A stretch of DNA of 64,000 bases from Streptomyces natalensis ATCC 27448. Its GTDB lineage: Bacteria; Actinomycetota; Actinomycetes; Streptomycetales; Streptomycetaceae. Below are positions 1-64,000 of this stretch, in pieces. The stretch's first letter is position 1; each line of letters starts with the position of its first letter. The notes beneath the pieces were generated by a model. The model searched no databases, was not told where the DNA came from, and was given only the letters and a program-made list of their open reading frames with translations. The DNA lies in assembly GCF_000935125.1 (NCBI RefSeq), contig NZ_JRKI01000061.1, positions 310,001 through 374,000 of the forward strand, given 5' to 3'. A program made the translations under genes and the position numbers.

Positions 1-98
1 GCGAGGCGACCGTCAAGGCCGCCACGGACCTCTACGGCAAGGACAGCGCCGAGGTCAAGGGCGTCGAATCGGCCTGGGTCGGCGTCGCGGTCAAGTAA
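1..98 (+). CDS. M4-family (thermolysin-like) metallopeptidase, C-terminal end only
   Basis: The reading frame that begins at base 3 runs open from the window edge to TAA at 96-98 and encodes 31 residues ending in WVGVAVK. The tail, with its AATDLYGKDSAEV stretch, resembles the C-terminus of Streptomyces secreted neutral zinc metallopeptidases of the thermolysin family, and such genes lie near glgE in S. coelicolor as I recall. The catalytic HExxH region is outside the window, so the family call rests on the tail and the position only. Tandem hairpins at 178-231 follow it. Confidence 0.55.
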   Translation, partial: EATVKAATDLYGKDSAEVKGVESAWVGVAVK

Positions 99-177
99 CA
101 CATCGTCAAGTAGCACATCGCGATCAGGCAACACGGCGCGGTCACGTACCGCACTGCGTGCGAATGCGCTGATCGGC

Positions 178-231
178 CCGGGGTGAAGCACCCCGGAGCG
201 GGCGGTGTCCGGAGATCCTCCGGGCACCGCC
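178..231 (+). terminator. tandem hairpins downstream of the metallopeptidase gene
   Basis: A perfect 8-bp stem (178-185 with 189-196, loop AAG) is followed by a 14-bp stem (201-214 with 218-231, loop ATC, one G-U pair). There is no T tract, which is usual for Streptomyces terminators. They lie 80-130 bases after the stop codon at 98. Confidence 0.6.
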
Positions 232-757
232 TTCGCGCGTCGTGACGCAAAGCGACGACACCCCCTCGGCATCCCCCGTCACCCTGGCCCCCCTCCGCCC
301 GTACTACCGCGTACGTCGATATGGCCGATTCCACCCCCTCAGGCGCTCTTGTACGGACCCTCTCCTGGCGAGAGGCTGCGGTGTGGCGCCGACGGGCCCG
401 GTGCGGCACCGGACTTGCGCAAACGCACCTCGCTTGTGATTCAAATCTCTTGTGATGCACCGGAGTTGAGGAGGCGACCCCCTCGTGTCAGCGCTTTTGT
501 GCCCCGCCCCGCGGGAGTTCTGACGGATGCCCGACGGTCCACGGCCGGCCCAGGGTTACGAACGAGTAGTTCACCTGCGCACCGGATTGCCCGGCGGCGC
601 GCCGCGGGCAGGCTCTCCCGTAGGGCCGTCGCCCGCCGCGGTCGCCGCCAACCGAGTGAAAGCGGACAGGAGCGCCGATGCCCGGACCCCGCCCCCCTAC
701 CGTGGAGCGGATAGAAAGGACAAAATCGCGCAGAGCATCACTAGCCCAGGTGAGCCC
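232..757 (+). other. gene-free leader region upstream of glgE
   Basis: I see no convincing gene here: the open frames lack a credible ribosome site and known domains. It should hold the glgE promoter. The only clear signal is the Shine-Dalgarno AGGTGAG at 748-754 just before the glgE ATG at 758. A frame continuous with glgE runs back to 527, but its residues are low-complexity and unlike GlgE. Confidence 0.5.
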
Positions 758-2757
758 ATGATCGGTCGCATCCCTGTACTGGACATCCGCCCGCAGATCG
801 ACTGCGGCCGCCGCCCGGCGAAGGCGGTGGTCGGCGAGACGCTGGAGGTTTCGGCCACCGTCTTCCGCGAAGGCCACGACGCGGTCGCGGCGAATGTCGT
901 CCTCCGCAACCCCGCCGGCCGCTGCGGCCCCTGGACCCCGATGCACGAGGCCGCCCCCGGCACCGACCGCTGGCGGGCCGAGGTCACCCCCGGCCTCGAA
1001 GGCCGCTGGACGTACACCGTCGAGGCCTGGTCCGACCCGCTCACCACCTGGCGCCGGCACGCCGCCGTCAAGATCCCCGCGGGCATGGACACCGAACTCA
1101 CCTTCACCGAGGGCGCCGAGCTGTACGAACGGGCCGCCGCCGACGTCCCCAAGAGCGACGGCCGCGAGGCGGTGCTGGACGCCGTCGACGCGCTGCGCAA
1201 CACCGAACTCCCCGCCGCCGCCCGGCTCGCCGCCGCCCTCGTCCCCGAGGTCACCGCGGCCCTGAGTCGCCATCCGCTGCGCGAACTGCTCACCGTCTCC
1301 CGCCCGATGCCGCTGGTCGTCGAGCGCCAACGCGCCCTGTACGGCTCGTGGTACGAGCTCTTCCCGCGCTCCGAGGGCGCGGTCACGGCCCCGGACGGCA
1401 GCGTCGTCTCCGGCACCCTGCGCACCGCCGCCGAACGGCTGCCCGCCGTCGCCGCGATGGGCTTCGACGTGGTCTACCTCCCGCCCGTCCACCCCATCGG
1501 CACCGCCTTCCGCAAGGGCCGCAACAACGCGCTGTCCGCCGGGCCGGACGACGTCGGCTCCCCCTGGGCGATCGGCTCCGCCGACGGCGGCCACGACGCC
1601 CTCCACCCGGACCTGGGCACCTTCGAGGACTTCGACCACTTCGTGCGCACCGCCCGCGATCTGCGGATGGAGGTGGCCCTGGACCTCGCCCTCCAGTGCT
1701 CCCCCGACCACCCCTGGGTCGAGCAGCGCCCGCAGTGGTTCCACCACCGCGCCGACGGCTCCATCGCCTACGCCGAGAACCCGCCGAAGAAGTACCAGGA
1801 CATCTACCCCCTCGCCTTCGACACGGACTTCCGGGGGCTGGTGCGCGAGACGGAGCGGCTGCTGCGCTTCTGGATGGCCAAGGGCGTACGGATCTTCCGC
1901 GTCGACAATCCGCACACCAAACCGGTGGCGTTCTGGGAGAAGGTGCTGGCCGACATCAACCGCACCGACCCCGATGTCCTGTTCCTGGCCGAGGCGTTCA
2001 CCCGTCCCGCGATGGTGCACACCCTCGCGCAGATCGGTTTCCACCAGTCGTACACCTACTTCACCTGGCGCAACACCAAGCAGGAGCTGACCGAATACCT
2101 CACCGAGCTGTCCCGCGTCAGCGCGGACTATCTGCGGCCGAATTTCTTCGTCAACACCCCGGACATCCTGCACGCCTACCTTCAAAACGGCGGCCGCACG
2201 GCCTTCGAGGTGCGCGCCGTACTGGCCGCCACGCTCTCTCCCACCTGGGGCGTCTACGCAGGCTACGAGCTGTGCGAGGGGACCGCGCTGCGAGCGGGCA
2301 GCGAGGAGTACCTCGACTCCGAGAAGTACCAACTGCGCCCCCGCGACTGGGAGTCGGCGGCCCGCGAAGGGCGTACCATCGCCCCCCTCATCACCGCGCT
2401 CAACCGCATCCGCCGCCGCCATCCGGCGCTCCAGCAGCTGCGCAACCTGCACTTCCACCACGTCGACAACGATTCCGTGATCGCCTACTCCAAGCGGTCG
2501 GGCCACGGGGACGGAGCCGACACGGTGCTCACAGTGGTCAACCTCGATCCGCACCACACCCACGAGGCGACGGTGTCGTTGGACATGCCGGAACTCGGCC
2601 TCGGCCGGCACGATTCCTTGCCGGTGCGCGACGAGCTCACCGGCGACACCTACCACTGGGGCAGGGACAACTATGTGCGCCTGGAGCCGGGTCGTGCGCC
2701 CGCACCCGCTCATGTGCTGTCACTGCGACCGTCCTCACCGATCGGAGGGTCACCCAA

Positions 2758-2761
<4 letters not shown>
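758..2761 (+). CDS. glgE: alpha-1,4-glucan:maltose-1-phosphate maltosyltransferase GlgE
   Basis: GlgE (GH13_3) moves maltosyl units from maltose 1-phosphate to the non-reducing end of alpha-1,4-glucan, in the cytoplasm. The 667-residue protein is of normal family length. The expected nucleophile is Asp383 in RIFRVDNPH and the acid/base is Glu412 in LFLAEAF; their 29-residue spacing matches the S. coelicolor enzyme (Asp394/Glu423, recalled). [13 protein letters not shown] is the usual beta-strand motif. I chose ATG 758 because AGGTGAG precedes it and the product opens directly with [12 protein letters not shown], the conserved N-terminal domain. The gene leads the treS-pep2-glgB cluster and its stop overlaps the treS start (TTGA), so the two are probably translationally coupled. 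Confidence 0.96.
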
Positions 2762-4479
<1,718 letters not shown>

Positions 4480-4538
4480 GCCCCGCACGGGCGCCGACCG
4501 ACCGGAGCCGCCCCACCGGGCGCGAGCTCCCAGAAATC

Positions 4539-4576
4539 CGCCCGTACGCGACCGTATGCGCGTACGGGCGTTTTTT
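4539..4576 (+). terminator. intrinsic terminator after treS
   Basis: A perfect 12-bp stem (4539-4550 with 4559-4570), an 8-base loop and six T residues (4571-4576) make a textbook Rho-independent terminator, unusual in this genome for having a T tract. It sits between treS and pep2, so the downstream genes probably depend on readthrough or on their own promoter. Confidence 0.85.
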
Positions 4577-4596
4577 GACCTTTCGCTCGGGCACAT

Positions 4597-4628
4597 CTCC
4601 CCCGGACCTCCGTCTGGGGGTACCCCCA
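4597..4628 (+). repeat. short hairpin repeat, CTCCCCC...GGGGGTACCCCCA type (copy 1)
   Basis: This 32-bp segment begins CTCCCCC and ends GGTACCCCCA with GC-rich self-complementary sequence between (CAGACGGAGG-like arms). Copies with the same ends but a different centre occur at 8729-8760 and, inverted, at 62723-62767. It lies in the treS-pep2 gap after the terminator. Confidence 0.6.
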
Positions 4629-4708
4629 CCGCGCCGCCGCACAGTCAAGGCCGCATTCCGGGACACTTTGCGCTAACTGTCGTGTGCCCGGGGAAAGGAC
4701 GCGACGCC

Positions 4709-6151
4709 ATGTCGGAGACCGCCTCGACCCGTGCCACCCGAAAGACCCCTGACCGTCCGCTGCACGCCGCCCCCGATCTGCTGTCCTCGCTCGCGCCGCT
4801 GCTCGCCGCCTGGGTGCCCCGCCAGCGCTGGTTCGCCGGCAAGGGACGGCTGATCACCGGCTTCTCGCTGGTCTCGGCGACCGAACTGCTGCCGTGCACC
4901 GGCGACGGCACCGCGCCGGGGATGGTGCAGCTGCTGGTACGCGCCCAGCAGGCCGCGCCGCCGAACCGGGCCACCGTCGCGGGCGACTGCTACCAGCTGC
5001 TGCTCGGGGTGCACGCCGCACTGCCGCCGCGGCTGGCACCGGCCGCGCTCGGCCGTCCCGCCGGCGGCCCGCTGCGCGGCCGTACCGTCTATGACGCGCT
5101 CCTCGACAACCGGCTGTGCGGGCTGCTGCTGGAACGGCTGCGGGTGCCCGGCCGGATCGGCGCGCTGCGCTTCTGCCGCGAGCCGGGCATGGAGCTGCCC
5201 TCTGGGCTGCCGGCCCGGCCGGTCACCACCGAGCAGTCCAACTCCTCGGTGGTGTACGGAGATACGTTCATCCTGAAGGTCTTCCGGCGGATCGCGCCCG
5301 GTCTCAACCCGGACCTGGAACTGCCGCGAGCGCTGGCCGGAGCCCACTGCCCGCGGGTGCCCGCGCCGGTGGCGTGGTTCGAGTCGGAGGCCCCTGAGGA
5401 GGGCGGCGAGCCGACCACCCTGGGCGTGCTCCAGCCCTATCTGCCGGACTCGGCGGACGGCTGGCAGCTGGCGCTCCACGCCCTGTCCGTACGGTCCGAC
5501 TTCACCGGCCCGGCGCGGGCGCTGGGCCATGCCACCGCCGAGGTGCACACCGCGCTCGCCGGCGCGCTGCCGACCACCTCGCTGCACCGGCCGCAGCTGG
5601 CCGAGATCGCCGCCCGGATGCACGCACGGCTGGAGGCCACCGCCCGGGCCGTGCCCCTGCTGGAGCCCTACCGGCCGCGGCTGCGGACGGCGTTCGACGC
5701 GCTGGCCGCCCTCGGCCACGACGGGCGGGGCTGGGCCGCCCAGCGCATCCACGGCGATCTGCATCTGGGCCAGACGCTGCGCACCGCCGGCGAGGGCCGC
5801 TGGTCGCTGATCGACTTCGAGGGGGAACCGGCCCGGCCGCTGGCGGAACGCCGCCGCCTCCAGCCGGCGCTGCGCGATGTCGCCGCGATGCTGCGGTCCT
5901 TCGACTATGCGGCGCGCAGCGGTCCGTCCGGCGGCGACGCCTGGTCGCTGGAGTGGGCGCAGCGCACCCGCGACGCCTACTGCCTCGGCTATGCCGAGGC
6001 GGGCGGCCTCGATCCGCACGCGGCGCCCGAGCTGATGCGCGCCTACGAGACCGACAAGGCCGTCTACGAGGTGCTGTACGAGGCCCGGCACCGGCCCGAC
6101 TGGCTGGCCGTCCCGATGGCCGCGGTCCGTCGGCTGGCGGCGGGCGACTGA
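4709..6151 (+). CDS. pep2: maltokinase Pep2 (Mak), makes maltose 1-phosphate
   Basis: Pep2/Mak phosphorylates maltose with ATP to give maltose 1-phosphate, the GlgE substrate. The 480-residue protein has the N-terminal WVPRQRWFAGKGR cap typical of maltokinases and the kinase motifs IHGDLHLGQTL (catalytic Asp) and LIDFEGEP (metal-binding Asp) in the C-terminal lobe. ATG 4709 has GGAAAGGA at 4691-4698 before it and gives a conventional N-terminus; the longer in-frame extension to 4379 reads back through treS and the terminator. A gap of about 94 bases precedes glgB. Confidence 0.94.
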   Translation: MSETASTRATRKTPDRPLHAAPDLLSSLAPLLAAWVPRQRWFAGKGRLITGFSLVSATELLPCTGDGTAPGMVQLLVRAQQAAPPNRATVAGDCYQLLLGVHAALPPRLAPAALGRPAGGPLRGRTVYDALLDNRLCGLLLERLRVPGRIGALRFCREPGMELPSGLPARPVTTEQSNSSVVYGDTFILKVFRRIAPGLNPDLELPRALAGAHCPRVPAPVAWFESEAPEEGGEPTTLGVLQPYLPDSADGWQLALHALSVRSDFTGPARALGHATAEVHTALAGALPTTSLHRPQLAEIAARMHARLEATARAVPLLEPYRPRLRTAFDALAALGHDGRGWAAQRIHGDLHLGQTLRTAGEGRWSLIDFEGEPARPLAERRRLQPALRDVAAMLRSFDYAARSGPSGGDAWSLEWAQRTRDAYCLGYAEAGGLDPHAAPELMRAYETDKAVYEVLYEARHRPDWLAVPMAAVRRLAAGD

Positions 6152-6245
6152 CCCGTGACCCCCGTGCCCCCGTACGTCCCGTGACCCCTGTTCCGTTGCC
6201 CGTGCTCCACCCGACGTCCTGCCCCGCCCCGAGGAGGCACCCTCC

Positions 6246-8657
6246 GTGACCGCCCGCCCGTCGCCCACCACCCCGGCCGGAATCGCTCCGCGATACACCT
6301 CCTCGTCACCCGCCGCCGCTCCGGACACCAACGCCTCGCGCGGCGCCTCCGGGTCACCGCCGTCCCGGCGTACCGCCCCCGACCCGGCGGCCGCCGCACC
6401 GGCCCGTAACGCCCGGCAGTCCGCCGCCTCCCGCACCGGCGATGGGAAGGCCGCGACCCGCGGGGTACGGGCCGCCGCCCCGCTCGGCGACGAGGACCGG
6501 GGCCGGCTGCTGGACGGCGCCCATCACGATCCGCATGCGCTGCTCGGCGCGCATCCGGTGCGCGGCGGGGTCCTCGTACGGGCGCTGCGGCCGTACGCCC
6601 GCAGCGTCACGGTCCTGGCGAAGGGACTGCGCGCCGGGCTGCACCCCGAGGGCGACGGGCTGTTCGCGGGGGTGCTGCCGCTGCGCACGATTCCCGAGTA
6701 CGAGCTGCTGGTCGACTACGACGACGCCACGGTGACCGTCAAGGACCCCTACCGCTTCCTCCCCGCGCTCGGCGAACTCGATCTGCATCTGTTCGCCGAG
6801 GGCCGGCACGAGCAGCTGTGGCGGGCGCTCGGTGCGCGGACCATGGACCACCAGGGGGTGACCGGGACGCGCTTTGGCGTCTGGGCGCCGCATGCCCGGG
6901 GCGTGCGGGTCGTCGGCGGTTTCAACTTCTGGGACGGCACCGCCCATCCGATGCGTTCGCTGGGGTCGTCGGGGATCTGGGAGCTGTTCGTCCCGGGCGT
7001 CGGCGAGGGCGAGCTGTACAAGTTCGAGATCACCCGGCCCGACGGCTCGAAGACCGTCCGCGCGGACCCGATGGCCCGGCGCACGGAGTGCCCGCCGGCC
7101 ACCGCCTCGGTGGTGGAGGAGTCGCACCACCGGTGGAAGGACGCCGACTGGATGGCGCGGCGCGGCGAGCGGCCCGTCCACCAGGCGCCGTTCTCCGTCT
7201 ACGAGGTCCACCTGGCCTCCTGGCGCCCCGGCCTCACCTACCGCCAGCTGGCCGAGCAACTTCCTTCCTACATCAAGGACCTGGGCTTCACCCATGTGGA
7301 GTTCATGCCGGTCGCCGAGCACCCCTTCGGCGGTTCGTGGGGCTATCAGGTCACCGGCTTCTACGCGCCCACCGCCCGGATGGGCACCCCGGACGACTTC
7401 CGTCACCTCGTCGACGCGCTGCACCGGGCCGGTATCGGCGTGCTGATGGACTGGGTGCCGGCCCACTTCCCGCGGGACGACTGGGCGCTGGCGCAGTTCG
7501 ACGGCCGCCCCCTCTACGAGCCCGAGGACCCGGCGCGGGCCGCGCACCCGGACTGGGGCACCCTGGAGTTCGACTACGGCCGTGCCGAGGTCCGCAACTT
7601 CCTGGTGGCCAACGCCGTCTACTGGTGCGAGGAGTTCCACATCGACGGCCTGCGCGTGGACGCCGTCGCGTCCATGCTCTACCTCGACTACTCGCGCGAG
7701 GACGGCGACTGGACCCCGAACGTCCACGGCGGCCGGGAGAACCTCGATGCCGTCGCCTTCCTCCAGGAGATGAACGCCACGGTCTACCGCCGCTGCCCCG
7801 GCGTCGTGACCATCGCCGAGGAGTCCACCGCCTGGGACGGCGTCACCCGCGCCACCCACCATGTGGGGCCGGGCGGCTTCGGCGGGCTGGGCTTCGGGCT
7901 GAAGTGGAACATGGGCTGGATGCACGACTCCCTGGTCTACGTCTCCAAGGAGCCGGTGCACCGCAAGTACCACCACGGCGAGATGACCTTCTCCATGATC
8001 TACGCCTATTCCGAGAACTATGTGCTGCCGATCTCCCACGACGAGGTCGTGCACGGCAAGCGCGCACTGGTCTCGAAGATGCCCGGCGACTGGTGGCAGC
8101 AGCGCGCGACCCACCGTGCCTACCTCGCCTACATGTGGGCCCATCCCGGCAAGCAACTCCTCTTCATGGGCCAGGAGTTCGCCCAGGGCGCCGAGTGGGC
8201 GGAGAGCCATGGCCCGGACTGGTGGCTGCTGGACCCGTCGTACGGGGCGGAGGCGGACCACCGGGGCGTGCGCGATCTGGTCCGCGATCTCAACCACACC
8301 TATGCGGGGGCGCCGGCGCTGTGGGAGCGCGATACCGATCCGGCCGGTTTCGCCTGGATCGACGGCGGCGCCGCGGAGGACAACGTCTTCTCGTTCGTCC
8401 GCCACGCGGCCGATGGGACCCCGCTGGTCTCGGTCACCAACTTCTCCCCGGTCGTCCGTCACTCCTACCGCCTCGGCGTTCCCGGGGGTGTGTCCGCGTG
8501 GCGCGAGGCCCTCAATACGGATGCGGTCCGTTATGGGGGTAGCGGGGTTGGCAACCCCGAGCCCCTTTCGCCGGAGCCGACGCCGTGGAACGGGCGGGAG
8601 GTGTCGGTGGCGGCGACACTGCCGCCGCTTGCCACGGTGTGGTTTCTCCCCACGTAG
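6246..8657 (+). CDS. glgB: 1,4-alpha-glucan branching enzyme GlgB
   Basis: GlgB makes alpha-1,6 branches in the glucan extended by GlgE. The product has 803 residues: about 80 low-complexity Ala/Pro/Ser residues, then N-terminal beta-sandwich modules (CBM48; [22 protein letters not shown]) and the GH13_9 barrel with expected nucleophile Asp472 ([15 protein letters not shown]) and acid/base Glu525 (TIAEESTAW). GTG 6246 is preceded by GAGGAGG at 6231-6237. The C-terminus WFLPT and the TAG stop at 8655-8657 are written in the end of a palindromic repeat that fills the gap to the next gene, so the last residues may not be ancestral. Confidence 0.95.
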
Positions 8658-9081
8658 TCGGCCGTCCCGCCATCGCGGGTTTCTCCCCACGTTGTCGGCT
8701 TTCTCGCCGCGGGTGTTGTTCGCCGTTGCTCCCCCAGCTAACGCTGGGAGGTACCCCCAGCGGCGGGCGTGGTGTTTTCGGGTGCGGTGCCACGCCTCCG
8801 GACTTCGTCCTGCGGCGCGGCCCCTCCCGTGGGTGGGGGGAAGGGGCCGGTGGGGGCGGGCGTTGTGCGTCCACTGCCGTACGACTCGATGGACAAGCGG
8901 CACCCGACCGCCCACGGATCCCCCACTGGTTTTCTCCCACCCCCAACGGGGAGGGGCCGGGCCGCAGGACGAAGTCCGGAGGCCCGGTCCCGCTGCCGAA
9001 CAGCCCCGCGCCAGCGGCAACGCCCGCCGCAGGCGCAACGGCGAAGAACCCCCACGGCGGGAAAGCCGACAACGTGCGGTA
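8641..9081. repeat. imperfect palindromic interspersed repeat, copy A
   Basis: Two arms of roughly 150-200 bp face each other: CCCACGTTGTCGGCTTTC at about 8686 is inverted at about 9062-9075, and GGACTTCGTCCTGC (8799-8812) is inverted at 8963-8976. The outer end TTTCTCCCCACG occurs twice at the left (8643 and 8680), the first overlapping the glgB stop. The right end stops 2-3 bases from the stop codon of the convergent transporter gene, so the repeat fills the whole gap. The left arm carries a nested short hairpin repeat at 8729-8760. A second copy, with arm types swapped, lies at 36341-36713. It has no open frame of its own that I believe. Confidence 0.8.
8729..8760 (+). repeat. short hairpin repeat (copy 2), nested in palindromic repeat A
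   Basis: This 32-bp segment starts CTCCCCCAGC and ends GGTACCCCCAG. It interrupts the left arm of repeat A at a point where other arms read GTTGCGCCTGCGGCGGGCG, so it looks like a younger insertion into the larger repeat. Confidence 0.6.
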
Positions 9082-10413
9082 TCAGCCAACAAACGGTCGG
9101 CGGCCGCCCAGCACGTCGGCCACCCGGCCGCGATCGATCTCCCGGGTCCAGGTCCCCACCAGGACCGTGGCGACCGCATTGCCGGCGAAATTCGTCAGCG
9201 CCCGGGCCTCGCTCATGAAGCGGTCGATGCCGACGATGAGGCCGACGCCGTCGACGAGTTCGGGCCGGTGGGACTGGAGGCCGCCGGCCAGTGTGGCCAG
9301 GCCCGCGCCGGTGACGCCGGCCGCGCCCTTGGACGCGATGATCATGAAGACGAGGAGGGAGAGCTGCTGGCCGAGGCTCAGCGGCTTGTCCATCGCGTCG
9401 GCGACGAACAGCGAGGCCATCGTCAGATAGATGGCGGTGCCGTCGAGGTTGAAGGAGTAGCCGGTGGGGACGGTGATGCCGACCACCGAGCGGCTCACGC
9501 CCAGGTGTTCCATCTTCGCGATCAGCCGCGGCAGCGCCGACTCGGAGGACGAGGTGGACAGGATGAGCAGGAACTCCCGGCCCAGATAGCGAAGCAGGGC
9601 GAAGATGTTCACCCCGGCGACGAGGCGCAGCAGCGTGCCGAGGACCACGATCACGAACAGCAGACAGGTGAGGTAGAAGCCGGCCATGAGGAGCGCGAGA
9701 TCCTTGAGCGCGCCCAGCCCGGTTTCGCCGACCACCGCCGCCATCGCCCCGAACGCCCCTACCGGAGCCGCCCACATGATCATGGCGAGCACCCGGAAGA
9801 CCAGCTTCTGAAGGTGCCCGACGCCGCGCAGCACCGGCTCGCCCGCGGTGCCCAGCGCCTGGAGGGCGAAGCCGACCAGCAGCGCCACCAGCAGCGTCTG
9901 GAGCACCTCGCCCTGGGTGAAGGCGGAGACCAGCGTGGTGGGGATCATGCCCATCAGGAAGCCGGAGAGCGATTCGGCGCTGCCGGTGGTCTGCGCCTGG
10001 CCCGCATGCCGTACGGCCTCGGTCAGATGCAGGCCCGAACCGGGTTCCAGCACATTTCCGACGACCAGCCCGATGGCCAGCGCGACGGTGGACATCACCA
10101 TGAAGTAGGCCAGCGCCAGCCCGCCGACGGCGCCGACCTTGGCAGCCTTACGGACCGAGCCGACGCCCAGCACGATGGTGCAGAAGATGACGGGCGAGAT
10201 CATCATCTTGATGAGGTTCACGAACCCGGCGCCGAGCGGTTTGAGCTGGACGGCGACACCGGGGGCGGCGAAGCCCACGACGATGCCGAGCAGCACGGCG
10301 CCGATCACGGCGAGATAGAGATAGTGGGTCCGGTCCCGCTTCTTCGGTGCCGGTTCCGCGGCGGGCGCGGTCTCCTCGGCGATGTCCCCGGACGGCGGGG
10401 TCTGTGCAGCCAC
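9082..10413 (-). CDS. dctA: dicarboxylate/amino acid:cation symporter (DctA/GltP family)
   Basis: This 443-residue integral membrane protein belongs to the DAACS family, which imports C4-dicarboxylates or glutamate/aspartate with protons or sodium. After a cytoplasmic Lys/Arg-rich start, hydrophobic segments begin at YLAVIGAVLLGIVVGFAAPG. The family motifs STSSSESALPRLI and PTGYSFNLDGTAIYL, which form the substrate and cation sites, are present. GTG 10413 is chosen because GAGGAGG sits 5 bases upstream; the frame continues upstream without good sites. The gene is divergent from a CitA/DcuS-like kinase and its regulator, an arrangement that suggests substrate-induced control and favours a dicarboxylate substrate. 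C4-dicarboxylate is inferred; glutamate is possible. Confidence 0.88.
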   Translation of the reverse strand: MAAQTPPSGDIAEETAPAAEPAPKKRDRTHYLYLAVIGAVLLGIVVGFAAPGVAVQLKPLGAGFVNLIKMMISPVIFCTIVLGVGSVRKAAKVGAVGGLALAYFMVMSTVALAIGLVVGNVLEPGSGLHLTEAVRHAGQAQTTGSAESLSGFLMGMIPTTLVSAFTQGEVLQTLLVALLVGFALQALGTAGEPVLRGVGHLQKLVFRVLAMIMWAAPVGAFGAMAAVVGETGLGALKDLALLMAGFYLTCLLFVIVVLGTLLRLVAGVNIFALLRYLGREFLLILSTSSSESALPRLIAKMEHLGVSRSVVGITVPTGYSFNLDGTAIYLTMASLFVADAMDKPLSLGQQLSLLVFMIIASKGAAGVTGAGLATLAGGLQSHRPELVDGVGLIVGIDRFMSEARALTNFAGNAVATVLVGTWTREIDRGRVADVLGGRRPFVG

Positions 10414-10590
10414 GGCTGCCTCCTCGGGTAACGGTCGTGCGCTGATCTGCGGCTCCGGTGCACGACGGGCTCCGGCGACTATGCACGGCGCTGTGGCGCC
10501 CGTCACCCTTACGTGCATTTCGTTCACGGGAACCACGAAGGAAAGTGACCGCAGGGCCGGTTCCCGGGGAGAGCGTGCAGACTGTTGTCC

Positions 10591-12249
10591 ATGCCCCTCC
10601 CCCGTCCCCGGCCGTCCCGGCGGCCGCGCGGCCCGCGCAGTCTGGCCGGGCAGCTCTTCGCCATGCAGGTGGTGCTGATGGCGGCGGTGGTGGCCGGCTG
10701 CGCGCTGTTCGCGTATCTGAGCGCGCAGCGGCAGGCGGAGGCGGCCGCGCGGCAGAAGACGACCGCCGTGGTGAGTGCCGTCGCCGATTCCCCGGCGGTG
10801 GTGGCGGCGGCCCGTACGAAGGATCCGACGGCCGCGCTCCAGCCGTACGCCGAGCGGGTGCGGCGCGCCGCGGGCGTCGACTTCGTGGTGGTGATGGCGC
10901 CGGACAAGACCCGCTGGACGCATCCGGACCCGTCGGCGATCGGCAGGAAGTACCTGGGGCACATCGGGCCCGCCCTGCGCGGCCGGATCGTTCCCGAGAC
11001 GTATCAGGGGACGCTGGGGCCGTCGGTACGGGTGGTCGCGCCGGTGCGCGATCCGCGGCGGGGCGGGCGGATCATCGCGCTGGTCAGCGCCGGGATCACC
11101 ATCGAGACGATCAGCGCGCATCTGCGCGACCAGGTGCTGGCGGTCCTCGCGGTGGCGGCGGGTGCGCTGGCGCTGGGCGGGCTGGGGACGTATGTGGTCA
11201 ATGCGCGGCTGCGGCGGCACACCCATGGGCTGGACGCGGCCGGGCTGAGCCGGATGTACGACTACCACCAGGCTGCGCTGCACGCCGTGCGCGAGGGGCT
11301 GTTGCTGCTCGACGGCGAGCGCCGGGTCGCCCTGATCAATGACGGCGGGCGGGAGTTGCTGGGGCTGTCGGGTGATGCGGTGGGCCGGCCGGTGACGGAG
11401 CTGGGGCTGCCGGATCCGCTGACCGGGGCGCTGCTGGCGGGCGGTCCGCGGGTGGACGAACTGCATCTGACGGCCGAGCGGGTGCTGGTCGTCAACTCCT
11501 CCCCGGTCTCGGACGGAGAGCGCCGGGGCAGTGTGGTGACCCTGCGCGATCACACCGAACTCCAGGCGCTGTCCGGGGAGTTGGACTCGGTACGGGGTTT
11601 CGCCGAGGCGCTGCGTTCGCAGGCGCACGAGGCGGCCAACCGGCTGCACACCGTCGTCTCGCTGATCGAACTGGGCCGGGCGGAGGAGGCGGTGGACTTC
11701 GCGACCGCCGAACTGGAGCTGGCGCAGGCGCTGACCGACCAGGTCGTCGGCGCGGTCGCCGAGCCGGTGCTGGCCGCGCTGCTGCTCGGCAAGGCGGCGC
11801 AGGCCCATGAGCGGGGCGTGGAGCTGATTCTGACGCCGGACAGCCGGATCGACGACGGGCTGCTGCCGCCCGGGCTGCCCGCCCGCGATCTGGTGACGGT
11901 ACTGGGCAATCTGATCGACAACGCCCTCGATGCGGCCGCCCCGCCGATACCCGCCGCGGCCGTACGGGTCACCGCCCGGGCGGACGGCGGCGCACTGCTG
12001 CTGTGCGTCGCGGACAACGGCCCCGGGGTGGCCGACGACGCCATGGAGGAGATCTTCCGGCGCGGCTGGTCCACCAAGGCCGGTCCGGGCCGCGGTCTGG
12101 GGCTGGCCCTGGTGGACCAGGCCGTGCGCCGTCACCGCGGCACGCTCACCGTGGACCGGGCACCGGAGGGCGGCGCGCGGTTCACCGTACGGCTGCCGCT
12201 GCACGCCGCGTCCCCGGGCGGGCCGGCCGCGGATGGAGGCGTGCGGTGA
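10591..12249 (+). CDS. CitA/DcuS-type sensor histidine kinase
   Basis: The product has 552 residues. It has a short Arg-rich start, a first membrane segment (LFAMQVVLMAAVVAGCALFAYL), an extracytoplasmic PAS/Cache-type sensor (about residues 45-170, with the typical DPTAALQPYAERVRRAAGVDF stretch), a second membrane segment, a cytoplasmic PAS region and a kinase core. The phospho-accepting His is in SQAHEAANRLHTV, the form seen in the CitA/DcuS family, followed by N box NLIDNALDA and G boxes DNGPGV and GRGLGLAL. The start could also be TTG 10585, six bases upstream; GGGGAGAG at 10566-10573 suits that slightly better. It overlaps the regulator gene by 4 bases and is divergent from the symporter. 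Confidence 0.9.
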   Translation: MPLPRPRPSRRPRGPRSLAGQLFAMQVVLMAAVVAGCALFAYLSAQRQAEAAARQKTTAVVSAVADSPAVVAAARTKDPTAALQPYAERVRRAAGVDFVVVMAPDKTRWTHPDPSAIGRKYLGHIGPALRGRIVPETYQGTLGPSVRVVAPVRDPRRGGRIIALVSAGITIETISAHLRDQVLAVLAVAAGALALGGLGTYVVNARLRRHTHGLDAAGLSRMYDYHQAALHAVREGLLLLDGERRVALINDGGRELLGLSGDAVGRPVTELGLPDPLTGALLAGGPRVDELHLTAERVLVVNSSPVSDGERRGSVVTLRDHTELQALSGELDSVRGFAEALRSQAHEAANRLHTVVSLIELGRAEEAVDFATAELELAQALTDQVVGAVAEPVLAALLLGKAAQAHERGVELILTPDSRIDDGLLPPGLPARDLVTVLGNLIDNALDAAAPPIPAAAVRVTARADGGALLLCVADNGPGVADDAMEEIFRRGWSTKAGPGRGLGLALVDQAVRRHRGTLTVDRAPEGGARFTVRLPLHAASPGGPAADGGVR

Positions 12250-12926
12250 GCGCCCCCGTCATCCGGGTCCTGGTCGTCGAGGACGATCCGGTCGCGGCCG
12301 CCGCCCACGCCCTGTACGTCGGCCGGGTGCCCGGCTTCGCCGTCTCGGGCACCGTGCACTCCATGGGCGACGCCCGCCGCCACCTCGACCAGCACCCCGT
12401 CGATCTGCTGCTGCTCGATCTGTACCTGCCCGACGGCCACGGGCTCCAGCTGGTACGGACCCTGCGCGCGGCCGGGCACGGCGCGGACATCATCGCCGTC
12501 ACCTCGGCCCGTGATCTGGCGAGGGTGCGCGAGGGCGTCTCGCTGGGCGTGGTGCAGTACGTGCTGAAGCCCTTCACCTTCGCCACCTTGCGCGACCGGC
12601 TCACCCGTTACGCGGCGTTCCGCGCCACCGCGGGCGAGGCCGGCGGGCAGGACGAGGTGGACCGGGCGATCGCCGCGCTGCGCGCCCCGTGGCCGGCCGC
12701 GCCGCCCAAGGGGCTGACCGCCGCCACGCTGACGGCGGTGACCGATGCGCTGCGGGCCGCGCAGGGCGGGCTGACGGCGGCGCAGACGGCCGCCGGCGTG
12801 GGGATCTCCCGGATCACCGCCCGCCGCTATCTGGAACACCTCGTGGAGACCGGCCGGGCCGCCCGCGCCCCCCAGTACGGCCAGGTGGGCCGTCCGGAGC
12901 TGCGCTATCGCTGGTCGGGACACTGA
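12246..12926 (+). CDS. CitB/DcuR-type response regulator
   Basis: This 226-residue regulator has an N-terminal receiver domain (acidic pair in VVEDDPVAA, phospho-acceptor Asp in LLLLDLYLPDGHG, conserved Lys in YVLKPFTF) and a C-terminal helix-turn-helix of the DcuR/CitB type (TAAQTAAGVGISRITARRYLEHLVETG). GTG 12246 overlaps the kinase stop as GTGA, so the pair is co-translated. It most likely activates the divergent symporter gene when dicarboxylate is sensed; that role is inferred from context. A perfect hairpin follows at 12963. Confidence 0.92.
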   Translation: MSAPVIRVLVVEDDPVAAAAHALYVGRVPGFAVSGTVHSMGDARRHLDQHPVDLLLLDLYLPDGHGLQLVRTLRAAGHGADIIAVTSARDLARVREGVSLGVVQYVLKPFTFATLRDRLTRYAAFRATAGEAGGQDEVDRAIAALRAPWPAAPPKGLTAATLTAVTDALRAAQGGLTAAQTAAGVGISRITARRYLEHLVETGRAARAPQYGQVGRPELRYRWSGH

Positions 12927-12962
12927 CCGGCGGTGCGACCTGCCCGCGGGCCTAGCGGTGTG

Positions 12963-13002
12963 CCATACCGTCCGTACGGTCCGTACCGTACGGACGGTAT
13001 GG
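12963..13002 (+). terminator. perfect 17-bp hairpin after the two-component operon
   Basis: The arms 12963-12979 and 12986-13002 are exactly complementary with a 6-base loop. There is no T tract. Each arm contains CCGTACGG, so the structure is itself built from a smaller palindrome. It may end the kinase-regulator transcript, or be an operator for the next gene at 13105. Confidence 0.65.
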
Positions 13003-13104
13003 GTGGACAACTCATGGGTTCGTTCCTCCGTATGAATCTACGAGTTAACACCTTGTTCATCTGCCCAATAGGTGCGAAAGCCCCTGCTCACCTACCGTGG
13101 CCCG

Positions 13105-13809
13105 GTGAACACGCACGTCGGGGACGCCCGCAGGCCCCCTTTCAACGCCGAGGCCGCCCGCCGGCTGCGCGAGGCCCTCGGTATGACGCCCGCCCATGTC
13201 GCGTACGGCATGGCGGCCGCCTACGGGCTGCGGATCGCGCCCGCCGCGGTGGCGTCATGGGAGCTGGGCGAGACCACGCCCACGGCCGAGGAACTGACCG
13301 CGCTGGCGGGCGCGCTGTGGTGCGCGCCCGGCGAGCTGCTGAGCGCACCGCGCACCCTGCGCGAATACCGGCTGGCGCTCGGGATCGCGGTGGAGGATCT
13401 GGCGCTGCGCCTCGGGATGAACCGGCGGGCCTACGAGCAGCTGGAGAACGGCGGGAAGTGGACCGGGAACGACCGGCAGGCGGCGGCGCTGGGCGAGGCA
13501 CTGCGGCTGCCGGCGCCCGCGCTGGTGCGGTTCACCGGGCAGGACGGCGCCCTGACCGACATGCTGACCAGTGCGGTCACCACGCGGTGGCAGGCGTATG
13601 TGCGGCCGATCGGCAAGCTCGCGGCGCTGCCCAAGGAGCGCGTCCAGGACGTGCTGCAAGAGCTGCACGAGGACTATCAGGCGGGCATGACCGGGACGCT
13701 GAACTGGGGCGGCGGGGGCGGCGCGGACGAGTCCGGCAAGGCCGGGCGGGCCTTCCTCGACGGGATCCTGGACGCCTTCTGGGAGCGGGTCGACCGGCAG
13801 GGGGCCTGA
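13105..13809 (+). CDS. helix-turn-helix DNA-binding protein
   Basis: The product has 234 residues with two related helix-turn-helix regions: one at about residues 15-75 (ALGMTPAHVAYGMAAAYGL...ASWELGETTPTAEEL) and one at about 90-135 (EYRLALGIAVEDLALRLGMNRRAYEQLENGGKW), both XRE-like. The C-terminal part is helical with a Gly-rich stretch, and I do not recognise it. GTG 13105 gives the start VNTHVGDARRPP; a -10-like TACCGT at 13093-13098 lies 6 bases upstream, so the message may be leaderless. The frame is open back to 13072. Function is unknown beyond probable transcription control. Confidence 0.75.
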   Translation: MNTHVGDARRPPFNAEAARRLREALGMTPAHVAYGMAAAYGLRIAPAAVASWELGETTPTAEELTALAGALWCAPGELLSAPRTLREYRLALGIAVEDLALRLGMNRRAYEQLENGGKWTGNDRQAAALGEALRLPAPALVRFTGQDGALTDMLTSAVTTRWQAYVRPIGKLAALPKERVQDVLQELHEDYQAGMTGTLNWGGGGGADESGKAGRAFLDGILDAFWERVDRQGA

Positions 13810-13819
13810 AGCTGCCAGG

Positions 13820-13872
13820 GGTTCCGGGGCGGTCGGGGGTTCCGGGGCGGTCGGGGTCCCGGGGCGGTCGGC
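13820..13872. repeat. 18-bp tandem repeat, about three copies
   Basis: Units at 13820-13837, 13838-13855 and 13856-13872 repeat GGTTCCGGGGCGGTCGGG with small changes in the third. They lie just after the stop of the helix-turn-helix gene in a 267-base gap that otherwise holds only the ABC transporter promoter region. The unit is too short and spacerless to be CRISPR. Confidence 0.75.
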
Positions 13873-14076
13873 GGGGGTCCGCGGACCCTGACCCGGTCCG
13901 TCGGCCGGAGGTCGGAGACGGGTCCACCCACGGTATGACGTGGGGGTGCGGTGTGGCACTCCAGGCCGGTGCGGCATTCGGTCCCTCGGGTTGACGACCG
14001 GGCTGACCTGCGGATTCGAGAATAGGGACATCGAGATTCGACCGTCCCCCGTCCCGCATAGTCTTCAGGAGTCCCC

Positions 14077-14883
14077 GTGTCCCATGCGGCCGCCGCCTAC
14101 CCCGGATTTTCCGGTTCGTCCGCTACCCCCGACCGCGCCGCCGCGGCCGTCGCCGCCCGCGCCACGGATCTGACCAAGGTCTACGGCGAGGGCGAGACCC
14201 GCGTGGTCGCGCTGGACTCGGTCTCCGTCGAGTTCGGCCGGGCCCGCTTCACCGCGATCATGGGCCCGTCCGGCTCGGGCAAGTCCACGCTGATGCACTG
14301 CATGGCGGGGCTGGACGGCATCTCCGCCGGTTCCGCCCGGATCGGAGACGTCGAGCTCGCCTCGCTCAGCGAGCGGCAGCTGACCCGGCTGCGCCGGGAC
14401 AAGATCGGCTTCATCTTCCAGGCGTTCAACCTGCTGCCCACCCTGACCGCGCTGGAGAACATCACCCTGCCGATGGACATCGCGGGCCGTAAGCCGGACC
14501 GCGAGTGGGTCAGCCGCGTCATCGAGACGGTGGGCCTGTCCGAGCGGCTGGCGCACCGGCCGGCGCAGCTGTCGGGCGGTCAGCAGCAGCGGGTGGCGGT
14601 GGCCCGGGCGCTGGCCGCCCAGCCGGAGATCATCTTCGCGGACGAGCCGACCGGCAATCTCGACTCCCGCTCCGGCGCCGAGGTGCTGGGCTTTCTGCGC
14701 GAGTCGGTACAGGCCATGCAGCAGACGGTGGTGATGGTCACCCATGACCCGGTCGCCGCGAGCTTCGCGGACCGGGTGGTCTTCCTCGCCGACGGCCGGA
14801 TAGTCGAGGAGCTCTACGAGCCCACCGCCGACGCCGTCCTGGACCGGATGCGGCTGTTCGACGCCAAGGGCCGTACGAGCTGA
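14077..14883 (+). CDS. ABC transporter ATP-binding protein (MacB/LolD type)
   Basis: This is a 268-residue ATPase with Walker A GPSGSGKST, Q loop in FIFQAFNLLPTLTALEN, signature LSGGQQQR, Walker B IIFADEPTGNLDS and the H-loop His in VMVTHDP. The NLLPTLTALENI stretch is typical of partners of FtsX-like permeases. The start GTG 14077 has CAGGAG 7 bases upstream. The first 30 residues are an Ala/Pro-rich tail. The cognate permease follows after 98 bases. Such pairs export peptides or lipoproteins, or act as mechanotransducers; the substrate is unknown. Confidence 0.93.
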   Translation: MSHAAAAYPGFSGSSATPDRAAAAVAARATDLTKVYGEGETRVVALDSVSVEFGRARFTAIMGPSGSGKSTLMHCMAGLDGISAGSARIGDVELASLSERQLTRLRRDKIGFIFQAFNLLPTLTALENITLPMDIAGRKPDREWVSRVIETVGLSERLAHRPAQLSGGQQQRVAVARALAAQPEIIFADEPTGNLDSRSGAEVLGFLRESVQAMQQTVVMVTHDPVAASFADRVVFLADGRIVEELYEPTADAVLDRMRLFDAKGRTS

Positions 14884-14981
14884 GGCGGCGCAAGGCCGCC
14901 CCACGCACCGGCTGCACCCGGCCTCCCCGCACCCGGGCCCCTCACCTCAGGGCTCCTTCACCTCAGGACTGACACACCACC

Positions 14982-17546
14982 ATGCTGCGAACCGCCTTGC
15001 GCAACGTCCTTGCGCACAAAGCCCGTTTGATGATGACCGCGCTCGCGGTCCTGCTCGGCGTCGCCTTCGTCGCCGGCACCCTGATCTTCAGCGACACCGT
15101 CGGCGAGGCGGTCAAGAACGCCTCCGCCAAGAACCTCAAGGATGTCGCCGTCTCCGTCCAGGCGACCAACGACGACCCCGAAGCACCCGACGCCGGCAAG
15201 GCGGACAAGGACGGCAAGCGAGCCACCGCCCTCGACGACCGGCTGGCGGACCGGATCCGGGCGCTGCCCGGCGTGGCCTCCGTACGGTCCGATGTCACCG
15301 GCAAGGCGACCCTCGCGGGCACGAACGGCCAACCCGTCGGCAACGGCTGGCAGAACCGCGCCGTCAACTACCAGCCGGGCAAGGACGGCAAGGACAGCCG
15401 CTATCCGCTGGCGGCGGGGCGCGGCCCGGCCAACGGCAAGGAGATGGCACTGGCCGAGAGCACGGCCAAGGCCGCCGGGTACCGCATCGGGGACACCGTG
15501 CGGTTCGCCACGGATGGGCCGGTGCTGACGAAGAAGCTGGTCGGGACGGTGGCGACGGACGATCCGCAGGTCACCGCGGGCGGCAGTCTGGCGCTGTTCG
15601 ACACCGCCACCGCGCAGCGGCTGTATCTGCACCCGGGGCAGTTCGACGAGCTGGTGGTGAGTGCCACCCCCGGCACCGACCAGCAGGCGCTGACCGCCAA
15701 GGTCCGCGAGCTGCTGCCCAAGGGCCGCGCCCTGGCGACCAGCGGCAGTGAACTGGCCGCCGAGCAGGCCAAGATGATCGCCCAGCAGAACAGCGCGCTG
15801 AGCAAGACCCTGCTGACCTTCGCCGGGATCGCCCTGTTCGTCGGGGTGTTCATCATCGCCAACGCCTTCACGATGCTGATATCGCAGCGCAGCCGCGAGA
15901 TCGCGCTGCTGCGCGCGGTGGGCGCCGCGCGCCGGCAGGTCGTCCGCTCGGTGCTGGCCGAGGCGGCGCTGCTGGGCCTGATCTCCTCGGTCATCGGGTT
16001 CGCGCTGGGCGCGGGCATCGCGGTGGGGCTGCGCGCGGTGCTGGACGCCAACGGCGCGGGCTTCCCGGACGGACCGGTCGTCATCAGCCCGTCCACGGTG
16101 CTGGCCGCGCTGGCCGTGGGGGTGGTGGTGACCGTCCTGGCCGCCTGGCTGCCGTCCCGCAAGGCCGCCAGGATCGCCCCGGTGGAGGCGCTGAGCAGCG
16201 TTGAGGCGCCGCCCGCACCGCGGAGTCTGGTGGTGCGCAACGCGATCGGCGCGGTGGTCACCGGCGCCGGTGTGGCCGTCATGCTGTATGTCTCGACCCT
16301 GAAGTCCGGCGACGATCTGCCGATCGCCATGGCGGGCTCGATGCTGACGCTGACCGGCGTGATCATTCTGGCGCCGCTGCTGTCCCGGCCGGTGGTCTCG
16401 CTGGCGGGGCTGGTCACCACCCGGCTGTTCGGCATCGGCGGCAAGCTGGCCAAGGAGAACGCGCTGCGCAATCCGCGCCGTACGGCCGCCACCGCCTCCG
16501 CGCTGATGATCGGCCTCACCATGATCACCGGAATGACGGTCGTGGGGCACTCCGCACAGGTGGCCATGGACAAGATGGCGGCCAACGGCCTCACCGCCGA
16601 CTACAAGATCGAGACCTCGACCTTCACCGGACTGGACCCCGAACTGTCCAAGAAGGTGGCGAAGATACCGGGCGTCGAGGCGGCGGTCCCGTTCCGCGGG
16701 ACGGGCATCGGCAGCGGCGGCGGCTTCGGGTATCTGCGCGGCACCGATGTCCCGCAGCTCGGCAAGGTCGCCCAACTCACCTTCACCCACGGCTCGTTGG
16801 ACGCCGTCCGGGGCGACAGCATCGCCGTCTCGCAGACCTGGGCCAAGCAGCGCGGCTGGCATGCCGGTGAGGTGATACCTGCCGAGTTCACCGACAAGAA
16901 GAAGGCGAAGCTGAAGATAGCCGCGGTCTACGCGGACAACGAGACGCTGGGCGATGCCTTCGCCGATATGTCCCTGGTCGCCCCGCACGCGGAACGTGCC
17001 AAGGACGAGACGCTGCTGGTCAAGGCCGCCGGCGGCGGATCCGAGGCAGTGGCCGGGGAGATCCGGCACGCCCTGGGCGACAGCCCGCTGCTGAAGATCC
17101 AGAGCCGTGACGATCTGCGCAAGGAGGCCGCGGGGCAGATCGACACCGTGGTGAACATGGTCTACGGGCTGCTGGGCATGGCCGTCGTCATCGCGGTGGT
17201 CGGCGTGGTCAACACCCTGGCGATGTCGGTGTTCGAGCGGACCCGGGAGATCGGCATGCTGCGCGCCATCGGGCTGGCGCGCAGCGGCATCAAGCAGATG
17301 GTCCGGCTGGAGTCGGTGGTCATCTCGCTGTTCGGCGCGGTGCTCGGGATGGGCCTGGGCGTCTTCCTGGCCTGGGCGGGCGGCAGCCTGGTCGGCTCGT
17401 CCTTCCCGACGTACGCGATGGTCCTGCCCTGGGGCCGGCTCGGCCTGTTCCTGCTGATCGCGCTGGTCGTGGGCGTTCTGGCCGCGCTGTGGCCGGCCCG
17501 CCGCGCCGCCCGGCTGAACATGCTCCAGGCCATCGGCGCGCAGTAG
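14982..17546 (+). CDS. FtsX-like ABC transporter permease
   Basis: This 854-residue membrane protein has a first helix near the N-terminus (ALAVLLGVAFVAGTLIFSDTV), a large extracytoplasmic MacB-like domain (about 40-260), three helices of a first FtsX domain (LLTFAGIALFVGVFIIANAFTML onward), a central helix pair, a second extracytoplasmic domain (about 520-690), and a second FtsX domain near the C-terminus (MVYGLLGMAVVIAVVGVVNTLAMSV). Conserved cytoplasmic motifs SQRSREIALLRAVGA and FERTREIGMLRAIGL couple to the ATPase encoded just upstream. A perfect hairpin terminator follows. Confidence 0.93.
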   Translation: MLRTALRNVLAHKARLMMTALAVLLGVAFVAGTLIFSDTVGEAVKNASAKNLKDVAVSVQATNDDPEAPDAGKADKDGKRATALDDRLADRIRALPGVASVRSDVTGKATLAGTNGQPVGNGWQNRAVNYQPGKDGKDSRYPLAAGRGPANGKEMALAESTAKAAGYRIGDTVRFATDGPVLTKKLVGTVATDDPQVTAGGSLALFDTATAQRLYLHPGQFDELVVSATPGTDQQALTAKVRELLPKGRALATSGSELAAEQAKMIAQQNSALSKTLLTFAGIALFVGVFIIANAFTMLISQRSREIALLRAVGAARRQVVRSVLAEAALLGLISSVIGFALGAGIAVGLRAVLDANGAGFPDGPVVISPSTVLAALAVGVVVTVLAAWLPSRKAARIAPVEALSSVEAPPAPRSLVVRNAIGAVVTGAGVAVMLYVSTLKSGDDLPIAMAGSMLTLTGVIILAPLLSRPVVSLAGLVTTRLFGIGGKLAKENALRNPRRTAATASALMIGLTMITGMTVVGHSAQVAMDKMAANGLTADYKIETSTFTGLDPELSKKVAKIPGVEAAVPFRGTGIGSGGGFGYLRGTDVPQLGKVAQLTFTHGSLDAVRGDSIAVSQTWAKQRGWHAGEVIPAEFTDKKKAKLKIAAVYADNETLGDAFADMSLVAPHAERAKDETLLVKAAGGGSEAVAGEIRHALGDSPLLKIQSRDDLRKEAAGQIDTVVNMVYGLLGMAVVIAVVGVVNTLAMSVFERTREIGMLRAIGLARSGIKQMVRLESVVISLFGAVLGMGLGVFLAWAGGSLVGSSFPTYAMVLPWGRLGLFLLIALVVGVLAALWPARRAARLNMLQAIGAQ

Positions 17547-17562
17547 CGGGCCCGTAGAAGAA

Positions 17563-17598
17563 CGGGAGGCGGCGCGCCCAACGGCGCGCCGCCTCCCG
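17563..17598. terminator. bidirectional terminator between permease and pfkA
   Basis: The arms 17563-17578 and 17583-17598 form a perfect 16-bp stem with loop CAAC. The genes on both sides converge here, so it can serve both. Confidence 0.85.
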
Positions 17599-17626
17599 GC
17601 TGTTGACGGATGGTATTGACGGGCGG

Positions 17627-18652
17627 TCAGAAGACCGACTCGGCCTCGTCCATACGGTTCGCGGGGACGGTCTTGAGCTCGGTGACGGCCTCCGCGAGCG
17701 GCACCATCGTGATGTCCGTACCGCGCAGGGCGGTCATCTTGCCGAAGTCCCCGCGGTGGGCGGCCTCGACGGCGTGCCAGCCGAAGCGGGTGGCCAGGAC
17801 GCGGTCGTAGGCGGTGGGGGGGCCGCCGCGCTGCACATGGCCGAGGATGACCGGGCGGGCCTCCTTGCCCAGCCGCCGCTCCAGCTCATGGGCGAGGGCG
17901 GTGCCGATGCCGGAGAACCGCTCGTGGCCGTACTGGTCGATGGCACCCTTCTTGTAGTCCATGGTGCCGGGGGCCGGGTGGGCGCCCTCGGCGACGCAGA
18001 TCACGGCGAACTTCTTGCCGCGGGCGAAGCGCTCCTCGACCATCTCGACCAGATCGCTGACGTCGAACTCCCGCTCCGGCAGGCAGATGCCGTGGGCGCC
18101 GCCGGCCATCCCGGACTCCAGCGCGATCCAGCCCGCGTGCCGGCCCATGACCTCCACGACCATGACCCGCTGATGCGATTCCGCGGTGGTCTTGAGGCGG
18201 TCGATCGCCTCGGTCGCCACGCCCACGGCGGTGTCGAAGCCGAAGGTGCGGTCGGTGGAGGAGATGTCGTTGTCGATGGTCTTGGGGACACCGACGACGG
18301 GCAGCCCGGCGTCCGAGAGCATCCGGGCGGCGGTGAGGGTGCCCTCGCCGCCGATGGGGATCAGGACGTCGATGCCGTAGTCCTTGGAGTGGTCCTTGGC
18401 GTCCTCGCAGGCCTCGCGCAGCCGGGCGCGTTCGAGCCGGGAGGAGCCGAGGATGGTGCCGCCGCGGGCGAGGATGCCGCTGACCGCCTCCAGGTCGAGC
18501 TTGCGGAAGCGGCCGTCGAGCAGTCCGGCGAAGCCGTCCTCGAAACCGATGACCTCATCGCCGTGGCCGGTCAGGGCCCGGTGGACAACAGACCGGATCA
18601 CAGCATTCAGTCCGGGGCAGTCGCCGCCTGCGGTGAGGACTCCGATACGCAT
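17627..18652 (-). CDS. pfkA: 6-phosphofructokinase
   Basis: Pfk phosphorylates fructose 6-phosphate at C1, the committed step of glycolysis. The 341-residue protein carries the nucleotide-binding GGDCPGLNAVIR, catalytic PKTIDNDI and substrate-binding MGRHAGWIAL motifs. GGEGTL (not GGEDTL) at the phosphoryl-donor position indicates ATP rather than pyrophosphate, by comparison with characterised group III enzymes. ATG 18652 gives MRIGVLTAGGDCPGL; the 19-residue upstream extension is unlike relatives. It converges on the ABC permease and is divergent from pta. Confidence 0.95.
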   Translation of the reverse strand: MRIGVLTAGGDCPGLNAVIRSVVHRALTGHGDEVIGFEDGFAGLLDGRFRKLDLEAVSGILARGGTILGSSRLERARLREACEDAKDHSKDYGIDVLIPIGGEGTLTAARMLSDAGLPVVGVPKTIDNDISSTDRTFGFDTAVGVATEAIDRLKTTAESHQRVMVVEVMGRHAGWIALESGMAGGAHGICLPEREFDVSDLVEMVEERFARGKKFAVICVAEGAHPAPGTMDYKKGAIDQYGHERFSGIGTALAHELERRLGKEARPVILGHVQRGGPPTAYDRVLATRFGWHAVEAAHRGDFGKMTALRGTDITMVPLAEAVTELKTVPANRMDEAESVF

Positions 18653-18899
18653 CGTGCTGTGTCTCCTGTGCTCGCGGTGGGTTCTTGTGAGCCGGTCCGA
18701 TTGTTTCACGGTCGCACCGTGCCCGTGCTCACCCCGCGTCCCACCCTGCCGTCCTGGGTACCGGCCCCCTCGGGGACACTAGGAGAGCGACCTATCCCTC
18801 TGCGCAGGTATTGTCAAGAGGGGCAAGCCCACCATAACGGGTAATTTGACCTTGTGAGCCACACAATGGCTCGAACAATGCGACGGACGGAGAGCACGC

Positions 18900-20996
18900 G
18901 TGACGCGCAGCGTGTACGTGACCGGGATCGACCGCGGCGACGGCCGCCAGGTCATCGAGCTGGGGGTCATGGAACTGCTGACCCGCCATGTCGACCGGGT
19001 GGGCGTCTTCCGCCCGCTGGTCCACGACGACGGACCCGACCGGCTCTTCGATCTGCTGCGGTCGCGCTACCGGCTCTCGCAGTCCCCCGACACCGTATAC
19101 GGCATCGGTTACACCGAGGCCGCCACGCTCCAGGCCGAGCGCGGCGACGACGAGCTGGTCTCCCGGCTGGTCAACCGCTTCCACGCGGTGGCGAAGGAAT
19201 ACGAGTACGTCCTGGTCCTCGGCTCGGACTTCGCCGACACCAACCTCCCGGCCGAGCTGGCGCTCAACGCCCGTCTCGCCAATGAATTCGGCGCCGCGGT
19301 GCTGCCGGTGGTCGGCGGCCAGGGCCAGGACGCGGAGTCCGTACGGGCCGAGGTCCGCAACGCCTACCGCGCCTACCACTCGCTGGGCTGCGACGTCGTC
19401 GCCATGGTCGCCAACCGGGTGGCCCCCGAACTGCGCACCGCCGTCGTCGAGCGGCTCGCCGCCCGGCTGCCCGTGCCCTGTTACGCGCTGCCCGAGGACG
19501 GTTCGCTCTCGGCGCCGACCGTCCGCCAGATCGTGCACACCCTGGGCGCCGAGGTGCTGCTCGGCGACGACTCCGGGCTCGCCCGCGACGCCCGGGACTT
19601 CGTCTTCGGCGGCGCCATGCTGCCGACGTTCCTCAAGGCGCTGACCCCCGGCTGCCTGGTGATCACCCCCGGGGACCGGGCCGACCTGGTCATCGGCTCG
19701 CTGGCCGCGCACAGCGCCGGCGCCCCGCCGATCGCCGGTGTGGTGCTCACCCTCGACGAGCGGCCCGGCCCCGACATCATGGCGCTGGCCGAACGGCTCG
19801 CCCCGGGCACCCCGGTCGTGTCCGTACCGGGCGGGTCCTTCCCGACCGCCGGCGAGCTGTTCGCCATCGAGGGCAAGCTCAACGCCGCCTCGCCGCGCAA
19901 GGCGGAGACCGCGCTGGGCCTGTTCGAGCGGCATGTGGACACCGCCGAGCTGACGAACCGTATCTCCGTCGCCCGTTCCGGCCGGGTCACCCCGATGATG
20001 TTCGAGCACGAGCTGATCGAACGCTCCCGCTCCGGCCGCCGCCGGGTCGTGCTGCCCGAGGGCGGCGAGGAGCGGGTGCTGCGCGCCGCCGATGTGCTGC
20101 TGCGCCGCGATGTCTGCGATCTGACCCTCCTGGGCGAGGAGGAGGCGATCCGCAAGCGCGCCGCCGATCTGGCCATCGACCTGGCCGGCGCCCAGATCAT
20201 CGACCCGCAGACCTCCGAGCTGCGCGAGCGGTTCGCCGAGCTGTATGCGCAGCTGCGCGCCCACAAGGGCGTCTCCTTCGAGCTGGCCCACGACGTGGTC
20301 GCGGACGTCTCGTACTTCGGGACGCTGATGGTGCAGGAGGGGCTGGCCGACGGCATGGTGTCCGGTGCCGTGCACTCCACCGCCGCCACCATCCGCCCCG
20401 CCTTCGAGATCATCAAGACGAAGCCGGGCGCGCAGATCGTGTCGTCGGTCTTCTTCATGTGCCTGGCCGACCGGGTCCTGGTCTACGGCGACTGCGCGGT
20501 CAACCCGGACCCGGACGCCGAGCAGCTGGCGGACATCGCCATCCAGTCGGCGACCACCGCGGCGCAGTTCGGCGTCGAGCCGCGGATCGCGATGCTGTCG
20601 TACTCCACCGGCACCTCCGGCTCCGGCGCCGATGTCGACAAGGTCCGCAAGGCCACCGAGATCGTCCGTGAGCGGCGCCCGGATCTGCTGGTCGAGGGGC
20701 CGATCCAGTACGACGCGGCGGTGGACGCCGCGGTCGCCGAGACCAAGCTGCCCGGCTCCGACGTCGCCGGCAAGGCCACCGTGCTGATCTTCCCGGACCT
20801 CAACACCGGCAACAACACCTACAAGGCCGTCCAGCGCTCGGCCGGAGCGGTCGCCGTCGGCCCCGTCCTCCAAGGTCTGCGCAAGCCCGTCAACGACCTC
20901 TCGCGCGGTGCGCTGGTGCAGGACATCGTGACCACCGTCGCCATCACGGCCATCCAGGCGCAGGGCGCGCAGCCCGGCGCCGGACAGACCGCCTGA
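18900..20996 (+). CDS. pta: phosphate acetyltransferase
   Basis: Pta converts acetyl-CoA and phosphate to acetyl phosphate and CoA. The 698-residue protein is the long form: an N-terminal CobB/MinD-like P-loop-fold region (about 1-210; VYVTGIDRGDGRQVIELGV), a DRTGG domain (about 215-330) and the C-terminal catalytic PTA domain (from about 365; VSGAVHSTAATIRPAFEIIK, SYSTGTSGSGADVDKV, FPDLNTGNNTYKAVQRSA). The N-terminal domain lacks a full GxxGxGK P-loop, reading GIDRGDGRQ. GTG 18900 has GGAGAG upstream. ackA begins 29 bases after the stop, forming the acetate overflow and assimilation operon. Confidence 0.95.
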   Translation: MTRSVYVTGIDRGDGRQVIELGVMELLTRHVDRVGVFRPLVHDDGPDRLFDLLRSRYRLSQSPDTVYGIGYTEAATLQAERGDDELVSRLVNRFHAVAKEYEYVLVLGSDFADTNLPAELALNARLANEFGAAVLPVVGGQGQDAESVRAEVRNAYRAYHSLGCDVVAMVANRVAPELRTAVVERLAARLPVPCYALPEDGSLSAPTVRQIVHTLGAEVLLGDDSGLARDARDFVFGGAMLPTFLKALTPGCLVITPGDRADLVIGSLAAHSAGAPPIAGVVLTLDERPGPDIMALAERLAPGTPVVSVPGGSFPTAGELFAIEGKLNAASPRKAETALGLFERHVDTAELTNRISVARSGRVTPMMFEHELIERSRSGRRRVVLPEGGEERVLRAADVLLRRDVCDLTLLGEEEAIRKRAADLAIDLAGAQIIDPQTSELRERFAELYAQLRAHKGVSFELAHDVVADVSYFGTLMVQEGLADGMVSGAVHSTAATIRPAFEIIKTKPGAQIVSSVFFMCLADRVLVYGDCAVNPDPDAEQLADIAIQSATTAAQFGVEPRIAMLSYSTGTSGSGADVDKVRKATEIVRERRPDLLVEGPIQYDAAVDAAVAETKLPGSDVAGKATVLIFPDLNTGNNTYKAVQRSAGAVAVGPVLQGLRKPVNDLSRGALVQDIVTTVAITAIQAQGAQPGAGQTA

Positions 20997-21025
20997 ACTC
21001 GTCACCTCTCACCGGAAAGCCGTAC

Positions 21026-22237
<1,212 letters not shown>

Positions 22238-22298
22238 ACGTTGGTGTTTCCACCTACCGGAATATTCCGCTCAGAAACAAACCGATAGGATCCAAGCC

Positions 22299-23726
22299 AT
22301 GCGCCGTTCCAAAATCGTCTGCACCCTGGGCCCCGCCGTCGACTCCTTCGAGCAGCTGAAGACGCTGATCGAGGCCGGTATGAATGTGGCCCGTTTCAAT
22401 ATGAGCCACGGGACCCACTCGGAGCACGAGGAGCGGTACCACCGCCTCCGCAAGGCTCAGGAGGAGACCGGCCGCGCCATCGGCGTGCTGGCCGACCTCC
22501 AGGGCCCCAAGATCCGTCTGGAGACCTTCGCCGAGGGCCCGGTGGAGCTGGTACGCGGTGACGAGTTCGTCATCACCACCGAGGACGTGCCCGGCGACAA
22601 GACCATCTGCGGCACGACCTACAAAGGCCTGCCCGGCGATGTCTCCAAGGGCGACCCGGTCCTGATCAACGACGGCAACGTCGCCCTCCAGGTCGTCGAG
22701 GTCGACGGCCCGCGGGTGCGCACCATCGTCATCGAGGGCGGGGTCATCTCCGACCACAAGGGCATCAACCTGCCGGGCGCCGCGGTGAACGTCCCCGCGC
22801 TGTCCGAGAAGGACATCGAGGACCTCAAGTTCGCGCTGCGCATGGGCTGCGACATGGTCGCGCTGTCCTTCGTCCGCGATGCGAAGGACGTCCAGGACGT
22901 GCACCGCGTCATGGACGAGGTCGGCCGCCGCGTCCCGGTCATCGCCAAGGTGGAGAAGCCGCAGGCGGTGGCCAACATGCAGGACGTCGTGATGGCCTTC
23001 GACGCGGTCATGGTGGCGCGTGGTGACCTGGCGGTGGAGTATCCGCTGGAGAAGGTCCCGATGGTGCAGAAGCGCCTGGTGGAGATGTGCCGGCGCAATG
23101 CCAAGCCGGTGATCGTGGCGACCCAGATGATGGAGTCGATGATCACCAACTCCCGGCCGACCCGCGCCGAGGCGTCCGACGTCGCCAACGCCATCCTCGA
23201 CGGCGCGGACGCGGTCATGCTCTCCGCGGAGTCGTCGGTGGGCCAGTACCCGATCGAGACCGTCAAGACGATGTCGAAGATCGTCGAGGCGGCCGAGGAG
23301 GAGCTGCTGTCCAAGGGCCTCCAGCCGCTGGTGCCGGGCAAGAAGCCGCGTACCCAGGGCGGCGCGGTGGCCCGTGCGGCCTGCGAGATGGCCGACTTCC
23401 TCAACGGCAAGGCGCTGGTGGCCTTCACCCAGTCCGGCGACACCGCCCGCCGGCTGTCCCGCTACCGGGCCGCGCAGCCGATCCTGGCCTTCACCACGGA
23501 GGTCGCCACCCGTAACCAGCTGGCGCTCAGCTGGGGCGTGGACCCCTTCGTCGTGCCGTACGTGGACAACACCGACGCGATGGTCGACCTGGTGGACGCC
23601 GAGCTGCTCAAGCTCCAGCGCTACAGCGAGGGCGACACCATGCTGATCACCGCCGGTTCGCCCCCCGGCGTTCCCGGCACCACCAACATGGTGCGGGTGC
23701 ACCACCTGGGCGGCGGCCGCGCCTGA
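22299..23726 (+). CDS. pyk: pyruvate kinase
   Basis: Pyk makes pyruvate and ATP from phosphoenolpyruvate and ADP. The 475-residue protein opens with MRRSKIVCTLGPAVDS and has VARFNMSHG (potassium and PEP binding), the catalytic-site KVEKPQAV, MVARGDLAVEYP (magnesium) and the ATQMMESM segment. The C-terminal allosteric domain is complete. The start ATG 22299 has only a weak GGATCC ahead of it. The 61-base gap after ackA is richer in A and T than its surroundings and may hold a promoter. A strong hairpin follows the stop. Confidence 0.96.
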   Translation: MRRSKIVCTLGPAVDSFEQLKTLIEAGMNVARFNMSHGTHSEHEERYHRLRKAQEETGRAIGVLADLQGPKIRLETFAEGPVELVRGDEFVITTEDVPGDKTICGTTYKGLPGDVSKGDPVLINDGNVALQVVEVDGPRVRTIVIEGGVISDHKGINLPGAAVNVPALSEKDIEDLKFALRMGCDMVALSFVRDAKDVQDVHRVMDEVGRRVPVIAKVEKPQAVANMQDVVMAFDAVMVARGDLAVEYPLEKVPMVQKRLVEMCRRNAKPVIVATQMMESMITNSRPTRAEASDVANAILDGADAVMLSAESSVGQYPIETVKTMSKIVEAAEEELLSKGLQPLVPGKKPRTQGGAVARAACEMADFLNGKALVAFTQSGDTARRLSRYRAAQPILAFTTEVATRNQLALSWGVDPFVVPYVDNTDAMVDLVDAELLKLQRYSEGDTMLITAGSPPGVPGTTNMVRVHHLGGGRA

Positions 23727-23743
23727 GGCTCCCCCCGGCATGC

Positions 23744-23781
23744 GGAAGGCCCCGTTCCTCCTCGGAGGAACGGGGCCTTCC
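23744..23781. terminator. perfect 17-bp hairpin terminator after pyk
   Basis: The arms 23744-23760 and 23765-23781 are exactly complementary with loop CTCG, followed by TTGTG. It lies between convergent pyk and the secreted-protein operon and can serve both. Confidence 0.88.
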
Positions 23782-23825
23782 TTGTGCGGCTCCCGGAGGG
23801 GCTCGGGGGTTTCAGTCCCTGATGG

Positions 23826-25136
23826 TCACGAGTCCTTGATGGACACGTTCATACCGGGGACGTGGAGATTGCCGCCGAACTGGCCCGCCTGGTCGAGCTT
23901 CACCTTGGTGAAATAGGCGTACGAGACATTGAGCGGCGGCGGGTGCTCCGGATCGAAGACGATCGGGATCAGCCCGAACAGATTGCCCTGGAGCCGCTCG
24001 GTGTACATCGTCACCTTGCCGCCGCGGATCGTGGAGGTGGACCCGGGCGTCGACTGGACGTGGTACTTCTTGCCGGTCGCCTTGTCGTCCACGATCTGGT
24101 GCAGGTCGCCGATGTCGATGCTGTCGGCGGTGAACTTCAGCACCTGCTTGGTGTGGCCGTTCTGCGTGGTGACGTTGACGACACCCTCGTAGTTCAGACC
24201 GCGCAGGGTGAGCCCGCTGGACTCCAGGTGCCAGGGCTCGTCGGGCAGGGTGACGGGCGTCTGCTCGTCCTTGCCCTTCTGCTTGTTCTCGACGACGCAG
24301 GGGTAGGACTGCTTGCCGCTGGCGTCCTTGCCGTCGAGCCCGCCGCCGGGCAGGGCGTTGTCCGCCGTGCCGACGGCACCGTGGACGGTGTCGTTGGCCG
24401 CCTTCGACGGGTCCTGGACGGCTCTGGTGGCGCCGTCCTTGAGGCCGTTGACCGTCTCCGAGAGCTGGTTGGTCCCGGATCCGGAGTCCTTGGACGAGGA
24501 CGAGGTGTCCGCGGACGAGGTGTCCTTGGACGCGGACGGCGAAGGGCTCGGCGAGGCCGTCTTGGCCGCCGACGGGCTCGGCGACGACGACGGCTGACTG
24601 CTGGAGGAGTCGTCGGACGACTTCCCGCCGAAGAGACCGCCGAGCGCATCGCCGATGCCGCCGAGCAGACCGCCGTCGTCCTTCGTGTCCGAGGAGGCCG
24701 ACGGCGACGGGGTCGCGGAGCCGGAGGGCTCATCGGTCTTCTGGGACGCGGACGGCGCGGGTGCGGGCGTGCTGCCCGCGTCCTTGCCGGCCGAGGGCGA
24801 CGGCGAGGGCTTGGCGGACGGCTTCGCGGACGGCTGGGTGGCGTCCTTCTTCGGCTGGTCCTTCGTGTCCTGCTTGGCCTTGGTGTCCCCGCCCGCCTTG
24901 TCCGGGGCGGTGACGCACGGGCCGTCCTTGAACGGGCTCTTGGGCGCAGTCTTGGCAATCGCCATCTGGGGCGTGAGCCCCATGCCCATGAGCACGGCGG
25001 ACGGCATGGCGGCGATGGCGATTGCCTTGCCCGCGGGCATGTGGAGCCGAGTCAGCAGCGGCTTCCTCGGCGCAGCGTGCCGCGGCCCGGTTCTCTGCCC
25101 GGCGGCTGCGTTCTCGTGCAGCTCATCACCCGGCAC
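23826..25136 (-). CDS. secreted low-complexity protein of the DUF6230-DUF6114 operon
   Basis: The product has 436 residues. Its basic N-terminus is followed by a hydrophobic segment (AIAIAAMPSAVLMGMGLTPQMAIA, about 41-60), a probable signal peptide. Residues of about 80-270 are a disordered region rich in Ser, Pro, Lys, Asp and Ala. The C-terminal 170 residues (PCVVENKQKG...VSYAYFTKVKLDQAGQFGGNLHVPG) look like a folded beta-rich domain with two Cys in the protein overall (GPCV and YPCV). GTG 25136 has GGGAGG upstream and overlaps the DUF6114 stop by 11 bases. Homologues are, as I recall, sometimes named hydrogenase expression protein HypF; nothing here resembles a HypF carbamoyltransferase. 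Probably an envelope or spore-wall protein; function unknown. Confidence 0.8.
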   Translation of the reverse strand: MPGDELHENAAAGQRTGPRHAAPRKPLLTRLHMPAGKAIAIAAMPSAVLMGMGLTPQMAIAKTAPKSPFKDGPCVTAPDKAGGDTKAKQDTKDQPKKDATQPSAKPSAKPSPSPSAGKDAGSTPAPAPSASQKTDEPSGSATPSPSASSDTKDDGGLLGGIGDALGGLFGGKSSDDSSSSQPSSSPSPSAAKTASPSPSPSASKDTSSADTSSSSKDSGSGTNQLSETVNGLKDGATRAVQDPSKAANDTVHGAVGTADNALPGGGLDGKDASGKQSYPCVVENKQKGKDEQTPVTLPDEPWHLESSGLTLRGLNYEGVVNVTTQNGHTKQVLKFTADSIDIGDLHQIVDDKATGKKYHVQSTPGSTSTIRGGKVTMYTERLQGNLFGLIPIVFDPEHPPPLNVSYAYFTKVKLDQAGQFGGNLHVPGMNVSIKDS

Positions 25137-25695
25137 GGTGCCTCCCGTTCAATCCGTCGTTCGGGCTCGTTCCTGACAGGTCGCCCAGTCCGAAGCCCAA
25201 CCCGGACCCGCCACCGGTAGCCGGCGCGGGATTGGTGGCGACCACCGGCCCGGCGATCACCTTGCGGTCCTGCTCGCCGTCATCACCCTCCGCAAGCGGC
25301 TTGCCCGGCGCCCAGGCGACCGCCAGCGCACCGCCGATCAGCCCCAGGAGCAGACCGACCACGAAGCCGCCGAAGTTCGAGACGACGAAGGAGACGAGGG
25401 AGAGCAGGATCGCCGCCACACCCGCGAACACCCGCGAAACGGGCTGGAACCACATGGTCAGACCGAGCACGACGAGCAGTACGCCGATGATCAGCGAGCC
25501 GGCGCCGGCGGTGGTGGCCATGCTGAGGGTCATCCCGCCGAGCGAGAGGTGCGCGTAGGGGAAGTACATGATCGGGACGCCGGCGAGCAGCGTCAGCATG
25601 CCGCCCCAGAACGGGCGGCGGCCGCGCCACTCCCCGAACGAACGGCGCTTCTGGCCGATGGACTCGATCAGCCGGGGTCGCGTGTCGGCGCTCAT
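25126..25695 (-). CDS. DUF6114 family membrane protein
   Basis: The 189-residue protein has a cytoplasmic start, then four to five hydrophobic helices (MLTLLAGVPIMYFPYAHLSL, AGSLIIGVLLVVLGLTMWF, VFAGVAAILLSLVSFVVSNFGGFVVGLLLGLIGGALAVAW) and a charged Gly-rich tail. It matches what I know of DUF6114, an actinomycete membrane family found beside DUF6230. ATG 25695 has GAGGAG 9 bases upstream. It is the middle gene of a three-gene operon. Function is unknown; it may anchor or export the two secreted partners. Confidence 0.8.
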   Translation of the reverse strand: MSADTRPRLIESIGQKRRSFGEWRGRRPFWGGMLTLLAGVPIMYFPYAHLSLGGMTLSMATTAGAGSLIIGVLLVVLGLTMWFQPVSRVFAGVAAILLSLVSFVVSNFGGFVVGLLLGLIGGALAVAWAPGKPLAEGDDGEQDRKVIAGPVVATNPAPATGGGSGLGFGLGDLSGTSPNDGLNGRHRAG

Positions 25696-25827
25696 GATGT
25701 ACAGCTCCTCGGGACTGGCAAATCGGTGGTACTGAGCTGGAGTGCCGCTCTGCGCACGGGGCATACGGGCACGGGGCACGGCGAAATACCGCCGCACAGC
25801 TCGCCCCGCGCCCGCACGCTCAGTGCG

Positions 25828-26445
25828 TCAGTAGCACTCGTTCTTGCCCTGGCTGACGCTCATCTTGAGGCCGCTGAGCTTGAACGTGCCGGCCGTGGTG
25901 GCCCAGGCGCGCTGCTTGACGTGGGTCAGCGTGGCCGAGTCGGCTTCCTGGGCGAACGAGCCGGGGTCGGCCTTGTCGCCCTTGTGCATGCCCGGGCCCT
26001 TGGACGTCGAGCCCGCAGCAACACCGATGTTGATGTTGTTGAAGGTCGCGTCCGCGCTGAGCTGATCCAGGTCGATGTAGAGGTTCTTGGCCTCCACCGG
26101 CGTGCTGCCGCCACCGGCCTGGAGCTTCATCGAGACATCGCCGAAGACCGGAACCGGCACCACGACGGACTGGCACAGGTTGTGGATCTTGGCGTTCGAG
26201 AACCCCGAGACCGCAACCGGGACGTTCTTGCCGCCCTTCTGCGTGTCAACGGCTCCGTACTGAACGAACCCGGTGCCGTCCAGGCGGTCGGTAGCGACCT
26301 TGAACTGCTGGCCGGAAACGCTGAACGACGCCGCGAGCGCACCCTGCGAGAGGGCGACACCTATCGCGGCCGTCGCGGCAACGCTCGGCACCATGACGAC
26401 GGCGAACCGCTTCCATCTGGTCCCGCCACGAGCCAGGGACTCCAT
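25828..26445 (-). CDS. DUF6230 family secreted protein
   Basis: The 205-residue protein has a classic signal peptide (RWKRFAVVMVPSVAATAAIGVALSQGALA, cleavage near residue 34), then a beta-rich mature domain with one Cys pair (LCQS and the C-terminal NECY). ATG 26445 is preceded by an excellent AAGGAGGA. I recall this family (DUF6230) being loosely annotated as cholesterol esterase in Streptomyces, but I see no GxSxG lipase motif, so I do not accept that function. It heads the operon DUF6230-DUF6114-low-complexity secreted protein, 132 bases upstream of the DUF6114 start. Confidence 0.82.
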   Translation of the reverse strand: MESLARGGTRWKRFAVVMVPSVAATAAIGVALSQGALAASFSVSGQQFKVATDRLDGTGFVQYGAVDTQKGGKNVPVAVSGFSNAKIHNLCQSVVVPVPVFGDVSMKLQAGGGSTPVEAKNLYIDLDQLSADATFNNINIGVAAGSTSKGPGMHKGDKADPGSFAQEADSATLTHVKQRAWATTAGTFKLSGLKMSVSQGKNECY

Positions 26446-27070
26446 GACTTTCCTCCTTCTCGGACGTACATCTCCGGTACCCGCCCTCTCAGTTGAGAGC
26501 AGCCGCACCTGGGATGGGAGAAGTGCTACGTCCTCGGGAAGGAGAGCGCCTGTCCTCGGAGGCGCTTCGCGTTCCGATTACCGGCGATCACCCCCGAGCG
26601 ACAACCACTGGCCACGCTCACGCGCAACCGCACTGGACAGGCCCTGCCGGGTGGGGCAGAGACCCCCCTGTCCACGGCCGGCGCTCACCGTCGCCGACCA
26701 CTCGGTGGGGACCCAAGTACCCCGCGGCGCCAACCGGATGCCGGGCTGCGGGAAGGGACCGAGCGTGGCCGATCGTCGTGCATTCGGAGCCGCCGCACAA
26801 GGGGCTCGTTACTTGCGGGTAACGGACCGATAAACTAGCCGCGACCCGCTGATACCGAACGGCCACACACCGTCGTACTGACCGTGACGGGACATCGGGC
26901 ATTTGCGGGCACATCACCGCGAAGCCGGTGGCCTGGCTTACTCCAAGTAACAGCGCCTACGATTACCAAGATTTGGTAAAGCGTAGGCGCCATTCCGTTT
27001 GCCGAGACACCTCGTGGGAGGTGTGTGGAGGTCGTACGGGGCGGAATAACCCGTAGCCCTCGAAGAGGTG
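26446..27070. other. 625-base gene-free region upstream of the DUF6230 operon
   Basis: No convincing gene is present. The right part (26940-27000) is notably A+T-rich for this genome and holds a nested palindrome at 26953-26990. The left part should contain the DUF6230 promoter. The region is also the 3' flank of the thioredoxin gene. Confidence 0.55.
26953..26990. promoter_or_regulatory. nested A+T-rich palindrome downstream of the thioredoxin gene
   Basis: An outer 9-bp stem (26953-26961 GCGCCTACG with 26982-26990) encloses an inner 7-bp stem TTACCAA/TTGGTAA (26963-26969 with 26973-26979) around a 3-base loop. It could end the thioredoxin transcript, but there is no T tract in that direction, and TTACCAA-GAT-TTGGTAA is also operator-like. 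Confidence 0.45.
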
Positions 27071-28036
27071 TCAGAACAGTACGCGGGCCAGTGCCGTACG
27101 CGCCGCGGTGACCCTCGGGTCCTCCGCGCCGATCACCTCGAAAAGCTCCAGCAGCCGCACCCGCGCGGCCTCCCGGTCCTCGCCCGCGGTCCGCCGGACC
27201 GTGTCGACCAGCCGCCCGAAGGCGTCCTCGACATGCCCGCCGACCAGGTCGAGATCGGCGGCGCGGATCTGCGCCGCCACATCGGCCGGGGCGTCGGCGG
27301 CTTCCTTGCGCACCGCCTGCGGGTCCAGGTCCTGCACCCGGCGCAGCAGCTCGGCCTGTGCCAGACCCAGCTTCGCCTCCGGGTTGGCCGGGTCGTCGGA
27401 CAGGACGTTCTTGTACGCCTGGATCGCGCCGCCCAGATCACCGGCGTCCAGCGCCGTACCCGCCGCCTCCAGCAGCGCGTCGTAGGGGCCGGCCGGCTTG
27501 GGCTGCTCGGCCGGCTGCTCGTCCGCGGCCGAGGCGTCCACCGGGGCGCCCACGATGCCGAACTGCTGCTCGGCGGCCTGGACCAGCTGGTCGAGCACCT
27601 GGCGGATCTGCGCCTCCGGGGCCGCGCCCTGGAACAGCGGGATGGGCTGGCCGGCGACCACCGCGAAGACGGCCGGGATGCCCTGCACCCCGAACTGCTG
27701 GAAGAGCATCTGGTTGGCGTCGACGTCGATCTTGGCCAGCACGAACTTGCCGGCGTACTCGGTGGCGAGGCGCTCCAGCAGCGGACCCAGCTGCTTGCAC
27801 GGCTCGCACCACTCGGCCCAGAAGTCGATGACGACCGGAACCTCGGTGGAGCGCTGGAGGACGTCCTGCTGGAACCCCGCCTCGTCGACGTCGAACACCA
27901 GCTGGGCCCCGCCCGCGGGCGCGCCCGTGCGGGCCGCCTCGGCGCGTGCCTGTTCGGCCTTCTGCTTCGCTTCCCCGGCCGACTTCACCGCTGCGAGGTC
28001 GACGACTCCACTCATGGACATGTTGCGTGGCTGCAT
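27071..28036 (-). CDS. YbbN/CnoX-like thioredoxin with C-terminal TPR region
   Basis: The 321-residue protein has an Ala/Lys-rich start, a thioredoxin fold (about 45-155) with active site WAEWCEPCKQLG and cis-Pro in GVQGIPAVF, a linker, and helical tetratricopeptide repeats to the C-terminus (YDALLEAAGTALDAGDLGGAIQAY). This plan matches YbbN/CnoX chaperone-redoxins, which hold oxidation-prone clients. Unlike E. coli CnoX, both active-site Cys are kept, so oxidoreductase activity is likely. ATG 28036 has GGGAGGA upstream. It is divergent from a TetR gene across a 362-base gap. Confidence 0.9.
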   Translation of the reverse strand: MQPRNMSMSGVVDLAAVKSAGEAKQKAEQARAEAARTGAPAGGAQLVFDVDEAGFQQDVLQRSTEVPVVIDFWAEWCEPCKQLGPLLERLATEYAGKFVLAKIDVDANQMLFQQFGVQGIPAVFAVVAGQPIPLFQGAAPEAQIRQVLDQLVQAAEQQFGIVGAPVDASAADEQPAEQPKPAGPYDALLEAAGTALDAGDLGGAIQAYKNVLSDDPANPEAKLGLAQAELLRRVQDLDPQAVRKEAADAPADVAAQIRAADLDLVGGHVEDAFGRLVDTVRRTAGEDREAARVRLLELFEVIGAEDPRVTAARTALARVLF

Positions 28037-28272
28037 GGGTCCATCCTCCCCCCTGGGCGCCTTGTTCCGAAAAGCGATCCGGAAAGCGGTCCGGAATGCC
28101 TGCACCCTGCGTACGCCCCGCCGGCTTGCCGACGTACGCCCGGGCCGTACCCGGAGCCGGTCCCGAGGAGAACCGGCGTACGGTCCCGAGGAGGACCGCT
28201 ACTGCTGCGTGGCCATGGGTCCCCACCCACGGCCGGTGGTTGTCGCTGCGCGAGCCCGTATCGTGCGAGCTC

Positions 28273-28295
28273 TTACGCTACGACCCGTAGCGTAA
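28273..28295. promoter_or_regulatory. inverted repeat, probable TetR-family operator
   Basis: The arms TTACGCTAC (28273-28281) and GTAGCGTAA (28287-28295) are perfect with a 5-base spacer GACCC. This 23-bp symmetry is typical of a TetR operator and lies about 105 bases before the tetR start, in the gap shared with the divergent thioredoxin gene. Apart from this the 28037-28398 gap shows two near-repeats of GGTCCCGAGGAG near 28155 and 28185, and no gene. Confidence 0.6.
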
Positions 28296-28385
28296 CTGGC
28301 CACGACCCCCGTCCGGCACCGATATCCGGCCCCGCCGGACGTGATCTGGCTCACGAGGCGCGCCGCCCGGCCCCCTACCGGCCGG

Positions 28386-28391
28386 TATGGT
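28386..28391 (+). promoter_or_regulatory. probable -10 hexamer TATGGT of a leaderless tetR message
   Basis: TATGGT is followed by exactly 7 bases and then ATG 28399, the spacing of streptomycete leaderless promoters. Confidence 0.5.
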
Positions 28392-28398
28392 CGCCCGC

Positions 28399-29034
28399 AT
28401 GCCCGACTCCACCAGCCCCCGGAAAGGCCGCCCCGGCCGCCCGCGCAGCGCCGAGGCCGACCGCGCCATCCTGGACGCGACCCGCGCCGCGCTCGTCGAC
28501 GTGGGCTGGGGAAAACTGACCATGGGCGAGGTGGCGGCCCGCGCCGGCGTCGCCAAAACCACCCTCTACCGCCGCTGGGCCAACAAGAACGAACTCGTCG
28601 TGGACGCCGTGGCAGTCCTCTTCGACGAGCTCGAACTGCCCGACCGGGGCTGTCTGAAAGCCGATATCGAGGGCGTGGTGCTCCAGTTCGGCGCGCTGCT
28701 CGCCCGGCCCGAGACCAAAACGGCGCTGATGGCCGTGGTCGCCGAGTCCACCACCGACGACGCGCTGCGCGAACGGATCCGCTCGGCGATCGTCGACCGC
28801 CAGAAGCGGCTGGTCGTCCTGGGCCGCGAACGCGCCCAGCAGCGCGGGGAACTGCCGCCCGACAGCCCCGGTACCGAGGGCGCGCTGGCCGCCGGCCAGG
28901 CCATCGGCCTGATCTTCGACGTGATCGCCGGCGCGATCATCCACCGCACCCTGGTCTCCTCCGAGCCGGTGGACCCGGCCTGGGCGCAGAACTTCGCGAC
29001 GCTGCTGCTGACGGGGCTGGTGGGGCTGGGCTGA
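28399..29034 (+). CDS. TetR/AcrR family transcriptional regulator
   Basis: The 211-residue protein has an Arg/Pro-rich start, then the TetR DNA-binding domain (about 17-65; ILDATRAALVDVGWGKLTMGEVAARAGVAKTTLYRRWANKNELV) and an all-helical ligand domain whose C-terminal part resembles the TetR_C_11 type (SAIVDRQKRLVVLGRERAQQRGELP). I prefer ATG 28399 with the leaderless -10 before it; ATG 28387 would add four residues. It is not next to an obvious efflux pump or enzyme target, and probably controls itself through the inverted repeat at 28273; the ligand is unknown. Confidence 0.88.
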   Translation: MPDSTSPRKGRPGRPRSAEADRAILDATRAALVDVGWGKLTMGEVAARAGVAKTTLYRRWANKNELVVDAVAVLFDELELPDRGCLKADIEGVVLQFGALLARPETKTALMAVVAESTTDDALRERIRSAIVDRQKRLVVLGRERAQQRGELPPDSPGTEGALAAGQAIGLIFDVIAGAIIHRTLVSSEPVDPAWAQNFATLLLTGLVGLG

Positions 29035-29104
29035 GGGGCGTCCGGGCCCGGTGGCCGAGGCGGGGCTGCCCGGCCCGGTGGCCGAGGCGGGGCGGCCCCG
29101 CGGA

Positions 29105-30097
29105 TCAGACCTGGTACCGGTCGGCCGAAAACAGCCGGAGATTCTCGGCCACCCACTCCGACGTCCGCTTCAGCCCCTCCTCCAGCGACACCTCCGGCTC
29201 CCACCCGGCCCACCGGCGCGCCCGGGAGTTGTCCGAAAGCAGCCGCTCCACCTCGCTGCCCGAGGGCCGCAGCCGCGCCGGATCGACGACCACCTCCGCC
29301 TCCCGTCCGGAAGCCGCGATCAGCGCCTCGGCCAGCGCCCCGATCGCGATCTCCCGCCCGGTGCCGAGATTGACCACCTCGCCCAGCGCCCGGTCGCACT
29401 CCGCCATCGCCAAGAAGCCCGCGGCCGTGTCCGTGACATAGGTGAAGTCCCGGGTCGGGGTGAGCGAGCCGAGCCTGATCTGCCGGGCTCCGGAGTGCAG
29501 TTGGGCCAGGATCGTGGGGATCACGGCGCGCGCCGACTGCCGCGGGCCGTAGGTGTTGAACGGCCGCACGACCGTCACCGGCAGCTCGAAGGCGTGCCAG
29601 TGCGACAGCGCCATCATGTCGGCGCCGATCTTCGAGGCGGAGTACGGCGACTGGGGCTGCAACGGATGGTCCTCGCCGATCGGCGCGGTCCGCGCGGTCC
29701 CGTAGACCTCGCTGGTGGAGGTGTGCACCAGGCGGCGGACGGCGTGCCGGCGGCAGGCCTCGGCGACGTTCTCCGTACCGACGACATTCGTCTGGACGTA
29801 GGCGCCGGGCGAGTCGTAGCTGTACGGAATCCCGATCAGCGCCGCCAGATGAAAGACGGTGTCACAGCCGGCAACGGCGTCGCTCACCCGGCCCGCGTCG
29901 CGGACGTCGCCCGCGAGCATCTCGACCTCGTGCATCCGGTGGGCGAGATATCCCTTCTCGGCATACGGCTTGTAGTGGACCAGGGCGCGGACCTGCGCGC
30001 CGCGCTCGACGAGCAGATCGACCAGGGTGGAGCCGATGAACCCCTCGGCCCCGGTGACCAGAACCTTGCGGCCGGACCAGTTCGTTGTCGCAGTCAT
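29105..30097 (-). CDS. NAD-dependent sugar-nucleotide epimerase/dehydratase (extended SDR)
   Basis: The 330-residue protein has the Rossmann motif VTGAEGFIGSTL, DVRD at the adenine site, the catalytic YSASK and the PFNTYGPRQSARAVIPTI substrate loop typical of extended short-chain dehydrogenases acting on UDP- or GDP-sugars. LIGIPYSYDSPGAYVQTNV resembles LegB/PseB-type 4,6-dehydratases, but substrate cannot be fixed from sequence alone. ATG 30097 has AAGGAGG upstream and overlaps the stop of the MurG-like gene by 4 bases (ATGA), so the two are co-translated and probably act on the same glycan. Confidence 0.88.
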   Translation of the reverse strand: MTATTNWSGRKVLVTGAEGFIGSTLVDLLVERGAQVRALVHYKPYAEKGYLAHRMHEVEMLAGDVRDAGRVSDAVAGCDTVFHLAALIGIPYSYDSPGAYVQTNVVGTENVAEACRRHAVRRLVHTSTSEVYGTARTAPIGEDHPLQPQSPYSASKIGADMMALSHWHAFELPVTVVRPFNTYGPRQSARAVIPTILAQLHSGARQIRLGSLTPTRDFTYVTDTAAGFLAMAECDRALGEVVNLGTGREIAIGALAEALIAASGREAEVVVDPARLRPSGSEVERLLSDNSRARRWAGWEPEVSLEEGLKRTSEWVAENLRLFSADRYQV

Positions 30098-31218
30098 GCT
30101 GCCTCCTTGAGGGCTGTGGTGTACGGGTGTGCGGCGAGCCGCAGGGTGCGCTCGGCGAGCAGTTCGGCGGCGCGGGCGTGCGGGCCGGGGTCGGCGGCCG
30201 CGCCCATGGCCGTCAGGCGGGCCGGGTCGGCGAGCAGCGGCTCGACGAGCGCGGCGAGCCGGTCGGCGGTGGTCTCGGCGTCGGCGAGGAGCAGCCCGGC
30301 GCCGGCATCCGTCAGCACCCGGGCGTTATGGGTCTGGTGGTCGCCGGGGGCGTGCGGATACGGGACCAGCACGGCGGGCACACCGACGGTGGCCAGCTCC
30401 GCGACGGTCGCCGAACCGGCCCGGCACACGACCAGATCGGCGGCCGCGTAGGCCAGGTCCATCCGGTCGAGATACGGCACGGCACGGGCGTTCGCCGCCA
30501 GCCGCCGCTCGGTCTCCTCCAGGGCCGCCGGCCCGGTCTTGACCAGCAGATGGACGTCGGCGCGGGCGGCCCAGCGGTGGGAGAGCCCGATCGCGGCCTC
30601 GGTGAGCCGGGCGGCGCCCAGGCTGCCGCCGTTGACCAGGACGAGCCGGGCGCCGTCGGGCACCCGCAGCGCGCGGCGGGCCGCGTCGCGCAGCGCGCTG
30701 CGGTCGAGCCCGGCCAGGGCCGCGGCGACCGGCATCCCGGTGGTGACCGCGCCGGGCAGATGGCCGGTGTCGAAGGCGACCGCGATATGCGGGGTGAGCC
30801 GGGAGGCGAACTTGTTGGCCCGGCCGGGCACCGCATTGGATTCATGGATCAGGCTCGGCAGCCCGGCCAGCCGCGCCCCGACGATCACCGGCGCGCTCGG
30901 GTAGCCGCCCATGCCGACGGCCACCTGGGCGCGCTGGTCCTTGAGGATGGCCCGGCACTGGGCGCCCGCACGCAGCAGCGCGGCCGGCAGCAGATAGCGC
31001 CGGGCGCCGAGCGCCGGATCGAAGGGGATCATGTCGACGGTGTGCAGCCGGTAACCGGCCTGCGGTATCAGCCGGGTCTCCAGGCCCCGTTCGGTCCCGA
31101 CGAACGAGATCACCGCATCGGGCACCGCGCGACGCAGCGCGTCGGCGAGGGCGAGCCCCGGGTAGATGTGGCCGCCGGTGCCGCCCGCACCGATCACGAC
31201 GGAGAGTGGTGTGCGCAT
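30094..31218 (-). CDS. MurG-like UDP-N-acetylglucosamine transferase
   Basis: The 374-residue GT-B protein (GT28) shares the MurG motifs: G-loops GAGGTGGHIYPGLALADAL and NGGSLGAARLTE, the acceptor-side HESNAVPGRANKFAS, and the UDP-sugar motif YPHAPGDHQTHNA. MurG adds GlcNAc to lipid I; true murG sits in the dcw cluster, which is not here, so this is most likely a paralogue. ATG 31218 gives MRTPLSVVIGAGGTGG; GTG 31227 is possible. Neither has a strong ribosome site. It is divergent from a two-component pair with a direct-repeat motif between, and is followed by a sugar-nucleotide epimerase. Confidence 0.85.
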   Translation of the reverse strand: MRTPLSVVIGAGGTGGHIYPGLALADALRRAVPDAVISFVGTERGLETRLIPQAGYRLHTVDMIPFDPALGARRYLLPAALLRAGAQCRAILKDQRAQVAVGMGGYPSAPVIVGARLAGLPSLIHESNAVPGRANKFASRLTPHIAVAFDTGHLPGAVTTGMPVAAALAGLDRSALRDAARRALRVPDGARLVLVNGGSLGAARLTEAAIGLSHRWAARADVHLLVKTGPAALEETERRLAANARAVPYLDRMDLAYAAADLVVCRAGSATVAELATVGVPAVLVPYPHAPGDHQTHNARVLTDAGAGLLLADAETTADRLAALVEPLLADPARLTAMGAAADPGPHARAAELLAERTLRLAAHPYTTALKEAA

Positions 31219-31241
31219 GGCCGCCACGCTCGCGAAGTGCC

Positions 31242-31263
31242 CTAAGAAGCTTCTAAGAGAGGT
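31242..31263. promoter_or_regulatory. 11-bp direct repeat, probable OmpR-family regulator box
   Basis: CTAAGAAGCTT (31242-31252) and CTAAGAGAGGT (31253-31263) are adjacent; the first six bases are identical. Eleven-base spacing of direct repeats is the hallmark of OmpR/PhoB-class response regulators. The site is 24 bases from the MurG-like start and 19 from the response regulator start, so it can control both. Confidence 0.55.
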
Positions 31264-31281
31264 GTTTGGCAGCCTGTGTCC

Positions 31282-32025
31282 ATGCCGTCCACACCCCGGT
31301 CCCCCGCGCCCCGTCCCCCGGCGCCCCCGTCCCCCGCGCCCCGGATCCTCGTCGTCGATGACGAGCCGGAGGTGCGCGCCGCCGTCGAGGACGGACTCGC
31401 CGTCGAAGGCTACGAGGTACGCGGCGCCGCCGACGGCCTGGCGGCGCTGTCCGAGGTCGCCGCCTGGCAGCCGGACGCCCTCGTCCTGGACGTCATGATG
31501 CCGGTCCTGGACGGTCTGGCCGTCTGCCGCCGGCTGCGCGCGCTGGACGACCGTACGCCCATCCTCGTCCTGACCGCGCTGGATTCGGTCAGCGAACGCG
31601 TCGACGGCCTGGATGCCGGGGCCGACGACTATCTGGTCAAGCCCTTCGCGCTGGACGAACTCCTCGCCCGGCTACGGGCCCTGCTGCGCCGGGCCGCCGC
31701 CCCCGTCGCCGACGACGCCACCCTGGCCTTCGGCGATCTGGTGGTCGACCCGCGCACCCGCAGCGGCCACCGGGCGGGCCGCCCCCTGGAGTTCAGCCGC
31801 ACCGAGTGGGCGCTGCTGGAACTGCTGCTGCTCCACCCGGGCCAGATCATGCCGCGCGAGGTGATCCTGGAACGCGTCTGGGGGCACGACTTCGGGCCCG
31901 ACTCCAACTCGCTGGCCGTCTACATCGGTTATCTGCGCCGCAAACTCGAAGCGGGCGGCGAGCCCCGCATCGTCCACACCGTCCACGGCATCGGCTACCG
32001 CCTGGACCGGGCGGAGGAGGCATGA
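31282..32025 (+). CDS. OmpR-family response regulator
   Basis: The 247-residue protein has a Pro-rich start, a receiver domain (VVDDEPEVR acidic pair, LVLDVMMPVLDG phospho-acceptor, YLVKPFALDEL Lys) and a winged-helix DNA-binding domain (FSRTEWALLELLLLHPGQIMPREVILERVWG...YIGYLRRKLEAGGEPRIVHTVHGIGYRL). ATG 31282 is used; GTG 31276 would add two residues. It overlaps the kinase gene by 4 bases (ATGA). The divergent MurG-like and epimerase genes are its likely targets, inferred from position and the direct repeat at 31242. Confidence 0.92.
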   Translation: MPSTPRSPAPRPPAPPSPAPRILVVDDEPEVRAAVEDGLAVEGYEVRGAADGLAALSEVAAWQPDALVLDVMMPVLDGLAVCRRLRALDDRTPILVLTALDSVSERVDGLDAGADDYLVKPFALDELLARLRALLRRAAAPVADDATLAFGDLVVDPRTRSGHRAGRPLEFSRTEWALLELLLLHPGQIMPREVILERVWGHDFGPDSNSLAVYIGYLRRKLEAGGEPRIVHTVHGIGYRLDRAEEA

Positions 32026-33428
32026 CGGGCCGGCGCGGGCTCGGCGGACGCTGGGTGCGCCGTCGGCCGTTGCGTACCCGGCTGGCGCTGGCCGCCTCCG
32101 CGGCCGTGGCGCTGGTCGCGCTCGGTGCCTGCGCCGCGGCCTTCGTCATCATCCGCTACGAGATGACCCGCCAGCTCGACCGCAGTCTGGTCCAGACGGC
32201 CGCCCAGGAGGCCCGGCACACCCGCGGCTGGGGCCCGACCCCGGCCGACGCCTCCTGCCAGTACCAGGCCACCTCCTGCGTCCAGATCGTCCCCGCCGAC
32301 GCCACCAAGGACCCCCGCGACGGCTACCGTGTCCTGCCGGTCACCCCCGCCACCCGCGGGGTCGCCGCCGGCCGGCGCACCGCGTACTACAGCAAACTCA
32401 CGGTCGCCGGACAGCCCGTCCGGATGTACACCAGCCGCGTCCCCGGCGAACGCGAGGCGCTCCAGGTGGCGCTGCGCTCGGACACCGTCGAGCGCAGCGT
32501 GACACAGGCGGCCTGGGCGCTGTCCGCGGTCGGCGCCGCCGGTGTCCTGCTGGCCGCCGCGCTCGGCTACGGCGTGTCCCGTACCGGCCTGGCCCCGGTC
32601 GCCCGCCTGACCGCCACCGCCGAACGCATCGCCGCCACCCGCGACCCACGCCACCGCATCGAGCTCCCGGCCGGACCCCCGGCCCGCGAGGACGAGGTCA
32701 CCCGCCTCGCCGCCACCTTCAACACCATGCTCACCGCCCTGGAGCAGTCCGTCACCGCCCAGCGCCGCCTGGTCGCCGACGCCTCCCACGAGCTGCGCAC
32801 CCCACTGACCGCCCTGCGCACGAACGCCGAACTCCTGGCCCGCGCCGACCGGCTGACCGACGCCCAGCGCGACCGCGCCGCCGGGGCACTGGGCCGTCAG
32901 CTGCGCGAGGTCACCACCCTGGTCAACGACCTGATCGAACTCGCCCGCGACGAGGAACCGCAGCCCCTGGTGGAACAGGTACGCCCGGCCGCCCTCCTGG
33001 AACACGCCCTCGCCGCGGCCCGCGAACACTGGCCGCAGATCGCCTTCTCCGCCCGCATCGACCCGGCCGCGGCCGCCGTGGCCGTCCCCGGCGTCCCGCC
33101 CCGCCTCGCCCGGCTGCTGTCCAACCTGCTCGACAACGCCGCGAAGTTCTCCCCGCCGGGCGCCTCTGTCGACACCGAACTCGCCCTCACCTCAGGCGCG
33201 TTGGACCTGACCGTACGCGACCACGGCCCCGGCATCGCGGCCGAGGACCTCCCCCATGTCTTCGACCGCTTCTACCGCGCCGAGGCGGCCCGCGCCCTGC
33301 CCGGCTCCGGCCTGGGCCTGGCCATGGCCCGCCAGATCGCCCGTGCCCACGGCGCCGAACTCACCGCGGAACGGGCGCCCGGGGGCGGGGCGCTGTTCCG
33401 GCTGCGGGTGCCGGTGGCGCAGCCGTAG
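32022..33428 (+). CDS. HAMP-containing sensor histidine kinase
   Basis: The 468-residue kinase has an N-terminal membrane helix (LALAASAAVALVALGACAAAFVII), an extracytoplasmic domain of about 110 residues with two Cys (ADASCQYQATSC), a second helix (AAWALSAVGAAGVLLAAALGYGV), a HAMP linker, the H box ASHELRTPLTALRTNAE, N box NLLDNAAKFSPP, and G boxes DHGPGI and GSGLGLAMA. The pair of closely spaced Cys may form a disulphide in the sensor. It is co-translated with the regulator upstream and ends 49 bases from the convergent icmA stop. Confidence 0.92.
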   Translation: MTGRRGLGGRWVRRRPLRTRLALAASAAVALVALGACAAAFVIIRYEMTRQLDRSLVQTAAQEARHTRGWGPTPADASCQYQATSCVQIVPADATKDPRDGYRVLPVTPATRGVAAGRRTAYYSKLTVAGQPVRMYTSRVPGEREALQVALRSDTVERSVTQAAWALSAVGAAGVLLAAALGYGVSRTGLAPVARLTATAERIAATRDPRHRIELPAGPPAREDEVTRLAATFNTMLTALEQSVTAQRRLVADASHELRTPLTALRTNAELLARADRLTDAQRDRAAGALGRQLREVTTLVNDLIELARDEEPQPLVEQVRPAALLEHALAAAREHWPQIAFSARIDPAAAAVAVPGVPPRLARLLSNLLDNAAKFSPPGASVDTELALTSGALDLTVRDHGPGIAAEDLPHVFDRFYRAEAARALPGSGLGLAMARQIARAHGAELTAERAPGGGALFRLRVPVAQP

Positions 33429-33477
33429 CGCGCAACGGGGCCCTTCAGAATCCGGCCTGACCCCGGTCAGAACCCGG

Positions 33478-35178
33478 TCAGAACCCGGCCGGTTCCGTGT
33501 ACACGCCCCACTCGTCCCGCAGCACCCCGCAGATCTCGCCCAGGGTGGCCTCCGCGCGGACCGCGTCCAGCATCGGCTCGATCATGTTGCCGCCGTTGCG
33601 GGCGGCGGCCAGCATGCCGTCCAGGGCGGAGCGCACCCGGGCGTCGTCGCGGGCCGACTTGCGGTCCGCCAGGACGCGTACCTGCTCGCGCTCGACCTCA
33701 TGGCTGACCCGCAGGATCTCCAGGTCGCCGGTGACCGAACCATGGTGGCAGTTGACGCCCACGACCCGCTTGTCGCCCTTTTCCAGCGCCTGCTGATACC
33801 GGAAGGCGGATTCGGCGATCTCGCCGGTGAACCAGCCGTCCTCGATGCCGCGCAGGATCCCGGAGGTGATCGGACCGATCGGATGCCGGCCGTCCGGCAC
33901 CGCCCGGGCGCCGCGTTCCCTGATCCGGTCGAAGATCTTCTCGGCGTCGGCCTCGATCCGGTCCGTCAGCTGCTCGATGAACCACGAACCGCCCAGCGGA
34001 TCGGCCACATTGGCGACCCCGGTCTCCTCCATCAGCACCTGCTGCGTACGCAGCGCGATCTCCGCGGCCTGCTCGGAGGGCAGCGCGAGGGTCTCGTCCA
34101 GCGCGTTGGTGTGCAGCGAGTTGGTCCCGCCGAGCACGGCCGCGAGGGCCTCGACGGCCGTACGGACGACGTTGTTGTACGGCTGCTGCGCGGTCAGCGA
34201 GACACCCGCGGTCTGTGTGTGGAACCGCAGCCACTGCGCCTTGTCCGTCGTGGCGCCGTACACCTCCTTCATCCAGCGGGCCCAGATCCGGCGCGCGGCG
34301 CGGAACTTGGCGATCTCCTCGAAGAAATCGAGATGCGCATCGAAGAAGAAGCTCAGCCCCGGCGCGAAGACATCGACATCGAGCCCGCGCGACAGCCCCA
34401 GCTCCACATAGCCGAACCCGTCCGCGAGGGTGTACGCCAGCTCCTGCGCGGCCGTCGCCCCCGCCTCACGGATGTGATAGCCGGAGACCGAAAGCGGCTT
34501 GTACGCGGGGATGTCGCGCGCGCAGTGCTCCATCAGGTCGCCGATCAGACGCAGATGGGGCTCGGGCTGGAAGAGCCACTCCTTCTGCGCGATGTACTCC
34601 TTGAAGATGTCCGTCTGGAGGGTGCCGTTGAGGACCGCCGGGTCCACGCCCTGCCGCTCCGCCGCCACCAGGTACATGCAGAAGACCGGGACGGCCGGCC
34701 CGGAGATCGTCATGGACGTGGTGACCTCGCCCAGCGGGATGTCCTTGAAGAGGACCTCCATATCGGCGGCGGAGTCGATGGCGACCCCGCAGTGGCCGAC
34801 CTCGCCGAGCGAGCGCGGGTCGTCGGAGTCCCGCCCCATCAGCGTCGGCATGTCGAAGGCGACGGACAGGCCGCCGCCGCCCGCCTTGAGGATCATCTTG
34901 TAGCGCTCGTTGGTCTGCTCGGCGTTGCCGAAGCCCGCGAACTGGCGGATCGTCCACGTACGGCCGCGGTAGCCGGTCGGGTACAGCCCGCGGGTGAAGG
35001 GGTACTCACCGGGCCAGCCGATCCGCTCGAAGCCTTCGACGCTGTCGCCGGGCCGGGGGCCGTAGACCGGCTCGACCGGATCGCCGGAGAGCGTGCTGAA
35101 GTCCGCATCGCGCTTCCGTGCGGAGTCGTACCGAGCCTGCCAGCGGCGGCGGCCCTCATCGATCGCGTGAGCGTCCAT
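33478..35178 (-). CDS. icmA: isobutyryl-CoA mutase large subunit IcmA
   Basis: IcmA with the small cobalamin-binding IcmB rearranges isobutyryl-CoA and n-butyryl-CoA, using adenosylcobalamin. At 566 residues it equals known IcmA and lacks the C-terminal B12-binding domain of methylmalonyl-CoA mutase. The two specificity residues are as in isobutyryl-CoA mutase: Phe80 (TIRQFAGFG, Tyr in methylmalonyl-CoA mutase) and Gln198 (EYIAQKEW, Asn in methylmalonyl-CoA mutase). ATG 35178 sits 10 bases from a perfect 20-bp palindrome. No icmB is in the window. The product supplies butyryl-CoA or isobutyryl-CoA for valine catabolism and polyketide precursors. Confidence 0.93.
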
Positions 35179-35188
35179 ACCTTCGAAT

Positions 35189-35208
35189 TTACTAGGACGT
35201 CCTAGTAA
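35189..35208. promoter_or_regulatory. perfect 20-bp palindrome upstream of icmA
   Basis: TTACTAGGACGTCCTAGTAA reads the same on both strands and lies 10 bases before the icmA start, so a bound protein would block transcription or initiation. I do not know which regulator recognises it. Confidence 0.7.
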
Positions 35209-35329
35209 TTGTCGATGGGAGCGGGCGACGAGTCTGCGAGGGTGATCGGACGACTACGCAACGCAAACGCGCCCGTCCCCCACAGGGGCGGGCGCGTCGG
35301 ACGAGAGCGGAAGCGGAAGGCGGCCGGCC

Positions 35330-35662
35330 TCAGGCCTTGACCGGCTGCGGCGCGGCCTCGGCGAGCTGCGGCTCGACCTCGCGGACGACCTGGCGCTCGA
35401 CGAAGAAGGCGGCCGTCGGGATCGTCCCGGCGACCAGCACCCACAGCAGCTTGCCGAACGGCCACTTGGCCTTGGAGCCCAGGTCGAAGGCGAACACCAG
35501 GTAGATGATGTAGAGCACGCCGTGGATCTGGGAGACGACGAGGGTCAGGTCCTTGCCCATCCCGAAGCCGTACTTGAAAACCATGCAGGTGCAGAGCACG
35601 AGGAGCATCACGGCGGTGATGTAGGCCATCGCCCGGTATCGGGTCAGGACACTTCGCTTCAT
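35330..35662 (-). CDS. DUF3817 domain-containing membrane protein
   Basis: The 110-residue protein has three probable membrane helices (AYITAVMLLVLCTCMVFKYGF, VVSQIHGVLYIIYLVFAFDLG, LLWVLVAGTIPTAAFFVERQV). The QIHGVLYIIYLVFAFDL and KWPFGKLLWVLVAGTIP motifs fit DUF3817, an actinobacterial integral membrane family of unknown role. ATG 35662 is the best start. A second member lies at 36714-37067 on the other side of a MarR gene. Confidence 0.85.
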   Translation of the reverse strand: MKRSVLTRYRAMAYITAVMLLVLCTCMVFKYGFGMGKDLTLVVSQIHGVLYIIYLVFAFDLGSKAKWPFGKLLWVLVAGTIPTAAFFVERQVVREVEPQLAEAAPQPVKA

Positions 35663-35726
35663 GCCCCGAGCGTAACCGCCCGTTCCGGGGCGATCTTCGC
35701 CACCCCCCGCCCCGGGCACGGCCCCG

Positions 35727-36248
35727 CTACTCCTCGCCCTGGCCCTCCGTGAAGTCCGCCGCCGCCACCCGCAGCGGCCGCAGCATCGCGAAGATCTCGG
35801 CGCACTCCTCGGCGTCGTACGCACCGAGCCCGAAGTCCATGGCCATCAGGTCATGGGTGGCCGCATCGCACACCTTGCGGCCCTTTTCGGTGATGGAGGC
35901 GAGGGTGCCGCGGCCGTCGTTGGGGTTGGGGCGCTTGGCCACCAGACCGGACTTCACCAGGCGGTCGACGGTGTTGGTCACCGAGGTCGGGTGCACCATC
36001 AGCCGCTCGCCGATCTTGGACATCGGCAGCTCACCGGCCTTGGAGAAGGTCAGCAGCACCAGCGCCTCATACCGCGCGAAGGTCAGGCCGTACGGCTTGA
36101 CCACGGCGTCCACCTCGGACAGCAGAATCTGTTGGGCCCGCATGATCGAGGTGATCGCGGCCATCGAGGGCACGGCACCCCATCGCTGCCGCCACAACTC
36201 GTCGGCACGCGCGATGGGGTCAAAGGCAAGGCTGAGCGGCTTCGACAC
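35727..36248 (-). CDS. MarR-family transcriptional regulator
   Basis: The 173-residue protein has a winged helix-turn-helix (about 45-115; LTFARYEALVLLTFSKAGELPMSKIGERLMVHPTSVTNTVDRLVKSGLVAKRPNPNDGRG) flanked by dimerisation helices. GTG 36248 is preceded by TAGGGT (36256-36261 on the minus strand) at 7 bases, the layout of a leaderless promoter. Effector and targets are unknown; the neighbouring DUF3817 genes and icmA are candidates by position. Confidence 0.9.
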   Translation of the reverse strand: MSKPLSLAFDPIARADELWRQRWGAVPSMAAITSIMRAQQILLSEVDAVVKPYGLTFARYEALVLLTFSKAGELPMSKIGERLMVHPTSVTNTVDRLVKSGLVAKRPNPNDGRGTLASITEKGRKVCDAATHDLMAMDFGLGAYDAEECAEIFAMLRPLRVAAADFTEGQGEE

Positions 36249-36255
36249 GTCTGCG

Positions 36256-36261
36256 ACCCTA
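36256..36261 (-). promoter_or_regulatory. probable -10 hexamer TAGGGT of the leaderless marR message
   Basis: On the minus strand TAGGGT is followed by 7 bases and then GTG at 36248. Confidence 0.55.
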
Positions 36262-36340
36262 CCGGTCGGTCATATCGTGGGCAGCCCTGTCTCATTTTTC
36301 GGTCCCCCCGAATCACGGGTCCGCTGCGCTTGGCTTGGGC

Positions 36341-36713
36341 CCCACGTTTTCGGCTTCCCCGCCGTGGGGGTTTGTCGCCGTTGCGCCTGCGGCCCGTTCG
36401 CTGCGCTTTACCTGAGCCGACGGTTCGGCTTTCCCGTCGTTGCGCCTGCGGCGGGCGTTGCCGCTGGCGCGGGGCTGTCCGGCAGCGGCACCGGACCTAC
36501 ACGGCTCCGCCGCTACGGACCGGCACCTCCCCGTTGGGGGTGGAAACAGACGGTGGGGGCGGACCACCGGCCTTTTACCCCCCACCGTCGGGAGGGGCCG
36601 CGCCGCAGGACGAAGTCCGGAGGCGTGGCACCGCACCCGTACAACCCACGCCCGCCGCAGGCGCAACGGCGAACACCCCCCACGGCGGGAAAGCCGACAA
36701 CGTGGGGAGAAAC
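36341..36713. repeat. imperfect palindromic interspersed repeat, copy B
   Basis: This is the second copy of the element at 8641-9081. The left arm begins CCCACGTTTTCGGCTTCCCC and the right arm ends GAAAGCCGACAACGTGGGGA, its near inverse. Inner GACGAAGTCCGGAG at 36608-36621 matches copy A. Here the arm that is at the right in copy A (GCGTTGCCGCTGGCGCGGGG) is at the left, so the copy is in the opposite orientation. The left arm holds a partial internal duplication (second CGGCTTTCCCG at about 36427). The right end touches the DUF3817 stop codon at 36714. The rest of the 36249-36713 gap holds only the marR promoter. Confidence 0.8.
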
Positions 36714-37067
36714 CTAGAGCGAAGCGACGACGCCTTCCTTGCGCGCCCGGGCCGCGATCACGCCCGCCTCCTCCTCGCGCCGCAGCACCCGGTCCCCGTA
36801 GAGCCCGCCGAACGGCACGATCGCGAGGACGAAGAAGAAGGCGACGCGCTTGAAGGGCCACTTGGTGCGGTTCCACAGGTCGAGCAGCAGCACCACGTAC
36901 GTGATGAACAGCACGCCGTGGACCAGGCCGAGCGGCATCACCAGGGCGTCGTAGCCGAAGGCCAGACGGAATCCGGTACCGAAGATCAGCAGCGCCGGGA
37001 AGGAGATGGCCTCCGGGATGGATGCCAGGCGCAGTCGGTGCAGGGCGGCGGCGGTCTTGATGTCCAC
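36714..37067 (-). CDS. DUF3817 domain-containing membrane protein (second paralogue)
   Basis: The 117-residue protein has three probable helices (ISFPALLIFGTGFRLAFGYD, MPLGLVHGVLFITYVVLLLDLW, VAFFFVLAIVPFGGLYGDRVL) and the DUF3817 motifs GLVHGVLFITYVVLLLDLW and TKWPFKRVAF. GTG 37067 is chosen, giving VDIKTAAALHRLRLAS. The stop codon directly abuts palindromic repeat B. It is related to the 35330-35662 product but with a longer N-terminus. Function is unknown. Confidence 0.83.
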   Translation of the reverse strand: MDIKTAAALHRLRLASIPEAISFPALLIFGTGFRLAFGYDALVMPLGLVHGVLFITYVVLLLDLWNRTKWPFKRVAFFFVLAIVPFGGLYGDRVLRREEEAGVIAARARKEGVVASL

Positions 37068-37268
37068 GGGAACCTCGTCAGTACGGCGGGCGGAGGCGGC
37101 AAACGGCTTGTGCAAGAGTTCACAAGCGCCGGTCCATTGTGACAGCCGTCCGGACGATCACCGCGGGCGGGTCCGGCAAGCCCGGCTCCGACGCCACCCG
37201 GCCCTCCGGACCCGGACAGATCGCCCTCGCACGGCCAAAAGGGCCTGCCGCATGCCGTGCGGGCCGAC

Positions 37269-37274
37269 TACGGT
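37269..37274 (+). promoter_or_regulatory. probable -10 hexamer TACGGT of the leaderless AIM24 operon
   Basis: TACGGT is followed by 7 bases and then GTG 37282; no ribosome site is present, so the operon message probably starts at the codon. Confidence 0.5.
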
Positions 37275-37281
37275 CTGATCC

Positions 37282-37920
37282 GTGGCTCAGTTTCGGCTCC
37301 AGGGGAGCAAGGTGCTCGCCGTCGATATGACGGGCGACGCCGTCAAGGCGAAAAACGGCGCGATGGTCGCGTACGACGGCCAGATGTCGTTCAAGAAGAT
37401 GACCGGGGGCGGCGACGGTCTGCGCGGCATGGTCACCCGTCGGCTGACGGGCGAGCAGATGACCGTGATGGAGGTGAAGGGGCACGGCACCTGCTACTTC
37501 GCGGACCGTGCGAGCGAGATCAACCTGGTGCAGCTGACCGGCGAGAAGCTCTATGTCGAGGCGAGCAACCTGCTGTGCACGGATGCCGCGCTGCGCACCG
37601 GCACCACCTTCACCGGGCTGCGCGGCGCCTCCCAGGGCAACGGCCTGTTCACCACCACGGTCGAGGGCCACGGCCAGGCGGCGCTCACCTCGGACGGGCC
37701 GGCGGTGGTGCTGCGGGTGACCAAGCAGTATCCGCTCCAGGTGGACCCCGGGGCGTACATCGCGCACACCGGGAACCTCAAGCAGCACTTCCAGTCCGGG
37801 GTGAACTTCCGGACGTTCATGGGGGAGGGCTCGGGCGAGGCGTTCCAGATCCGGTTCGAGGGGGAGGGCCTGGTGTACGTCCAGCCCAGCGAGCGCAACA
37901 CCGTGGGGGGTGACGTCTGA
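37282..37920 (+). CDS. AIM24 family protein (first of three)
   Basis: The 212-residue protein belongs to the AIM24/DUF124 family, a beta-rich double-barrel fold of unknown biochemical role (named for a yeast mitochondrial protein). Family signs include AYDGQMSFKKM, a Gly-rich AALTSDGPAVVLRV region and VDPGAYIAHTGNLKQHFQSG with GEGSGEAFQIRFEGEGLVYVQPSE near the C-terminus. GTG 37282 appears leaderless. Its stop shares a base with the ATG of the next AIM24 gene (TGATG). Confidence 0.87.
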   Translation: MAQFRLQGSKVLAVDMTGDAVKAKNGAMVAYDGQMSFKKMTGGGDGLRGMVTRRLTGEQMTVMEVKGHGTCYFADRASEINLVQLTGEKLYVEASNLLCTDAALRTGTTFTGLRGASQGNGLFTTTVEGHGQAALTSDGPAVVLRVTKQYPLQVDPGAYIAHTGNLKQHFQSGVNFRTFMGEGSGEAFQIRFEGEGLVYVQPSERNTVGGDV

Positions 37921-38570
37921 TGCCGTTCACGGCGCTCAACTCCCGCATGGTGGAGGCGCACATCACCCCGGGGCAGCGGATGTTCAGCCAGCGCGGGGCG
38001 ATGCTCGCCTACCGGGGCGAGGTGTCCTTCACGCCGAACATCCAGGGCGGGCAGGGCGGTATCGGCTCGATGATCGGGCGGCGGATCGCGGGCGAGGCGA
38101 CGCCGCTGATGACGGTGGAGGGCAGTGGCACGGTGATGTTCGGCCACGGCGGCCATCACGTCCATGTCGTCGATCTGACGGGCGAGACGCTGTTCGTCGA
38201 GGCCGACCGGCTGCTGGCCTTCGACGGTTCGCTGGAGCAGGGCACGATGTTCATGGGCTCGCAGGGCGGGGTGATGGGCATGGTGCGCGGTCAGGTCACC
38301 GGGCAGGGCCTGTTCACCACCACGCTCAGGGGCCACGGCTCGGCGGCGGTGATGGCACACGGAGGGGTGATCGAGCTGCCGGTCACCCCGCAGCGCCCGG
38401 TGCACGTCGACCCGCAGGCGTACGTGGCGCACCGCGGCGAGATCCGCAACAAACTGTCCGCGGCGCTCGGCTGGCGCGAATTCGTCGGCCGCGGCTCGGG
38501 GGAGGCCTTCCAGCTGGAGCTGTCGGGCCAGGGCACCGTCTACGTCCAGGCGTCGGAGGAAAAGCTGTGA
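37920..38570 (+). CDS. AIM24 family protein (second of three)
   Basis: The 216-residue paralogue repeats the family plan: FSQRGAMLAYRGEVSFTPN, MGMVRGQVTGQGLFTTTLRGHGSAAVMA, VDPQAYVAHRGEIRNKL and GRGSGEAFQLELSGQGTVYVQASE. The ATG 37920 overlaps the previous stop by one base and its own stop overlaps the third gene's GTG, so all three are coupled. It is closest to the first paralogue in its C-terminal half. Confidence 0.87.
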   Translation: MPFTALNSRMVEAHITPGQRMFSQRGAMLAYRGEVSFTPNIQGGQGGIGSMIGRRIAGEATPLMTVEGSGTVMFGHGGHHVHVVDLTGETLFVEADRLLAFDGSLEQGTMFMGSQGGVMGMVRGQVTGQGLFTTTLRGHGSAAVMAHGGVIELPVTPQRPVHVDPQAYVAHRGEIRNKLSAALGWREFVGRGSGEAFQLELSGQGTVYVQASEEKL

Positions 38571-39340
38571 CCGGTCCCGTCATTCATGACGTCCAGACGC
38601 TGCCGGCCGACGACAACGTCAATCCGTACGCCTTCAGCGTGGCGCTGGACGGGCAGTGGTTCCTCCAGAAGGGGAAGATGATCGCCTATTACGGGCAGAT
38701 CGACTTCCAGGGCATCGGGCACGGTCGGCTCGACCGGCTGATCGCGGGCAGTTTTCATTCGCCGCTGCATGCCACGGACTGGGTCGTCGCCGAGGGCCGC
38801 GGCAAGATGCTGCTCGCCGACCGCGCCTTCGACGTCAATTCCTTTGACCTGGAGGACGGCAACCTCACCATTCGTTCCGGCAATCTGCTCGCCTTTCAGC
38901 CATCTCTGTCGCTGAAGCAGTCGATCATTCCCGGCTTTCTCACCCTGATCGGTACGGGGAAGTTCGTGGCCGCCTCCAACGGTCCGGTGGTGTTCGTCGA
39001 GCCGCCCATCCGGGTGGACCCGCAGGCGCTGGTCGGCTGGGCCGACTGCCCCTCGCCGTGCCATCACTACGACCATCAGTACCTGCGGGGATTCCTCGGC
39101 GGGCTGCGGGCGCACACCGGGATCGGCGGGGTCTCCGGCGAGGAGCACCAGTTCGAGTTCGTGGGGGCCGGTACGGTCCTGCTCCAGTCGACGGAGGCGC
39201 TGATGCCGGAGCTGGAGACGGGCGCGGTGCCGGACGAGGCGGGCGTTCCGGGCGGTGGTGGGCAGGCGGCGCAAAGTGGCTCACAATTGCCCCAGTTGCC
39301 CGGTGGCCTCGGGGGGCTCCAGCGCCGCTTCGGGCTGTGA
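38567..39340 (+). CDS. AIM24 family protein (third of three)
   Basis: The 257-residue paralogue is longer, with a C-terminal Gly/Gln-rich tail (GGGGQAAQSGSQLPQLPGG). Family features are FLQKGKMIAYYGQIDFQG, GTGKFVAASNGPVVFVEP and VDPQALVGWADCPSPCHHYDHQY; the Cys/His cluster in the last segment (two Cys, three His within 15 residues) is absent from the other two and could bind a metal. GTG 38567 has GGAGGAAAA upstream and overlaps the second gene (GTGA). Confidence 0.85.
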   Translation: MTGPVIHDVQTLPADDNVNPYAFSVALDGQWFLQKGKMIAYYGQIDFQGIGHGRLDRLIAGSFHSPLHATDWVVAEGRGKMLLADRAFDVNSFDLEDGNLTIRSGNLLAFQPSLSLKQSIIPGFLTLIGTGKFVAASNGPVVFVEPPIRVDPQALVGWADCPSPCHHYDHQYLRGFLGGLRAHTGIGGVSGEEHQFEFVGAGTVLLQSTEALMPELETGAVPDEAGVPGGGGQAAQSGSQLPQLPGGLGGLQRRFGL

Positions 39341-39498
39341 GCGGTAGTCTGCGGACGGTGACCTCGAACGCCTGACCCATCGCCCGAGGTCACGCCGGCG
39401 TCTCACCGGCCGGCGCGGGGGCCGGCGGGCATCCGCCGCGGCTCACCGCACACCCGGCCCACCCCTGCCAACTTAATTCAGTATTCAACTTTTACGGA

Positions 39499-39504
39499 TA
39501 GAAT
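39499..39504 (+). promoter_or_regulatory. probable -10 TAGAAT before the second marR gene, with A+T-rich operator-like DNA
   Basis: TAGAAT is followed by 6 bases and then ATG 39511. Just upstream (39473-39490) lies an unusually A+T-rich stretch with two ATTCA direct repeats, a likely autoregulatory site. Confidence 0.5.
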
Positions 39505-39510
39505 TCCCCC

Positions 39511-39993
39511 ATGACGACCGAGACGACCGACGACACCCCCTGGCTGACCAACCAGGAGCAGCGTGCCTGGCGTACACATCTGGACGTCAGCCGGCTGCTG
39601 ATGCACCAGCTGGAACGCGATCTCCAGCCGTTCGGCCTGACGAACAACGACTACGAGATCCTCGTCAACCTCTCCGAGGCCGCCGACCACCGGCTGCGGA
39701 TGAGCGACCTGGCGACCGCCACCCTCCAGTCCAAGAGCCGGCTCTCGCACCAGATCACCCGGATGGAGAACGCCGGTCTGGTGCGCCGCGAGAGCTGCGA
39801 GTCGGACCGCCGGGGCCTGTACGCGGTGCTGACCGACGAGGGCTGGGACACCATGCGCCGGGTCGCCCCGCACCACGTCGCCTCGGTGCGCCGGCACTTC
39901 ATCGACCTGTTCTCCGCCGAGGACCTCGAAGTGCTGCGAGCCTCGCTGGCCCCGGTGGCCGAGCATCTGCGCGCGCACCGCGGGGGCGTGTGA
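39511..39993 (+). CDS. MarR-family transcriptional regulator
   Basis: The 160-residue protein has the MarR winged helix-turn-helix (about 45-115; LTNNDYEILVNLSEAADHRLRMSDLATATLQSKSRLSHQITRMENAGLVRRESCESDRRG) between dimerisation helices. The wing carries the DxRG motif. One Cys (RRESCESDRRG) lies in the wing loop, a place where some MarR proteins sense oxidation, but this is only suggestive. The message appears leaderless. It lies between the AIM24 operon and meaB. Confidence 0.9.
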   Translation: MTTETTDDTPWLTNQEQRAWRTHLDVSRLLMHQLERDLQPFGLTNNDYEILVNLSEAADHRLRMSDLATATLQSKSRLSHQITRMENAGLVRRESCESDRRGLYAVLTDEGWDTMRRVAPHHVASVRRHFIDLFSAEDLEVLRASLAPVAEHLRAHRGGV

Positions 39994-40163
39994 GGCGCAG
40001 CCGTCGGGGGCGGGCCGGGGCAGGCGCCGCCATACGGCCCAACTGACGGCGAGAATCGGCCACTTCCCCGGCCGCGGGCGCCGCACCGACCCCGGAGCCG
40101 GATGCGGCCGGCGCCGCCGCAGGCCGGCGCCGCCCCGCCCGGCCGAACCGGCCCGAAACGGGC

Positions 40164-41123
40164 TCAGCCCCCGTTCGTCAACCCCTCCACCAGTTCGTCC
40201 GCCGCCCGATAGGGGTCGGTCTCGCCGACCACGATGCGTTCGGCCAGCGCGTCCAGCCGGCGGTCTCCGCTCAGGTCGCCGATCCGCTCGCGCAGCGCCG
40301 TGACGGCGATCGTCTCGACCTCCCGCGCGGCGCGGGCCCGGCGCCGGGCGGACAGCACGCCGTGCTCCTCCATCCACGCGCGGTGCTTCTCCAGGGCCTC
40401 GACCACCTCGTCGACGCCCTCGGACCGCGCCGCGACCGTCTTGACGATCGGCGGGCGCCAGTCGCCCGGCGCCCGCGATTCGCCCAGGCCGAGCATGTGG
40501 TTGAGCTCGCGGGCGGTGGCGTCCGCTCCGTCCCGGTCGGCCTTGTTGACGACGTAGACGTCGCCGATCTCCAGAATGCCCGCCTTCGCGGCCTGGATCC
40601 CGTCGCCCATACCGGGCGCGAGCAGCACCACGCTCGTATCGGCCTGCGAGGCGATCTCCACCTCGGACTGCCCGACGCCGACCGTCTCGACGAGGACGAT
40701 GTCGCAGCCGGCCGCGTCCAGGACACGGATCGCCTGCGGCGCCGCCCAGGCCAGGCCGCCCAGATGGCCGCGGGTGGCCATGGAGCGGATGTAGACGCCG
40801 GGGTCGGAGGCGTGGTCCGACATCCGGACGCGGTCGCCGAGCAGCGCCCCGCCGGAGAACGGCGAGGACGGGTCGACGGCGAGCACCCCGACCCGTTTGC
40901 CCGCCTTGCGGTAGGCCGTCACCAGCGCGGAGGTGGTGGTGGACTTCCCGACCCCGGGTGAGCCGGTCAGCCCGACCACATAGGCGTTGCCGGTGAGCGG
41001 CGCGAGCGTCGCCATCACCTCGCGCAGCTCCGGGGCCGCCCCCTCCACGAGGGAGATCAGCCGGGCCACCGCCCTCGGCCGGCCCTCGCGGGCCTGCTCC
41101 ACCAGCTGCGGGACGTCCACCAT
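40164..41123 (-). CDS. meaB: methylmalonyl-CoA mutase-associated GTPase MeaB
   Basis: MeaB is the G3E-family chaperone that protects and reloads adenosylcobalamin-dependent acyl-CoA mutases. The 319-residue protein has P-loop GSPGVGKSTTT, the switch III-type and Walker B segments (LAVDPSSPFSGGALLGDRVRM; VETVGVGQSE), the base-specificity NKAD and the C-terminal dimerisation arm. It is 43 bases downstream of the thiolase gene on the same strand, so the two may form an operon. It should serve IcmA and any methylmalonyl-CoA mutase. Confidence 0.94.
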   Translation of the reverse strand: MVDVPQLVEQAREGRPRAVARLISLVEGAAPELREVMATLAPLTGNAYVVGLTGSPGVGKSTTTSALVTAYRKAGKRVGVLAVDPSSPFSGGALLGDRVRMSDHASDPGVYIRSMATRGHLGGLAWAAPQAIRVLDAAGCDIVLVETVGVGQSEVEIASQADTSVVLLAPGMGDGIQAAKAGILEIGDVYVVNKADRDGADATARELNHMLGLGESRAPGDWRPPIVKTVAARSEGVDEVVEALEKHRAWMEEHGVLSARRRARAAREVETIAVTALRERIGDLSGDRRLDALAERIVVGETDPYRAADELVEGLTNGG

Positions 41124-41166
41124 CGCTGCCCGTCTCCTTCGGCTCGCTCGCGTACGTGTTGCCCGG

Positions 41167-42381
41167 TTACTTGCCCGAGTTGTTTCCCGGTACGCGGATG
41201 ATCAGCGCATCGCCCTGACCGCCGCCACCGCACAGCGCGGCGGCGCCCACGCCCCCGCCCCGGCGGCGCAGCTCCAGCGCGAGGTGGAGCACGATACGGG
41301 CGCCGGACATGCCGATCGGGTGGCCGAGGGCGATCGCCCCGCCGTTGACATTCACCTTTTCCGGGGATACTCCCAGGTCCTTCATTGACTGCACGGCGAC
41401 CGCCGCGAACGCCTCGTTGATCTCGATCAGGTCAAGATCTTCGACGGCCAGGCCCTCCTTCTTCAGGGCGTGGTCGATGGCGTTGGACGGCTGCGACTGG
41501 AGGGAGTTGTCGGGGCCGGCGACGTTGCCGTGGGCGCCGATCTCCGCGATCCACTCCAGGCCCAGCTCCTGGGCCTTGGCCTTGCTCATCACGACCACCG
41601 CGGCCGCGCCGTCGGAGATCTGCGAGGAGGTGCCCGCGGTGATCGTGCCGTCCTTGGCGAAGGCCGGGCGCAGCTTGCCGAGGGACTCGGCGGTGGTCTC
41701 GCCGCGGATGCCCTCGTCCTCGCTGAACAGGACCGGGTCGCCCTTGCGCTGCGGGATCTCGACGGGGGTGATCTCGGCCGCGAACAGGCCGTTCTTCTGG
41801 GCGGCGGCGGCCCGCTGGTGGGAGCGGGCGGCGACCTCGTCCTGCTCGGGGCGGGCGATGCCCAGGCGGGTGTTGTGCTTCTCGGTGGACTCGCCCATGG
41901 CGATGCCCTCGAAGGAGTCGGTCAGACCGTCGTGGGCCATCGCGTCGAGCATCTCGACCGCGCCGTACTTGTAGCCCTCGCGGGACTTGGGCAGCAGATG
42001 CGGGGCGTTGGTCATCGACTCCTGGCCACCGGCGACGATCACGTCGAATTCGCCGGCGCGAATGAGCTGGTCGGCCAGGGCGACGGCGTCCAGACCCGAG
42101 AGGCAGACCTTGTTGACGGTCAGCGCGGGAACGTTCATCGGGATGCCGGCCTTGACGGCGGCCTGGCGGGCGGGGATCTGCCCGGCGCCGGCCTGGAGGA
42201 CCTGGCCCATGATCACGTACTGCACCTGGTCACCGCCGATACCGGCCCGGTCCAGGGCGGCCTTGATGGCGAAGCCGCCCAGGTCGGCACCGGAGAAGGT
42301 GCGCAGGGAACCCAGGAGCCGGCCCATGGGGGTGCGTGCTCCCGCCACGATGACGGAGGTGGTGCCGTTGGTTGCAGACAT
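41167..42381 (-). CDS. acetyl-CoA C-acetyltransferase (thiolase)
   Basis: The 404-residue thiolase II-type enzyme condenses or cleaves acetoacetyl-CoA. It has the acyl-accepting Cys in [11 protein letters not shown], the NEAFA loop, the catalytic His in [16 protein letters not shown] and the C-terminal Cys motif as [10 protein letters not shown]. The last is a departure in order from the common CxGxG(M/Q)G only in its leading Ala-Leu context and looks functional. ATG 42381 gives [20 protein letters not shown]. It may provide acetoacetyl-CoA to the hydroxybutyryl-CoA dehydrogenase encoded at 49100. Confidence 0.94.
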
Positions 42382-42518
42382 GCGATCCGGCCTTCCTTTG
42401 CAGGGAAGTTAACGAGGGTTCCCGTCAATGTACTGAGCGGTAGGCCCGGGGTCACCGGGAAGCGGGTGTGATGGCTGGCACGTTGCGTAACCAGCCGTGC
42501 GAGCGGTGCACTGGAGCC

Positions 42519-42959
42519 ATGCTGACGCGAATCGATCACATCGGGATCGCCTGTTTCGACCTCGACAAGACTGTCGAGTTCTACCGTGCCACGTACGGGT
42601 TCGAGGTGTTCCACTCCGAGGTCAACGAAGAGCAGGGCGTCCGTGAGGCGATGCTCAAAATCAACGGGACCTCCGACGGCGGCGCCTCGTATCTCCAGCT
42701 CCTGGAGCCGACGCGGGAGGACTCCGCGGTGGGCAAGTGGCTGAAGAAGAACGGTGAGGGCGTGCACCACATCGCCTTCGGCACGGCCGATGTGGACACC
42801 GACTCCGAGGCCATCCGGGACAAGGGCGTACGGGTGCTCTACGAGGAGCCGCGGACCGGGTCGATGGGGTCCCGGATCACCTTCCTGCACCCCAAGGACT
42901 GTCACGGAGTGCTCACCGAACTCGTCACCGCTGCGCCTTCCTCCCCGACGGAGCACTGA
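42519..42959 (+). CDS. mce: methylmalonyl-CoA epimerase
   Basis: This enzyme interconverts (2R)- and (2S)-methylmalonyl-CoA. The 146-residue VOC-fold protein has the metal-binding His in RIDHIGIAC, Gln/Glu region LQLLEPTRE, second His in GVHHIAFG and FLHPKDCHGVLTELV at the C-terminus. ATG 42519 (TGGAG upstream) gives MLTRIDHIGIACFDL; the frame extends 17 residues upstream, which does not resemble the family. It is divergent from the thiolase-meaB pair. Confidence 0.94.
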   Translation: MLTRIDHIGIACFDLDKTVEFYRATYGFEVFHSEVNEEQGVREAMLKINGTSDGGASYLQLLEPTREDSAVGKWLKKNGEGVHHIAFGTADVDTDSEAIRDKGVRVLYEEPRTGSMGSRITFLHPKDCHGVLTELVTAAPSSPTEH

Positions 42960-43167
42960 CCTTCCCCTTCCCCGGCCGGTAGAGTGCACCTTCGGCCGGG
43001 GTACGGGAGTGGGGCCCGGCCCGTACTCTGCCGATGATCTGACACCATTTCTTCGGAAGGGTCAGCTCCGATGGGCGCGAGTCCGGTACGACGTGACGTG
43101 TACGGGACGAGCTTCCGCAGGACGGAGTCGGCCGCCACCATGACCAGGGGACGGATGGGACCGCGCA

Positions 43168-46100
43168 GTGCGGGGCAACGACCGCTACGAGGCTGACGAC
43201 CACCTCTCGCAGTTCGAGGCCGAGATGGAGCGGCTGAAGACCGAGCGGGACAAGGCCGTCCAGCACGCCGACGACCTCGGCTACCAGGTCGAGGTGTTGC
43301 GCGCCAAGCTGCATGAGGCGCGCCGCAACCTCGCGACCCGCCCTGCCTACGACAACGTCAGTCACCAGGCCGAACAGCTGCTGCGCAATGCGCAGATCCA
43401 GGCGGACCAGCTGCGCACGGACGCGGAGCGGGAGCTGCGCGAGGCACGGGCGCAGACCCAGCGGCTGCTCCAGGAGCAGGCCGAGCGGCAGGCCCGGCTG
43501 GAGGCCGACCTGCACGCCGAGGCGGTCACCCGCCGCCAGCGGCTGGACGAAGAGCTCAATGAGCGCCGCCAGACCGTCGAATCGCATGTCAACGAGAACG
43601 TGGCGTGGGCCGAACAGCTCCGCGCCCGTACCGAATCCCAGGCGCGCCGGCTCATGGAGGAGTCGCGGGCCGAGGCCGAACAGTCGCTGGCGGCAGCGCG
43701 GGCCGAGGCGCAGCGGCTGACCGAGCAGGCGCGGGAGCGGCTGGGGACGGCGGCCGAAGAGGCCCGCGCCGAAGCGGAATCCATCCTGCGCCGGGCGCGT
43801 ACGGACGCCGAGCGGCTGCTGACCGCCGCGTCCAACCAGGCGCAGGAGGCCACCGATCAGGCCGAGCAGCTGCGGACGACGGCCGGTACCGAGTCGGAGG
43901 AGGCGCGCCGCGCGGCGGCGGAGCTGACCCGCAGTGCCGAGGCGCGGATCCAGGAGGCGGACACGGCGCTGCGCGAGGCGCGCGCCGAGGCCGAGAAGCT
44001 GGTCGAGGAGGCCCAGCAGACCGCGGGCAAGCGGCTGTCGGCGGCCGAGTCGGAGAACGAGCAGCGCACCCGTACGGCCAAGGCGGAGATCGCGCGCCTG
44101 GTCGGTGAGGCCACCAAGGACGCCGAGGCGCTCAAGGCCGAGGCCGAGCAACTGCGCGCGGACGCCCGTACAGAGGCCGAGCGGCTGGTCGCCGAGGCGC
44201 AGGAGAGCGCGCGGAGCCAGGCGGCGGAGGACACCGCGGCGCAGCTGGCGAAGGCGGCGCGGTCGGCCGAGGAGGTGCTGACCAAGGCGTCCGAGGACGC
44301 CAAGGCGACCACCAAGGCGGCGGCCGAGGAGGCCGAACGGCTGCGCAAGGACGCCGAGTCCGAGGCGGACCGGCTGCGCGAGGAGGCGCACGACATCGCC
44401 GCCCAGCTCAAGGGCGCGGCGAAGGACGACACCAAGGAGTACCGCGCCAAGACCGTCGAACTCCAGGAGGAGGCGCGGCGGCTGCGCGGCGAGGCGGAGA
44501 CGCTGCGGGCGGACGCGGTCGCCGAGGGCGAGCGGATCCGCAGCGAGGCGCGCCGGGAGGCGCTCCAGCAGATCGAGGAGGCGGCCGGGTCCGCCGAGGA
44601 GCTGCTGGGCAAGGCCAAGGCGGATGCGGAGGAGACCCGTTCGGGTGCCGTCGCGGAGAGCGAGCGGGTCCGTACCGAGGCCATCGAGCGGGCCTCGGCG
44701 CTGCGCCGGCAGGCCGAGGAGGCGCTGGAGAAGGCCCGTACGGAGGCCGAGCAGCTGCTGCTGGAGGGCACCCAGGCCGCGGAGGAGCTGACGTCGGCGG
44801 CGGAGGCGGGCGCCCAGGAGCTGCGCGCGGAGGCCGAGCGGGCCGCCGAGGAGAAGCGGACCGAGGCGCAGGCCGAGCTGGACCGGCTGCGCGACGAGGC
44901 GGAGGGCAGGGTCACCGCCGCCGAGGAGGCGCTGCGCGAGGCGCGCGCCGAGGCGGAGCGGCTGCGCCGCGAGACCCAGGAGGAGGCGGCCCGGCTCAAG
45001 GCGGAGGCCGCCGACCGGCGGCGCTCGCTCCAGCAGGCGGCCGAGGAGGAGGCCGAGCGGCTGCGGACGGAGGCCGCCACGGATGCGTCGACGGCCCGTT
45101 CGGAGGCGGAGGCGGCGGCCGTACGGCTGCGCGGCGAGGCGGCGGCCGAGGCCGAGCGGCTCAAGGCGGAGGCGCAGGAGACCGCGGACCGGGTGCGCGC
45201 GGAGGCCGCGGCGGCCGCGGAGCGGACGGGTACGGAGGCGGCGCAGGCGCTGGCCGAGGCCCAGGAGGAGGCCGCGCGGCGGCGCCGGGAGGCCGAGCAA
45301 CTGCTGGGCGAGGCCCGCGAGGAGGCCCACCAGGAGCGCACGGCGGCGCGCGAGCAGTCCGAGGAGCTGCTGGCGTCGGCCCGTACGCGGGTGAGCGAGG
45401 CGCAGGCGGAGGCCGAGCGGCTGGTCGAGGAGGCCGACCGGCGGGCGGCCGAGCTGGTCGCGGCGGCCGAGCAGACCGCGCAGCAGGTGCGCGATTCGGT
45501 CGCGGGTCTGCACGAGCAGGCCGAGGAGGAGATCGCCGGGCTGCGGTCGGCGGCCGAGCATGCCGCGGAGCGGACGAAGACCGAGGCGCAGGAGGAGGCC
45601 GACCGGGTCCGCACGGACGCCTACGACGAGCGCGAGCGGGCCTCGCAGGACGCGACGCGGGTGCGCAGCGAGGCGCAGGCTGCCTCGGAGGCGGCGAAGT
45701 CGCTGGCGGAGCGGACGGTGGCGGAGGCCATCGAGGAGGGCGACCGGCTGCGCGACGAGGCGGCCGGCGTCCTGGACGAGGCACGGCGCGACGCCAATGC
45801 GGCGCGGTCGGAGGCCGCGGAGCAGGCCGACCGGCTGGTGTCGGAGGCGAGCGCGCAGGCCGAGAAGCTGGTCGCGGACGCCAGTGCGCGGGCGCAGCAG
45901 CTGCGTACGGAGGCGTCCGATGCGCTGGCGGCGGGCGAGCAGGACGCGGCACGGGCCCGTGCGGAGGCGCGCGAGGACGCCAACCGGATGCGGTCGGACG
46001 CCGCCGGGCAGGCCGATGCGCTGATCACCGAGGCCCGTACGGAGGCCGAACGGATCGTCACCGAGGCCACCGAGCTGACGTCTTCGGCGCAGGACGACGC

Positions 46101-47415
46101 CGACCGCATGGTCCAGGAGGCCCGGCAGGAGGCCGACCGGCTGCGGGCGGAGGCCGAGCAGCAGGCGCACGCCGCCCTCGCCGAGGCGTCGGCGACCGCG
46201 GAGCGGCTGCGCACCGAGGCGGCCGAGACGCTGGAGAAGGCGCGGGCGGACGCGGAGCGGACCGGCGACGAGGCGCGCACGGCGGCCAACAAGGCCCGCT
46301 CGGACGCCGCGCAGCAGGCCGACGAGCTGGTCTCGGAGGCCGGTACGGAGGCCGAGCGGCTGCGCGCCGAGGCGGCGGAGACCGTCGCCGGTGCCGAGCG
46401 GGAGGCGGACGGCACCCGGGCCGAGGCCCGCGAGCAGGCCGACCAGATGCTGGCCGCGGCCACCGTCGAGGCGGACCGGCTGCGGACGGAGGCGGCCGAG
46501 ACGATCACCGCCGCACAGGAGCACGCCAACCGCACCCGCAGCGAGTCCGCCAAGGTCAGGGAGGACGCGGAGGCCGAGGCGGAGCGGCTGCGCACCGACG
46601 CCCAGCAGGAGGCCGACCGGCTGCTGGACGAGGCCCGCAAGGACGCCGCCAAGCGCCGCGGGGACGCCGCCGAGCAGGCCGACCAGCTCATCGCCAAGGC
46701 GCAGGAAGAGGCGCTCAAGACGGCCACGTCCGCGGAGGAGCAGGCCGACACGATGGTCGGCGCGGCCCGCAAGGAGGCCGACCGGCTCGTCACGGAGGCG
46801 ACGACGGAGGCCAATGGGCGGGTGGAGAAGGCCCGTACGGACGCCAACACACTGCTGGAGGAGGCCCGCGGGGACGCCACCGCCATACGGGAGCGCGCCG
46901 AGGAGCTGCGCACGCGTGTCGAGTCCGAGGTCGAGGAGCTGCACGACCGGGCCCGCCGGGAGTCGGCGGAGGCGATGAAGAACGCCGGCGAGCGGGTCGA
47001 CAAGCTGATCGCGCAGGCCACCGCGCAGCAGGTGGAGGCCAGGGAGAAGGCCGACCGGCTGCTGTCGGACGCCGGCAGCGAGGCGAGCAAGGTGCGGATC
47101 GCGGCGGTCAAGAAGGCCGAGGGGCTCATCAAGGAGGCCGAGAACAAAAAGGCCGAAGCCGTACGCAACGCCGAGCGGATGCGCAGCGAGGCGGAGGCGG
47201 AGGCCGGCCGCATCGTGGAGGAGGGTAAGCGCGAGCTGGAGGTCCTGGTGCGCCGGCGCGAGGACATCAACGCCGAAATCTCCCGGGTTCAGGACGTTTT
47301 GGAGGCTCTGGAGTCCTTTGAGTCGCCCGCCGGCGGCGGGGAGGGCAAAGGGGGCGTCAAGGCGGGCGCGGGAGCCGGTGCAACTCGTTCGAGTGGCAAG
47401 CAGTCTGAAGGGTAG
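43168..47415 (+). CDS. scy: polarity coiled-coil protein Scy
   Basis: Scy is the scaffold of the Streptomyces tip-organising centre, recruiting DivIVA and FilP and fixing sites of branch emergence and polar growth. The product is 1,415 residues of nearly continuous coiled coil, rich in Glu, Ala, Arg and Asp. A DivIVA-like N-terminus (FEAEMERLKTERDKAVQHADDL) precedes many repeats on the AEAERLRTEA theme; the sequence is shaped by 11-residue (hendecad) and longer, about 51-residue, periodicities described for this protein. S. coelicolor Scy is about 1,326 residues (recalled), so this one is longer by roughly 90. GTG 43168 is the first good start; filP follows after 115 bases. Confidence 0.92.
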   Translation: MRGNDRYEADDHLSQFEAEMERLKTERDKAVQHADDLGYQVEVLRAKLHEARRNLATRPAYDNVSHQAEQLLRNAQIQADQLRTDAERELREARAQTQRLLQEQAERQARLEADLHAEAVTRRQRLDEELNERRQTVESHVNENVAWAEQLRARTESQARRLMEESRAEAEQSLAAARAEAQRLTEQARERLGTAAEEARAEAESILRRARTDAERLLTAASNQAQEATDQAEQLRTTAGTESEEARRAAAELTRSAEARIQEADTALREARAEAEKLVEEAQQTAGKRLSAAESENEQRTRTAKAEIARLVGEATKDAEALKAEAEQLRADARTEAERLVAEAQESARSQAAEDTAAQLAKAARSAEEVLTKASEDAKATTKAAAEEAERLRKDAESEADRLREEAHDIAAQLKGAAKDDTKEYRAKTVELQEEARRLRGEAETLRADAVAEGERIRSEARREALQQIEEAAGSAEELLGKAKADAEETRSGAVAESERVRTEAIERASALRRQAEEALEKARTEAEQLLLEGTQAAEELTSAAEAGAQELRAEAERAAEEKRTEAQAELDRLRDEAEGRVTAAEEALREARAEAERLRRETQEEAARLKAEAADRRRSLQQAAEEEAERLRTEAATDASTARSEAEAAAVRLRGEAAAEAERLKAEAQETADRVRAEAAAAAERTGTEAAQALAEAQEEAARRRREAEQLLGEAREEAHQERTAAREQSEELLASARTRVSEAQAEAERLVEEADRRAAELVAAAEQTAQQVRDSVAGLHEQAEEEIAGLRSAAEHAAERTKTEAQEEADRVRTDAYDERERASQDATRVRSEAQAASEAAKSLAERTVAEAIEEGDRLRDEAAGVLDEARRDANAARSEAAEQADRLVSEASAQAEKLVADASARAQQLRTEASDALAAGEQDAARARAEAREDANRMRSDAAGQADALITEARTEAERIVTEATELTSSAQDDADRMVQEARQEADRLRAEAEQQAHAALAEASATAERLRTEAAETLEKARADAERTGDEARTAANKARSDAAQQADELVSEAGTEAERLRAEAAETVAGAEREADGTRAEAREQADQMLAAATVEADRLRTEAAETITAAQEHANRTRSESAKVREDAEAEAERLRTDAQQEADRLLDEARKDAAKRRGDAAEQADQLIAKAQEEALKTATSAEEQADTMVGAARKEADRLVTEATTEANGRVEKARTDANTLLEEARGDATAIRERAEELRTRVESEVEELHDRARRESAEAMKNAGERVDKLIAQATAQQVEAREKADRLLSDAGSEASKVRIAAVKKAEGLIKEAENKKAEAVRNAERMRSEAEAEAGRIVEEGKRELEVLVRRREDINAEISRVQDVLEALESFESPAGGGEGKGGVKAGAGAGATRSSGKQSEG

Positions 47416-47483
47416 CCACTCAAATGAGGGGTCATTCTCCACTTCAAACGCGCAATGACTCGATGACACGCCGTTAAGCCCCC

Positions 47484-47489
47484 TAGGAT
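47484..47489 (+). promoter_or_regulatory. candidate filP -10 hexamer TAGGAT
   Basis: TAGGAT lies 42 bases before the filP ATG, in a 115-base gap that is less G+C-rich than the genes; a convincing -35 at 17-18 bp is not obvious (ATGACA at 47463-47468 is 15 bp away). Confidence 0.35.
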
Positions 47490-47530
47490 TCCCCTTATCA
47501 CCTCCACCGGTCTCTTTCGACAGGAACCCC

Positions 47531-48466
47531 ATGAGCGACACATCCTCCCCCTACGGCTTCGAGCTCGTGCGACGTGGGTACGACCGCGGTCAGGTGGACG
47601 ACCGCATCAGCAAGCTCGTCGCCGACCGCGACAGCGCCCTTGCCCGTATCACGTCACTGGAAAAGCGCATCGAGGAGCTGCACCTCGAGACGCAGAACGC
47701 CCAGGCTCAGGTCAATGACGCCGAACCGTCCTACGCAGGTCTCGGTGCGCGCGTCGAGAAGATCCTCCGCCTCGCCGAGGAGGAGGCCAAGGACCTGCGC
47801 GAGGAGGCCCGCCGGGCCGCCGAGCAGCACCGTGAGCTGGCCGAGTCGGCCGCCCAGCAGGTCCGTAACGACGCCGAGCAGTTCGCCGTGGAGCGCAAGG
47901 CGAAGGCCGAGGACGAGGGCGCCCGGATCGTCGAGAAGGCCAAGGGCGAGGCCGCCACGCTGCGGGCCGAGGCGCAGAAGGACGCGCAGTCCAAGCGCGA
48001 GGAGGCCGACTCCCTCTTCGAGGAGACCCGCGCCAAGGCCGCACAGGCCGCCGCGGATTTCGAGACGAACCTCGCCAAGCGCCGCGAGCAGTCCGAGCGG
48101 GATCTGGCCTCGCGTCAGGCCAAGGCGGAGAAGCGTTTGGCCGAGATCGAGCACCGCGCCGAGCAGCTGCGCCTGGAGGCCGAGAAGCTGCGGACGGACG
48201 CCGAGCGCCGGGCCCGCCAGACGGTGGAGACCGCTCAGCGCCAGGCCGAGGACATCGTCGCCGACGCCAATGCCAAGGCCGACCGGATCCGCAGCGAATC
48301 GGAGCGCGAGCTGGCGGCGCTGACCAACCGTCGCGATTCCATCAACGCGCAGCTGACCAACGTCCGCGAGATGCTGGCGACGCTCACCGGTGCGGCGGTG
48401 GCCGCGGCCGGCGCGCCCGGCGAGGACGAGATCTCCCGCGGCGTGCCCGCCCAGCAGTCCCGCTGA
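47531..48466 (+). CDS. filP: intermediate filament-like protein FilP
   Basis: FilP forms cytoskeletal filaments and networks behind the hyphal tip and interacts with DivIVA and Scy. The 311-residue protein (S. coelicolor 310, recalled) has a conserved N-terminal head (SDTSSPYGFELVRRGYDRGQVDDRISKL, DivIVA-like), a rod of coiled coil from about 25 to 265 (EIEHRAEQLRLEAEKLRTDAERRARQ) and a short Ala-rich tail. ATG 47531 lies in a region with GACAGGAA upstream. It stands next to scy, as in other streptomycetes. Confidence 0.94.
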   Translation: MSDTSSPYGFELVRRGYDRGQVDDRISKLVADRDSALARITSLEKRIEELHLETQNAQAQVNDAEPSYAGLGARVEKILRLAEEEAKDLREEARRAAEQHRELAESAAQQVRNDAEQFAVERKAKAEDEGARIVEKAKGEAATLRAEAQKDAQSKREEADSLFEETRAKAAQAAADFETNLAKRREQSERDLASRQAKAEKRLAEIEHRAEQLRLEAEKLRTDAERRARQTVETAQRQAEDIVADANAKADRIRSESERELAALTNRRDSINAQLTNVREMLATLTGAAVAAAGAPGEDEISRGVPAQQSR

Positions 48467-48573
48467 CGGGCTCCCGGTCCGCCGTCCGCGCCCTCGTACC
48501 GCCGCTGTGGCGGTGCGGGGGCGCGGACGCGCGCGGCCCGCGCGGCGCGGTGGCGGGGGCCCGGGGGCGCCCT

Positions 48574-48579
48574 TAGCGT
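48574..48579 (+). promoter_or_regulatory. probable -10 TAGCGT of a leaderless ABC ATPase gene
   Basis: TAGCGT is followed by 7 bases and then ATG 48587, still intact although the gene is truncated. Confidence 0.5.
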
Positions 48580-48586
48580 GCTGTAC

Positions 48587-48982
48587 ATGATCGAGCTGGA
48601 CGGGCTGACCAAGCACTACGGCGACAAGGTGGCGGTCGACCATCTGACGTGCACGGTGCGCCCCGGCATCGTCACCGGCTTTCTCGGTCCCAACGGCGCG
48701 GGCAAGTCGACCACCATGCGGATGATGCTCGATCTGGACAATCCGACCGAGGGTACGGTCCGTATCGACGGCAGGCACTACCGGCAGCTGAGGGATCCGC
48801 TGACGTATGTCGGTGCGCTGCTGGACGCCAAGGCGACACACGGCGGCCGCCGCGCCTACCACCATCTGCTGTGTCTGGCGCAGAGCAACGGCATCCCGCG
48901 CGCCCGGGTCGCCGAGGTGCTGGACACGGTGGGGCTGACCTCGGTGGCCAGGAAGCGCACCAAGGGCTTCTCGCTCGGTATG
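48587..48982 (+). pseudogene. truncated ABC-2 type transporter ATP-binding protein
   Basis: About 133 residues of a DrrA-like ATPase remain: MIELDGLTKHYGDKVAVDHL, Walker A FLGPNGAGKSTTMRMML and the start of the signature region KGFSLGM. Homology ends there, exactly where GQRLG would continue the signature, and the frame runs on into antisense of the next gene with no Walker B or H-loop. The remainder of the gene and most of the permease are missing; the permease C-terminus survives 2 kb away at 51014-51265. The frame is open beyond 48982, but the residues there are not ABC-like. Non-functional. Confidence 0.85.
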
Positions 48983-49048
48983 GCCTCTCATGCGGCGAAG
49001 TTGCCGCCTGTAAGCGAACCGATACCGAATTCACCCCGAAGGGTGAGT

Positions 49049-49086
49049 GCATCGGGCCGGTACCTTGCCGGCTGCCGGCCCGATGC
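49049..49086 (-). terminator. hairpin downstream of the 3-hydroxybutyryl-CoA dehydrogenase gene
   Basis: The arms 49049-49060 and 49075-49086 form a perfect 12-bp stem with a 14-base loop, just past the stop codon at 49100. A second smaller hairpin, TCACCC/GGGTGA (49031-49036 with 49041-49046), lies next to it. Confidence 0.65.
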
Positions 49087-49099
49087 GGTAACGGCGGGA

Positions 49100-49948
49100 T
49101 CAGTGCTCGTAGAACCCCTGCCCACTCTTGCGGCCGATATCGCCCGCATCCACCATCCGCCGCATGCTCTCCGGCGGTGCGAACTTCTCGTCCTGGGTTT
49201 CGGTGTAGATGTTCTCGGTGGCGTGCATCAGGATGTCGATGCCCGTCAGGTCGGCGGTGGCCAGCGGCCCCATGGCGTGACCGAAGCCCAGCTTGCAGGC
49301 GATGTCGATGTCCTCGGCGGTGGCCACGCCGGACTCGTAGAGCTTGGCGGCCTCGACGACGAGCGCCGAGATCAGCCGGGTGGTGACGAAGCCGGCCACA
49401 TCGCGATTGACGACGATGCAGGTCTTGCCGACCGACTCGGCGAATTCCCGGGCGGCGGCGAGGGTTTCGTCGCTGGTCTTGTAGCCGCGTACCAGCTCGC
49501 ACAGCTGCATCATCGGCACCGGCGAGAAGAAGTGGGTGCCCACGACCCGCTCGGGGCGGGAGGTGGCCGCGGCGATCTTGGTGATCGGGATGGCGGAGGT
49601 GTTGGAGGCCAGCACCGCCCCGTCCTTGGCGATCTTGTCCAGCGACTGGAAGATCTCGCGCTTGACCTCGATCTTCTCGAAGACCGCCTCGACCACGACA
49701 TCGGCGTCGGCGACGGCTTCCAGGTCGGTCGTGGTGGTGATCCGCGCCAGCGCCTGCTCGGCGGCGGCCGCCTCCAGCTTGCCCTTGGCGACGAACTTCT
49801 CGTACGAGGCCTCGATGCCGCCCCTGCCACGGGCCAGCGCCTCGTCCGTCACATCGCGCAGCACGACGTCCCACCCCGCCTGGGCGGAGACCTGCGCGAT
49901 ACCGGACCCCATGAGTCCGGCCCCGATGACGGCGAGCTTCCTTGCCAC
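49100..49948 (-). CDS. 3-hydroxybutyryl-CoA dehydrogenase
   Basis: The 282-residue enzyme oxidises 3-hydroxyacyl-CoA or reduces acetoacetyl-CoA with NAD(P)H. The Rossmann motif is VIGAGLMGSGIAQ at the N-terminus, followed by VVVEAVFEKIEVKREIF, NTSAIPI, the catalytic His in HFFSPVPMM and the NRDVAGFVTTRL loop, then the helical C-terminal domain (KLGFGHAMGPLATADLTG). GTG 49948 gives VARKLAVIGAG with GGGGA upstream. It is intact although it lies in a rearranged region, flanked by the truncated ABC ATPase and TnpB remnants. It pairs functionally with the thiolase at 41167. Confidence 0.94.
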   Translation of the reverse strand: MARKLAVIGAGLMGSGIAQVSAQAGWDVVLRDVTDEALARGRGGIEASYEKFVAKGKLEAAAAEQALARITTTTDLEAVADADVVVEAVFEKIEVKREIFQSLDKIAKDGAVLASNTSAIPITKIAAATSRPERVVGTHFFSPVPMMQLCELVRGYKTSDETLAAAREFAESVGKTCIVVNRDVAGFVTTRLISALVVEAAKLYESGVATAEDIDIACKLGFGHAMGPLATADLTGIDILMHATENIYTETQDEKFAPPESMRRMVDAGDIGRKSGQGFYEH

Positions 49949-50155
49949 TGCTGTCCCCTAACGCCCTGTGCACTTGAAAGTTGTCGGTCAGGCTGACGTT
50001 AGCGGGCGAGCACGATCCTTTGGCGGGTAAGAGATGCGCGTCACTCCGCCCGTCGCGCCGCGGTGAGGCCGTTACGGCCCACAGCCGCCTCCGCCATGAC
50101 GGACGTCACACCCACATGGCCCCACGGGCCGTGCACCGGGCCGTGCGCCGAGCCG
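49949..50155. other. 207-base gap without a recognisable gene
   Basis: I see no gene. The sequence CGGGCCGTGCACCGGGCCGTGCGCCGAGCCGT (in two pieces near 50127) has near-repeats but no clear hairpin. The junction between the 3-hydroxybutyryl-CoA dehydrogenase gene and the remnants to its right is probably here. Confidence 0.35.
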
Positions 50156-50365
50156 TCAGCGCGCCGCCCGTACGGCGTAGTTGAGGACCTTTTCGCTCAG
50201 CAGCTCCTCCATGTCGTCCAGGAGCACCAGCGCCTCGCGCGAGACCTCCGCGGGCTTGCGGCCGGCGATCATCTCCTCGGTGACGGTGGTCATCAGGGCC
50301 TGGTGGACCCAGTTGATCTGTCCGGCCATCAGACCGGGCAGCGGGTCGTCGTCCGCGGCTCCGGT
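50156..50365 (-). pseudogene. unrecognised C-terminal remnant fused in frame to a TnpB fragment
   Basis: Sixty-nine residues (TGAADDDPLPGLMAGQINWV to the C-terminus LLSEKVLNYAVRAAR) follow a TnpB-like stretch in the same frame and end at 50156. The segment looks like the helical C-terminus of an unrelated protein (QALMTTVTEEMIAGRKPAE). I do not recognise the family. The frame is continuous, so a chimeric protein could in principle be made, but no start and no Shine-Dalgarno are clear. Confidence 0.4.
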
Positions 50366-50995
50366 CGGCACCCGTACTACGACACCACCGCGCTCGGCAG
50401 CCTTGTAGTCCAACAATGCGAGGATGCGCGACCGCCCTTCACCGAGAATCGCCCGGTTCAATCCGGTCTTCTGCGCCACGGCCCTGCTCGGTCGATCGAC
50501 GCTGCCCCGGACGCGGGCTGTCATCGCGCGGACGTTCAACTGCTCCACGCCGATCAGGGCATAGCGATCAGCGAGCACAGTGGTCACCTTGTGGTGCCAG
50601 TCCGCCCTACGTCGCTTCTCCCGGCCTCGCAGCTCTGCGATGTGCGTGTACGTACGCTGGAGCCTCCCCGAAACGGGCCGACCACGCCGAGCCGACCGCC
50701 GCTGCCGGGCGGCCTTGCGCTCGAAACGGCGCAGCCGCTCCCTTTCCTTCGGGTGCAGCCACGGCCCGTGACTCACATACGGCATATCGGGTGCAGAGGT
50801 GGCGAGTGGCACCACTACGCCACGGTCCAGTCCCACAGCAGGCCCACTGTGAGTTCCCTGCACGGGGCTTTCTCGTTGCAACGCGCAGCGGAACGCCACA
50901 TACCAGCCGTCCGGCTCCCGGACCAATCGCGCTCCCGTTACCCGGCCAGCCGGGGTGTGGCCGCCCGTATGACCCTCGAACGAATGACGCGCACA
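50366..50995 (-). mobile_element. internal fragment of an IS200/IS605-type TnpB
   Basis: Translation of the minus strand gives about 210 residues similar to TnpB: RLVREPDGWYVAFRCAL, then the RuvC-like catalytic Asp in PAVGLDRGVVVPLATS, HKVTTVLADRYALIGVEQLNVRAM with the catalytic Glu, and YKAAERGGVVVRV. The N-terminal RNA-binding part is missing, and homology stops before the zinc ribbon and third acidic residue. Therefore it is a dead TnpB remnant. TnpA and clear element ends are not visible. Confidence 0.7.
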
Positions 50996-51013
50996 CACCC
51001 CAGGAGTTCGGCC

Positions 51014-51265
51014 CCCGTCATCAACGCCGTCACCATGCCGTCGATGCTGCTGTCCGGGCTGATGCTGCCGATGACGCTGGGGCCCACCTGGCTCGATGTG
51101 CTCTCGCATGTCATGCCGCTGCGCTATCTCGTCGACGCGGTCCGGTCGGCGTACGTCGGCGCGTACGCCTCCTCGGCCCTGCTCTACGGCGCACTGGTCG
51201 CGGTCGCCTTCGCCGCCCTGTCCATGGCCCTGCGCACCCGGGCATTCCGCAGGGCCGCGGCGTAG
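51014..51265 (+). pseudogene. truncated ABC-2 type transporter permease, C-terminal part
   Basis: About 83 residues remain: VINAVTMPSMLLSGLMLPMTLGPTWLDVLSHVMPLRYLVDAVRSAYVGAY and a last membrane helix (LLYGALVAVAFAALSMALRTRAF) ending at TAG 51263-51265. This is the C-terminus of an ABC-2 (DrrB-like) permease, very likely the partner of the ATPase truncated at 48982. The N-terminal membrane helices and any start are absent. The stop TAG overlaps the -10 hexamer TAGGCT of the downstream adenosyltransferase gene. Confidence 0.8.
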
Positions 51266-51268
51266 GCT
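51263..51268 (+). promoter_or_regulatory. probable -10 TAGGCT of the leaderless adenosyltransferase gene
   Basis: TAGGCT is followed by 7 bases and then ATG 51276. Its first three bases are also the stop codon of the permease remnant. Confidence 0.5.
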
Positions 51269-51275
51269 CGCCCGT

Positions 51276-51848
51276 ATGGTGAATCTGACGCGCATCTACA
51301 CCCGCACCGGGGACAAGGGCACCACCGCCCTCGGTGACATGAGCCGCACCGCCAAGACCGATTCGCGGATCGCGGCCTACGCGGACGCCAACGAGGCCAA
51401 TGCCGCCATCGGCGTGGCCCTCGCCCTCGGCTCGCTGCCGGACGAGGTCGCCGCGGTGCTGCTGCGCGTACAGAACGACCTCTTCGATGTCGGTGCGGAT
51501 CTGTCGACGCCGGTGGTGCAGAACCCGGAGTTCCCGCCGCTGCGCGTCGAACAGACCTATATCGACAAGCTGGAGGCCGACTGCGACCGCTTCCTGGCCG
51601 AGCTGGAAAAGCTCCGCAGCTTCATCCTCCCGGGCGGCACCCCGGGCGCCGCCCTCCTCCACCAGGCGTGCACGGTCGTCCGCCGCGCGGAACGCGCCAC
51701 CTGGGCGGCGTTCGAGGAGCACGGCGGGACCATGAATCCGCTGACCGCCACCTATCTCAACCGGCTGTCGGACCTGCTGTTCATCCTGGCCCGTACGGCC
51801 AACAAGGAGGTCGGTGACGTGCTGTGGGTGCCGGGCGGCGAGCGCTGA
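51276..51848 (+). CDS. PduO-type cob(I)yrinic acid a,c-diamide adenosyltransferase
   Basis: This enzyme attaches the adenosyl group to cob(I)alamin, giving the cofactor for IcmA and methylmalonyl-CoA mutase. The 190-residue helical-bundle protein has the PduO N-terminal ATP motif RIYTRTGDKGTTALGD, DANEANAAIGVAL, the ILPGGTPGAALLHQACTVVRRAERA motif and the C-terminal YLNRLSDLLFILARTANKEVG. ATG 51276 appears leaderless, immediately after the permease remnant. DUF2550 and the atp operon lie beyond a degraded regulator. Confidence 0.94.
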   Translation: MVNLTRIYTRTGDKGTTALGDMSRTAKTDSRIAAYADANEANAAIGVALALGSLPDEVAAVLLRVQNDLFDVGADLSTPVVQNPEFPPLRVEQTYIDKLEADCDRFLAELEKLRSFILPGGTPGAALLHQACTVVRRAERATWAAFEEHGGTMNPLTATYLNRLSDLLFILARTANKEVGDVLWVPGGER

Positions 51849-52000
51849 GACCCGCCTTCCCGCCGCGCCCCGCCGCCCGCACCGGCACGATGTGCTGCTC
51901 ACGGGCGGCGGGCTGCTGTGCGGACTGGTGCTGAGGACGCTGCATCCGCACGGCGGTCCCCCGCTGTTCGGGCCGTCCCCCTCGTTCACCATCGAGGCGG

Positions 52001-52276
52001 CCGGGGGAGGCGGCGGACGGCGAGGAGGCGGTACGGCTCGCCCGCGAGCTGCGACCCGACCCCGTCCTGATGGATCTCTCCGTCCTGGACGGGCCGGCGC
52101 CGCGCGAACGGGAGGTGCTGGGCTGTCTGGGACAGGGGCTGTCCAACGCGGAGATCGCGCTGCGGCCGGCGATGGCGGAGGCCACCGTCAAAACGCATAT
52201 GGGCCGGCTGCTGGGGAAGCGGGGGCTGCGCAGCCGGGTGCAAGCGGCCGCGCCGGCACAGGAGTTGGGGGTGGCG
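52001..52276 (+). pseudogene. degraded NarL/LuxR-family response regulator
   Basis: The frame contains [22 protein letters not shown], the middle of a receiver domain including its phosphorylatable Asp, then jumps straight to [33 protein letters not shown], a LuxR helix-turn-helix. About 60-80 residues between, and the receiver N-terminus, are missing, and no start codon or Shine-Dalgarno fits. In 51849-52000 there is only a possible membrane-helix fragment (DVLLTGGGLLCGLVL) that may be the end of the lost sensor kinase. Non-functional. Confidence 0.7.
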
Positions 52277-52325
52277 GCCCCTTGGGCGGCCCACAGACCC
52301 AGTGGTCGTCAGGCCCGGGCAGCCG

Positions 52326-52784
52326 TCAGGCCACGTTCACCCTCTGACCGGGCGGCGCCGCCTCCAGCCAGGCCAGGAAGCCCGTGAGGGCGTCCTCGCT
52401 CATGGCCAGTTCCAGGCGGGTGCCGCGGTGGCGACAGGCCAGCACGAGGGAGTCGGACAGGAGGGCGAGTTCCTCCTCGCCCTGGGGGGTGCGGCGGTGC
52501 AGCACCTCGATGGCGTCGCGCTCCAGGATCCGGCGGGGGCGGGGGGCGTAGGAGAACACCCGGAACCATTCGATGCGGTCGCCGTTGTAGCGGGCGACGC
52601 CGTAGATCCAGCCCTTGCCGCTGGGGTCGGCGGCCGTGTCCTGGCCCTCCGGAACGTTCCAGCGCAGGCTGCAGTCGAAGGTGCCGCCGGAGCGCTGGAT
52701 GAGCCGCCGGCGCAGTCCGAAGACGAACAGTCCCAGTAGCACCAGGACCAGGACGATGCCGCTCACAAGCAGAGCGAGGACCAT
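52326..52784 (-). CDS. DUF2550 domain-containing protein
   Basis: The 152-residue protein has one N-terminal membrane helix ([28 protein letters not shown]) and a cytoplasmic domain ([64 protein letters not shown]). It matches the actinobacterial DUF2550 family, which lies downstream of atpC in many genomes; function is unknown. ATG 52784 has GAGGAGG 9 bases upstream. The atp terminator hairpin at 52858-52906 separates it from atpC, so it probably has its own promoter. Confidence 0.9.
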
Positions 52785-52857
52785 CTCGACCGACCTCCTC
52801 GCTTCGTTGGGTGTACCCCCGGGTGGAGTCCGGAGGCAGGGAAACGCACCTGCATTG

Positions 52858-52906
52858 CCTCAGCCGCGGGCCGCTCCGGAGGATTCCGGGCAGCCCGCGG
52901 CTGAGG
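52858..52906 (-). terminator. branched hairpin terminator of the atp operon
   Basis: A 13-bp outer stem (52858-52870 with 52894-52906) encloses a 5-bp inner stem (52876-52880 with 52885-52889), 24 bases after the atpC stop. It lacks a T tract but is very stable. Confidence 0.75.
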
Positions 52907-52929
52907 ATCGATCTCGTCGGTGACGGGGC

Positions 52930-53313
52930 TCAGTGGACGCCCGTCACCGCGCGCAGGCGGACATCGGCGCGACGCTCGGCGGCCGCGTCAGCGTCCGACT
53001 TCGCTCGCTCCAGGGCCCGCTCCGCGCGCTGGACATCGATCTCGTCCGACAGTTCCGCGATCTCCGCGAGCAGAGACAGCTTGTTGTCGGCGAACGAGAT
53101 GAAGCCGCCGTGCACCGCGGCGACGACGGTGCCGTCCCCGCTCTCGCCGGTCGTACGAATCGTCACCGGGCCCGACTGCAGCACGCCGAGCAGCGGCTGG
53201 TGTCCGGGCATGACGCCGATGTCGCCCGACGAGGTGCGCGCGACGACCAGGCTGGCCTTGCCCGACCAGACCTGACGGTCCGCGGCGACCAACTCGACGT
53301 GCAGCTCAGCCAC
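52930..53313 (-). CDS. atpC: ATP synthase epsilon subunit
   Basis: The 127-residue epsilon subunit of F1 has the N-terminal beta-barrel (ELHVELVAADRQVWSGKASLVVARTSSGDIGVMPGHQPLLGVL) and a C-terminal helical hairpin (EIDVQRAERALERAKSDADAAAERRADV). The start is GTG 53313 with GAGGAG 7 bases upstream. It ends the operon. A strong hairpin lies in the gap between atpD and this gene, which may lower its expression relative to atpD. Confidence 0.95.
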   Translation of the reverse strand: MAELHVELVAADRQVWSGKASLVVARTSSGDIGVMPGHQPLLGVLQSGPVTIRTTGESGDGTVVAAVHGGFISFADNKLSLLAEIAELSDEIDVQRAERALERAKSDADAAAERRADVRLRAVTGVH

Positions 53314-53381
53314 GATGGCTCCTCGGGTCTCCACCTGCCTGGCGTGGCAGATGTTGGGTCAAATACTAGTGGTCGTACGGG

Positions 53382-53407
53382 CCGGGGGCGGCCAGGGCCG
53401 CCCCCGG
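53382..53407 (-). terminator. hairpin in the atpD-atpC gap
   Basis: The arms 53382-53393 and 53396-53407 are exactly complementary (CCGGGGGCGGCC); the loop must use a few of the stem bases. There is no T tract. It lies between two genes of one operon, so it may be a processing or attenuation site rather than a full terminator. Confidence 0.55.
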
Positions 53408-53421
53408 GACCGGTGCCGGGG

Positions 53422-55790
<2,369 letters not shown>

Positions 55791-55810
55791 GGATCAGGTC
55801 CCTTCCGTCG

Positions 55811-57403
55811 TCACTTGGAGGTGCCGGCCGGGGCGTCCTCGCCGAGCAGCTTGCCGTCCGAGGTCTCGAACTGCCGCTTGAAGCCGTCGACGGCCTCGGC
55901 GATCGCACCGATGGTGTCGTCGGACATCTTGGCGCCCTCGCGGATGCTGGTCAGCAGGTCCTTCTTCTCCCGGTGGAGGTGGTCGAGGAGCTCGCGCTCG
56001 AAGCGGCGGATGTCCTCGACCGGGACGTCGTCCATCTTGCCGTTGGTGCCGGCCCAGATGGAGACGACCTGGTCCTCGGTCGCGTACGGGGAGTACTGAG
56101 CCTGCTTGAGCAGCTCGGTCATCCGCTTACCGCGCTCCAGCTGCGCCTTCGAGGCCGCGTCCAGGTCGGAACCGAAGGCGGCGAACGCCTCCAGCTCGCG
56201 GTACTGGGCGAGGTCGACGCGCAGTCGGCCGGAGACCTGGCGCATGGCCTTGTGCTGGGCCGAGCCACCGACACGGGAGACGGAGATACCCACGTTCAGC
56301 GCCGGACGCTGGTTGGCGTTGAAGAGGTCCGACTCCAGGAAGCACTGGCCGTCGGTGATGGAGATGACGTTGGTCGGGATGAACGCCGACACGTCGTTCG
56401 CCTTGGTCTCGACGATCGGCAGGCCCGTCATCGAACCGGCGCCCATCTCGTCGGAGAGCTTGGCGCAGCGCTCCAGCAGACGCGAGTGCAGGTAGAAGAC
56501 GTCGCCCGGGTAGGCCTCGCGGCCCGGCGGGCGGCGCAGCAGCAGGGAGACGGCGCGGTAGGCGTCGGCCTGCTTCGAGAGGTCGTCGAAGATGATCAGG
56601 ACGTGCTTGCCCTGGTACATCCAGTGCTGGCCGATGGCCGAGCCGGTGTAGGGCGCCAGGTACTTGAAGCCCGCCGGGTCGGACGCCGGGGCGGCGACGA
56701 TGGTGGTGTACTCCAGGGCACCGGCCTCCTCCAGCGCGCCGCGCACGGACGCGATGGTGGAGCCCTTCTGGCCGATGGCGACGTAGATGCAGCGGACCTG
56801 CTTCTTCGGGTCGCCCGAGCGCCAGTTGTCGCGCTGGTTGATGATCGTGTCGACGGCCAGGGCGGTCTTGCCGGTCTGGCGGTCGCCGATGATCAGCTGA
56901 CGCTGGCCACGGCCGATCGGCACCATCGAGTCGACGGCCTTGTAGCCGGTCTCCATGGGCTCGTGCACCGACTTACGGACCATGACGCCCGGGGCCTGAA
57001 GCTCCAGGGCGCGGCGGCCCTCGGACTCGATCTCGCCGAGACCGTCGATCGGGTTGCCCAGCGGGTCGACGACGCGGCCGAGGTAGCCCTCGCCCACGGC
57101 GACCGAGAGCACCTCACCGGTGCGCTGCACCGGCTGGCCCTGCTCGATACCGCTGAACTCACCGAGGATGACCGCACCGATCTCGCGCTCTTCCAGGTTC
57201 AGCGCAAGACCGAGCGTGCCGTCCTCGAACTTCAGCAGTTCGTTCGCCATCGCCGAGGGAAGGCCCTCGACCTTCGCGATGCCGTCACCGGCCTCGCTGA
57301 CCGTGCCGACCTCTTCGCGCGAGGCCGCGTCCGGCTTGTACGCCTGGACGAAGTTCTCCAGCGCGTCCCGGATCTCCTCCGGCCGGATCGTGAGCTCCGC
57401 CAT
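55811..57403 (-). CDS. atpA: ATP synthase alpha subunit
   Basis: The 530-residue regulatory F1 subunit has P-loop [14 protein letters not shown], the [14 protein letters not shown] strand, and the adjacent arginine-finger segment [22 protein letters not shown] 57403 (AAGGAGA upstream) gives [18 protein letters not shown], the conserved beginning; an extended frame to 57493 is unlike relatives. Confidence 0.98.
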
Positions 57404-57450
57404 CTGGGTTCCCTGCTCTCCTTGTTGGGCCCGAAGTTTCTTGCGGGTTG

Positions 57451-57471
57451 CCGAGGGGCTTGTCCCCTCGG
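57451..57471 (-). terminator. hairpin in the atpH-atpA gap
   Basis: The arms 57451-57458 and 57464-57471 (CCGAGGGG) form a perfect 8-bp stem, inside a longer pairing of TTGGGCC (57425) with GGCCCAA (57487). It lies in a 144-base intercistronic gap of one operon and probably affects message processing or coupling; full termination would remove atpA-C from the operon. Confidence 0.45.
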
Positions 57472-57547
57472 TGGGTTTCCGCTTACGGCCCAACTCGGGC
57501 CGCCGTCCTGCTTGTGCTGCGTCGCAGCTGTTGAGTTGGTGGCCGGG

Positions 57548-58363
57548 TCAGCCGGCCATCCGCCGGTTCGCCTCGTCGAGGCGCTCCGCGATGGTCCCGT
57601 TGATGACCTCGTCGCCGATCCGGACCTGGACGCCGCCGAGGACCTCAGGGTCCACGTCGAGGTTCAGGTGGATCTGCCGTCCGTACACGGTGGCCAGCGC
57701 GGCGCCGAGGCGCTGCCGCTGCCCTTCGCTGAGGGGCACCGCGGAGGTGACCACCGCGACCACGCGGTCCCGGCGGTGCGCGGCCAGCTTGGAGAGGGCA
57801 TCGAGCCCTGCCTCCAGGCTACGGCCTCGCGGCGCGCCCACGAGACGGACCACCAGCCGCTCGGTGACCGGGTTGGCCCGGCCGCCCAGCAGCGAGTGCA
57901 GCAGCTCCGTCTTGGCCGAGGTCGTCGCGATGCCGCTCGTCAGCGCGCTGCGCAGCTCGGGGGCCGAGGCGATGATCCGGCCGAACCGGAACAGCTCGTC
58001 CTCGACGTCGTCGAGCGCGCCGGAGCGCTGCGCCGCGGCCAGGTCCGCGCTGTAGGCCAGCTCCTCCATCGCATCCGTCAGATCGCGCGAGCGCGACCAG
58101 CGGGAGCGGACCATGCCGGACACCAGCTCGGCGGTCGGGCCGCCGACCTGGCTGCCGAGCAGCCGCTGGGCCAGCTCGGCGCGTGCCTCGCCGCCCTGCG
58201 CCGGGTCGGTCAGGACCCGACGCAGCGACACCTCGCGGTCGAGCAGAGCGGTGACGGCAGCCAGCTCCTCGGCGAGCTTCGCGGCGTCGACGGACGTGTT
58301 GTCCGTCAGCGCGTCGAGCTGCTCGCGTGCGGAGGCGAGTGCCTCGCGGCTCGCTCCGTTCAT
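57548..58363 (-). CDS. atpH: ATP synthase delta subunit
   Basis: The 271-residue protein is the long actinobacterial form of the delta (OSCP-type) stator subunit. Typical C-terminal beta-hairpin: ATVYGRQIHLNLDVDPEVLGGVQVRIGDEVINGTI. It overlaps atpF by 4 bases, so the two stator genes are translated together. Start ATG 58363. Confidence 0.95.
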   Translation of the reverse strand: MNGASREALASAREQLDALTDNTSVDAAKLAEELAAVTALLDREVSLRRVLTDPAQGGEARAELAQRLLGSQVGGPTAELVSGMVRSRWSRSRDLTDAMEELAYSADLAAAQRSGALDDVEDELFRFGRIIASAPELRSALTSGIATTSAKTELLHSLLGGRANPVTERLVVRLVGAPRGRSLEAGLDALSKLAAHRRDRVVAVVTSAVPLSEGQRQRLGAALATVYGRQIHLNLDVDPEVLGGVQVRIGDEVINGTIAERLDEANRRMAG

Positions 58364-58929
58364 CGGCCGGCCTCAGCCTTCGTCGTGTCCGCCGCCTGGG
58401 CCTCGATCTCGTCGAGGAAGCGGTCGATGGTCCGGCTCTGCCGGGCGGCGTCCTCAAGGGACTCGCCGACGAGCTTGCCGGCCAGGTCGGTGGCGAGCTT
58501 GCCCACGTCCTGACGCAGCGACTGCGCGGCAGCCTTGCGGTCCGCCGCGATCTGGGCGTGACCGGCAGCGATGATCTCCTCACGCTGCCGCTGGCCCTCG
58601 GCGCGCATCTCGGCGATGAGAGTCGCGCCCTGCTCCTGCGCCTCCTGGCGCAGGCGGGCCGCCTCGTGGCGGGCGTCGGCCAGCTGTGCCCGGTAGTCGG
58701 CGAGCACCTGCTGGGCCTCGGCCTGGAGCGCCTCGGCCTCTTCCATACGGCCTTCGATCTGGCTGCGGCGCTCTTCCAGAACACGGTTGATGTTCGGGAG
58801 GAGCTTCTTGGCCAGGATGGCGAAGACGATGAAGAAGGCGACCAGACCGATGACCAGCTCGGGAATCGGCGGGATCAGGGGGTTCTCGGGAACCTCCACC
58901 GCCATGTTCACCAGGGCGTCGGCGTTCAC
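58360..58929 (-). CDS. atpF: ATP synthase b subunit
   Basis: The 189-residue peripheral stalk protein has one N-terminal membrane helix (PELVIGLVAFFIVFAILAKKLL), then a long charged coiled coil (LEERRSQIEGRMEEAEALQAEAQQVLADYRAQLADARHEAARL). ATG 58929. It lies 42 bases after the atpE stop and overlaps atpH. Confidence 0.96.
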   Translation of the reverse strand: MNADALVNMAVEVPENPLIPPIPELVIGLVAFFIVFAILAKKLLPNINRVLEERRSQIEGRMEEAEALQAEAQQVLADYRAQLADARHEAARLRQEAQEQGATLIAEMRAEGQRQREEIIAAGHAQIAADRKAAAQSLRQDVGKLATDLAGKLVGESLEDAARQSRTIDRFLDEIEAQAADTTKAEAGR

Positions 58930-58971
58930 ATCAATGCCTTCCGTCTAATGGGGCGTCGTCGAAGGGTGCGC

Positions 58972-59217
58972 TTACTTGTACGCGTAGCCCATGACGATGC
59001 CGATGAGGGCGAGCGCCTCACAGAAGGCGAAACCCATGATCTGGTTGGTGCGGATCAGACCGGCCGCCTCGGGCTGACGGGCCAGGGCCTGGGTGCCGTT
59101 ACCGAAAATGATGCCGACGCCGACGCCGGGGCCGATGGCCGCGAGGCCGTAACCGACCGAGGCGATGTTGCCGGTGAGGCCGGCGGCGAGGTTGACAGTC
59201 TCGAGAGCAGCGGACAT
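58972..59217 (-). CDS. atpE: ATP synthase c subunit
   Basis: The 81-residue proteolipid forms the membrane rotor. It is a helical hairpin with a Gly-rich first helix (GYGLAAIGPGVGVGIIFGNGTQALA), polar loop ARQPEA, and second helix carrying the proton-binding Glu67 (GFAFCEALALIG). ATG 59217 gives MSAALETVNLA. Confidence 0.97.
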   Translation of the reverse strand: MSAALETVNLAAGLTGNIASVGYGLAAIGPGVGVGIIFGNGTQALARQPEAAGLIRTNQIMGFAFCEALALIGIVMGYAYK

Positions 59218-59297
59218 GCCGTTACTTCCTTCTCAGTTTCACGGACCGGTGGGGGTTGGCCACCGGACGACTAGCGGTTTGCGGGGAGCCGGGGTGC

Positions 59298-60110
59298 TCA
59301 GTGGTTCTCGGCGAGCGCGCCCTGGATGTAGTTGCAGGCCAGGAGCACGAAGATGTACGCCTGGACGGCCTGGATGAACAGCTCGAAGGCGGTCATCACC
59401 ACGGTCATCACGAACGATGCGCCGGCGTAGACGACGCCGATGCCGTTCAGCAGGTACCAGCTGCCGATGGTGAACATCAGGATCAGCATGTGGCCCGCGA
59501 ACATGTTCGCGAAGAGCCGGACCGCGTGGGTGAAGGGCCGGATGATCAGGTGCTGGAGCAGCTCCAGCACCATGATCAGCGGGAGCACCCAGCCGAGCGA
59601 CTTGTCGTAGCCGGAGAGGTTCTTCCAGGCGCCGACGAAGCCGTGCTTCTTGAAGGTCAGCGACATCCAGATGATGTAGACGATCAGCGCCAGCCCGATG
59701 GGGAAGGAGATGACCGACGTGACCGGGAAGGCGGCGAGCGGAATGATGGACCAGAGGTTCATGATCCACACGAAGAAGAACAGCGAGACCATGAAGGGGA
59801 CGTACTTGTCGCCCTCCTTCTTGCCGAGCGCGTCGTAGACGAGCCCGCGGCGCACGAAGTCGTATCCCGCCTCGCCGACCATCTGCAGCTTGCCGGGGAC
59901 CACCTTGGCCCGGCCGAATGCGGCCCAGAAGAACCACACGACCACGACGGTGCTGAGCAGGGCGAGCAGCATCGGCTTGTTGAACTCGTAGCCACCGATG
60001 GTGAAGAGCGGCTCGAAGACGAAGGAATGAAGGCCCGGGGCCTCAAAGCCACACCCCGGAATAAAGAGGTGGCACTGAGTGTCGAAGGCGAGCATCGTTT
60101 CAGCACTCAC
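59298..60110 (-). CDS. atpB: ATP synthase a subunit
   Basis: The 270-residue membrane subunit forms the proton half-channels. The essential Arg is in HAVRLFANMFAGHML, and the last helices (AFELFIQAVQAYIFVLLACNYI) are typical. GTG 60110 has AAGGAG 7 bases upstream and gives VSAETMLAFDTQCHLF; an upstream extension to 60176 is not supported. Confidence 0.96.
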   Translation of the reverse strand: MSAETMLAFDTQCHLFIPGCGFEAPGLHSFVFEPLFTIGGYEFNKPMLLALLSTVVVVWFFWAAFGRAKVVPGKLQMVGEAGYDFVRRGLVYDALGKKEGDKYVPFMVSLFFFVWIMNLWSIIPLAAFPVTSVISFPIGLALIVYIIWMSLTFKKHGFVGAWKNLSGYDKSLGWVLPLIMVLELLQHLIIRPFTHAVRLFANMFAGHMLILMFTIGSWYLLNGIGVVYAGASFVMTVVMTAFELFIQAVQAYIFVLLACNYIQGALAENH

Positions 60111-60374
60111 CGCGGGCTCCTTCAGCGTGGCGCATGGGTACGGCAACCTCGTTGTGTCGGCGCGGCGTTGAGCCACGGAGCGGCACTGGACTGGTCTTAC
60201 GGATTGGGGGGCGGCTGGTCGGCGCTGGGCCGGACCGGATCACAGGCATCGGCCGCGAGAACTGCCCGTCGGATTCCGTGGAATCTGGAAGCTCAGCCGC
60301 CTGCGCCCTCTGCGCCGCAGTTGGCACCGGACGATAGCAGGCCCGCATGAGGGCATTTATCCCGGCCCTACGTC
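60111..60374 (-). other. 264-base gap between atpI and atpB
   Basis: No gene is apparent. The gap is unusually long for one operon, so atpB onward may have its own promoter here. Confidence 0.4.
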
Positions 60375-60812
60375 TCACGTCGGCGACCCCGCCGTCTCCG
60401 CGTTCTTGGTCTGAGCGGAGTCGGGATTCACGTACAGAATCTTCTCCTTCATATGACCGCGGGTCTGGGCCGCGATCCATACGAGGGTGGCGCCGAGCAG
60501 CGTGAACGCAAATGCCTTGGTGTCGAAGAGCGTTGTGTCCTTGAACGCGATCACGAAGACCGCGACGAGCAGGATCTGCACGGTGTACAGCAGCAGGCCC
60601 ATCATCTGGAACAGCTGCGGAAGCTTCCTGGCGGTCTGCTGCAGGACGACGAGCCCCACGCCCATGACGAGCACGGTCAGCACGGTGCCGATGACGGCGC
60701 CGATCACTGCCGTCCCGCCGACGGCCACGGCGCTCACGGCAACGGCGAGGACGCCGGTGGCGAGGGTGGGCACAACGGCGGACAGAAGTAGTCGGGCGTC
60801 ATTCGACTGCAT
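60375..60812 (-). CDS. atpI: ATP synthase accessory protein I (AtpI-like)
   Basis: The 145-residue membrane protein has four probable helices (AVVPTLATGVLAVAVSAVAVGG, GAVIGTVLTVLVMGVGLVVLQ, FQMMGLLLYTVQILLVAVFVIAF, AFTLLGATLVWIAAQT). Its position directly before atpB matches the AtpI role in c-ring assembly. ATG 60812 gives MQSNDARLLLSAVVP. A 288-base region upstream holds its promoter. Confidence 0.85.
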   Translation of the reverse strand: MQSNDARLLLSAVVPTLATGVLAVAVSAVAVGGTAVIGAVIGTVLTVLVMGVGLVVLQQTARKLPQLFQMMGLLLYTVQILLVAVFVIAFKDTTLFDTKAFAFTLLGATLVWIAAQTRGHMKEKILYVNPDSAQTKNAETAGSPT

Positions 60813-61100
60813 GGCGGCGCTCCGGCAAAAGGTGGGGGTGTGTCGTCAAGGACGAGCGTAGACCCGGCCTGGGTATGCAACTGAGGCCAAAGAGCCGTCG
60901 CACTACGGCCCTTCGGCTCTGCCGCCGGGTTTCGTGAACGGTATCACAAACTATTTGATGAGGTCTTTACCTGGTCCGTGTGGACCCTGTCACACCTGAG
61001 CGTGAACCCGCGCGTTGGTGCACTGACAGCCAGGTAAATGTCTGGTATGGGGTCAACCATGGCGATTTTTGACCCCCTCCGGGGGACGCCGGTCACCCTG
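60813..61100 (-). promoter_or_regulatory. atp operon upstream region with a spaced inverted repeat
   Basis: TTTACCTGG (60966-60974) and CCAGGTAAA (61030-61038) are exact inverse partners separated by 55 bases. The interval is A+T-richer than coding DNA and should carry the atpI promoter. I see no gene. A 5-bp stem CCCCC/GGGGG near 61073 follows the WecA-like gene. Confidence 0.45.
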
Positions 61101-62426
61101 TCAGCGGTTACTTCCCGCCTTCCGGCGATCCACGAAGCGTGAACGGTCCCCGATCGCGGTGGCTCCGTGCAGTCCGGCCGGCACCGGCTCGCGCTCCTCC
61201 CCACCGTCGCCGGCTCCCTCGTCGTCCACCACCGCGACGGCGGTGCGCAGGCTGCTGCGGTACCGCGGCGGAACCATCCACTCCGCCCAGCGCGGCGCCC
61301 GCGGCGTGAACCTCGGCAGCAGAAGCAGCACCAGGCCCACCGCGCTCAGCAGGACGATGCCCAGGACGATCCACATGCTGGCGTTGTTCGCCGAGTACGC
61401 CACCGCGCCGAAGGCGATCAGCGCCGACCAGAAGTACATGATCAGCACCGCGCGGCTGTGCGAATGACCGATCTCCAGCAGCCGGTGGTGCAGATGCCCG
61501 CGGTCCGCGGCGAACGGCGACTGGCCCTTCCAGGTGCGCCGCACAATGGCCAGAATCAGGTCCGCGACCGGCACCGCGATCACCGTCAGCGGCAGCAGCA
61601 GCGGAATGTAGACCGGCACCATCGCGTGCGTGGCCTCGCGCAGACCACCGGCCTTCTGCCCCAGCAGATCCGGGTCCACCTGACCGGTCACCGACACCGC
61701 ACCGGCCGCCATCACCAGCCCGATCAGCATCGAGCCGGAGTCCCCCATGAAGATGCGCGCCGGGTGCATGTTGTGCGGCAGGAAGCCCAGGCACATCCCC
61801 ATCAGCACGACCGAGAACAGCGTGGCCGGCGCGGCCGCCTCGATCCCGTAGCCGAACCACATCCGGTAGGCGTACATGAAGAACGCCGCGGCGGCGATGC
61901 ACACCATGCCGGAGGCCAGGCCGTCCAGACCGTCGACGAAGTTGACGGCGTTGATGGTGACGACGACCAGCGCGACGGTCAGCAGCGTGCCCTGCATCGG
62001 TGTCAGCGAGACCGTGCCGACGCCGGGCACCGGGATCCACAGGATCGTCAGGCCCTGGAGGACCATCACGCCCGCGGCGATCATCTGGCCGCCCAGTTTG
62101 ACCAGCGCGTCCACGCCCCACTTGTCGTCCAGCACCCCGAGCACCCAGATCAGCGCGGCACCCGACAGCAGCGCCCGCGGCTCATTGGTGTCGAAGACGC
62201 TCTTGATGTTCGTCAGATGCGAGGCGACCAGCAGCCCCGCGCACAGCCCGCCGAACATCGCGATCCCGCCGAGCCGGGGTGTCGGTTCGCGGTGCACGTC
62301 ACGGGCACGGATCTCCGGCATCGCACCGGCGGCGATCGCGAACTTCCGCACCGGCCCGGTCAGCAGGTAGGTCACCGCGGCCGTGACGCACAGCGTCAGC
62401 AGGTATTCACGCACGGGCTGCCCCAT
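61101..62426 (-). CDS. WecA/TagO-family undecaprenyl-phosphate N-acetylhexosamine 1-phosphate transferase
   Basis: The 441-residue membrane protein belongs to the MraY/WecA/TagO family, which loads a sugar 1-phosphate onto undecaprenyl phosphate to begin teichoic acid or other envelope glycans. About 11 helices carry VLDDKWGVDALVKLGGQM (Asp pair), NAVNFVDGLDGLASG, FMGDSGSMLIG and the cytoplasmic GHLHHRLLEIGHSH, which together indicate the WecA/TagO rather than MraY branch. A cytosolic tail of about 90 residues is extra. ATG 62426; GTG 62411 is possible. It precedes the atp operon and lies 108 bases after the serine hydroxymethyltransferase gene. Confidence 0.92.
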   Translation of the reverse strand: MGQPVREYLLTLCVTAAVTYLLTGPVRKFAIAAGAMPEIRARDVHREPTPRLGGIAMFGGLCAGLLVASHLTNIKSVFDTNEPRALLSGAALIWVLGVLDDKWGVDALVKLGGQMIAAGVMVLQGLTILWIPVPGVGTVSLTPMQGTLLTVALVVVTINAVNFVDGLDGLASGMVCIAAAAFFMYAYRMWFGYGIEAAAPATLFSVVLMGMCLGFLPHNMHPARIFMGDSGSMLIGLVMAAGAVSVTGQVDPDLLGQKAGGLREATHAMVPVYIPLLLPLTVIAVPVADLILAIVRRTWKGQSPFAADRGHLHHRLLEIGHSHSRAVLIMYFWSALIAFGAVAYSANNASMWIVLGIVLLSAVGLVLLLLPRFTPRAPRWAEWMVPPRYRSSLRTAVAVVDDEGAGDGGEEREPVPAGLHGATAIGDRSRFVDRRKAGSNR

Positions 62427-62534
62427 TGGTATCGCTGGCCATCACAGCCCCACACCTTATGCGTGTCCGCCCCCTGGCCGTGAATACAGGTGAAGACGTA
62501 TCCGGCCGCAGAATGGTTCCCGCCGCCCGACGGA

Positions 62535-63944
62535 TCAGGCGCGATCCGGATACGGCGGGAAACGGTGGACCAGCCCGGCCGTCTGCGCACGCGCCGCGCC
62601 GTCCTCCCGCAGCGCCGCCACGATCAGGTCGGCGATCCGCTCCATCTCCGTCTCGCCCATCCCCTGGGTGGTCACCGCCGCGGTGCCCAGCCGCAGCCCG
62701 TTACGGCGCGGCGCGCGCTTGCCTGGGGGCCCCTCCCTGCTCGAACGGAGTTGAGCGCTCGGGGGAGCCTCCTTGGCAGCCGCCTCCTTGCCGGACGTCT
62801 CTGCGCACGGCAGCGCGCAGGTGTCCAGGACGATCCCGGCGGCGGCCAGCCGGCCCCGGGCCGTGCGCGCGTCCACCCCCAGCGGCGCGGGATCCGCGGT
62901 GATCAGATGAGTGTCCGTCCCGCCGGTGCCGATCGTCAGGCCCCGTTCGGCCAGCGCCGCGGCCAGCCGGCGGGCATTGGCGACCACCTGGTGGGCGTAC
63001 GCGCCGAACGCGGGCGTGGCGGCCTCCGCGAAGGCGACGGCCTTGGCCGCGACCGCGTTCATCTGAGCACCCCCCTGGGTGAACGGGAACACCGCCCGGT
63101 CGATCCGCTCGGCCAGCCGCGCCCCGCACAGCACCATCCCGCCGCGCGGCCCGCGCAGCACCTTGTGGGTGGTGGCGCACACCACATCGGCGTACGGGAC
63201 CGGGCTGGGCGCCACACCGCCCGCGATCAGCCCCATCGGGTGCGCCACATCGGCGATCAGGTACGCGCCCACCTCATCGGCGATATCGCGGAAGGCCGCA
63301 TAGTCGACATGGCGGGGATAGGAGATCGAGCCGCACACGATCGCCTTGGGACGACGTTCCAGGGCCAGCGCGCGCACCGCGTCGTAATCGAGCAGCCCGC
63401 TCTCCTCGTCGAGGCCGTAGCCGGCGAAGTCGAACCACCGGCCGGAGAAGTTCGCGGGCGAGCCGTGGGTGAGATGGCCGCCGTGCGGCAGGGACATCGC
63501 CAGGACGGTGTCCCCGGGGCGCAGCAGGGCGGCGTAGGCGGCCAGGACGGCCGAAGAGCCGCTGTGCGGCTGGACGTTGGCGTGTTCGGCACCGAAGAGG
63601 GCCTTGGCGCGCTCCACGGCGATCCGCTCGGCGAGGTCGACGATCTCGCAGCCGCCGTGGTGGCGGGCGCCGGGATAGCCCTCGGCGTATTTGTTGCCGA
63701 GCGGGGAGCCGAGGGCGGCGAGCACCGCGGGCGAGGTGAAGTTCTCCGCGGCGATCAGCTGGAGGCCGTCGGCCTGCCGGGCGCCCTCGCCGAGCAGCAC
63801 CCCGGCGATCTCGGGGTCCTGGGCCAGCAGCGCGGCGAAGTCGGGGGCGCCGGCCGGCGGGGCACCGCCGTCGCGGACGGCGGCCCGGGCCCTCTCCTCG
63901 GCGGCCTTGCCGGCGCTACGGGCTGACGCGGTGGTGGCGGACAT
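62535..63944 (-). CDS. glyA: serine hydroxymethyltransferase with an inserted loop
   Basis: GlyA interconverts serine and glycine with tetrahydrofolate, using pyridoxal phosphate. The catalytic Lys lies in VVCATTHKVLRGPRGG; other motifs are LQLIAAENFTSPAVLAALGSPLGNKYAEGYPGARHHGG and LADVAHPMGLIAGG. The product has 469 residues, longer than usual. Between DTCALP and NGLRLGTAAVTTQGM, the substrate-binding loop, there are about 33 extra residues (ETSGKEAAAKEAPPSAQLRS and on), much of it encoded by a genomic hairpin repeat (62723-62767). The frame is kept, so the enzyme may work. Confidence 0.92.
   Translation of the reverse strand: MSATTASARSAGKAAEERARAAVRDGGAPPAGAPDFAALLAQDPEIAGVLLGEGARQADGLQLIAAENFTSPAVLAALGSPLGNKYAEGYPGARHHGGCEIVDLAERIAVERAKALFGAEHANVQPHSGSSAVLAAYAALLRPGDTVLAMSLPHGGHLTHGSPANFSGRWFDFAGYGLDEESGLLDYDAVRALALERRPKAIVCGSISYPRHVDYAAFRDIADEVGAYLIADVAHPMGLIAGGVAPSPVPYADVVCATTHKVLRGPRGGMVLCGARLAERIDRAVFPFTQGGAQMNAVAAKAVAFAEAATPAFGAYAHQVVANARRLAAALAERGLTIGTGGTDTHLITADPAPLGVDARTARGRLAAAGIVLDTCALPCAETSGKEAAAKEAPPSAQLRSSREGPPGKRAPRRNGLRLGTAAVTTQGMGETEMERIADLIVAALREDGAARAQTAGLVHRFPPYPDRA
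62723..62767 (-). repeat. short hairpin repeat (copy 3) inside glyA
   Basis: On the minus strand this 45-bp segment starts CTCCCCCGAGCGC and ends GGGGCCCCCAG, like the copies at 4597 and 8729 but with a different and longer centre. It encodes PPSAQLRSSREGPPG in the GlyA frame. Confidence 0.65.
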
Positions 63945-64000
63945 CGCTGGCTCCGGGCCTCGTACGGGGACGTACGTCCAATGTAGGCGCGGCGGGGCGA
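63945..64000. other. edge region upstream of glyA
   Basis: No gene is visible in the last 56 bases. GGACGTACGTCC at 63968-63979 is a perfect 12-bp palindrome in what is probably the glyA promoter. Confidence 0.4.

Follow-up and report, generated by a model that had tools for sequence, protein, structure and literature searches.

The DUF6230-DUF6114-C3 operon of the window, a 64,000-nucleotide stretch of Streptomyces natalensis ATCC 27448 DNA, encodes two related beta domains together with a polytopic membrane protein. The domain of the third protein, here called C3, is homologous to the DUF6230 ectodomain and both share one beta fold. Tentatively, and with slightly less than even confidence, we propose that the two beta domains and their membrane partner serve in the handling of lipids or isoprenoids outside the membrane, with an RNA leader controlling the operon. 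The three-gene module, which is conserved in Streptomyces, has probably been mislabelled as a fat-digesting enzyme. The homology, a fused DUF6114-C3 form, the che1 leader and the paralogous modules with their neighbours are new here.

Organisation of the operon

The preliminary description had proposed three overlapping genes for a signal-peptide protein, a multi-helix membrane protein and a secreted protein with a folded C-terminal domain. All genes lie on the minus strand at the positions given there, and the overlap, the membrane helices and the folded domain were reproduced. The DUF6230 gene (25828-26445, minus strand, 205 aa) starts with an ATG at 26445 with AAGGAGG ahead, and its product covers profile positions 1-145 of 145 of PF19741 (E 7e-63, 211.6 bits against a gathering cut-off of 27.5). 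It is followed by the DUF6114 gene (25126-25695, minus strand, 189 aa, ATG at 25695), the product of which covers positions 1-106 of 106 of PF19609 (E 1e-35, 122.9 bits against a cut-off of 27.9). The C3 gene (23826-25136, minus strand, 436 aa) starts with a GTG at 25136, its first 11 nt being shared with the end of the DUF6114 gene; among the matches listed, the overlap is 11 nt in 54 of 56 related loci, the exceptions being L039 (14 nt) and L066 (no overlap). DUF6230 has a conserved N-terminal hydrophobic helix ending in ALA-A, followed by a beta domain with two invariant cysteines. DUF6114 is a polytopic membrane protein with several hydrophobic helices by hydropathy, the first of which stays under the threshold used in the window copy, and with a glycine-rich last helix. 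The neighbours in the window encode pyruvate kinase and a thioredoxin-TPR protein, neither of them a lipid gene. A promoter and terminator scan of the operon region yielded little of use.

C3 begins with a GPRHAAPRKP motif and a hydrophobic segment with AxA (24951-25088, minus strand, residues 17-62), followed by a low-complexity Ser/Ala/Gly/Pro/Asp/Lys linker (24300-24914, minus strand) and the beta domain (23829-24299, minus strand, residues 280-436). The linker noted earlier is thus present, its length being 205 residues between Cys74 and Cys280 instead of the 190 given before. Relatives of C3 are encoded at at least 57 loci (a lower bound, from 80 candidate stretches, among the matches listed), 56 of which sit behind a DUF6114 gene. 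L068, a partial match elsewhere with no DUF6114 gene ahead, was left out of the C3 alignments; after removal of near-duplicates, 51 of 57 prepared rows were kept in alignment A1 and 45 of 55 in A2. Among the matches listed, two cysteines flank the linker in 56/56 relatives, and the pattern used for AxA picked out 55 of 57 proteins, inspection by eye showing the motif in the remaining two. Mean column identity was 0.94 for the motif, 0.83 for the hydrophobic segment and 0.71 for the C-domain, and the conservation of C3 behind DUF6114 is far beyond chance. Given the AxA motifs in C3 and DUF6230, both may be cut free and not tethered.

C3 is a relative of DUF6230

C3 matched no Pfam family at E <= 1 and gave no meaningful NCBIfam match, and sequence searches with C3 and DUF6230 against PDB chains found no match. 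When the C3 domain was compared with DUF6230 by hhalign, Prob 93.5 and E 2.3e-7 were obtained over 140 columns, against E 0.11 for a reversed profile and E 0.014 for the best of 100 column shuffles. Profiles built from pyk-locus sequences alone had given a weak result (Prob 26, E 7e-4), and the link became clear only after distant copies had been added to the profiles. Because C3 lacks a Pfam match and is linked through profile-profile comparison only, it is regarded as a relative of DUF6230 and not as a PF19741 member. AF2 modelling gave pLDDT 91.1 and pTM 0.83 for the folded C-domain of C3, and pLDDT 76.4 and pTM 0.75 for DUF6230, which is nearly all-beta. Neither model matched a PDB entry at E <= 1e-3 in Foldseek; weak rows for C3 include lipocalins, from E 0.045 on. 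Among the best 1000 Foldseek matches the highest VIA Z was 2.0 and 4.0 for the two models, and LptA/LptC, lipocalin and TULIP did not stand out in Foldseek or, among those 1000, in VIA.

Distribution and neighbours of the modules

Of the 246 genomes of the class sample, 50 have a DUF6230 match above the cut-off and 49 a DUF6114 match, and the two families lie side by side in 54 of 55 fetched loci (exception L077). C3 was not found at E < 1e-3 in 29 of 54 module loci; where a fetched locus had a C3 match, it was fused to DUF6114 in 20 of 25 cases, with an extra hydrophobic segment after DUF6114 in 4 of 5 fused proteins checked. Five module copies are present in the genome of the window.

Next to some sister modules lie genes of squalene-synthase/cis-prenyltransferase, rubber-oxygenase or cholesterol-oxidase-like type. 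One paralogue group has seven strong matches in 246 genomes of the same genus, and in six of them an SQS_PSY + cis-prenyltransferase protein is encoded after DUF6230-DUF6114; at the seventh locus (G246) none was found within the next 8 kb. In the genome of the window, 3 of 6 MPAB_Lcp matches and 1 of 3 SQS_PSY matches adjoin modules. In one family, 10 loci have a cholesterol-oxidase-like gene as their divergent neighbour (in an eleventh locus this gene is cut by the contig start). An acyl-CoA ligase is encoded about 1 kb downstream of the module in three loci. A lipid or isoprenoid enzyme was next door in only 6 of 23 surveyed locus groups, a count made after the pattern had been noticed. At paralogous loci the scanned neighbours are mostly metabolic or regulatory; they were chosen by a codon-composition rule (43 of 45 scanned, L089:3-2606 and L115:5750-8899 left out), so that some may be false frames. 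Adjoining regulators are of the TetR (L080, L093, L097, L107, L110), MerR (L070), PadR (L115), AraC (L087) and PucR (L099) types. Six Streptomyces module loci hold a NIT/HAMP sensor protein, and in three families a signal peptidase I gene is divergent to tandem DUF6230/DUF6114 arrays.

A che1 RNA and a predicted anti-Shine-Dalgarno block precede the operon

The leader contains a full-length match to che1 RNA (Rfam RF02935; 26582-26674, minus strand; model 1-91 of 91; 98.1 bits against a gathering score of 54.1). Its 3' tail (26608-26582) is conserved, with a tail core identical in 55/55 leaders. Downstream lies the conserved block CTCTCCTTCCCGAGGACGTAGCACTTCTCCCATCCC (26511-26546, minus strand), a predicted anti-Shine-Dalgarno element that can also pair with the che1 tail; CCGAGGACGTAGC occurs in 54/55 and CTCCTTCCCGAG in 42/55 leaders. 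The predicted partner of the block in the window is TACGTCCGAGAAGGAGGAAAG (26448-26468, minus strand), the DUF6230 ribosome-binding site with a conserved 5' extension, a region in which TGTACGTCCGAGAAGGAGG is found in 54/55 leaders. A PYLIS_1 match at 26995-27081 (23.3 bits, gathering score 70) was taken as chance.

The duplex of block and Shine-Dalgarno region reaches -30.4 kcal/mol; whichever side was shuffled, 2 of 1000 sequences attained this value. Over 20 pairs, 1078 of 1099 cells are standard pairs, and six pairs have one-side changes with pairing kept; since the pairs are near-invariant, covariation does not prove the pairing. The competing pairing of che1 tail and block is marginal, being reached by 66 and 47 of 1000 shuffles, and in 22 of 54 leaders the fold prediction does not pair the Shine-Dalgarno site with the block (L064, in which a motif was not found, was left out of the 55). 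Together, che1 and the block may switch the operon on and off.

Under strict filters, che1 was present in 22/22 genomes of the same genus and in 0/224 others of the class sample, each of these copies lying 240-315 nt from a DUF6230 match. In the available part of an RNA-seq-checked survey of S. lividans, che1 is listed as a 5'-UTR element of SLIV_11405 (PMC8079986); the accessible text of a study of S. clavuligerus describes a che1-bearing region with possible small-protein coding and the function of che1 as unknown (PMC11678152). In the accessible portions of the literature on DUF6230/DUF6114, SCO5420-5422, Streptomyces cholesterol esterase and che1, neither the module nor the RNA was found to be the subject of a functional study, and a DUF6230 gene appears in one paper only as the source of a moderate promoter. 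A search for literature pairing cholesterol esterase with a riboswitch found none.

The esterase and HypF labels

None of the domains that make up HypF (acylphosphatase, zinc-finger and YrdC-type) was matched by the three proteins in Pfam or NCBIfam at E <= 1. Likewise, no hydrolase family of Pfam or NCBIfam, as expected of a carboxylester hydrolase or cholesterol esterase, matched a module protein. Considering charged residues, Ser, Asn, His and Cys only, R1, R4, S31, S35, C82, D116 and C195 are invariant in 45 DUF6230 rows, and no His is. GxSxG occurs in 3/45 rows and is absent from the window protein. The doubts raised earlier about both labels are borne out by these results and by the lack of a Pfam domain in C3, and we judge the labels very probably wrong.

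By gene order, the window DUF6230 is the probable counterpart of the S. coelicolor 'cholesterol esterase' SCO5420. The accessible text of PMC7494193 reports an almost 37-fold rise of SCO5420 mRNA on Tween 40 and a decrease of pyk2 (SCO5423), and its authors interpret the rise of SCO5420 as that of an esterase. Sven_0933 and SACTE_4612 are likewise called cholesterol esterase in the available source text.

A possible role in lipid or isoprenoid handling

In the mechanism we favour, DUF6230 and C3 would be exported beta domains, each led by its conserved hydrophobic helix, and DUF6114 would be the membrane part, forming one polypeptide with C3 in most of the fetched C3-bearing loci outside the pyk locus. 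Both beta domains would assemble and cooperate on the outside of the cytoplasmic membrane, where they may bind or pass a hydrophobic ligand of fatty, isoprenoid or sterol-like nature. The linker, with its flanking cysteines possibly forming a disulphide, would let C3 extend into the wall. The Streptomyces copy at the pyk locus would also be under the control of its RNA leader, made up of che1 and the block, which pairs with the DUF6230 ribosome-binding site in one predicted state.

Several observations speak for this mechanism, namely the homology, the DUF6114-C3 fusion, the co-occurrence of the families, the neighbouring enzymes, the leader and the reported Tween expression. Against it stand the lack of a ligand-binding fold match for the DUF6230 and C3 models, the small share of locus groups with a lipid or isoprenoid enzyme next door, the non-lipid neighbours in the window, a Tween effect seen at the mRNA level and the matching of SCO5420 by gene order. 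The AxA motifs, the module loci in which C3 was not found, the near-invariant leader pairs and the leaders predicted with an unblocked Shine-Dalgarno site also count against it.

That DUF6230 is a secreted lipid esterase with Tween or sterol esters as its substrates, in line with its annotation and with the accessible text of PMC7494193, would account for the Tween induction and the cholesterol-oxidase-like neighbour of one family; given the missing hydrolase match, the absence of an invariant His, the rarity of GxSxG and the nearly all-beta model, we consider it very improbable. A structural assembly, in which the beta domains polymerise or decorate the envelope or spore surface and the linker spans the wall with no small ligand involved, is unlikely but deserves more weight; the homology of the two export domains, the length of the Ser/Pro-rich linker, the strong conservation and the divergent signal peptidase I genes agree with it. 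The preliminary description had suggested a surface or spore-coat assembly; the cell-surface location is likely, and the spore-coat role is possible but not favoured. Compared by eye, the sporulation-linked SsgA family occurs in 45 of the 50 class-sample genomes that carry the module and in 106 of the 196 that do not, but five module genomes lack it, DUF6230 was not matched in 20 genomes of f18, a family rich in SsgA, and no sporulation family was recognised among the scanned neighbours of paralogous loci. Less probable still is a role of the pair as sensor or chaperone under envelope stress or surfactant exposure, in which the beta domains would sense membrane-active compounds and act via DUF6114, Tween being a detergent and not food. 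The linkage of two extracytoplasmic domains to a polytopic protein, the surfactant nature of Tween, the RNA leader, the adjoining regulators and the NIT/HAMP protein fit such a role, but the module proteins contain no signalling domain in Pfam, and the regulators vary by locus, none being shown to act on the module.

The leader may also be no switch at all, che1 being a separate small RNA and the block being conserved for promoter function or protein binding. Rfam classes che1 as an sRNA gene, the alternative pairing of its tail is marginal and the possible small-protein coding in S. clavuligerus (PMC11678152, accessible text) points the same way; the rarity of an equally stable Shine-Dalgarno duplex among shuffles, the retained pairing at the six changed pairs and the 5'-UTR entry in S. 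lividans (PMC8079986, available part) argue against it, and we hold it for rather unlikely. Extending the lipid-handling proposal, che1 could be the sensing part of a translational riboswitch of a new class, which responds to a signal related to lipids or isoprenoids by freeing the ribosome-binding site of a lipid-carrier module, in which two homologous beta domains surround a small polytopic protein; this would be a Gram-positive membrane-wall shuttle for hydrophobic compounds, reused by terpenoid clusters for their products. We regard this as a long shot.

Comparison with known systems

Two orphan protein families, a third protein outside any classification and an orphan RNA family come together here in one testable system. 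Its che1-led copy was found in all 22 genomes of the same genus in the class sample, and the module has been labelled as an enzyme that it very probably is not. The published interpretation of how S. coelicolor uses fatty acids depends on the esterase label, as far as its accessible text shows (PMC7494193). SCO5420 occupies the same place as the window DUF6230, three genes from pyk2, and is Tween-induced (same source); unlike a cholesterol esterase, DUF6230 has neither a hydrolase domain nor a conserved catalytic set. Pfam lists DUF6230 and DUF6114 as of unknown function and does not include C3 in any family, whereas the first two window proteins match their full profiles and the two families travel together. 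The Rfam model of che1, matched over its full length and above the gathering score, ends at the tail, which is drawn unpaired, while the window leader adds a downstream block complementary to the ribosome-binding site. Compared with riboswitches and attenuators that sequester the ribosome-binding site, the leader is known from sequence predictions and its competing state lies marginally above chance, but like them it is long and conserved and combines a predicted anti-Shine-Dalgarno block with a possible upstream competitor.

Operon anatomy and relationship of the first and third gene products

A preliminary description had placed three genes on the minus strand, and all of them are present as described. 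The DUF6230 gene (26445-25828), the DUF6114 gene (25695-25126) and the gene of the third protein, C3 (25136-23826), each have a start codon with a ribosome-binding site, and the products of the first two match PF19741 and PF19609, respectively, over their full length. The operon is flanked by a gene named from sequence as pyruvate kinase (22299-23726, plus strand) and by one for a thioredoxin-TPR protein (28105-27071, minus strand), which shows 46% identity to a gene of a relative locus, L069, that matches PF00085 and TPR_20. C3 matched no Pfam family and no PDB sequence, and its sole NCBIfam match was at chance level (E 0.57).

The predicted models of the C3 domain (pLDDT 91.1) and of DUF6230 (pLDDT 76.4, below 50 in the N-terminal 35 residues) are both nearly all beta and share an ending of a long strand, a short strand and a last strand. 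An initial profile comparison of C3 with DUF6230 was weak. Once distant copies had been included (76 C3 and 103 DUF6230 sequences), hhalign aligned the C3 domain with DUF6230 over 140 columns (Prob 93.5, E 2.3e-7). This value is far below those of the controls, a reversed profile (E 0.11) and the best of 100 column shuffles (E 0.014), and therefore the first and third genes encode relatives. A structure search with both models gave no convincing match to a solved fold, which does not prove that either fold is new.

One scan of a species genome set, covering 80 candidate stretches, yielded C3 relatives in at least 57 loci; one of these carries the name Streptosporangium and the other 56 Streptomyces. 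The C3 gene lies behind DUF6114 in 56 of these loci, and in 54 of the 56 the end of DUF6114 and the start of C3 share 11 nt. One cysteine precedes and one follows the low-complexity linker in 56/56 proteins; exactly these two are present in 55, and L066 has one extra near the N-terminus. The stretch between them (178-300 residues) is drawn to 86-95% from a disorder-promoting residue set of our own, and we infer a disulphide between the flanking cysteines. Mean column identity in C3 is 0.94 for the N-terminal GPRHAAPRKP motif, 0.83 for the hydrophobic segment and 0.71 for the C-domain, and in DUF6230 the helix (0.93) is more conserved than the ectodomain (0.70). So much N-terminal conservation would not be expected of a signal peptide that is simply discarded, yet AxA cleavage motifs follow the segment (55/57 by pattern, L035 and L055 by eye), so that tethering and cleavage are both possible.

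Forms and distribution of the module

Six DUF6230 and five DUF6114 matches are spread over five places of the genome that carries the window. Among 246 genomes of the class sample, DUF6230 exceeded its cut-off in 50 and DUF6114 in 49. From the DUF6230 matches 55 loci were fetched, an uneven sample that includes paralogues, and 54 of them contain both families. C3 was matched at E < 1e-3 in 25 of these 54, sharing one reading frame with DUF6114 in 20 and having a separate frame in five; it was not found at this threshold in the other 29, of which at least the C34 locus (L111) has a C3-like end by eye. These varied arrangements make the three genes of the Streptomyces pyk locus one among several forms of a DUF6230-DUF6114(-C3) module. 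In three loci, each from a different family (L071, L073, L074), DUF6230/DUF6114 is repeated in tandem and a signal peptidase I gene diverges from the array. At L107 (3885-4399) both families match as fragments only, apparently a decayed module. In a control search with DUF6114, Bacillus subtilis gave a match at E <= 0.001 but below the family cut-off, possibly a distant relative.

The RNA leader

A che1 element (RF02935; 26674-26582, minus strand, 98.1 bits) lies in the leader of the operon. Published work lists che1 as a 5'-UTR element in S. lividans, before SLIV_11405, labeled 'cholesterol metabolism' (PMC8079986), and calls its function unknown (PMC11678152). It was found in all 22 same-genus genomes of the class sample (21 over the gathering score) and in 0/224 others under strict filters, with which weak matches can be lost. 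By coordinate comparison, a che1 match precedes a DUF6230 match by 240-315 nt in each of the 22 genomes; one (G182) has a second, weak che1 match without DUF6230 at that distance.

Downstream of che1 lie a conserved block (26511-26546, minus strand), a predicted anti-SD, and an extended ribosome-binding site (SD), the core of each being kept in 54/55 leaders. The two are complementary, and their predicted duplex (-30.4 kcal/mol) was reached by shuffling either side in 2 of 1000 cases. Across its 20 pairs, 1078 of 1099 ungapped cells are standard and 21 are not; six pairs vary on one side with pairing kept, and two-sided changes number zero. In 49 of 54 leaders, the SD was predicted to be more accessible once the upstream part had been shuffled. 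The alternative predicted partner of the block is the che1 tail (26608-26582, minus strand). This duplex stands out from shuffles only marginally (66 and 47 of 1000 reach it), although at one of its 21 pairs seven leaders carry C-G in place of A-U, a two-sided change that preserves the pair. The two predicted pairings were mutually exclusive over 54 leaders (r = -0.86), an outcome expected in any case when two partners compete for the same block; 22 leaders were predicted each way and 10 were intermediate. Just before the block, the window leader has a block-like stretch, CCTCCGAGGACAGGC (26547-26565), which is predicted to pair with the che1 tail.

Neighboring genes and possible function

In favor of a spore role of the module, SsgA is present in 45 of 50 module genomes versus 106 of 196 without the module; against it, five module genomes lack SsgA, and 20 genomes of family f18 have SsgA and no module. 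Such a role is kept as a less favored rival reading.

The genes beside the module were surveyed in 23 chosen locus groups (43 of 45 adjoining genes scanned). A lipid or isoprenoid enzyme adjoins it in 6/23, a pattern noticed first and counted afterwards; none adjoins it in the other 17, whose neighbors range from genes for sugars, metals and redox functions to regulators of various kinds. A cholesterol-oxidase-like GMC enzyme (566 bits where the cut-off is 850, and hence a relative) is encoded divergently from the module in 10 loci of one family and, truncated by the contig start, in an eleventh. An acyl-CoA ligase lies about 1 kb behind the module in three loci, a lipid-kinase-type gene beside it in L108, and MPAB_Lcp oxygenases in L111 and also L106. 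The latter are two tandem, divergent rubber-oxygenase-type genes (L106 1926-3762, L111 1891-3808). In L109 and L104 a squalene/phytoene-synthase plus cis-prenyltransferase protein is encoded beside the module, in L104 with an MPAB_Lcp gene too. This terpenoid-type paralogue gave seven strong DUF6230 matches in 246 same-genus genomes, all accompanied by DUF6114. The synthase-prenyltransferase gene follows directly in six (in L154 cut by the contig end), and none was found within the next 8 kb in the seventh (G246). L109 and L154-L158 form an apparent uncharacterised terpenoid operon in 6/246 genomes. L109 (2626-5583), in which a P450 lies upstream, belongs to the window's genome (C29, near 166 kb); in L156 the DUF6230 match is split over two frames. 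In the window's genome, modules adjoin 3/6 MPAB_Lcp and 1/3 SQS_PSY matches. TetR-type regulators occur near the module in L080, L093, L097, L107 and L110, that of L107 being closest to FasR (54 bits, cut-off 330), and a NIT/HAMP sensor-type protein lies a few kb away in six Streptomyces loci (L103, L113, L117, L118, L120, L123).

Matched by gene order, the DUF6230 gene corresponds to SCO5420, a 'cholesterol esterase' that, according to a published study, is up almost 37-fold on Tween 40 while pyk2 (SCO5423) is down (PMC7494193). The esterase label had been doubted for want of motifs, and it found no support here: the DUF6230 family matched no hydrolase domain, no His is invariant over 45 alignment rows, and GxSxG occurs in only three of them. 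For these reasons the induction may reflect a response to lipid or surfactant by an envelope module without enzymatic function. We propose that the module would act in lipid or isoprenoid handling, the role that best joins its neighbors, its architecture and the induction of SCO5420.
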